31,490 bases of DNA. It comes from a virus. The stretch is taken from positions 1 through 31,490 of the IMG/VR virus record IMGVR_UViG_3300042445_001232. The stretch is one strand, 5' to 3'. The notes under the pieces are model-generated. The model saw only the letters and a program-made list of their open reading frames with translations. It did no database searches and was not told the DNA's origin. The position numbers were made by a program, and so were the translations under genes. Of the stretch, positions 1-31,490 are shown piece after piece. Positions within the stretch are counted from its first letter, which is position 1; every line of letters begins with the position of its first letter.

Positions 1-50
1 TTTATTTATGGTATTTTATTAGTTATATTTTAGTAAAAAATATCTAAAGA

Positions 51-57
51 TATTTAC
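51..57 (+). promoter_or_regulatory. TATTTA-type upstream motif (variant TATTTAC)
   Basis: TATTTAC lies 6 bases before the ATG at 64. It resembles the TATTTAT motif found upstream of several other genes in the window (661, 4690, 15051, 26523, 29114, 29957). It may be a phage promoter -7/-10 element. At this spacing the transcript would be nearly leaderless. No Shine-Dalgarno sequence is visible. Confidence 0.35.
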
Positions 58-63
58 TAGTGT

Positions 64-654
64 ATGGCAACCTACTTTGGAACTTTAACTGGATTCACTT
101 TACCTTATACGAATATTTCGTCTGACACCCTACCCGGTGGAGGACAGTCGTATTTAGATGATTTGGAATATGTGTCTGGTATTAAGGCAAGACCAACAGG
201 AACAACCCCATCAATATCATTTATTGCTATAGGTTCAAGTAGATTATCGGAATTAAAAAAATATGGAACTACTGGATACACTCAAACATTACAATATGGA
301 ACGATTAGTGGGGTAACATATACAGGATACACTATTGATGGTCTATCGTATAGAGATATGGCGAACGGGTTTACTCAAATTACTGGTCAAACCGCAAACT
401 ACTACTCATCGTTACCTTCAGGATATACAACGGGAGACGCAACCAATTTCGCAACAGAATATGTAATTAATAAAGTTCTAACAAGAAACGAACATTTTCT
501 TGGGTTTATTGAACAACCAAGGGTTTATTCTGACGTTTTTGTGGAGAGAGGTAAACAGGGAGTAATGGAAATGAACTTTAGATTAGGTGAAATTGATAAC
601 ATGGGTGAGTTAAGTGTCTATGGAAATGGATTTTTTAATGTTAAAAAACAATAA
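64..654 (+). CDS. Probable baseplate/tail structural protein, unknown
   Basis: This 196-residue protein starts at the ATG at 64 and is not assigned to a named family. It is rich in Gly, Thr and Tyr (repeated TGYT-like segments around residues 66-95). The C-terminal third is more ordered and ends in a Gly/Asn/aromatic stretch (YGNGFFNVKKQ). There is no signal peptide or membrane segment. It is the first of four rightward genes that include clear tail-type proteins, so a baseplate or tail role is inferred from context. T4 gp53 also has 196 residues, but no sequence similarity is apparent, so that name is not used. It could equally be a neck or tail-completion protein. Confidence 0.6.
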   Translation: MATYFGTLTGFTLPYTNISSDTLPGGGQSYLDDLEYVSGIKARPTGTTPSISFIAIGSSRLSELKKYGTTGYTQTLQYGTISGVTYTGYTIDGLSYRDMANGFTQITGQTANYYSSLPSGYTTGDATNFATEYVINKVLTRNEHFLGFIEQPRVYSDVFVERGKQGVMEMNFRLGEIDNMGELSVYGNGFFNVKKQ

Positions 655-660
655 GATTTA

Positions 661-667
661 TATTTAT
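661..667 (+). promoter_or_regulatory. TATTTAT upstream motif
   Basis: TATTTAT followed by TAATAAAA lies 12 bases before the ATG at 680, in the 25-base gap between two structural genes. It belongs to the recurrent motif discussed in the findings and is a candidate late-type promoter element. Confidence 0.4.
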
Positions 668-679
668 TAATAAAATAAT

Positions 680-1600
680 ATGGCAGTTGGAAGTTATGGT
701 ATAGTTAGACCGGCGGACGTTTCTCCCGCAGATGTGGATATTTTCTATCATTTCACATCGGGTAGGACGGCAACCGCACCGGTTGAATTAAAAAAATTAG
801 TATCTGAAAAGGTTTTAACACCGGTTTTTCATAACGCAAATACTACAAATGATTCAAGTGCACCCAATAATGAAATATTAGGTGGTTTGTATAATTTAAA
901 ACTTGAGGCAAGTGATTTCTCGAAATTGGGAATTTATACACTACACATTAGACCAAAACAAATTAGAACAACTATTGCGGATTGTGGTGTGTTAGCATCA
1001 TTACCATCAGTAAGAGGATTGGTTATTAATACTTCAAACGTTCCTACCGCAGATAGAGGTAAATTTACACCACAAGGATTGGTAGGATATAGAGTTGAAT
1101 ACGTAAACGCATCTGATAATAAAACAAAAATACCTAACTTTTATAGAATGGTAACATCTTCGTTTTATTGTTCACCTGTAACATCGAATTTAAGTAACTC
1201 ATCTGATAAGGCGGTTAGATACCAATACACAGACCAAGCAACATCATTTATATTTGTAACAGTGACACCATCATCCGCACCATCAAGTAGACCAAACGTT
1301 ATTCCGTTTATTGGTGACCCAGGACAAAAGATTATATTAACAAATACATTCTTTAATCCAACAACCGTTGAGGTTGAAATGGTAGAACATGATGCGTCTA
1401 CATTGGCACACGCACTTTATGGTGACCAAACTAAGGCGATTACTCCAGGTATCTACACAATCTACGATAACAATAAAAATATCTATAAACAATACAACCT
1501 ATACGAAGTTAAGGACGAATTTAATGAAACACTATATGAGGTTCGTGAGGAAAGAGAAAGTATTGACGAAACGTTAAATTTAGGTAATATTACAGAATAA
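680..1600 (+). CDS. Probable tail/baseplate structural protein, unknown
   Basis: This 306-residue protein starts at ATG 680 and is not recognised as a named family. The sequence looks soluble and beta-rich, with Ser/Thr/Pro-rich stretches in the middle (around residues 165-205) and a strongly charged C-terminus rich in Glu and Arg. No signal peptide or membrane segment is seen. Its stop codon shares one base with the start of the next gene (TAATG), so translational coupling with the large baseplate-type protein is likely and the two products may be needed in similar amounts. A baseplate or tail-associated role is inferred from position only. Confidence 0.6.
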
Positions 1601-4600
1601 TGGCAGTAACAAGATACAAAGTTCCGAGTCAAGCTGCGTCAGGTGCGGAAACGTTTAGTGACAATTTAGTTGGTAGACAAATTACCGATGGTAGCAGTCA
1701 ATTGACTAATACGAACTTTGCTATAGATAAAGTCATTCCAGAAAAAGATAGTAGAGATTTTAAAACCATACCATTTTCTGAATATATTACTTTAGACACA
1801 TTAAAAGAGGAAAAAGACGCACCGACAACACAAAGTGGTAATGCAAAGAAAGAGAAAATAAAATTTAAAGCAAATTTAGATGACTCAAGTAAATCATTAT
1901 TTGGTTCTTTAAAACAAAGATTGTCGGTATCAGTTTCCAAAATTATAAATAAATTTCCCGCAGCAATACTAGTTGATGAAAATTCATTATATAATCTTAC
2001 CGATTATACTGCATATCAATCGACATATAATCCAATTACCAATACTACACAATTTTACACACCATCTTCTATATTTTTTAATCCATTTGATATATTAATA
2101 ACGAAACCAAAAAGTAATACTACACCCTCAACGGATAATACTGTTAGAAGTTTTTATTCATCTTATGTAAAGTATGTAATTGATTTTAGTGGTAACACAT
2201 ACAATATTGTTGGTTACACGGAAACTAATTCAGATGGTAATGTAAAACTTAGAGTTGAAGGGAATATTTTTAATGGTACAACAGGAATCACAAAAAGTTT
2301 TCTAATTAGACCAAACGATGCAATTACTGAAGAGTTCTACACTAACTTAGATGAGTTAGAAGATACGTTAGTTAATAGAGAAACAACACCAAAGTATACT
2401 GCAACATTTAAAGTACCTAGAGATAGTTTTGACCAAACATCCACAAATATTGTAAACGTGGACATCAGTTGGCCTGTCTCAAAAGATAATTGGAACATTC
2501 AAATAGTTGGTGTAAACTTTAATGATTACATTGAAAAATTAAGTAGCTTAGGTGAAGAAATAGATGGTTACAAATCAAATTTAATTGTGAGGTTTTTAAC
2601 TGCACCACAATTATTTGAATTTGATAGTGAAGATAAAAAAGCCGAATCAATATTTCAATTATATGGTCAAAATTTTGATAAGGTAAAAAAATATATAGAT
2701 AACATTGCTTACATGAGAAATGTAAGTTATGATAGTATAAACAACGTACCTGATTTATTATTAAAGAATTTATCACAAACATTAGGTTTATCAACCGTTA
2801 ATTTGTTTGATGAAAAATCATTACAGGATACATTGTATTCAAGACAACAAGCGGAATACCTTGGTTTATCTTTGGGTAAAACTTTGGTTGAAGCTGAATA
2901 TGAATTTTATAGAAGAATATTAACAAACTTAGCTCAATTATATAAATCAAAAGGAACACGTTCGGCAATACAATTCTTTTTAAAATTTTTAGGAGCACCT
3001 GAACCATTAATAAAAATTGATGAATATGTTTATGATGTAACAGGATTACCACAACAAGATTTTGAAGATGATATTGATGAGGTAATTAGAGGAACTAAAA
3101 TAAATAATATTATCACAGGTTTCACAACAACGGTTTTTACGGGTACTACAGTTGACGGGGTTACAAAAACTGGATACACTTTTGCAACAGGAATTACAAC
3201 CGGCACAACAAGATTAAGTCGAGAAGAATACCCAATAGATTCAAACGGACTACCAAGAAAAGTAATAAACTTAAACTCTGACATATATTTCCAAAAAGGA
3301 GCGGGTTGGTACGATTTAACATTGGACCACAGGTCTTCAAACATTATTAATACTGAATTGTCAGTTTTAACTGGTAACACAAAAATAATTAAAACCAAAC
3401 CAAAAGATTATACATATGGTGAAGATTATTTTGATAGTTTTAGAACGTTAGATGGTTTGGATTATGGTTTCAATTTAGAAACAAGAATAGACAATTTAAA
3501 AGGAAGTGTAGTTTTAAATGAGAATGAATCAAAATTAACATTAAATAGAAAAAATATAAATGTTCATCTATCCCCATCACAAGGTATTAATTTTGATGTT
3601 TATAGACAATCAAGAAATTTATCATTGACTTTTGGTGGACAACTACAACCACAAATAGAATTAACATTTGCAGAATATTTGGATGACGTGTTAAATCAAT
3701 TAATTACCGAATCTCATACTTCAAAATACAACAAATCATATTTTCCATTAGAAAAAGTTTTCAATGATTATATAACAAATACAAATTTTATACCATACAA
3801 TTTTGCTTCAGTTAATGAATTTATCAATAAGATGAGTCCATATTGGGTACAGGTTATTGAACAATTTATACCTGCAACAACTTTATGGTTGGGAGGTAAT
3901 TTAGTTGGTAACAATATTTTTAACCGATGTAAATACGCTCATTTGAATCCAAGATATGGTGTATTTACATTAGGGTCTTATAGTAGTGTTTTATATAATT
4001 GTCTTGTGATTGAGCCCACACCAACACCAACATCAACTAGTACACCAACTCCAACTCCAACGCCAACACCTACAACTAGTCCAACTAGTACACCAACACC
4101 AACAGCAACGCTGGTACCACCTACTGCAACACCAACACCAACAGCAACACCAACAGCAACGATGGTACCACCTACTGCAACGCCAACACCAACGGCAACT
4201 GTGGTACCACCTACCGCTACCCCAACACCAACAGTAAGTAGTACTGCAACACCGACACCAACAACAAGTAGTACACCAACCCCAACTCCAACTCCAACAA
4301 TAGGTGATAAAAGTATAGAGTTACGTGTATTAGATATAGCAAGCACACCTCAGACAATAACAATGTTTTATAGTGTGAATAGTGGTAGTAATATAAACAT
4401 ACCTGGTGGAACATCAGTTACTTTCCCAATAACTTGTAGTGTTATTTATACAATTCCAGGATTAACAAGTGGTGATGTTGTAATATTTGGAACAAGTATA
4501 AATTGTGCTATGGAAGGTGCAGGAGGAACAGGTTGTCCTGGTTACGTTTCAAGTTTGACCACATATTCATACGTTGTAGATGCGCCGGCAGTTCAAACTC

Positions 4601-4647
4601 TTTCATTAACAATAGACACACAAACAATACCTAATTATAGCGGCTAA
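1600..4647 (+). CDS. Large baseplate-type tail protein with gpI-like motif, Pro/Thr linker and C-terminal domain
   Basis: This 1015-residue structural protein has three visible parts. Residues 1 to about 805 form the body. Around residues 390-480 it carries a conserved-looking helical segment ending in [21 protein letters not shown] (split here: [10 protein letters not shown] at 449-458, then [11 protein letters not shown]), which resembles the RGTRxAIxxxLxxxG signature of P2 gpI-like baseplate proteins. Residues 806-900 are almost pure Pro/Thr with some Ala, Ser and Val, a likely extended linker. Residues 901-1015 form a separate beta-rich domain with four Cys, perhaps an adhesin or display domain. 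The start overlaps the previous stop by one base. A baseplate role is inferred from the motif and neighbours; the C-terminal function is unknown. Confidence 0.7.
4015..4299 (+). repeat. Pro/Thr-coding low-complexity repeat region
   Basis: About 285 bases are built from ACA/ACT/CCA codons, giving PTPTPT runs. They contain a longer repeated unit coding [11 protein letters not shown] that occurs three times (near 4110, 4165 and 4205). The reading frame is kept throughout, so the tract serves as a protein linker. Open frames on the opposite strand (Val/Gly runs) are shadows of this composition. Repeats of this kind can change length by slippage. Confidence 0.85.
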
Positions 4648-4689
4648 CGTAGTATATTTTAAAATAAAGGTAGAAAAAAAATAATAAAA

Positions 4690-4697
4690 TATTTATA
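4690..4697 (+). promoter_or_regulatory. TATTTATA upstream motif
   Basis: TATTTATA ends 4 bases before the ATG at 4702, in a 54-base gap that also contains the self-complementary stretch TATTTTAAAATA at about 4654-4665. It is a candidate late-type promoter element; the spacing implies a leaderless or almost leaderless transcript. Confidence 0.4.
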
Positions 4698-4701
4698 AAA
4701 T

Positions 4702-6291
4702 ATGAGTTTCTTAAATACAAATTTTTCAGCAACAGTAGGTGCAAGATTAACACAGAAAGGTAGAGATGCTATTTCAAAAGGTAATTTTGTGATAAGTTAT
4801 TTTGCTGTAGGTGATTCAGAATACAATTATAGTGGAGTAACAACTCAAAGTGTGTATGCACCATTTGACAAAGACGTCAATGTAAAATATCCATTATGGT
4901 ACACAAATAGTGGGTCAACATTATATGGTGTTCCGGTACAATCGTCATTTTTACAACCATGTAGAAATGTGATGGACCCAGATAGTGGGTGGACGGTAAA
5001 TGTTGTATGGGACCAAAAACCAATTGGTTTACCAACAAACTCAAGAGCCTTAACTGGTTACACTAGTAATGTACATACTGGAACTAAAGAATTCTTAGGT
5101 TACAACTCTTCATTAGGTCAAACACAAAATACGGGAACAACTATTGTTAATACAATGAATGAAATTGTAACAATAACCCCCGAAGAACAAAAATGTATTG
5201 CACTATTACACTACACACAAAGTGGTATTACTGCCGATCCATATAGATTTTTTAAATACGACGATTATTTAAGTACACACACAGGAAACACCTCACCAAA
5301 TGTGGTTTCAGATAAAGATTATTTTAAGGTAACAATACCAACATTAATGTATCATAGAAACCACTCATCAAGTGCCGGAGCAACATTCTACATGAGCGGA
5401 ACAACTAAACAGATGGTATCTAACTATCATTCAAGATTCACAATTGATTACAGAGACTTAGTTGATGGTACAGGAACAACTGCAAATAGAGTAGGAAAGA
5501 TATTTTATAATCACAAAACAATAGTATTCGACGATGAAGAAATTGTTGCTGCTTTAGATGTAAACTCAAAAAGAAATTATACATTAACGGCACCAAAAGT
5601 AAATGCGGTAGTAACTAATAGTCCATTAACGGATTTGACAACAGGTAAAACAATATATGTTACATATATGGTATCAAATGGAACGGGTTCTGCATCAAAT
5701 GGTTTACCATGTAATTACTTTATGAAAGTTACTGGACAAACAATACCACATAGTATTGCCGTTAAATTTAATAGTAATGATTTTACAAATTTAAATAACG
5801 GATACACAGCAAATAAATTTCACATTTTAGCACAAATAGTAAATAATGGTACTAAACCTAATCCTGAATCTTGGAAATTAATGGATTTTACCACAGATAA
5901 TGGAACATCATTTACTAGTCATTTATCGTCAGGTTATACATATACAATTACCCAAGCGGCTTATAATGCGGCAACTACCTTTGTATTATCAGATTATGTT
6001 ACAGGTACAGATTACACATCAACAAGTGTTACACCATATTTTGGTAATCAAAGAACATTTCCGGGTAATGTAAGTGTTGTAAGATCAACTGATATTGCTG
6101 AAATGATATTTAACGCCAATTTACCAACAGGTAAATTTGTAACATCACAAAACCCAACTAAGGTGGGTAACCCAAGAATTACAGAAGTTGCTTTATTAAA
6201 TTCAAATAAAGAAGCTTTGGTATTTGGTAAATTAGTAACCCCACTAGAAAGATTAGGTTCACAAGTTATTCAAGTAAAAATAGATTTCTAA
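4702..6291 (+). CDS. Probable baseplate / tail-fibre connector protein
   Basis: This 529-residue protein starts at ATG 4702. Its N-terminus (LTQKGRDAISKGN at 16-28, then FAVGDSE at 34-40) resembles the start of phage tail-collar fibre proteins (DUF3751-type), which carry an LTxxG...hAVGD pattern that attaches fibres to the baseplate. The middle contains ordered segments such as NRVGKIFYNHKTIV (about 262-275). The rest is rich in Thr, Gly and Asn. There is no signal peptide or membrane segment. It closes the left structural block, following the large baseplate protein. A fibre-attachment or baseplate-wedge role is inferred; exact equivalence to a T4 gene product cannot be claimed. Confidence 0.6.
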   Translation: MSFLNTNFSATVGARLTQKGRDAISKGNFVISYFAVGDSEYNYSGVTTQSVYAPFDKDVNVKYPLWYTNSGSTLYGVPVQSSFLQPCRNVMDPDSGWTVNVVWDQKPIGLPTNSRALTGYTSNVHTGTKEFLGYNSSLGQTQNTGTTIVNTMNEIVTITPEEQKCIALLHYTQSGITADPYRFFKYDDYLSTHTGNTSPNVVSDKDYFKVTIPTLMYHRNHSSSAGATFYMSGTTKQMVSNYHSRFTIDYRDLVDGTGTTANRVGKIFYNHKTIVFDDEEIVAALDVNSKRNYTLTAPKVNAVVTNSPLTDLTTGKTIYVTYMVSNGTGSASNGLPCNYFMKVTGQTIPHSIAVKFNSNDFTNLNNGYTANKFHILAQIVNNGTKPNPESWKLMDFTTDNGTSFTSHLSSGYTYTITQAAYNAATTFVLSDYVTGTDYTSTSVTPYFGNQRTFPGNVSVVRSTDIAEMIFNANLPTGKFVTSQNPTKVGNPRITEVALLNSNKEALVFGKLVTPLERLGSQVIQVKIDF

Positions 6292-6327
6292 GCTTTACAT
6301 TTTGTCATTTTTAAATTAACTTTTAAT

Positions 6328-6945
6328 ATGAGTATAGACGTAAAATTTAAAAACAAACCTAAAATTCTTGGTTTAGACATCTCAACTAAAACCATTGGGT
6401 TTGCGTTGTTCGATATATCGGGTTCTAAGTTATTGGAGTTAACACACTTTTCACCAAAAATTAAACCACTACCGGAAGATAAGATTGAGGAATTAATCAA
6501 AAAGGCGGACACTTTCAAAAAACATTTGGAGGGGTATAAAAATATAGGTATTACCCGTGTTATTATTGAGGAACCATTATTACAATCAAATAACGTTTAC
6601 ACAATTGGAACTTTGTTACGATACAATACTTTAATTTTAAAGAATTGTTACGACGTGTTGGGAGTATTACCAACATTTATTTCAACATATAATTCAAGAA
6701 AATTTGCATTCCCCGATTTAGTTGGACCAAATGATAAAGGTCGTAATGTTTTATTTGGAGGATACCCAAAAGATATTGATAAGAAACATGTGATTTGGGA
6801 ACACGTTAATGATGTGTGTCCAGATATAAATTGGTTATATGGTACTAATGGTAATTTGAAAAAAGAAAATTATGACATGGCGGATGCTGCATGTTGTGTG
6901 ATTGGTTATGTTAATATGAACAAATTAGAAAAATCCGGCAACTAA
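6328..6945 (+). CDS. RuvC-like Holliday junction resolvase (RNase H fold)
   Basis: This 205-residue protein probably cuts branched DNA (Holliday junctions) during recombination or before packaging. Three acidic sites typical of the RuvC/RNase H fold are visible: D17 in ILGLDIST on the first beta strand, E81/E82 in VIIEEPLL, and D183/D186 in NYDMADAACC near the C-terminus. Length fits RuvC-like phage resolvases. It follows the structural block after a 36-base gap and precedes primase, in line with a role in DNA metabolism. It could be a related RNase H-fold nuclease with another branched substrate. No sign of truncation. Confidence 0.75.
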   Translation: MSIDVKFKNKPKILGLDISTKTIGFALFDISGSKLLELTHFSPKIKPLPEDKIEELIKKADTFKKHLEGYKNIGITRVIIEEPLLQSNNVYTIGTLLRYNTLILKNCYDVLGVLPTFISTYNSRKFAFPDLVGPNDKGRNVLFGGYPKDIDKKHVIWEHVNDVCPDINWLYGTNGNLKKENYDMADAACCVIGYVNMNKLEKSGN

Positions 6946-6973
6946 AATTTTTATTTACGGATAGTTTAGGTTA

Positions 6974-6980
6974 TATTTAT
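6974..6980 (+). promoter_or_regulatory. TATTTAT motif before the putative small RNA
   Basis: TATATTTATAAAG sits at 6972-6984, just upstream of the hairpin-rich segment that ends in a strong terminator at 7056. It matches the recurrent TATTTAT(A) motif and would start a transcript near 6985. Confidence 0.4.
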
Positions 6981-6984
6981 AAAG

Positions 6985-7056
6985 ATAGACGGGAAGTGTA
7001 GAAATACACTTTTGGTTGGTTTCCCTCGGAGGTGGTGTTCCGGGGGATTTTTTTTT
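6985..7056 (+). ncRNA. Putative small structured RNA between resolvase and primase genes
   Basis: About 72 bases that hold no convincing gene form two clear hairpins. The first is AAGTGTA-GAAA-TACACTT (6994-7011), a 7-bp stem with a GNRA-type tetraloop. The second is TCCCTCGGA/TCCGGGGGA (7022-7047), a 9-bp stem with one G-U pair, followed by nine T. A promoter-like motif precedes it. GGGAA at 6991-6995 can also pair with TTCCC at 7021-7025, competing with the terminator stem, so an attenuator-like switch is possible. It may be an independent regulatory RNA or simply the 3' end of the upstream mRNA. No known RNA family was recognised. Confidence 0.5.
7022..7056 (+). terminator. Rho-independent terminator
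   Basis: The stem TCCCTCGGA (7022-7030) pairs with TCCGGGGGA (7039-7047) across an 8-base loop, with one G-U wobble, and is followed by nine T (7048-7056). This is the strongest intrinsic terminator in the window; it separates the structural/resolvase transcript from the primase operon. Confidence 0.85.
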
Positions 7057-7064
7057 ATCAGTTA

Positions 7065-7080
7065 TTTTACATATATTTGT
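7065..7080 (+). promoter_or_regulatory. Putative promoter of the primase operon
   Basis: The 16-base sequence TTTTACATATATTTGT contains TATATTTG (7072-7079), a match to the Bacteroidota -7 element TAnnTTTG. Exactly the same 16 bases occur at 14306-14321 before the ClpP gene. The ATG at 7085 is only 5 bases past the end of this block, so the mRNA may be leaderless or nearly so. No clear -33 TTTG was found here. Confidence 0.6.
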
Positions 7081-7084
7081 GAGT

Positions 7085-8023
7085 ATGACCGAAAATGAAG
7101 TAGATTATTCCGCTGTTGTTGAAATCCTCGAAGATATTTTGGGGGATTACAAATCACATAGTGACTATAAAGGTCAAATATCATTTGACTGCCCAATCTG
7201 TTCTCACGATATTAAGGGATTAGAGCATGGGGATGGTAAAGGTAATTTAGAAGTTAACTACAAATATGGTGTATATAAGTGTTGGGTATGTGCCGAAACA
7301 CATGAAACTCACGGGTCAATATATAAGTTGATTAAAAAATGGGGTAATAAGAAACAATTAAAAAATTATCTTTTATTAAAACCCGAAGATGATGAGGATA
7401 ATAAAAGAGTATATAAACCTGTAAAATTACCCAAAGAGTTTGTTGCATTTAAGGACGCCAGTAATGGTCTCAAAATGACACCACAATATCGACAAGCTTT
7501 TCAATACATTAAAAAAAGAAACATCACCGATATGATGTTACAAATGTATAGTATTGGATTTTGTTATAGTGGTGAGTATGAAAATAGAATCATTATACCA
7601 TCATATGATTTAAATCATAACATAAATTATTTTGTGGCACGTTCATACTTGTACAACCCTAGAATGAAATATAAGAATCCTGAAGCACAAAAAGAAATAC
7701 TCATCTTCAATGAATACTTAGTTAATTGGGATGAAACAATTTATTTGGTTGAGGGTGCGTTCGATAGTATATTCATACCAAACTCAATACCTATGTTGGG
7801 TAAGTTTATGAGTGAATATTTGTTTAGTGTTTTATATGAGAAAGCAAAAAAAATAGTAATAGTGTTGGATCCAGATGCATGGGCAGATGCAGAAAAGTTA
7901 TATCACAAACTTAATTGTGGTAAATTAATGGGAAAGGTTTGGATTGTAAAATTAGAGGGGGATAAGGACATTGCCGATTTACAGGGAGACCTTACCGATT
8001 ATAAATTAAAACAACTTGATTAA
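7085..8023 (+). CDS. DNA primase (zinc finger plus TOPRIM)
   Basis: This 312-residue primase would make RNA primers for replication. An N-terminal zinc-binding module is visible (C36-x2-C39 in CPIC and C66-x2-C69 in CWVC). A TOPRIM domain follows, with the conserved Glu at E223 (YLVEGAFDS) and the DxD pair D262/D264 (VLDPDAWAD). No helicase domain is fused, so the helicase is probably encoded elsewhere, as in T4 (gp61/gp41). I chose the ATG at 7085; an upstream in-frame TTG at 7016 would read through the terminator and promoter and is rejected. The 3' end overlaps no annotated start, the next ATG being at 8025. Confidence 0.88.
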   Translation: MTENEVDYSAVVEILEDILGDYKSHSDYKGQISFDCPICSHDIKGLEHGDGKGNLEVNYKYGVYKCWVCAETHETHGSIYKLIKKWGNKKQLKNYLLLKPEDDEDNKRVYKPVKLPKEFVAFKDASNGLKMTPQYRQAFQYIKKRNITDMMLQMYSIGFCYSGEYENRIIIPSYDLNHNINYFVARSYLYNPRMKYKNPEAQKEILIFNEYLVNWDETIYLVEGAFDSIFIPNSIPMLGKFMSEYLFSVLYEKAKKIVIVLDPDAWADAEKLYHKLNCGKLMGKVWIVKLEGDKDIADLQGDLTDYKLKQLD

Positions 8024-8024
8024 T

Positions 8025-8885
8025 ATGAATTTAAACGACATCTCATTAGAGATTAAGGATTTATTAGAACAAAGAAGAAAAGAAATTGAATTAACTTTTA
8101 TTGAGGAGGAACACATCTATTTTATGAAAGATGTGGATGGTGTGGTGAAGAAAAATTTCCCGTCAGTATCTAAGATTATAAAGAAATTTCATAAAGCGTT
8201 TGATGCTGAAGGTATGGCATTAAAAATGTCTAAAGGTGACCCTGAGGGGCAAGCAGAATTGCTTGCGGAATGGAAACGAGCAGGTGACCTATCAACCAAT
8301 ATGGGTAGTCGTGTTCACTTTGAATTAGAAAGTGATACGATTTCTCGATTCGGGAATTACAAATCAGTTAGAGAACCAATCTTTAACATTAATGAGGAAC
8401 AACAACGTAAGAGTGATAATATGATTATTGCGGGGAAACAATTCCTTGATTTAATGTTAGAACGAGGTGGAGTATTATTGGATACTGAGATTGTATTGGG
8501 TGACCCTGAAGAACAATATACTGGTCAACCAGATAAAGTGTGGTTAATGATGAACAAAGAGAAAACCAACTTTGGATTCGTTACCACAGATTGGAAAACA
8601 AATCAACCAAAGAACTTTGAGGTTCAACATTATACGGGTAAATTATATCCACCATTTAACAATTACCACGATAATGCATTAGGTCATTATTTCTTACAAT
8701 TACCATTATATGGTAGGTTATTATTAAAAATGTTAAAGGGTACCAAGTTTGAAGATACAAAGATATTGGGAAATGTTATTGTTTTATTAAAAGAAGATGG
8801 TACATTTAACGAATATAAAGTTCCACCACAAATCAATAATGCAATTTTAACGATGGACTTATCAAATTATATTAAAAGATGGTAA
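8025..8885 (+). CDS. PD-(D/E)XK nuclease, Cas4/RecB-like exonuclease
   Basis: This 286-residue nuclease of the RecB/Cas4-like family probably degrades or resects DNA ends during replication or recombination. Visible motifs are a family-type His (H98 in MGSRVHFELE), E155, D170 in TGQPDKVWL, the D189-W-K191 core in TTDWKTNQ, and a Gln/Tyr motif (HYFLQLPLYGRLL, about 221-233). The start is taken at ATG 8025, one base after the primase stop; an in-frame TTG at 8016 is less likely. The end overlaps the gp47 start by 7 bases (ATGGTAA), indicating one operon. A single-strand exonuclease role is inferred. Confidence 0.78.
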   Translation: MNLNDISLEIKDLLEQRRKEIELTFIEEEHIYFMKDVDGVVKKNFPSVSKIIKKFHKAFDAEGMALKMSKGDPEGQAELLAEWKRAGDLSTNMGSRVHFELESDTISRFGNYKSVREPIFNINEEQQRKSDNMIIAGKQFLDLMLERGGVLLDTEIVLGDPEEQYTGQPDKVWLMMNKEKTNFGFVTTDWKTNQPKNFEVQHYTGKLYPPFNNYHDNALGHYFLQLPLYGRLLLKMLKGTKFEDTKILGNVIVLLKEDGTFNEYKVPPQINNAILTMDLSNYIKRW

Positions 8886-9703
8886 AAAAAATTATACATA
8901 TTGCCGACTTACATATTCGTACAATTCAAATGCACGATTTGTATAGAGAACAATTCGAAATATTATTAAATGAATTAAGTGTAAAATTCTTAGAATGGGC
9001 GGATGAAAATATATCGCATAACGAAATTAGAATTGTTATTGCGGGTGATATCGCACATCAAAAAATTAATATCTCAAATGAACAATTATTATTAACGAGT
9101 TGGTTTTTAAAAGAGTTAACTCGTTTTGGTAAGGTTGTAATCATACCGGGTAATCACGATTTCTTGGAGAATAATACGCAACGTATGGATAGTATAACAC
9201 CAGTCGTTCAATTATTAGACAATCAACACATCACATACCTAAAAGATAGTGGTGATTATGTTGATACCGATGGTAGCGTTCAATGGGTTGTTTATTCATT
9301 ATATCAACACAACGTAAGACCTGAATTTACAAAACAAGAAGGTTTATTAACGGTTGGACTGTTCCATGGACCTATCATGGGATTGTCAACTGATTTAGGA
9401 TTTGAATTTGAAGATGCGTACGATAGACTAAATTTTAATGATTTAGATTTACTACTATGTGGAGACATTCACAAAAGACAACAATTCACATTACCAAACG
9501 GAGGGAAAGCGATTATGGTTGGTAGTCTTATACAACAGAACTTTGGTGAAACGGTTAAACATCATGGGTATGGAATATATGATGTACAAACAGATGAATA
9601 TACATTTCACGATTTACCAAATGAACAACCATTCCTACACTTTAGAATAAACGATATCAAAGACATTGAAAATGAAACCGAAGAGCACGTTAATCTTGGA
9701 TAA
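8879..9703 (+). CDS. 47: Recombination endonuclease gp47-like (Mre11/SbcD)
   Basis: This 274-residue calcineurin-type phosphoesterase is the nuclease subunit of the gp46/gp47 (Rad50/Mre11, SbcC/SbcD) complex, which processes double-strand ends for recombination-dependent replication. All metal-binding motifs are seen: D10-x-H12 (IADLHIR), G-D57 with H60 (IAGDIAH), GNHD at 91-94, H163 (LFHGP) and G-D196-x-H198 (CGDIHK). There is no long C-terminal capping domain, as in the short phage forms. It overlaps the nuclease gene upstream by 7 bases and the next gene by 32 bases. The partner gp46 lies three genes downstream. Symbol follows T4 usage. Confidence 0.9.
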   Translation: MVKKIIHIADLHIRTIQMHDLYREQFEILLNELSVKFLEWADENISHNEIRIVIAGDIAHQKINISNEQLLLTSWFLKELTRFGKVVIIPGNHDFLENNTQRMDSITPVVQLLDNQHITYLKDSGDYVDTDGSVQWVVYSLYQHNVRPEFTKQEGLLTVGLFHGPIMGLSTDLGFEFEDAYDRLNFNDLDLLLCGDIHKRQQFTLPNGGKAIMVGSLIQQNFGETVKHHGYGIYDVQTDEYTFHDLPNEQPFLHFRINDIKDIENETEEHVNLG

Positions 9704-10127
9704 TGAGTTTATTCAATATTGTGAATTAAACAATATAAAAGACATTAATAAAACTGCACAGGAAACCTTCAATAGAGGGTTTTCTTTATTGAAGTATGGT
9801 GAAACACCAATGGGAGGTTCAATTATCCAAGAAGTAATTGTTGAGAAAGAAGTAATTGTTGATAGAGAAATTAGGGTACCATACGAAGTCATTAAGGAAG
9901 TGAGAGTTGAGGTTCCCGTAGAAATTATTAAAGAAGTTACACTTCAAGGCGAGACTATTGTTAATGAAGTAGTTAAAGAAATAATCAACACAGAAGAAGT
10001 CGATAGATTAACAATTGAAAACAATAGACTAAAAGAAGAACTCAATAAAATAACAACATCATTAGAAAGTTTAAATAAAAATAGACAAATTAAGAATACC
10101 GAGAATAAATCATTATATGACGAATAA
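9672..10127 (+). CDS. Val/Glu-repeat protein with C-terminal coiled coil, unknown
   Basis: This 151-residue protein is not recognised. Residues 1-45 form a compact segment that could be a small helical DNA- or protein-binding module. Residues 51-104 are a repetitive Val/Ile-Glu-Lys pattern (for example IVEKEV-like units, VRVEVPVEIIKEV), and residues 105-140 look like a coiled coil. A similar Val/Glu repeat occurs in the membrane protein at 15761. The start is taken at ATG 9672, inside the gp47 gene (32-base overlap, different frame); a TTG two codons upstream is less likely. Position between gp47 and gp46 suggests a link to recombination, but that is inference. Confidence 0.65.
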   Translation: MKPKSTLILDNEFIQYCELNNIKDINKTAQETFNRGFSLLKYGETPMGGSIIQEVIVEKEVIVDREIRVPYEVIKEVRVEVPVEIIKEVTLQGETIVNEVVKEIINTEEVDRLTIENNRLKEELNKITTSLESLNKNRQIKNTENKSLYDE

Positions 10128-10177
10128 TTTTGTTTTATGAATTTATTTTGTTATATTTTTTAAATAAATAAAATATT

Positions 10178-10489
10178 ATGGCACTATTAGTTTTTTGGGT
10201 ATTAGCGGCATATGGGATGACATCGATTCTCGTATGGGGTAAAATTTTTGACAATCAAAGAGATTGGATAAAGAAACATTCTAAATTTTTCGGTGACTTA
10301 ATTAGTTGTACACTTTGTACCTCTACTTGGGTTGGATTTTTTATGTCTCTTGTTTTGGGTGGATTAACAAATCATTATTTTGAAAGTCCGTGGTTATTCT
10401 ATGTATTTTTTGATGGGATGTTTACTGCAGGATCAGTTTGGGCAATTAATGCCATAATCGAGTTTTTTGAAGAAAATAGAATTAAATAA
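10178..10489 (+). CDS. Small membrane protein, DUF1360-like
   Basis: This 103-residue integral membrane protein has three hydrophobic segments (about residues 3-20, 47-63 and 71-95). The central motif SCTLCTSTWVGFF (43-55), a CxxC leading straight into a membrane helix with Trp-Val-Gly, resembles the DUF1360 pattern. The biochemical role of such proteins is unknown. The gene has a 50-base AT-rich leader containing TTATATTTTTT and no Shine-Dalgarno sequence. It stands within the recombination gene block but nothing else ties it to DNA processing. Confidence 0.65.
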   Translation: MALLVFWVLAAYGMTSILVWGKIFDNQRDWIKKHSKFFGDLISCTLCTSTWVGFFMSLVLGGLTNHYFESPWLFYVFFDGMFTAGSVWAINAIIEFFEENRIK

Positions 10490-10500
10490 TAAAAAATAAT

Positions 10501-11130
10501 ATGGGAAATTTCATATACGAAAGAATTGAAGACGGAGTAAAAAAAGATAAGTATAATGACTTAAAAATGAGAGAGACGTGGATTAAATTCGCGGAAGAAG
10601 TTTTAGGTAAAAAATTTATACATGGAACCGAAAAGGGTATTGATAATTTATTTGAAGATGGTACTTATGGTGCGGAAGGAGAAAATGCATTATGGAGTGG
10701 AGATAGATGGGTGAGCAACCAAAGGGATAGATTTGGATTGGGCATCAACACACTCAATATGCCAAATAGAAAATGGTTTTATTTTGGATTAGGTGAATTG
10801 TCTGAAAAGAACACATTTCAATATCGTATTATTTCACATGTGGGATTTGAAAAAAATATTTATTATAGGTTCAACGCAGAAATGGACCAATTAATTGTTG
10901 TATATAGCGATACGATTAGAGATTTTACTAAAATTAAATTTGCATTTGATCGTAAAGTTAATAACTCATATGAAGCTGAGGATTGGATATGTATACCACA
11001 AGAGTTTTGTTTTACTTATAATAAACAACGAGATGGTAAATGGGTTTTAAATGGACCATATTGTGGTTTAACTGAGGAAGAAAAGAGACAAAGAGTTGCA
11101 GAAGTTGCAAATAAAATTTTTAGTAAATAA
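10501..11130 (+). CDS. Hypothetical protein between gp47 and gp46
   Basis: This 209-residue soluble protein starts at ATG 10501 and is not recognised. It is rich in aromatic residues (several Trp and Phe), with a mid-protein stretch GINTLNMPNRKWFYFGLGEL (about 80-99) and a helical, basic C-terminus. It has no signal peptide, membrane segment or clear nuclease motif. Its stop codon shares a base with the gp46 start (TAATG at 11128-11132), so the two are probably co-translated. That coupling suggests, without proving, a function with the gp46/gp47 complex. Confidence 0.6.
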   Translation: MGNFIYERIEDGVKKDKYNDLKMRETWIKFAEEVLGKKFIHGTEKGIDNLFEDGTYGAEGENALWSGDRWVSNQRDRFGLGINTLNMPNRKWFYFGLGELSEKNTFQYRIISHVGFEKNIYYRFNAEMDQLIVVYSDTIRDFTKIKFAFDRKVNNSYEAEDWICIPQEFCFTYNKQRDGKWVLNGPYCGLTEEEKRQRVAEVANKIFSK

Positions 11131-13463
11131 TGAATCCATTCATAAAAGTAACGTGGGAAGACGTACCAGAGAATTTCACCCCTGAGAAAATCAGAAGGGT
11201 GAAATCCTATTTTCAAGAGAAGTATAAATCAAAAAATATTTCAGTAATTACAAAGAATCTATTAAACGTTAATAGAACACGTTTAGAATCTTTAGAGGTT
11301 AGTGACAATATACTTGACCACCAGCACCAAAAAAACTTAATGAAGGATTTTATTAAGGATAATAGTATTGATATTAAATGGGAATTGGTTGACAGATTAG
11401 ATAATAGAGTAAATTCACAAATAGATAAGTTAAATGAAAACAAAGTCAGATACAACAAATGGTTTATTAAAAGAATTGAGTTTTCTAATTTTTTATCTTT
11501 CGGTGATAACAATATTATTAACTTTGTCGATCTCGAAGGTATTACAGTAATTGAATCTACACCTAAAAACTTTGGAGGTAAGTCAACATCATCAGTTGAC
11601 CTTTTAATGTTTTTATTTTTTAATGCAACAACAAAGACAAAAACTAATGCTGAAATCTTTAATAGATTTACAGATAAGAATGATGTTAGTGTTCGTGGTG
11701 AGATTAGTATCGATGGAGATGATTATGTAATTGAGAGAAAGACTTCTCGTAAAATGAGTAAGTCGGGAGAATATACGATTAAAAACGAATTAGAATTCTA
11801 TAAGAAAAAAGAAGACGGAACGATTGAAAATTTATCTGGTGAACAACGTAGAGAAACAGAGGCGTTCATTTCTTCAGCAATCGGTACGGAGGAGGATTTT
11901 CTTTCTACAATTCTAACAACTGGTTATAATCTCGAAGAGTTAATTGAATCTAAACCAACGGCTCGTGGACAAATCCTAACAAAATTTATGGGATTGGAGA
12001 GTCTTAAACTTAAAGAAGAATTTGCTAAGGAGATTTATAACGATTGGAGTAAAAAATTAATTTCTAACACGTATAACATTACCCAATTAGAGATTGATAA
12101 TGGAACGTATAACGATAGTATAACTAATTCCGAAGAACAACTAATTACTTTAGATAATCAATTAGCCGAATATAGCAAAACACTTAAACGTTTAGAAGGT
12201 GAAAGAGATGGTGCATTATCTTCAAGAAACAATGATGTTGACAGAGAATTAATTAATACCAACCCAACTTTACTTGAAAAAGAAATTGTTGATTTAAATA
12301 AATTAAAAACAGCGAGTCAAACTAATGCCGATAACGTCAATGTAGTTGAACCTTCAAAATATTACCACGAAGACGAACACAAGGAATTAAGAGGCGAGAT
12401 GGCTAATCTTCAAGGAATCGATGTTGCGTACAAATATGAAAAGGGAGATAGGGAAAAATTGATTAAACAATTTGAAGAAGGTACTGTCTGCCCAACTTGC
12501 AATAGAGCTTTAGATGAGGTTGACCATACTGAAGAAATTGAAAAGATTAAAAAAGAAATCGAGGATATCATTAAAGAGATGGAACTAAATCAGATTCAAT
12601 TTGATTTATTAAAAGAACAATCGGAACGATTTGATACGCTAAGAACCGAATTTGACACTTACGAAAGAAACAAACTTCGTAAAGAGAGATATGAATTGGA
12701 GGTCGAACAAAAACAACTTGAGATTGATGCCAAACAATTACGTTTGGATAGATATGAAGATAATAAAAAGAAATTAGAGGATAACCAAAGAATTGATTCA
12801 TTAGTTACCGCTTTAAGGACTCAAATTGAAACGGCAAATGCCGATATTCGTGTTACTGGTACAAATATTGAAAAACACAAAAACAATATTAGTAACATGA
12901 ATGATAAAATTGGTATTAATAATGATTTGATTGGTAAGATTAAATCAGAACAGGAATTACTTGCGGTATTTAAAATTTACTTAACGATATATGGTAAAAA
13001 TGGTATATCTAAAGTAATCATGAAAAACATGATTCCGTTGATTAACCAAGAATTATATAGGTTACTTGTTGATAGTTGTCATTTCATATTAGAATTGAAT
13101 GTAACCGATAAGAATGAGGTTGAATTTATTATGATAGATACTGAGACTCGTGTTGCTAAACCCCTTAATTCGGGTTCTGGTTACGAAAGAACGATATCCT
13201 CATTAGCGTTACGTAGTGTCCTAACTAAAATATCATCACTACCAAAGCCTAACATCGTTGTAATGGATGAAGTCTTTGGTAAAATTGCAGATGAAAACCT
13301 TGAAATGGTTGGTGAATTTTTTAAGAAAATTAAAAGTTATTTTGACCATATATTAGTAATATCACATAATTCTTTAATCCGTAACTGGTCGGATAACATT
13401 ATTATGATTAAAAAAGAGGAGAACGTATCCTCAATAGATTTTATTACAACTAAGATTTCTTAA
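11130..13463 (+). CDS. 46: Recombination endonuclease gp46-like (Rad50/SbcC ATPase)
   Basis: This 777-residue SMC-like ATPase is the partner of gp47. The ATPase N-lobe begins only near residue 120 (IEFSNFLSFGDNN). The nucleotide loop is at about 145-153 (PKNFGGKST; K151, S152), where the first Gly of the usual GxxxxGKS is replaced by Pro. Long coiled coils flank a zinc hook CPTC (C454, C457). The C-lobe has the signature SGSGYERTISSLALR and a Walker B with D713-E714 (VVMDE). The roughly 120-residue N-terminal extension before the ATPase is unusual. It ends overlapping the convergent exonuclease gene by 4 bases. Confidence 0.9.
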   Translation: MNPFIKVTWEDVPENFTPEKIRRVKSYFQEKYKSKNISVITKNLLNVNRTRLESLEVSDNILDHQHQKNLMKDFIKDNSIDIKWELVDRLDNRVNSQIDKLNENKVRYNKWFIKRIEFSNFLSFGDNNIINFVDLEGITVIESTPKNFGGKSTSSVDLLMFLFFNATTKTKTNAEIFNRFTDKNDVSVRGEISIDGDDYVIERKTSRKMSKSGEYTIKNELEFYKKKEDGTIENLSGEQRRETEAFISSAIGTEEDFLSTILTTGYNLEELIESKPTARGQILTKFMGLESLKLKEEFAKEIYNDWSKKLISNTYNITQLEIDNGTYNDSITNSEEQLITLDNQLAEYSKTLKRLEGERDGALSSRNNDVDRELINTNPTLLEKEIVDLNKLKTASQTNADNVNVVEPSKYYHEDEHKELRGEMANLQGIDVAYKYEKGDREKLIKQFEEGTVCPTCNRALDEVDHTEEIEKIKKEIEDIIKEMELNQIQFDLLKEQSERFDTLRTEFDTYERNKLRKERYELEVEQKQLEIDAKQLRLDRYEDNKKKLEDNQRIDSLVTALRTQIETANADIRVTGTNIEKHKNNISNMNDKIGINNDLIGKIKSEQELLAVFKIYLTIYGKNGISKVIMKNMIPLINQELYRLLVDSCHFILELNVTDKNEVEFIMIDTETRVAKPLNSGSGYERTISSLALRSVLTKISSLPKPNIVVMDEVFGKIADENLEMVGEFFKKIKSYFDHILVISHNSLIRNWSDNIIMIKKEENVSSIDFITTKIS

Positions 13464-14263
13464 CGAATGTGGCTTGAAACAATTTTCAGTCCGCGTTCAA
13501 TTACACTTAATGTGTTCTCACAATCGACAAGTGCGTCATGAGATTTTCCTAATAACACAGCTTTTTCCATTGGGTCTGAAAAAAATCCATCGATTAGGTT
13601 TGCCATTCCTGATGATTTTTCGCCTCTTTTATTTGCGGGAAATTTATCATATACAGATTTAAAGTGGTCATTTTCAGTTGATAATGATTCTAACGCTGGA
13701 AAGAATACTCTTTTAAAGAAATCAATCGTATCAAATACCTCCCTATTTTTAGTTTTAAAAATTTCATGAACTTGAATCATGTTCAAATCAAATGGCGCAT
13801 TGTGTGCCATTAGAACAACATTACTATGTTTATCCAAAAACGAATCAAACCTTTCTAAGGACTCTCTCTCATCTTCAAAATCATCTGAATTAGCTAAATC
13901 ATAATGATTGTATTTCAACACCGCTTTTACATTGGCACCATATAATTGTGTTTTAAATTCAGGACTATCCTTATCGTCAGGAACATCTTCCGACTTATTA
14001 AGAATATCTTTAATATAGTCGTTAAGTTTAATTTTTTCATGAAACCTATCAATCTCAACAAATTTAAGTTGTCTTAAATCAAATTTAGCAGCAATTGCGG
14101 CTAGTTGAGTAATTTGGTCGGTCCTATCACGATTATTTAAACCCGTAGTTTCGGTGTCAAACATAATAAACGTAGAATCTTTACGTTGTAAAAACCATCT
14201 TAGTAAATTTGTACTAGGTATTTCCAAATTACCTTCTTTAATAATATCTGTCATTTTAATCAT
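13460..14263 (-). CDS. DEDDh 3'-5' exonuclease (DnaQ-like)
   Basis: This 267-residue minus-strand nuclease of the DnaQ/RNase T superfamily would remove nucleotides from DNA or RNA 3' ends. The catalytic set is complete: D36 and E38 (MFDTETTGL), D159 (AHNAPFDLNM), H242 (SHDAL) and D247 (VDCE), which makes it a DEDDh type. It has no polymerase domain, so it may be a proofreading partner in trans or act in repair or nucleotide scavenging. The start is ATG 14263; a second Met three codons on (14254) is also possible. It converges on gp46 with a 4-base overlap and no terminator, and diverges from the ClpP gene. Confidence 0.85.
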   Translation of the reverse strand: MIKMTDIIKEGNLEIPSTNLLRWFLQRKDSTFIMFDTETTGLNNRDRTDQITQLAAIAAKFDLRQLKFVEIDRFHEKIKLNDYIKDILNKSEDVPDDKDSPEFKTQLYGANVKAVLKYNHYDLANSDDFEDERESLERFDSFLDKHSNVVLMAHNAPFDLNMIQVHEIFKTKNREVFDTIDFFKRVFFPALESLSTENDHFKSVYDKFPANKRGEKSSGMANLIDGFFSDPMEKAVLLGKSHDALVDCENTLSVIERGLKIVSSHIR

Positions 14264-14267
14264 GTTA

Positions 14268-14274
14268 ATAAATA
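14268..14274 (-). promoter_or_regulatory. TATTTAT motif upstream of the minus-strand exonuclease
   Basis: Read on the minus strand, AAAGATATTTATTAAC precedes the ATG at 14263 by about 4 bases. It is the only minus-strand example of the motif noted in the window and closely resembles the leader of the gene at 64. Confidence 0.3.
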
Positions 14275-14305
14275 TCTTTGATTATTTGTTTTTTATTTCG
14301 GACAT

Positions 14306-14321
14306 TTTTACATATATTTGT
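14306..14321 (+). promoter_or_regulatory. Putative promoter of the ClpP gene
   Basis: TTTTACATATATTTGT, identical to 7065-7080, includes TATATTTG (14313-14320). A TTTG is present at 14285-14288, but the 24-base spacing is longer than the usual 19-21 of Bacteroidota promoters. The ATG at 14344 follows after a short A/T-rich leader. Confidence 0.55.
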
Positions 14322-14343
14322 ACTATAACAAAATATATAATAT

Positions 14344-15018
14344 ATGACACCAAAAGATTATCAAGGTTTCGGTCTATATGCTAAAGACCATGGGGTGAGT
14401 TCATTAGACTTACATCGTTACAATCAACAAGTTGAAAACAGCTTAACTCCATATATTTTGGAAGAAAGACAAATGAATGTGACAATTATGGACGTATTTT
14501 CACGTTTAATGATGGAACGTATTATTTGGGTCGCTGGCGAAGTAAATGACCACATGTCAACAATTGTACAGGCACAATTGATGTTTTTGGATAGTTTAGA
14601 TAACTTGGATATTACCATGCACATCGATAGTCCTGGTGGAAGTGTTAAGTCGGGGTTATCTATGGTAGATGTTATGGATTATATCAATTCAGATATTCGT
14701 ACCATTAACACGGGTATGGCGGCTTCAATGGGTTCAGTCCTACTTGGGGCGGGAACTAAAGGTAAACGTGGTTCCTTGAGGTTCTCACGTACCATGTTAC
14801 ACCAATCCTCAGGAGGGGCGGGTGGAAATATTCAAGACGCTCGTATCACATTCCAAGAGTGGGAAAAGGTTAATGACACCTTATTTGAGTTATTGGGCGG
14901 TTATTGTGGAAAGTCCGCAGAACAGGTCAAATCTGACGCGTCCCGAGACTTATGGTTAGGGGCGGACGAAGCACTATCCTACGGAATTATCGATGAAATC
15001 GTGAAGAAGAAGAAATAA
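14344..15018 (+). CDS. clpP: ClpP-family serine protease
   Basis: This 224-residue ClpP-fold peptidase has an intact Ser-His-Asp triad: S128 in GMAASMGS, H153 in TMLHQSSGG and D202 in SRDLWLGADEA. The usual HIDSPGGSV segment that shapes the oxyanion hole is present at 93-101. An N-terminal extension of about 30-40 residues precedes the fold. No ClpX/ClpA-type partner is seen in the window. It might use host chaperones to degrade or reshape host proteins, or be a virion-maturation protease; the absence of head genes next to it leaves that open. Its base composition is somewhat more G-rich than its neighbours. The gene is monocistronic, between its own promoter and a terminator. Confidence 0.88.
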   Translation: MTPKDYQGFGLYAKDHGVSSLDLHRYNQQVENSLTPYILEERQMNVTIMDVFSRLMMERIIWVAGEVNDHMSTIVQAQLMFLDSLDNLDITMHIDSPGGSVKSGLSMVDVMDYINSDIRTINTGMAASMGSVLLGAGTKGKRGSLRFSRTMLHQSSGGAGGNIQDARITFQEWEKVNDTLFELLGGYCGKSAEQVKSDASRDLWLGADEALSYGIIDEIVKKKK

Positions 15019-15023
15019 CATTA

Positions 15024-15045
15024 AAAGGGGACGAAAGTCCCCTTT
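15024..15045 (+). terminator. Rho-independent terminator after clpP
   Basis: AAAGGGGAC (15024-15032), loop GAAA, GTCCCCTTT (15037-15045): a perfect 9-bp stem with a GNRA tetraloop six bases after the ClpP stop. The T tract is short (TTT, then C and mixed T), so efficiency may be moderate. Confidence 0.75.
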
Positions 15046-15050
15046 CTTCA

Positions 15051-15058
15051 TATTTATA
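15051..15058 (+). promoter_or_regulatory. TATTTATA upstream motif
   Basis: TATTTATA directly follows the clpP terminator and lies 14 bases before the ATG at 15073. It is a candidate promoter for the envelope-protein cluster. Confidence 0.4.
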
Positions 15059-15072
15059 ATAAAACATATAAT

Positions 15073-15408
15073 ATGAAGATTGATAAAACAAACGTCCTAT
15101 TAGTTTTGATTGCTTGTTTAGCCGCTTATACCATATTTCAAAATCAAGGTATAAAAACTGACGTTGCAGGATATAACGCTAAAATCGAATCTCTACAAAA
15201 AGAGATAGATTCTGTTTATGTTGCAAATAAAGAAATAGACAATCAAATCGAAAAGGTTGATAATCACATTGTTAATGTTGATAAAGAAATCGACAATGTA
15301 ACAAAAAACATAACTATTATTAAAAACAACACAGATGAAAAAGTTAATTCTATTACCACTATTGGTAATGTTGAGCTTGAGCAGTTATTCGCAAACAGAT
15401 ACAACTAA
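15073..15408 (+). CDS. Membrane-anchored coiled-coil protein (i-spanin-like topology)
   Basis: This 111-residue protein has one N-terminal membrane helix (about residues 8-22) followed by a long polar, heptad-like coiled coil rich in Ile, Asp, Lys and Asn (residues 35-95). The likely topology is a short cytoplasmic tail with the coiled coil in the periplasm. The shape resembles inner-membrane spanins (Rz), and the next gene starts inside it in another frame, as Rz1 does in Rz. No sequence family was recognised, so a lysis role is only a hypothesis. Expression likely comes from the TATTTATA motif just upstream. Confidence 0.6.
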   Translation: MKIDKTNVLLVLIACLAAYTIFQNQGIKTDVAGYNAKIESLQKEIDSVYVANKEIDNQIEKVDNHIVNVDKEIDNVTKNITIIKNNTDEKVNSITTIGNVELEQLFANRYN

Positions 15409-15760
15409 TGTTATAGTATTGGATACTACTAAAGTTATCTTACCAACGAAAGTCGCAAGATTGGCTTTTCAAGATTTACTTCGTTATGACGGAGCGAAAT
15501 TGGAGATTGTTGAATTAAAAAACGTTATTGGTTTAAAAGACCAACAAATTAATTTATTCAAACAAAAAGACACACTTAAAGACCAAAAGATTTCTAATCT
15601 CGAATTGATAATCAACAAAAAAGATGAACAATTTGGTTTAGAAAGACAAAAATCGGAAAGTCTATTAAAAGAATTGAAAGGACAAAGAACTAAAACGTTC
15701 TTTTATAAAGTTGGTTCTTTTGTTGGGATTATTGCAACATCCATACTTTTATTAAGATAA
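15335..15760 (+). CDS. Exported coiled-coil protein with C-terminal membrane anchor (nested start)
   Basis: This 141-residue protein starts within the previous gene (74-base overlap, different frame). It has a typical Sec signal peptide (residues 1-20) ending SLSSYSQ, the type common in Bacteroidota, with cleavage expected just before the Gln. There is no lipobox Cys. The middle is coiled coil with many Lys/Gln/Glu, and a hydrophobic helix (about 123-140) ends the protein with LLLR. Predicted location is the periplasm, tethered to the inner membrane by the C-terminus. The nested layout hints at a spanin-like pair, but the missing lipid anchor argues against a classic o-spanin. Confidence 0.65.
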   Translation: MKKLILLPLLVMLSLSSYSQTDTTNVIVLDTTKVILPTKVARLAFQDLLRYDGAKLEIVELKNVIGLKDQQINLFKQKDTLKDQKISNLELIINKKDEQFGLERQKSESLLKELKGQRTKTFFYKVGSFVGIIATSILLLR

Positions 15761-16402
15761 ATGAAAAAAATATTCAACATACCAAATGCAATAATTCTAT
15801 TACTAATATTGATAGCAATTATAGAATTTATTAATCCAAAAGGTATAATGCCTGGCAGAACAATAGTAAAGGTAGATTCAATACCTTACGTTGTTCATGA
15901 TACCATTTTGGTTGATTCGTTAGTTGAAGTAGAAGTAGAAGTTGAAGTACCTATCGAAGTTGAGGTTGAAAAAATAGTTGAGGTTCCTGTTTATCAAAAG
16001 ATAGACACCATGGAAATATTAAAAATACATTTTGCAAAGGTACAACACAAAGAAGTTTTAACATTACCAAACAATCAAGGAACAGTTACACTTATAGATA
16101 CTATATCTAAAAATAGTATTGTTAATAGACAATTTATTGCCGATGTAAAACGTATGATTGTGAAAGATACTATATACACTAAAGAACCTAAGAAGAATCA
16201 ACTATTTTTTGGGTTAGATGGTGGATTTAATAAAGAGAATGTGGTATCACACATTGGTACAGGTATTTTGTTTAAAACAAAAGATGATAAGATATTTCAT
16301 GTTGGAGTGGGTGTTGCAAATAGAGTGTTAGATGGAACAAGTGGTACATTTACACCATATGTTGATGGAGGGGTTTATTGGAAACTTAAATTAAAAAAAT
16401 AA
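15761..16402 (+). CDS. Membrane-anchored protein with Val/Glu repeats and beta-rich C-terminus
   Basis: This 213-residue protein starts immediately after the previous stop (TAAATG). It has an N-terminal membrane helix (about residues 8-25). A Val/Glu repeat follows at residues 55-77 (VEVEVEVPIEVEVEKIVEV). The Gly-rich C-terminal region (about 148-213) with alternating hydrophobic residues looks like a small beta domain. The bulk is probably periplasmic. The repeat resembles that of the protein at 9672. Together with the two preceding genes it forms a three-gene envelope cluster, perhaps for lysis, superinfection exclusion or another host-surface change. No family was recognised. Confidence 0.6.
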   Translation: MKKIFNIPNAIILLLILIAIIEFINPKGIMPGRTIVKVDSIPYVVHDTILVDSLVEVEVEVEVPIEVEVEKIVEVPVYQKIDTMEILKIHFAKVQHKEVLTLPNNQGTVTLIDTISKNSIVNRQFIADVKRMIVKDTIYTKEPKKNQLFFGLDGGFNKENVVSHIGTGILFKTKDDKIFHVGVGVANRVLDGTSGTFTPYVDGGVYWKLKLKK

Positions 16403-16424
16403 TCAATATATTAGTTTATTCAAT

Positions 16425-16877
16425 ATGAAAACATATATTCTTTTTGTTTTTGGTATGTTCGACGATCATGAGGATGTTGAATATTTTTGTTCAGACGTTT
16501 TGGGTGATAATCCAATAATCGATAGTGTTAGATACGTTATAGAAAATTCACAAAATATTATTGTTATATTTGACTCAGATAGTGATTATAAAACTATATC
16601 AACTGAGTTATTTTCAATTTTATCCGTAGACCAAGTCAAGTTTTATTTTATATTCGATAGAGATAGTTTAGTTACCGCACATCTACCAAAAGAAGTGAAA
16701 GAATTTATTTTTAAACCCATGGACAAAGAGGGTGGAATCATGACAATTAACTACGATCGTAATAGAATTGAGTCACCATCAATGGATTTGGATGACTTAC
16801 TTGAAAAAATAGAACAGATGGGTATTGATAGTTTAACCCCCGAAGAAAAAAATTTCTTAGATAATTTTGAGAAATAG
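16425..16877 (+). CDS. Hypothetical protein with conserved-type C-terminal LDxLLxKI...SLTxEE motif
   Basis: This 150-residue soluble protein starts at ATG 16425. The N-terminal 90 residues look like an alpha/beta fold with several beta strands (TYILFVFGMF, IIVIFDSDSD, KFYFIFDRDS). The C-terminus LDDLLEKIEQMGIDSLTPEE (122-141) followed by KNFLDNF resembles a short helical tail seen at the end of many Bacteroidota proteins (LDxxLxKIxxxGxxSLTxxE). The function of that tail is not established. The gene sits just upstream of the sigma factor and may be co-transcribed with it. Confidence 0.6.
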   Translation: MKTYILFVFGMFDDHEDVEYFCSDVLGDNPIIDSVRYVIENSQNIIVIFDSDSDYKTISTELFSILSVDQVKFYFIFDRDSLVTAHLPKEVKEFIFKPMDKEGGIMTINYDRNRIESPSMDLDDLLEKIEQMGIDSLTPEEKNFLDNFEK

Positions 16878-16926
16878 AATATTTTACTTATCTTTAACAT
16901 ACAAATCACCATTTAAACCAACAAGT

Positions 16927-17736
16927 ATGAAAAAGTCTATCATTCTAAATCCCGACGAAATTCAAAGTTACATCAAGGACATCCGTAAGATTCCTGTTAT
17001 GACACACGAAAGACAAGATGAAATCTTTGAGTTATTAAAGAATAAAAAAATTACCAAAGAGGAGAAAACAAAATTATATGACGAACTTGTTGTAAGTAAT
17101 TTAAGGTTTGTTATTTCATCTGCGAAGATGTTTCAAAATCAAGGTATGGATTTACTTGATTTAATTTCGGAAGGTAATATTGGTTTAATTAAAGCAGCTG
17201 AACGATTTGACCCAACAAGTGGGTTGAGATTTATATCATATGCTGTGTGGTGGATTAGACAATCTATCATGGCATCTCTTAACGAGAATTCAAGAACAAT
17301 TCGTATTCCATCTAATTTAATCCAAGAAGCTCAAAAGGCAAGAAAAGAGGAAGGATCTAGAAATGAAGATAAGTTTTTTATTTCTACGGGAGATGAACCC
17401 ATTTCTAACCTACCATATTGTGTTGGTCTTTATAAACAAATTAATGATGAGGGAGACCAACTAATTGACGTAATCCCAAACAAAGATGCGTTGAATCCAG
17501 AAGAGTTAATGAATACACCGGAAGAAATTAAGAAAAAGGTTGCTGCGATGTTAAGTGTGTTAGATGACAGAGAGAAAGTAATTATTGAAAGATATTATGG
17601 ATTAACAGGAATTGAGTCTAACTTAGAAGATTTAGGTGAGGAGTTTGGTTGTACTAAAGAACGTATTAGACAACTACGTGATAAGGCAATTAAAAAATTA
17701 AGAAACGAGAGCTTTAGTCTCTTAAATTATTTGTAA
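16927..17736 (+). CDS. RpoD-like RNA polymerase sigma factor (sigma-70 family)
   Basis: This 269-residue sigma-70 family protein would redirect host RNA polymerase to phage promoters. Region 2 is clear at about 50-120 (SNLRFVISSAKMF, then LLDLISEGNIGLIKAAERFD and the promoter-melting/-10 recognition helix RFISYAVWWIRQSIM). A short, divergent region 3 follows (121-200). Region 4 at 205-265 carries the HTH LEDLGEEFGCTKERIRQLRD. Region 1.1 is absent. I prefer ATG 16927; a TTG at 16867 would add 20 residues overlapping the previous gene. It is a good candidate to recognise the TATTTAT(A) or TATATTTG elements in this window. It lies 1 base before the next gene. Confidence 0.9.
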   Translation: MKKSIILNPDEIQSYIKDIRKIPVMTHERQDEIFELLKNKKITKEEKTKLYDELVVSNLRFVISSAKMFQNQGMDLLDLISEGNIGLIKAAERFDPTSGLRFISYAVWWIRQSIMASLNENSRTIRIPSNLIQEAQKARKEEGSRNEDKFFISTGDEPISNLPYCVGLYKQINDEGDQLIDVIPNKDALNPEELMNTPEEIKKKVAAMLSVLDDREKVIIERYYGLTGIESNLEDLGEEFGCTKERIRQLRDKAIKKLRNESFSLLNYL

Positions 17737-17737
17737 T

Positions 17738-19195
17738 ATGGAAAAAAATTGGTTAAAATACTTAGTGGCATTATCGGCAATTTTAATTGCGGGTAGTGCT
17801 GCATATTTTTCAGTAACTGGATTGGGGGTACTATTTAGTGGTGCTGCGGTTGCAGTTATGGTTATGGCAAGTTCTTTAGAATTGGCGAAAATTGTTTCGG
17901 CAACTTATTTAAAACAAAAATGGAATGAGATAAAAGGATTCAATAAATGGTACCTATCATTTTCTGTGGGAATTTTAATGTTAATCACATCAGCGGGTAT
18001 TTTTGGATATCTTTCAAATGCGTTTCAACAACAAAATCTTGCATTACAACAAGTCGATAGAGAATTATTAATTCACACAACAAAGATTCAACAGAACGAA
18101 GCACAAATAAAACAACTATCAACACAAATTACGGAATTTAATTCTAATCAAGGTAAGATTATTGATGGTGGTAAAGTTAATTCACGTTTACTCCGTTCAA
18201 TAGATAATAGAGATAAACAAATTGCAAAACTTAATGACAACATATCTTTATTACAACAAGATAACGCAAAAGAAAATGATGAGATTAATAAAATTAAAAC
18301 TGAAAACTTAGGACTTGAAAAGGAAGTTGGGGGGTTTAGATTTGTTGCTGAGGCGTTTGGTGTTGAATTAAACAGTGTCGTTAAATTTTTTATCATTTTA
18401 ATTGTAATTGTATTTGACCCATTGGCAATTGCTCTGATTATCGCATTTAATCAATTGGTTATGAGAGGTAAAGATGATGAATCAACACCCGAAGATTTAA
18501 AAAACTTTGTTGATGAAACCACAAGAGTACATTTATCAGAAAATGATTTAAAAATATTAGAAGATGCGTTACTAAACAAAACGGAACCAAACGAAAAATT
18601 AAAATCGGCATCTGAGGAATATAAACGAAGGGGAGAGTTATTATCTGAAATTATGAAGAACGACCAAGAGTTGGGATTATATGATGAACCATTTGATGAC
18701 GAATTAATTAAAGAGGTTGAATATGCGTTTAAAAAAGAAATGGAGTCAGTCGCACCATTTGGAGAGAGGTATGATTTGGACGATGATATCTCTCATTGGG
18801 ACGGAACATTAATGGACGGATTAGAGGATGAGGAACCATTCTTTACTGAAGAAGAAGTAGAGAAAATTTTACAAGAAGAACCAACAGAAGAAGAAATTCA
18901 GGAAAATTTTTCCACTATAACACCAAATACGGAGAATATTTTCCAAAATGAGAATTATTTAACCGAGGCAATTAATGAGTTTAATCAAGAATCGATGGAA
19001 GATGGATGGGATGAAGAAATGGAAAAACGCTATTGGGAAGAACAAGTACCCAACCCATCTGTGACACCCGAAGAGTCAACCGACGAACCTGTTTATCAGT
19101 CAGAAATTAAAGAGATTGATGTAATGTTAAAAGTGGTTAACGACGCAATTGACCAAAACACATCATCCGATTCTGATGATGAAAAAAAAAAGTAG
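17738..19195 (+). CDS. Multi-pass membrane protein with coiled coil and acidic tail (zero-frame product)
   Basis: This 485-residue protein has membrane segments at about 7-27, 30-48, 72-93 and 214-238. A long coiled coil lies between the third and fourth (95-195), and a 245-residue acidic tail (many Asp/Glu) follows. Four helices place the tail and both ends on the same side, probably cytoplasmic. No family was recognised. Possible roles are pore formation, a membrane-remodelling scaffold or a channel for virion assembly. The zero frame ends in Lys-Lys-Lys-stop on a run of ten A, which forms the slippery heptamer A AAA AAG at 19186-19192; the frame one base back stays open for 84 more codons. 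See the extension entry. Confidence 0.75.
   Translation: MEKNWLKYLVALSAILIAGSAAYFSVTGLGVLFSGAAVAVMVMASSLELAKIVSATYLKQKWNEIKGFNKWYLSFSVGILMLITSAGIFGYLSNAFQQQNLALQQVDRELLIHTTKIQQNEAQIKQLSTQITEFNSNQGKIIDGGKVNSRLLRSIDNRDKQIAKLNDNISLLQQDNAKENDEINKIKTENLGLEKEVGGFRFVAEAFGVELNSVVKFFIILIVIVFDPLAIALIIAFNQLVMRGKDDESTPEDLKNFVDETTRVHLSENDLKILEDALLNKTEPNEKLKSASEEYKRRGELLSEIMKNDQELGLYDEPFDDELIKEVEYAFKKEMESVAPFGERYDLDDDISHWDGTLMDGLEDEEPFFTEEEVEKILQEEPTEEEIQENFSTITPNTENIFQNENYLTEAINEFNQESMEDGWDEEMEKRYWEEQVPNPSVTPEESTDEPVYQSEIKEIDVMLKVVNDAIDQNTSSDSDDEKKK
19186..19192 (+). promoter_or_regulatory. Candidate programmed -1 frameshift site (A AAA AAG)
   Basis: Within A10-G (19182-19192) the heptamer A AAA AAG is in register with the zero frame and is immediately followed by TAG. 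It is the same heptamer used in the E. coli dnaX -1 frameshift. A tract of ten A could also allow transcriptional slippage. Downstream pairings are weak: AACCCAA (19227-19233) with TTGGGTT (19247-19253), or AACCCCAA (19202-19209) with the same partner. An indel error in the homopolymer is the main alternative. Confidence 0.6.
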
Positions 19196-19446
19196 AATCA
19201 GAACCCCAAACACAGGAATTAAATTTAACCCAATCATCGAGTAACCTTGGGTTTTCAAATATAGGAACACATATTCCTTTTTATTACGGACACGGACCGA
19301 ATAAAAGAAAGAACGTTAAACAATATGATGAGGAATTATATTTGGAAAAGGATGAAATAAACCCAAATCAAGTGATTTACGATTTGGAAAATAATAAAGT
19401 TATTATACCAAATTCGGACGATGAGGTAAACAATAACACTAATTAA
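19192..19446 (+). CDS. 84-residue -1 frame extension of the membrane protein
   Basis: After a -1 shift on the A AAA AAG site, reading continues with GTA GAA TCA and runs 84 codons to TAA at 19444-19446, giving a 569-residue fusion. The segment has no ATG in frame, yet its codon use and content (for example HIPFYYGHGPNKRK, then QYDEELYLEKDEINPNQVIY) look like real protein, and it fills the otherwise empty 261 bases before the next gene. It is therefore best explained as a frameshift product, or as the true C-terminus of a single gene broken by a one-base homopolymer error. No domain was recognised in the extension. Confidence 0.65.
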   Translation, partial: VESEPQTQELNLTQSSSNLGFSNIGTHIPFYYGHGPNKRKNVKQYDEELYLEKDEINPNQVIYDLENNKVIIPNSDDEVNNNTN

Positions 19447-19456
19447 ATGTGGAACA

Positions 19457-20071
19457 ATGTCAATATATGAAATTGAAACTATTGATAATAAAAACTTAAA
19501 CATCAGTCGAAGAAAGTCTAAGAAAACACAAATATTACTATACGACACACAAAGAAGAGTTGACGATTTTATCAATATGATAAAGTATCGTAAAAATGGG
19601 ATGTATGAAGATATACCCCATTTTGTTGTTTCTAAGATGGGTGATGTTTATCAATTATTCGATACTAACCAATCATCCGAAACTTTTGGAAACCCAAAGA
19701 TTGACAATAAGATGATTAAAATTGCAATTGAGAACTTGGGTTGGCTTTCTAAAAATACTATCACTGGTATCCTTAATAATTGGATTGGCGACCCGTATAG
19801 GTCTGAACCATACATTCGTAATTGGAGGAATTATTATTTTTGGGACAAATACGGAGAAGACCAAATGAAAGCCGTTGCAAAATTATGTGAAAAATTATGT
19901 GACGAACATGGGATATTCAAACAAACCGTACCATCACAAGGATACTTAGAAAATATATCAAATTTCAAGGGAATTATATGTAAATCCAACTTTTCAAGTA
20001 TTTATACAGATATAAACCCTTCATTTAATTTTAGGGTCTTTTTTAACAATACACACGAAAATGAGAAATGA
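19457..20071 (+). CDS. Degenerate N-acetylmuramoyl-L-alanine amidase-fold protein (probable pseudoenzyme)
   Basis: This 204-residue protein has the outline of an Amidase_2/PGRP fold: a first strand ILLYDTQRR (27-34), the strand-turn IPHFVVSKMGDVYQLFD (53-69), IKIAIENLGW (87-96), a helix with DQMKAVAKLCEKLCDEHGI (135-153), and the C-terminal motif GIICKSNFS...YTDINPSFNF (172-192). In active amidases the first strand carries a zinc His and the GxxGHS motif a second one; here those places hold Tyr/Asp (29-30) and Lys (176). Only the Asp of the TD motif (D185) remains. Peptidoglycan binding without cleavage, or a structural role, is inferred. It overlaps the next gene by 11 bases. Confidence 0.6.
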   Translation: MSIYEIETIDNKNLNISRRKSKKTQILLYDTQRRVDDFINMIKYRKNGMYEDIPHFVVSKMGDVYQLFDTNQSSETFGNPKIDNKMIKIAIENLGWLSKNTITGILNNWIGDPYRSEPYIRNWRNYYFWDKYGEDQMKAVAKLCEKLCDEHGIFKQTVPSQGYLENISNFKGIICKSNFSSIYTDINPSFNFRVFFNNTHENEK

Positions 20072-20567
20072 TTACGATTTTACCAAGAAGATGTTAAATA
20101 CTATTAGAAATATTAGTGAGGCTAAGACATTAAGTAGAACTCTAAGAGAACAGGAAGAACCACAAACACCTGAACAAGAACGTGAAATTAACGATGATGT
20201 TATTGTAATCAATGATGTTGACGTTAAAATGTTATCAACTGATGAGTCGGATATGGGACTACAAGACGAACAAAAAACTGCAATATCTGGTTTAATTGAT
20301 AATTTTAGACAACAAGTTTCTCAAATTGTTGAATTTGATCCGGGAATGACAATAAGTGAAAGACAAATTAGATTGGATGGTAAATTAACTGATGGAGATA
20401 TTAGTTTTGTGTTCATTGCGGGTGAAGAGAGTGGTGTTTATGTAAATGCTGAAATGTTAAAAATTGAAGCTGAGACTTTGGTCGTTATGGAGAAATTAGT
20501 AAAGTTTGAAGAAACTTACAAAACCACCATGGAACCAATGATAACACAAAGAGATAATAATATATAA
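20061..20567 (+). CDS. Hypothetical protein, probable virion/head-associated
   Basis: This 168-residue protein is not recognised. The N-terminus (DFTKKMLNTIRNISEA at 6-21) is an amphipathic helix followed by a Glu/Pro/Gln-rich linker (30-45). The rest is an acidic alpha/beta domain, with a helix-rich end containing MEKLVKFEETYK. It begins inside the amidase-like gene and shares one base with the next start (TAATG). The helix-plus-linker N-terminus is like those of the genes at 20809 and 21749 and might be a head-targeting signal, by analogy with T4 internal proteins; that is speculation. Confidence 0.55.
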   Translation: MRNDYDFTKKMLNTIRNISEAKTLSRTLREQEEPQTPEQEREINDDVIVINDVDVKMLSTDESDMGLQDEQKTAISGLIDNFRQQVSQIVEFDPGMTISERQIRLDGKLTDGDISFVFIAGEESGVYVNAEMLKIEAETLVVMEKLVKFEETYKTTMEPMITQRDNNI

Positions 20568-20809
20568 TGGCACTTAGTGAACAAGATAAAAGAGAAATCG
20601 AAAAAATCACTAAAAAAGAGATTAGAGATTTTATGAATAGTACCCAAATCCACAAAATGGTTGTAAAAACCATTCAAGATGAGTTGGGAACAAAAAAGAT
20701 TGATGATAAGATAATTGATTTATCAACTAAAGTTGTTGTTGAGTTATTTAAAACATTATGGCAAAGAAAGTCATTTTGGGAAGGTGCATTAAAAAACGTT
20801 AGTAGATAA
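20567..20809 (+). CDS. Small helical hypothetical protein
   Basis: This 80-residue, highly charged protein is predicted to be almost entirely helical (EQDKREIEKITKKEIRDFM, then VVVELFKTLWQRKSFWEG). No membrane segment, Cys or known motif is present. It starts on the last base of the previous stop and its own stop overlaps the next start, so it is embedded in a tightly coupled operon with the genes at 20061 and 20809. A small structural or assembly partner role is plausible. It is not a shadow: no longer frame covers this interval on either strand. Confidence 0.6.
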   Translation: MALSEQDKREIEKITKKEIRDFMNSTQIHKMVVKTIQDELGTKKIDDKIIDLSTKVVVELFKTLWQRKSFWEGALKNVSR

Positions 20810-21747
20810 TGGAAAAAGTAATTAAACCTGATATTGAGGGTGAAATGGAGGAGTTTCAAAGAACATCGCAAGATTTAAGAAGAAAGGAGAAAATCGATAT
20901 TTCTGTGGAGGAACTCGTGAGCTCTTTCGATGGATTGAAGGAACAGACACTTACAGATGATGTTTGGCCTAAATTGGAGAATACAGAATCAAACGAAATA
21001 GAGAAGGGTGACTTTGAGGCAGTTAATGATATTGCAAAAATGTATAAAAAGACAAACCCAAAGAAGTTAATAAGGGCAATAAAATCAGGTGAATATAATC
21101 GACCATTAATTCTAAAAATGGGTGAAAGATATATTCTTATTGCTGGTAACACAAGATTATGTACTGCGGCGGCAATGGGTGTTAATCCTAAGGTTTTTAT
21201 AGGTGAAATTGGTGAGGATATAACTGAGGAAGTTATTAAAGGTATCGAACCAAAAAAGGAAACGAAAGAACAAACAGGAGCGTCATCATCTGGTTCATAC
21301 GAAGGAAATGCGTTTAGTCCAATGATTAAAAGAGAAATACATAAAATAAACAACGCTAAATTAACTGAAGAGCAGGATATCGAGTTTAAAGAGGCTACCG
21401 ACGCTAGTTCATCTGGTTCATATGATGTACCGGCTTTTGGTAAAACAACTAAGGGTGGACGTAAAAACCCGTTAAAAATTGATGGCCCCGACAGTGTCTA
21501 TAAAGGTAGGGCAGTAAAAGATAAGAATTTTCCAAAGTGGGGAGGACCTGATAGTGTGTTTGTGAAGGTTAAAGATAAGTGTAAAAAGTTCCCATATTGT
21601 AACCAAGGGAACACAGGAGCATTAGAATTCATTAAAGAAGACCAAGAAATAAAACATGCAATTACCGAAACATCAAAAAAATTCGGTATTCCATACAAGG
21701 AAATGGAAAAAATTGTATTAAATGAGATAACTAAGATATTTATTTAG
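20809..21747 (+). CDS. ParB/sulfiredoxin-fold domain protein with SSSGSY repeats
   Basis: This 312-residue protein has an N-terminal ParB-like domain (about 75-135): residues RPLILKMGERYILIAGNTRL (98-117) match the ParB box with G113-N-T-R116. This fold can bind CTP or ATP or cut DNA, but the activity here is unknown. The C-terminal half contains two copies of ASSSGSY (158-164, 199-205), each followed by xxxAF, two GPDSV units (226-230, 246-250), and a Cys-bearing motif CKKFPYCNQG (258-267). It ends with an amphipathic helix. The repeats look like modular virion or scaffold segments. It is coupled to both neighbours. Confidence 0.6.
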   Translation: MEKVIKPDIEGEMEEFQRTSQDLRRKEKIDISVEELVSSFDGLKEQTLTDDVWPKLENTESNEIEKGDFEAVNDIAKMYKKTNPKKLIRAIKSGEYNRPLILKMGERYILIAGNTRLCTAAAMGVNPKVFIGEIGEDITEEVIKGIEPKKETKEQTGASSSGSYEGNAFSPMIKREIHKINNAKLTEEQDIEFKEATDASSSGSYDVPAFGKTTKGGRKNPLKIDGPDSVYKGRAVKDKNFPKWGGPDSVFVKVKDKCKKFPYCNQGNTGALEFIKEDQEIKHAITETSKKFGIPYKEMEKIVLNEITKIFI

Positions 21748-21748
21748 T

Positions 21749-23155
21749 ATGAGAATAAGCGAACTAACACAAATTATAGAAAGTGTGGTTTCCCAAGAGG
21801 TAAGAAAAACCATTATTAGGGAATCATTAGGCGATAAAAAGGAAGTATATCACGTAACATGTGAAGGAGAACCTGTAGACACTTTTGACACACAGGAAGA
21901 AGCTGAAAAATATATACAAGATAACAAGAATTCTAAAAAAGAATTGTTAATTGATAAAAAGGTATACGAATCTCACGCGGATATGATTGAAAAATTAGAC
22001 CAAATGGGACAAGAATTAGAAGAAAAAGAAGGTTTTGATATGAATGAGATGTTTAATAGAGAAAATTCATTTGAATATTATGATGAAATAATTGAAGAAA
22101 TAAAGGATAAAGTTGATGAGTGGCTTAATTCAGGTAAAATCGATGAACAAGAACATTACGAAATGATGTTTAAAATCGACACAGAAGATTATGAGTGGAA
22201 TTATAACAAGGGTGGAAATAAAACAAATTATATACTTGTTCAATTAGCAAAAGAATGTGCACCTCATTTATTAAAAAAGAAAAAAGAAACAGAAAATATG
22301 GAAAATCAAGAACCAATGGAAGGTAACGCATTCGTTAAAGCAATGTTAGATGCCAAAGAAAAAGGTGAAAAATCATTTACGGTTGACGGAGAAGAACATG
22401 ATGTTGAGGAATGTTGGAGTCAAATGGAAGAAGAAGAAATGAGAGAAGAAGAACAATGTGAAGGATGTGGTGGACCAACTATGGAAGATGTTAACGAAGG
22501 AACATGTGAAGAATGTGATAAAGAAATATGTGAATGTGGTTCAGGAATGTACGAATCTAAAAAGAAAACATTACGTTTAACTGAATCTGAACTAATCAAC
22601 CTAATCGCTAAAATGGTTAATGAATCAGTTCCAGGTTTAGATGCGGCTAAAAAATCACGTAAAGAAAGTGGGGTAGAAAATAATTCATATTTATCAGATG
22701 TCGATAAGAAAATGAAAGATTACTTATCAATCCCTGGTAACAATAACAATAAATTTCCTGAACAAAACAAAGAAGGTGAAAGTGTTAAAGTAAATAACAC
22801 AGAAAAAGAAGACGAATTTGTTGCAGACCAAAGAGGACGTGGATTAGAGAATTTAGAATATGACAATGAACCATCTGAACAATTCAAGAAAAGATTGAAA
22901 ATGTCAATAGCTGGAGATAGATTAATGGGTAACAGTAGTGACGATGTTGCAAATGTTGTTAAAACTGATTTACCAAAAAAATTAGAAAAGGAAGTTAAAA
23001 GAAAATCAGAAGATAAAAAAGCTGAACCGTTGTATAAGAAAGAACCGCAACCAGTTAAATCTGTTAACGAGTCTAAAGTAAGTATAAATCCAATCCTTTT
23101 AGAGGAAATGAGAAAAATGAAAAAACTTACAAATTATAACGAAAAAACTCAATAA
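21749..23155 (+). CDS. Acidic, Cys-rich probable scaffold or internal head protein
   Basis: This 468-residue, very polar protein is rich in Glu and Lys. The N-terminus RISELTQIIESVVSQEV (2-18) is an amphipathic helix. A related-looking helix LRLTESELINLIAKMVNES (275-293) lies in the middle, and ILLEEMRKMKKLTNYNEKTQ forms the C-terminus. Between residues 237 and 263 six Cys (237, 240, 253, 256, 261, 263) form a zinc-ribbon-like cluster. MEGNAF at 190-195 echoes EGNAF in the previous protein. Such helical tags could be targeting or protease-processed segments, comparable in idea to T4 capsid-targeting sequences. Function is otherwise unknown. No terminator was seen after it. Confidence 0.55.
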   Translation: MRISELTQIIESVVSQEVRKTIIRESLGDKKEVYHVTCEGEPVDTFDTQEEAEKYIQDNKNSKKELLIDKKVYESHADMIEKLDQMGQELEEKEGFDMNEMFNRENSFEYYDEIIEEIKDKVDEWLNSGKIDEQEHYEMMFKIDTEDYEWNYNKGGNKTNYILVQLAKECAPHLLKKKKETENMENQEPMEGNAFVKAMLDAKEKGEKSFTVDGEEHDVEECWSQMEEEEMREEEQCEGCGGPTMEDVNEGTCEECDKEICECGSGMYESKKKTLRLTESELINLIAKMVNESVPGLDAAKKSRKESGVENNSYLSDVDKKMKDYLSIPGNNNNKFPEQNKEGESVKVNNTEKEDEFVADQRGRGLENLEYDNEPSEQFKKRLKMSIAGDRLMGNSSDDVANVVKTDLPKKLEKEVKRKSEDKKAEPLYKKEPQPVKSVNESKVSINPILLEEMRKMKKLTNYNEKTQ

Positions 23156-23204
23156 TATCTTCGTTTTATTTTCTTTTATCCTTATATTTTAATAAGTTAG
23201 GATT

Positions 23205-23660
23205 ATGGAGAATAGAGAAGGTTATTTAGAGTTTGTCTCATCTGAGAGTTATAAACATCAAATAGATATTTGGCACCGAGCCTACAATATAAGTCGTGAG
23301 AAAACAGAACTTTTTCACGACTTTCTTGTGTCTTTATACGTGTTAGTTGACCAAACATTCATGGGAGCTGACGTTACAGAATTAGAGCAAGACCAAAGAA
23401 ACCACTTCACATGGTGTTGGGACAGAACAATAGATAGCTTCAATAAAGAGAAAATATACTTCAAAGACAGGGGCAATTATTATGAATATTTTTGGAATTT
23501 CTTCCTTGAAGCGTACTATTTTAATAAATTAGATGAACATCCCGTTAGAATTTATGAGTATTTTGATAAGTTATTCAACTTCAGATATAGGAAAACCAGA
23601 TCTGAATTGGATATGTTAACCGAAATTTATAAATTATTTGAACAAAACTTGAAAAAGTAG
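23205..23660 (+). CDS. Hypothetical protein, helical, Tyr/Phe-rich
   Basis: This 151-residue protein starts at ATG 23205 after a 49-base leader with TTATATTTTA. It is not recognised. The sequence is predicted mostly helical with many aromatic residues (WHRAYN, YYEYFWNFFLEAYYF at about 92-106) and no membrane-length hydrophobic run, signal peptide or Cys cluster. It looks like a small soluble all-helical domain. It precedes the Hc1-like gene by 39 bases and may share its transcript. Confidence 0.6.
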   Translation: MENREGYLEFVSSESYKHQIDIWHRAYNISREKTELFHDFLVSLYVLVDQTFMGADVTELEQDQRNHFTWCWDRTIDSFNKEKIYFKDRGNYYEYFWNFFLEAYYFNKLDEHPVRIYEYFDKLFNFRYRKTRSELDMLTEIYKLFEQNLKK

Positions 23661-23699
23661 ATTTTTTCCCGTATATTGATATTAAAAACTGAAATTATT

Positions 23700-23888
23700 A
23701 TGCAGACTTTAACTAAAATTAAAGATCTAGTTGAGAAAATGTCAGTCGATACTCAAAAAGTATACGATAAAGGAAATCGAAGTGCATCAATTAGAGCAAG
23801 AAAATATGCACAAGAAATAAAACTCCTTATTGCGGTGTATCGTAAGGACATACTAGATGAAATGAAAAAACATGATGGAGCAAATTAA
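23700..23888 (+). CDS. Histone H1-like (Hc1-type) nucleoid protein
   Basis: This 62-residue basic, helical protein has the pattern KVYDKGNRSASIRARKYAQE (residues 20-39) followed by IKLLIAVYRKDI. This matches the GN+xAxxRARKxxxELxKLxKxxRK layout of the short Hc1 family found in Bacteroidota. Those proteins bind DNA and are thought to compact the nucleoid. A phage copy could help condense phage DNA or displace host nucleoid proteins. The start is ATG 23700; a TTG at 23676 would only add eight residues. The stop overlaps the next small gene by 14 bases. Confidence 0.68.
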   Translation: MQTLTKIKDLVEKMSVDTQKVYDKGNRSASIRARKYAQEIKLLIAVYRKDILDEMKKHDGAN

Positions 23889-24051
23889 ATTATTTTTATT
23901 TGTATTGAGTATACTTTACTCGTTAAGAGTAATTTTAGAGTTTGTGATGAAACTTACTCAGGACAATCCGCAACCTATGACGTTAGGTAAGGTGGAAAAC
24001 ATTTCACTATTACTATCGATATCATATATCATAACCTATATATTAATTTAA
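23875..24051 (+). CDS. Small two-helix membrane protein (58 residues)
   Basis: This ORF was found by hand. ATG 23875 opens 58 codons ending in TAA at 24049-24051. The product has two hydrophobic helices (about residues 5-24 and 43-58) joined by a polar loop KLTQDNPQPMTLGKVENI (26-43). The likely topology is a hairpin in the inner membrane. It starts 14 bases inside the Hc1-like gene and ends 4 bases before the GTG start of the next, so it fills the interval exactly. Its size would suit a holin or a small membrane regulator, but no motif decides this. Confidence 0.62.
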   Translation: MEQIKLFLFVLSILYSLRVILEFVMKLTQDNPQPMTLGKVENISLLLSISYIITYILI

Positions 24052-24055
24052 AAAC

Positions 24056-24511
24056 GTGTTTCAAAGTATAAAATCATTAAGACCTCATTTTCATTCTTTA
24101 AGAGAGATTGAAGGGAATGTTAGTTTGGATATAAAATTACCATTGACGTGGAGATATGAAGACATCATAAAACCATATCGTTCAATCAAAATTAAAATAC
24201 AAGATAAGAACGAAAAGTTTACATTATTGTCTTTAATTTCTAACGGAACCCAAGATGGTTACGACGTTGTATTTGCATGTGCTTTAGAGATTTTGCAAAT
24301 CAATAGAGATGAAGAGGAAAAACAAAAGTTATTCCAACAAAAAGTAAAAGAATTACAAGAATTATTTAAGAAAGAATCGTTAGAAAAACTTAAAGACATA
24401 AATCTATTAAACGACTATGGACAAGAGATTACAACAAGCATCGGATTGGTTGAAGAAGGAGATGGAGAAGGACAAGAAGGAGATAGAGATACAGAAGATT
24501 CAGATGATTGA
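24056..24511 (+). CDS. Hypothetical protein with GTG start and acidic tail
   Basis: This 151-residue protein must start at GTG 24056. A stop codon lies in frame at 24044-24046, and no in-frame ATG occurs in the first hundred codons or more. Residues 1-85 form an alpha/beta domain (SLDIKLPLTWRYEDIIKPYR at 23-42). Residues 86-115 are a charged coiled coil, and the last 20 residues are almost all Asp, Glu and Gly. No family was recognised. The acidic tail is encoded in the stretch that also codes for the start of the next gene in another frame. Confidence 0.65.
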   Translation: MFQSIKSLRPHFHSLREIEGNVSLDIKLPLTWRYEDIIKPYRSIKIKIQDKNEKFTLLSLISNGTQDGYDVVFACALEILQINRDEEEKQKLFQQKVKELQELFKKESLEKLKDINLLNDYGQEITTSIGLVEEGDGEGQEGDRDTEDSDD

Positions 24512-24614
24512 GGAAATTAAAAAATTAAATAAAACGGACTTATTTAAACCAGAAAAGAAAGTATCTATAATAGATAAAATATTAAAGATATTAGGTTATG
24601 GAAAAAAAAGGTGA
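24417..24614 (+). CDS. Small basic helical protein, out-of-frame overlap
   Basis: This 65-residue protein starts at ATG 24417 inside the previous gene and shares 95 bases with it in another frame. It continues alone for about 85 bases, where no other plus-strand frame is open, which supports it as real. The sequence is helical and Lys-rich, with a final amphipathic stretch SIIDKILKILGYGKKR (50-65) that could sit on a membrane. It overlaps the next start by 17 bases. Function unknown. Confidence 0.5.
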   Translation: MDKRLQQASDWLKKEMEKDKKEIEIQKIQMIEEIKKLNKTDLFKPEKKVSIIDKILKILGYGKKR

Positions 24615-24831
24615 CATATTAAATCAATTGGCAATAATAAGTGACTTATTGGAAAAAATTAATGCCGAAACAAAGTCAACAACAATCATATTGGAACTAT
24701 CAAATCAAGAGTTTATAAAGGCGTTTGATATAATGCAAAAAAAATATGGGATGAAGATGGAAAAACCAAAAGATTCATTTAACATAACGATTGGTTCGGT
24801 AGATATTGTTTTTAATACGAGTAATGTCTAA
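24598..24831 (+). CDS. Small hypothetical protein
   Basis: This 77-residue protein starts at ATG 24598. An N-terminal helix (ILNQLAIISDLLEKINAE, about 7-24) is followed by a mixed region with a short beta hairpin at the end (FNITIGSVDIVFN). No recognised motif. It starts within the previous small gene and its 3' end overlaps the convergent minus-strand gene by 20 bases, with no terminator visible between the opposing transcripts. Confidence 0.5.
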   Translation: MEKKGDILNQLAIISDLLEKINAETKSTTIILELSNQEFIKAFDIMQKKYGMKMEKPKDSFNITIGSVDIVFNTSNV

Positions 24832-25381
24832 AAAGTTCTGTTCTTTTAAATCCCTTACTTTCAAGTAAATTGTATAATGAAATTCTTTGATGGGTATTAA
24901 CATCCTTAACAAAGATAAAATTTCCATGTCTTCTTTTCAATAGGTCTTCCCTTACAATGTCGAATAATCTATCCGAATCAAATTTATTTTTATTACCAAA
25001 CATTCTAACGTCATTCTCAATTTGTACAAATAAATTTTTATTTAATGTAAAAATTTGTGCAATATCTTTAACTGATGTGATGTATTCCATCATTTCATGA
25101 TATCTTATTCTTTTCTTAGTATGAAAATCGTAAATCAACTCTTCCTGCCAATACGGGACAATTTCTTTTATACGAAACTTATTGTCCTCAATAATTGCCG
25201 GTTCATTCCTACCTAAACTATCTTTAACCCATACCTGAGTTACCCATCTATTGTTTGGGAATATTAATGCCAACTCAAATATTAAATCTTGATTTCTCTT
25301 ACCTCCTTGAACCTTAACGAATGGCGGTTTTCTTTGGGTTTTAAATTCCCTCCAATACTCATATACAGTGGTTTTCTGCAT
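24812..25381 (-). CDS. Hypothetical minus-strand protein
   Basis: This 189-residue protein runs from the ATG at 25381. An alternative ATG at 25450 would overlap the stop of the upstream small gene (ATGA) and add 23 residues rich in Lys, Phe and Ile; the sequence between looks more like an AT-rich leader (AATACTTTATAAGTGTATG). The protein is soluble and basic, with many aromatic residues, an alpha/beta first half (PPFVKVQGGKRNQDLIFEL at 18-36) and a helical second half ending LLESKGFKRTELFRHYSY. No catalytic motif was recognised. With the 50-residue gene upstream it forms the only minus-strand pair in the window. Confidence 0.6.
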   Translation of the reverse strand: MQKTTVYEYWREFKTQRKPPFVKVQGGKRNQDLIFELALIFPNNRWVTQVWVKDSLGRNEPAIIEDNKFRIKEIVPYWQEELIYDFHTKKRIRYHEMMEYITSVKDIAQIFTLNKNLFVQIENDVRMFGNKNKFDSDRLFDIVREDLLKRRHGNFIFVKDVNTHQRISLYNLLESKGFKRTELFRHYSY

Positions 25382-25446
25382 ACACTTATAAAGTATTTTA
25401 ATTTTCTTTTTGTTTGAAAAAAGTACTATAAAATATTTTCCATTTT

Positions 25447-25599
25447 TCATAAAAACTTGGTAATTAATGAATAAAAACCATAAATTGCCAATCCCGACCA
25501 AATAACCGCAAACCAAATAACCCAACTATCGACCAATTTGGTGGAATCGTACATTTCTTTTTTAAACTCGTCCTTATTCTTACAATTTTTACATGCCAT
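25447..25599 (-). CDS. Small membrane protein with N-terminal CxxC (50 residues)
   Basis: This ORF was found by hand on the minus strand. ATG at 25599 opens 50 codons, with TGA at 25449-25447. The product begins MACKNCKNKDEF, a short Cys-x2-Cys head, and then has one hydrophobic helix with three Trp (about residues 24-46). The Cys pair could bind a metal. The gene reads away from the methylase gene, with an AT-rich leader TATATATTTTATT before it. The frame, the composition and the exact fit into an otherwise empty stretch support it. Function unknown. Confidence 0.6.
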   Translation of the reverse strand: MACKNCKNKDEFKKEMYDSTKLVDSWVIWFAVIWSGLAIYGFYSLITKFL

Positions 25600-25619
25600 A
25601 ATAAAATATATACTATTAA

Positions 25620-25651
25620 TTTGTTTTTTTAAATAATTTAAGGTATATTTG
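25620..25651 (+). promoter_or_regulatory. Bacteroidota-type promoter before the methylase
   Basis: TTTG (25620-25623), a 20-base spacer and TATATTTG (25644-25651) match the Bacteroidota -33/-7 consensus TTTG-N19-21-TAnnTTTG. The gene begins at 25675, 24 bases on. This is the best host-like promoter in the window. Confidence 0.72.
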
Positions 25652-25674
25652 ATGATATAAACAAATAGAAAAAG

Positions 25675-26517
25675 ATGATTAGTTACATTGGAGGTAAAGC
25701 TCGTATTGGTAAGTGGATTGTTCCATTCATCCCCAAAGACATCGAAACGTATGTAGAGGGATTTTCAGGTATGTTTTGGGTCTTTTTTAATATGGATCTG
25801 AGTAAGTACCCTAATTTAAAGACGGTTGTCTATAATGACTTTAATCGTCTTAATGCTAATTTAATGAAGTGGTCTAAACAATACGACGTATTGTGGGAAG
25901 AATTGTCAAAATACCCATGTCAACAATTAGGTGTGGTCGATACCCCACCCGAATACGCTGAAATGTTTAAACAATACCAACAAGAGGTTTTTAATAACGA
26001 TTTGGTAATCACCGATGAAAACAGCTTAGATATTGCGGGTAAATATGTCTACGTTCTATGTCAAGTGTTCTCTGGTTCTAAACCAGAAACTGCAGCTTAC
26101 ACTGACTATAAAGGAAAATATCGTTGCAAGGTTCTTATCTTTATGGATAAACTAAAGAACCCAAAATTCCGTGAACACTTCGATAAATTAACATTCGTTG
26201 AGAATATGGACTTTCAACAAGTCGTTGAAAAATACGATTCACCAATGACCTATTTCTATATGGACCCACCATATTGGAAGACTGAGAATTACTACTCCAA
26301 TCACGATTTTGATGTGAATGACCACACAAGACTTGCTGAGTGTATTAAGAATATTAAAGGTAAGTTTAGTTTATCTTACTATGACTTCCCTAAATTATCA
26401 GAATGGTTTCCTAAAGATGAGTATAAATGGGAACAAAAAGATTTTGCAAAAGCTGCGGCTGCTAAGAAAGATGGTAAACAGAATATGGGTACCGAACTCT
26501 TGATTATGAATTATTAA
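25675..26517 (+). CDS. dam: D12-class N6-adenine DNA methyltransferase (Dam-like)
   Basis: This 280-residue methylase transfers a methyl group from S-adenosylmethionine to adenine N6 in a specific DNA site. The S-adenosylmethionine-binding motif is at the N-terminus (SYIGGKARIGKWI, 3-15), followed by a second acidic strand (VVYNDFN, D55) and the catalytic DPPYW at 197-201; this alpha-group order is typical of Dam/D12 enzymes. No restriction nuclease is adjacent, so it is an orphan methylase, most likely protecting phage DNA from host restriction or timing replication or packaging. It has its own host-like promoter, and a TATTTAT motif separates it from the next gene. Confidence 0.88.
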   Translation: MISYIGGKARIGKWIVPFIPKDIETYVEGFSGMFWVFFNMDLSKYPNLKTVVYNDFNRLNANLMKWSKQYDVLWEELSKYPCQQLGVVDTPPEYAEMFKQYQQEVFNNDLVITDENSLDIAGKYVYVLCQVFSGSKPETAAYTDYKGKYRCKVLIFMDKLKNPKFREHFDKLTFVENMDFQQVVEKYDSPMTYFYMDPPYWKTENYYSNHDFDVNDHTRLAECIKNIKGKFSLSYYDFPKLSEWFPKDEYKWEQKDFAKAAAAKKDGKQNMGTELLIMNY

Positions 26518-26522
26518 ATTCG

Positions 26523-26529
26523 TATTTAT
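26523..26529 (+). promoter_or_regulatory. TATTTAT upstream motif
   Basis: TATTTAT in TTCGTATTTATTTAAAA lies 14 bases before the NusG-like start at 26544. It is a candidate phage promoter element. Confidence 0.38.
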
Positions 26530-26543
26530 TTAAAAAAGATATT

Positions 26544-27068
26544 ATGGAAACAAAATGGTACTTGGTAAAAGTTCTACCCGGTAAGGAAAGATCGTTAGCG
26601 GAAGAATTTAATAAATATATTTCTTTGGGTAAGATGAATAGTATTACTCGATTCGTATGTCCAACAGAAAAAAATGTTGTTGTTGTTCGTAATAAGAAAG
26701 CAATTAGAGAAAAAGTTCTTTATAGTGGATATCTTTATTTTGAAACACCTAAAAAACTAAATGAAGATGAATTAAAAACTATCTCATTGTTACCTAATAT
26801 TATGGGTATGGGTGGAAATAGAGTTCCTATTGAATTAAGAGATAGTGACATCAAACGTATTTTAGTAGATAAGGTTTTAGAACAACATGTGGATTCTAAA
26901 AAATTAAAATATTCGATAGGTGACCAAATTACAGTTACTGAAGGACCATTCAGTTCATTCGAAGGAATTATTTCCGAAATAAATGGAGAAAAAGTTTCAA
27001 TCGAAGTGAAAATTTTTGGTAGAAACACAGCTGTTGAATTAACACTTAATCAAATATCAAAAATCTAA
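26544..27068 (+). CDS. nusG: NusG-like transcription elongation/antitermination factor
   Basis: This 174-residue protein has the two NusG parts. The N-terminal NGN domain (about 1-100) begins WYLVKVLPGKERSLAEEF, with the usual WYxVxxxxGxE pattern. The C-terminal KOW domain (about 120-174) includes SIGDQITVTEGPFSSFEG (123-140). NusG proteins bind the RNA polymerase clamp and raise processivity or block termination. Being encoded by the phage, it may act as a specialised antiterminator like RfaH/LoaP-type paralogues, perhaps with the phage sigma factor. Its stop shares one base with the next start. Confidence 0.88.
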   Translation: METKWYLVKVLPGKERSLAEEFNKYISLGKMNSITRFVCPTEKNVVVVRNKKAIREKVLYSGYLYFETPKKLNEDELKTISLLPNIMGMGGNRVPIELRDSDIKRILVDKVLEQHVDSKKLKYSIGDQITVTEGPFSSFEGIISEINGEKVSIEVKIFGRNTAVELTLNQISKI

Positions 27069-27370
27069 TGGACTTATCCGCAGAAATTTTAATATACATT
27101 CAAAAAGTTAAATTGTATTTTTCAAACAACACAGAAGCCACACAATACTTTATTGGAGATTCTGATGTTGACTCTTTTTATAATCGAATGACAGAATTAT
27201 CTAAAGAGAATTTCCAAAAATTTGGTTATCCTACTTTAAGTAAAGAACAATTTGAATCATTAAGACAAGTTGTGTTTACTGTTGAAGTTAATAAAGATGA
27301 ATTATCAAAGACTAACGAAGATAATATCTTTATTGATATGAGAGGTTACTACAAAATTTGTCTTAATTAA
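27068..27370 (+). CDS. Small hypothetical protein coupled to NusG
   Basis: This 100-residue soluble protein starts on the last base of the NusG stop (TAATG), so the two are probably made together. It is predicted to be alpha/beta, with an N-terminal helix (EILIYIQKVKLYFS, 5-18), a central helical part and a final beta strand (DMRGYYKICLN). No motif was recognised. A NusG partner role is possible from coupling alone. Confidence 0.6.
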   Translation: MDLSAEILIYIQKVKLYFSNNTEATQYFIGDSDVDSFYNRMTELSKENFQKFGYPTLSKEQFESLRQVVFTVEVNKDELSKTNEDNIFIDMRGYYKICLN

Positions 27371-27406
27371 CTTTATTTTTTAACTATTTTATTTTATTAT
27401 TGTAAC

Positions 27407-28474
27407 ATGACAAGACATTTACCAGAGAACTATCCTCTATACGATACAGTTTACGGAAGTGAAATACCAACAGAACAATATTACCTTATTTTAAATGATA
27501 CGTTACCATCAAAATTTGTTAATAATTTAAGTTACGACCCAATAATTATTGATTATTTTTTAAGTTTAGGATTTAAAGAAGAGACAAATATTTTTTCATC
27601 AAATAGAAGATACGATTTATCGTCACAATCATTGTATATTAATCATGAGAAGAAAATCATGATTAGAGTTATTGGTAACACCAGTAAAGACAAAGACCCC
27701 TTAATCCAACTTGATATTGTTTACGATATTAAGAATGGTAAACTATCAGAACAACTACAAACCGAAGAATTAAAAAAATTCGAAAAGACAAGAAAAAAAT
27801 CTAATATTCAATTGGTTAAAAGTGAACACGGACACATGGATACTGAAGAATATGATTTATATGTCCCACCAATGGAATTGGAATTAAATTATGGTTCTGA
27901 GTTTATTAAAGTTCACGATGTAATTGTTAAAAAATTAAACGAAAATAACGGAAAGGGAATTATATTATTACATGGAGACCCTGGAACGGGGAAAACCTCA
28001 TACATCAAATATCTTAGTACATTAATTAAAGAAAAGGACATTCTGTTTATCCCACCATCAATGGCGGAGATGTTATCTGAACCATCAATTATTCCATTCT
28101 TAATGGAACATAAAAATGCAATTTTAGTAATTGAAGACGCTGAAAGAGTAATTTCAGATAGAGAAGGTAATGGCTCACCTGCGGGAGTGTCTAACATTCT
28201 TAATTTAACCGATGGTATTTTAGGTGATTGTTTATCTATTCAAATTGTTGCCACCTTTAATATGAAACGAGAAAAAATCGACCAAGCGTTACTTCGTAAG
28301 GGTCGTTTAATTGCTGAACACAAGTTTAGTAAGTTATCAGTCGAGGAATCAAATAGTCTTTTAAAACATCTTAAAAAAGACCATGAAGTAACAGAGGGAA
28401 TGACTTTAGCCGATATATATAATGTAGATGTTGAACTATTCAAAACAACAAATAAAAGTAAAATCGGATTTTAA
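27407..28474 (+). CDS. AAA+ ATPase, BCS1-like
   Basis: This 355-residue AAA+ protein has a Walker A GDPGTGKT at 190-197, a Walker B with the E243-D244 order (ILVIEDAERVI) typical of BCS1-type ATPases, sensor 1 at VATFN, and an arginine-finger-like segment (ALLRKGRL). Residues 1-160 form an N-terminal part not recognised here, probably substrate-specific. AAA+ proteins of this type remodel or unfold proteins; the target is unknown. It precedes thioredoxin by 9 bases, and a shared role in protein folding or remodelling is suggested by context only. Confidence 0.82.
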   Translation: MTRHLPENYPLYDTVYGSEIPTEQYYLILNDTLPSKFVNNLSYDPIIIDYFLSLGFKEETNIFSSNRRYDLSSQSLYINHEKKIMIRVIGNTSKDKDPLIQLDIVYDIKNGKLSEQLQTEELKKFEKTRKKSNIQLVKSEHGHMDTEEYDLYVPPMELELNYGSEFIKVHDVIVKKLNENNGKGIILLHGDPGTGKTSYIKYLSTLIKEKDILFIPPSMAEMLSEPSIIPFLMEHKNAILVIEDAERVISDREGNGSPAGVSNILNLTDGILGDCLSIQIVATFNMKREKIDQALLRKGRLIAEHKFSKLSVEESNSLLKHLKKDHEVTEGMTLADIYNVDVELFKTTNKSKIGF

Positions 28475-28483
28475 AAATTAAAT

Positions 28484-28789
28484 ATGGAAAACGTAACAGC
28501 AGATAAATTAAAAGAATTACAATTAGAAGGAAAAAATGTATTAGTTGATTTTTGGGCACCATGGTGTGGACCTTGTAAAACATTAATCCCAAGATTAGAG
28601 GACATTGAAAAAGAGTACCCAAATACCTCATTCATTAAAATTAACGTAGATGAAAATAGTGATGTTGCGATTGAAATGGGTATTAGGTCAATACCAACAG
28701 TTATAGTTTACAAAGGAGAGGAATTAATAAACAGATCACAAGGTGCACAACCTAACGGATTTTATAAAGATATTTTAGATAATTTATAA
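28484..28789 (+). CDS. trxA: Thioredoxin
   Basis: This 101-residue thioredoxin has the active site WCGPC (C28, C31) in VDFWAPWCGPCK, the conserved cis-Pro in RSIPTVIVYKGE (about 68-79) and normal length. It has no signal peptide, so it works in the cytoplasm, reducing disulfides. In phages it may serve ribonucleotide reductase or act as a polymerase processivity factor (as host thioredoxin does in T7); neither partner gene is in the window. Its stop shares a base with the glutaredoxin start. Confidence 0.92.
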   Translation: MENVTADKLKELQLEGKNVLVDFWAPWCGPCKTLIPRLEDIEKEYPNTSFIKINVDENSDVAIEMGIRSIPTVIVYKGEELINRSQGAQPNGFYKDILDNL

Positions 28790-29061
28790 TGCCAAATAGA
28801 ATTATTATATTCACTTTAAACGGGTGTGGTCATTGTTCAGTATTAAAAGGAGAACTAAACAATGATGGTATTGAATACACAGAAATTGAAGTGAGTAAAC
28901 ATGAGGAAATATGGAATCAAGTTGTTAAACAAACCGGACACAATATCCTACCGACGGTTTTTATAAGTATAAATGGTGAAGACGATGGTCCTGTTTTTGT
29001 CCCTGGTAGGGATTATCAGGATAAAGATGAGATAGTTAAAATAATCAAAACATATATTTAA
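28789..29061 (+). CDS. Glutaredoxin-like protein
   Basis: This 90-residue protein has the thioredoxin fold of glutaredoxins: a first strand RIIIFTLNGCGHC with the active pair C13-x2-C16 (CGHC), a cis-Pro in ILPTVFI (about 53-59), and the C-terminal helix. CGHC is more often seen in disulfide isomerases, while phage glutaredoxins vary here. Likely role is thiol-disulfide exchange for a phage reductase. It is translationally coupled to thioredoxin and closed by a strong terminator. Confidence 0.82.
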   Translation: MPNRIIIFTLNGCGHCSVLKGELNNDGIEYTEIEVSKHEEIWNQVVKQTGHNILPTVFISINGEDDGPVFVPGRDYQDKDEIVKIIKTYI

Positions 29062-29065
29062 AAAT

Positions 29066-29091
29066 AAAAAGGGACATTAGTCCCTTTTTTT
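29066..29091 (+). terminator. Rho-independent terminator after glutaredoxin
   Basis: AAAAAGGGAC (29066-29075), loop ATTA, GTCCC (29080-29084) and seven T (29085-29091) form a clear A-tract/stem/T-tract hairpin that could work in both directions. It separates the redox genes from the fibre genes. Confidence 0.85.
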
Positions 29092-29113
29092 ATGCAAAGA
29101 AGTAGAATAAAAG

Positions 29114-29120
29114 TATTTAT
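29114..29120 (+). promoter_or_regulatory. TATTTAT upstream motif
   Basis: AAAGTATTTATGTAAAA lies 20 bases before the ATG at 29141, directly after a terminator, so a promoter is expected in this gap. It closely resembles AAAGTATTTATATAAAA before the next fibre gene. Confidence 0.5.
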
Positions 29121-29140
29121 GTAAAAGACTTTAGTTTTAC

Positions 29141-29944
29141 ATGGCATTACAACAGATAAATTGGCTCCAAATTGATACCACAAACGTTCCCTCAGGGTCG
29201 GTTATAGACTTAGGGGCGGTTTCAGGCGCACTACACGCGGTTTACGCTGATAATTTATTTATCTCAGGTGTTTCACTTGGATTATCTTCCGATGGATTAA
29301 ATTTATATACGGCATCACTAAAAGACGCATTAGAGACCACAGGTTCAAATTTAACAGTAAAGGGTAACCTTTTAGTAAAGGGTACAACAACAGCCATTAA
29401 TTCAACGACAGTTGCTATTGGTGACAATGTTATAGAATTAAATGGTACATCAGCGGTAAATGGAGGTTTATTAATAAAAGACCCAACATCACCCAATACG
29501 ATATCGGGGTCACTACTTTGGGACACAAATTTAGATTATTGGAAGGGTGGACCATTAGGAAGTGAAGAAAAATTAATTAGACAAAGTGATTTTACTACCC
29601 TTTCATCTTCATTTTCTGCGTCAATTGCAAACGTACAAGACTCAAATATTTGGAAACCAACAGGTTCATTTTACGCAACAACAAATGATTTACAAGTTAC
29701 TGGTTCACTTAGTATGTATGGATCGATGAGAATAAAGGGTGATTTAATTGTTGAGGGTAAAACAACTTTAGTTCAAAAAATAGACCCAAATATTGAATCT
29801 TTAGTAGTTTCTGGTGCAATGAGTATTGTCCAAAATCAAATAAATTCACAAGTTGTTGCGGCCTCTTTAACGATACAAAATCTTGGAACATGGGCGGATA
29901 GGTCAAATAATTCCATAATTGATTGTGGGGATGGTTTTTTCTAA
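29141..29944 (+). CDS. Tail-fibre or appendage structural protein
   Basis: This 267-residue structural protein has beta-strand repeats of the fibre type: LTVKGNLLVKGTTTAINSTT (71-90) followed by VAIGDNVIELNG (91-102), and a similar GDLIVEGKTTLVQK unit near residue 200. The pattern xxVxGxLxVxGTTT is common in phage fibre shafts and receptor-binding proteins. No chaperone or peptidase domain is visible. It begins after its own terminator-promoter gap and is followed by a second fibre gene with a very similar leader, so the two are probably late co-regulated genes. Confidence 0.7.
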   Translation: MALQQINWLQIDTTNVPSGSVIDLGAVSGALHAVYADNLFISGVSLGLSSDGLNLYTASLKDALETTGSNLTVKGNLLVKGTTTAINSTTVAIGDNVIELNGTSAVNGGLLIKDPTSPNTISGSLLWDTNLDYWKGGPLGSEEKLIRQSDFTTLSSSFSASIANVQDSNIWKPTGSFYATTNDLQVTGSLSMYGSMRIKGDLIVEGKTTLVQKIDPNIESLVVSGAMSIVQNQINSQVVAASLTIQNLGTWADRSNNSIIDCGDGFF

Positions 29945-29956
29945 TTAAAAATAAAG

Positions 29957-29964
29957 TATTTATA
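29957..29964 (+). promoter_or_regulatory. TATTTATA upstream motif
   Basis: AAAGTATTTATATAAAAC ends about 20 bases before the ATG at 29987. It is nearly the same as the element at 29114 and supports a shared late promoter signal. Confidence 0.5.
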
Positions 29965-29986
29965 TAAAACAAAGTAAAGATAAAAC

Positions 29987-31490
29987 ATGGCACAAATAAT
30001 TAAACACAGAAGAGGTTCGATACTATCACTAAAAGACGTAACTGCAAACGTTGGTGAATTGGTAATGGGAACAGGTTCTATTGGTAATCTTAGCGCTCCC
30101 GTACTATTCATTGGAGACACAGCAGTTGCTGGTGGATATAAACCTGTATCTAAAATTTATCAAGGAGCGGCGGCACCAGAAATTAGTGTTGGAGCTCACG
30201 GTTCAACATTGGACGGATTACCTTTCTATTCTACAAATACAAAAACCTTATACATTTTAGATAAAAGTGGTAATAGTGGTATTAACCTAACAGGTAATAT
30301 TGAAGGAAATACAATTTCAGGTGTAACCATCAATTCTTTAACGGGAATTAATGCTAACATTACGAGTGTTACAGGTAGTAACGGTAATTTCTCTAATTTA
30401 ACAGGAACAACATTTACAAGTACAAATGGTAATATCACATCTTTAACTGGTAGTAATGCAAATGTTACCAATATCACAGGATCCACAATTTCAGGGTCAA
30501 ATGTTAGAGTAACAACTGATATGAGTGTCGGTGGAAAAGTAGTGGTGGCTGGTGACATTTCAGGTTCTAATTTAAATTTAACAGGAAACGCAACAATTGA
30601 TGGTAATATAGTTTTAAAAGGTAATATTAGTATTGGTGACCAAACAACAGATTTAGTTACATTCGGTGCAGATGTTAGTTCTTCAATCATACCAGATGTG
30701 GACAACGCATTTGATTTAGGATCTTCTTCTCAAAATTGGAGAAATTTACACGTAAGTGGTACAGCATACATTAACACATTAGAAGCAAATCAAGTAAACT
30801 TTACAGATTTAGGGGTTTTAGAAGATTTAACGGTAAGTGGTAGTACTTTCTTAGGTAACGGTGGTGATATCACAGTAATTAGCGGTTCAGTTTACAATGA
30901 TCAATTGACCGAAAAGAGATTAGTTGTAGCGGGTGCGAATGGTTTGTTAACAAACTACAGTGGTTTAACATTTGACAATGGTAATTTAAATTTATCAGGA
31001 GCACTTGAAGTAACAAACATTCAAGGTACGGGTTCATTATATTTGAAACCCGATTTAGATGACTCAAGACTTTTTGAAATTTATAATAGTGCAGCACCTT
31101 TAGGTTATACAGATATCCATTTTGTGGGTAATGCAGATTTCAACTTCTTCGGTGATGACACAAATTATTTAAAAATAGATGATACTGCACAAACAGTAAC
31201 AATTGTTGGTGTAAACGGTGTATTTGTTAGTTCTTCATTAAATGTTACAGGTTCATCAACTCTAAATTCAACATTAGAAGTTAAAGGTGCAACAGGACTT
31301 AACTCAACTTTGGATGTAACAGGTTCAGCAATTTTAAAATCAACATTAGAAGTTCAAGGGGCGACAGGACTTAACTCAACTTTGGATGTAACAGGTTCAG
31401 CAACTTTAAAATCAACATTACAGGTTGATTCAACATCACAACTTAAAGGTGCTGTAGGTATGAACTCAAGTTTGGATGTTACAGGTTCTG
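29987..31490 (+). CDS. Large tail-fibre protein, 3' end beyond window (partial)
   Basis: ATG 29987 opens a frame with no stop to the window edge (501 complete codons seen). The start MAQIIKHRRGSILSLKD, then NVGELVMGTGS, looks like a fibre N-terminal attachment module. Residues about 100-190 are Asn/Thr/Gly/Ser repeats (ITSVTGSNGNFSNLTGTT-like), probably a beta-helix shaft. A segment DNAFDLGSSSQNWRNLHVSG (about 240-259) is of the kind found in fibre/adhesin knob or shaft repeats. From about residue 414 there are 12-residue repeats. Likely role is host-receptor binding or a structural appendage. It is the second gene of the right-hand fibre block. Confidence 0.75.
   Translation, partial: MAQIIKHRRGSILSLKDVTANVGELVMGTGSIGNLSAPVLFIGDTAVAGGYKPVSKIYQGAAAPEISVGAHGSTLDGLPFYSTNTKTLYILDKSGNSGINLTGNIEGNTISGVTINSLTGINANITSVTGSNGNFSNLTGTTFTSTNGNITSLTGSNANVTNITGSTISGSNVRVTTDMSVGGKVVVAGDISGSNLNLTGNATIDGNIVLKGNISIGDQTTDLVTFGADVSSSIIPDVDNAFDLGSSSQNWRNLHVSGTAYINTLEANQVNFTDLGVLEDLTVSGSTFLGNGGDITVISGSVYNDQLTEKRLVVAGANGLLTNYSGLTFDNGNLNLSGALEVTNIQGTGSLYLKPDLDDSRLFEIYNSAAPLGYTDIHFVGNADFNFFGDDTNYLKIDDTAQTVTIVGVNGVFVSSSLNVTGSSTLNSTLEVKGATGLNSTLDVTGSAILKSTLEVQGATGLNSTLDVTGSATLKSTLQVDSTSQLKGAVGMNSSLDVTGS
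31226..31490 (+). repeat. Tandem 36/72-base repeats in the fibre gene
   Basis: Units of 36 bases code LNSTLxVxGxxx; pairs of them repeat with a period of 72 bases (for example ACAGGACTTAACTCAACTTT at 31292 and again at 31364). Copies at 31262, 31298, 31334, 31370 and 31406 are in register, then the phase shifts after a short insertion near 31442. The array continues past the window edge. Confidence 0.85.

Follow-up and report, generated by a model that had tools for sequence, protein, structure and literature searches.

An A10 run abutted by a hairpin and followed by three conserved C-terminal frames in a membrane-protein gene of uncultured tailed phages

Introduction

Programmed shifts of reading frame are known in bacteria and phages, where they usually yield two products. 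In the dnaX gene of Thermus thermophilus a homopolymer run (A9) in the 3' part of the gene causes RNA polymerase slippage and gives a short and a long protein, and slippage at long A/T runs brings whatever lies downstream into each of the three phases (PMC1088944). The tssM1 gene of Citrobacter rodentium encodes an inner-membrane protein and carries an A11 run just before the stop codon; transcriptional frameshifting there extends the protein at its C-terminus, and the abstract describes two forms, both of them needed, with no mention of a third conserved frame (PMC4256274). In an insertion sequence (IS) element of Roseiflexus, slippage is stimulated by a nascent stem-loop that lies directly 5' of the slippery run. 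Ebola virus GP and the P gene of bovine parainfluenza 3 each use a single run to make three products, one in each frame (PMC5009743).

The locus described here is a run of ten adenines close to the 3' end of a membrane-protein gene of a DNA phage. It shares the position of its run with dnaX and tssM1, but has three conserved C-termini where each of these genes has two products, and unlike dnaX it carries a hairpin that abuts the run. The Roseiflexus element has a comparable stem-loop but differs in that its run is T5C5, only a one-base deletion occurs and a single extra product is made. The Ebola and parainfluenza cases have the three-frame outcome but concern RNA viruses with RNA-dependent polymerases, whereas here the A10 is in DNA. 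No described bacterial or phage gene with three conserved endings at a single slippage site was found in the open-access literature, and in a DNA phage such a threefold set of preserved endings appears to be undescribed.

Results

The gene and its A run

The window analysed is a complete virus record of 31,490 bases. The membrane-protein gene lies on the plus strand at 17738..19195, and its default short form of 485 amino acids ends in DDEKKK. The 3' end of the gene reads GAT GAT GAA AAA AAA AAG TAG, with the frame 0 TAG of the short form at 19193..19195 (+). The candidate slippage run, A10 at 19182..19191 (+), is followed by a G, and no other A run in the window reaches nine. A single T run does so, a T9 at 7048-7056, near the start of a primase-like ORF at 7016. 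The original prediction had the 485-codon frame ending at TAG right after an in-register A AAA AAG (19186-19192), and the −1 frame open for 84 codons to 19446, with no ATG of its own and filling the gap before the next gene. These coordinates were confirmed; the 84 residues contain no methionine and stop 10 nt before the next ORF.

Judged by eye for helix count and topology, the short form has about four predicted transmembrane helices with a coiled-coil loop, and the membrane part is followed by an acidic cytosolic tail that is probably disordered. The short form gave no match in PHROGs or Pfam at default thresholds, and AF2 models of both N-terminal module types found among the relatives were helical and of low confidence (mean pLDDT 52-55). 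Elsewhere the window encodes a ClpP-like protein (14344-15018; PF00574; PHROG head maturation protease) and an SbcD/SbcC-like pair (8879-9703, 11130-13463). The next gene downstream, at 19457..20071 (+), encodes an endolysin-like Amidase_2 protein (PF01510, E 4.4e-8).

Conservation of the run

Scans of IMG/VR used as queries the protein, its extension, its tail and the amidase encoded downstream, and loci with an A run of at least nine near the amidase were retained. This gave 112 loci representing 54 distinct lineages; the lineages are related, so counts over them are not independent. The run at the equivalent site was A9 in one lineage, A10 in 44 and A11 in nine, accounting for all 54. One of the 80 amidase-anchored loci failed, L139, which has A8 and no extension, the cassette having been lost. 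Because A9, A10 or A11 is kept in 54 loci while only three other A or T runs of at least ten occur in the 590,692 bases of representative loci, the conserved run and extension are, on sequence grounds, not a product of chance. Two of those three other runs lie within this gene, 5' of the main run, as A10 at L143:4578 and L128:4260; in L143 the context of the second A10 is again EEKKN-like, and the two runs are separated by a TPTPT-rich linker.

The carriers are uncultured tailed phages and make up a large family. Named phage records searched with the tail domain and the amidase gave no match, and the scan of genome contigs gave no relative at first and, on a second scan, one weak match to a Bacteroidetes MAG fragment.

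Three C-terminal endings

Comparison of the lineages points to three evolutionarily kept C-termini at the one run: a short ending, a long acidic tail and a basic tail. In 49 of the 54 lineages the short form stops no more than two codons after the run. The long tail of the window, in the −1 frame at 19192..19446 (+), comprises 84 residues that would be reached with A11 or A8; it contains the stretch VESEPQTQELNLTQ and ends at a TAA at 19444-19446. Across the lineages the long tail varies between 32 and 151 residues with a mean net charge of −7.4, and has a conserved core of YWEKDDxNPNxIIYDLENNxxIIP. Many long tails end in RNVxxxRRxFR, a motif that overlaps the amidase start and was therefore not used as independent evidence. 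The basic tail, in the +1 frame at 19191..19244 (+), has 17 codons and a stop and would be reached with A9 or A12. In the window it reads KKSRIRTPNTGIKFNPIIE up to the stop, or SRIRTPNTGIKFNPIIE after the KK, and includes the stretch TPNTGIKFNPIIE. A basic tail of 12-38 residues is found in 52 of 54 lineages (it is missing from L006 and L019), with a net charge averaging +4.5 and the recurring pieces R(V/T/P)PN(S/T)xIG, N(V/L)RIxR(F/L) and KLWFGxWG. Neither the long nor the basic tail was matched in PHROGs or Pfam.

The ending encoded by default in the genome differs between lineages, being short in 47, long in six and basic in one (L032). The six with the long tail in frame 0 are L006, L143 and a group of four (L009, L030, L128 and L146) in which the basic tail is in the −1 frame and the short stop in the +1 frame; the short stop of L143 comes late rather than promptly. 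Five of the seven lineages with a default other than short thus keep all three endings with the frames permuted. The original prediction of a short and a long form was incomplete, since the basic +1 tail makes three conserved C-termini.

Selection on the alternative frames

Selection was examined in 17 non-overlapping pairs, with each locus used once and the same substitutions placed at random as the expectation. In the segment from the run to the basic stop (203 substitutions) there were 81 nonsynonymous changes in the basic frame compared to 123.7 expected (z=−8.5), and no nonsynonymous deficit in the long or the short frame. Beyond the basic stop (335 substitutions) there were 134 nonsynonymous changes in the long frame compared to 204.1 expected, with no deficit in the basic and short frames. 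As judged from these substitution counts, the basic frame is under strong purifying selection up to its stop and the long frame past that stop, and since the deficits on either side are frame-specific, selection passes from one reading frame to the other at the basic stop codon. The extension had been predicted to be real coding sequence; the 54 lineages and the long-frame deficit (z=−10.9) support this, and indicate a conserved sequence joined by a change of frame at the A run.

Where the two frames overlap, the long frame is open yet unconstrained at the amino-acid level. The chance of an open long frame under random synonymous basic-frame codons was 0.02-0.80 per lineage, the product being about 1e-13 over 14 lineages that are related and not independent. 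In the opposite comparison the basic frame was open for a mean of 23.3 codons, compared to 7.3 ± 1.1 when the long-frame codons were shuffled.

A hairpin 5' of the run

Two features lie beyond those originally predicted, the conserved +1 frame at 19191-19244 and a 7-bp hairpin, CATCATC-CGATTCT-GATGATG, at 19161..19181 (+). The hairpin ends exactly at the start of the A run and has a P of 0.003-0.010 in the window. The null was obtained from codon shuffles that preserve local codon content, and was applied to 42 lineages with distinct upstream sequences. A run-abutting hairpin was found at P≤0.05 in 31 of the 42 (Fisher 4e-24), compared to four of 42 in a control placed 60 nt further upstream, and is absent in approximately ten. 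Structure directly downstream of the run was found in eight of 42 lineages (Fisher 0.036) and is not consistent. Among 12 sequences with equal spacing, four of the seven base pairs were altered on both sides; these compensatory changes gave nine double-change cells compared to 3.1 in shuffles, and none of 500 shuffles reached nine.

An antitoxin-like segment and exchanged membrane modules

Residues 255-296 of the protein, encoded at 18500..18625 (+) within the cytosolic tail, resemble the C-terminal, toxin-neutralising half of the TacA1/DUF1778 antitoxins of GNAT toxins and align to positions 38-79 of the 80 in PF08681. The score in the window is 19.1 bits, below the curated cut-off of 21, with relatives scoring up to 27.4 bits and three of them (L006, L009 and L010; positions 36/38-79) lying above the cut-off. 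PF08681 was matched at E≤0.5 in 13 of 14 and 12 of 19 aligned relatives, PDB profile matches reached an E of 7e-4, and a simple pattern detects the segment in 33 of the 54 lineages, with both types of N-terminal module. The phage segment differs from these antitoxins in that the DNA-binding ribbon-helix-helix (PF08681 positions 1-35) is unmatched; a transmembrane sequence precedes the segment instead, so that it is fused to a membrane domain. With this arrangement the protein may act against GNAT toxins as an inhibitor held at the membrane.

Two different N-terminal membrane modules bear the same kind of tail. L052/L054 and L053/L056 have nearly identical tails and cassettes on different modules (MKHWL type and MNNNWLKYL type), a module exchange between close relatives. 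At L005:476-1279 the N-terminal membrane module occurs with no A run, extension or amidase, and is followed by a different C-terminal part. Relatives of the first module lie near lysis genes in Flavobacterium phage immuto and Pelagibacter phage Mosig, but not in Xanthomonas phage XacN1.

Discussion

The conserved run, the permuted endings and the abutting hairpin are most simply read as a programmed slippage cassette, and we consider it probable that hairpin and A run together give rise to three C-termini through slippage of RNA polymerase. Features expected of transcriptional slippage are present: a run of approximately nine or more is conserved, with L139 (A8) as the exception, coding in the alternative frames is conserved, and a hairpin stands immediately 5' of the run as in stem-loop-stimulated slippage of the Roseiflexus IS type. 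A nascent stem-loop in this position is a known stimulator of slippage (PMC5009743). Slippage by RNA polymerase at the A10 had been raised as an aside to the original prediction, and with the abutting hairpin and three frames it is judged the better explanation.

The main proposal at that time was dnaX-type −1 ribosomal frameshifting at A AAA AAG, giving a short and a long form only. The window does have the heptamer in register, and A AAA AAN occurs in most lineages with a short default. When the relatives were aligned the A run and extension proved conserved, but A AAA AAG itself was present in just six of 54 lineages. Neither kind of stimulator is general, downstream structure being confined to eight of 42 lineages and a Shine-Dalgarno-like core to 22 of 54, several of these within the hairpin stem. 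The six lineages in which the long tail is already in frame 0 still hold the A run, and the +1-frame basic tail, strongly selected and as well conserved as the long tail, is out of reach of a −1 shift. Because of the scarce heptamer, the inconsistent downstream structure and the conserved +1 product, this mechanism is disfavoured and we regard it as highly unlikely. Sliding of ribosomes in both directions on poly-A would instead produce the three proteins from a uniform mRNA, and ribosomes sliding along AAA-encoded lysine runs are described (PMC4363877). Such sliding could yield more than one frame, but it leaves the hairpin directly 5' of the run unexplained, whereas the hairpin fits the known stimulator of transcriptional slippage, and we consider sliding improbable.

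The two remaining explanations place the variation in the DNA or in the data. In phase variation, individual phages would differ in genomic run length and hence in their tail, and no slippage would occur during expression; L032 and L034, which are 98.5% identical over 8 kb with A10/A11 as the sole indel, would fit such a scheme. However, other groups of near-identical contigs keep a single run length and the defaults are not spread over the three frames, being short in 47 of 54 lineages, which leaves phase variation with very little probability. An A10 is also an error-prone motif, and it had been suggested that a one-base sequencing or assembly error splits one continuous gene. The same layout in 54 divergent lineages from many metagenomes, with a selected frame that switches at the basic stop, effectively excludes this.

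In transcriptional slippage as we infer it, RNA polymerase would meet the nascent-RNA hairpin and then the ten adenines, and would occasionally add or drop an A. The resulting mixture of mRNAs, translated in the ordinary way, would then give a common N-terminal membrane and cytosolic body with three C-termini: the short form from A10, the long acidic tail from A11 (or A8) and the short basic tail from A9 (or A12). All three endings are retained in evolution, and the genomic default varies between phages. The protein may serve as a scaffold that is anchored in the membrane, presents short binding motifs to the cytoplasm and has its C-terminus swapped by slippage; one of these motifs, the TacA-type antitoxin peptide, could neutralise host GNAT toxins.

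The position of the amidase gene offers a possible link to lysis. In every lineage the amidase starts between −35 and +24 nt from the long-frame stop. Since the long frame ends at the amidase start, ribosomes in the long frame alone would run into that start, and slippage could set the level of endolysin translation by coupling. A similar overlap is important in Shigella spa13/spa32 (PMC5009743), and translational coupling of the amidase to the long frame is put forward here as a hypothesis. The fuller reading, in which hairpin and A10 are selected for three functional slippage C-termini on an antitoxin-like membrane scaffold and the long product couples endolysin translation, is offered only tentatively.

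Conserved in at least 54 phage lineages, with selection on two alternative tails and an immediate stop besides, such a site would act in a DNA virus as a natural three-way splitter with an outcome like that of Ebola GP, and the cassette would offer a clean system for hairpin-stimulated slippage. Gene callers catch the default form only, which leaves the other two proteins unannotated. Should the TacA-like segment prove functional, the protein would also be a new kind of phage counter-toxin.
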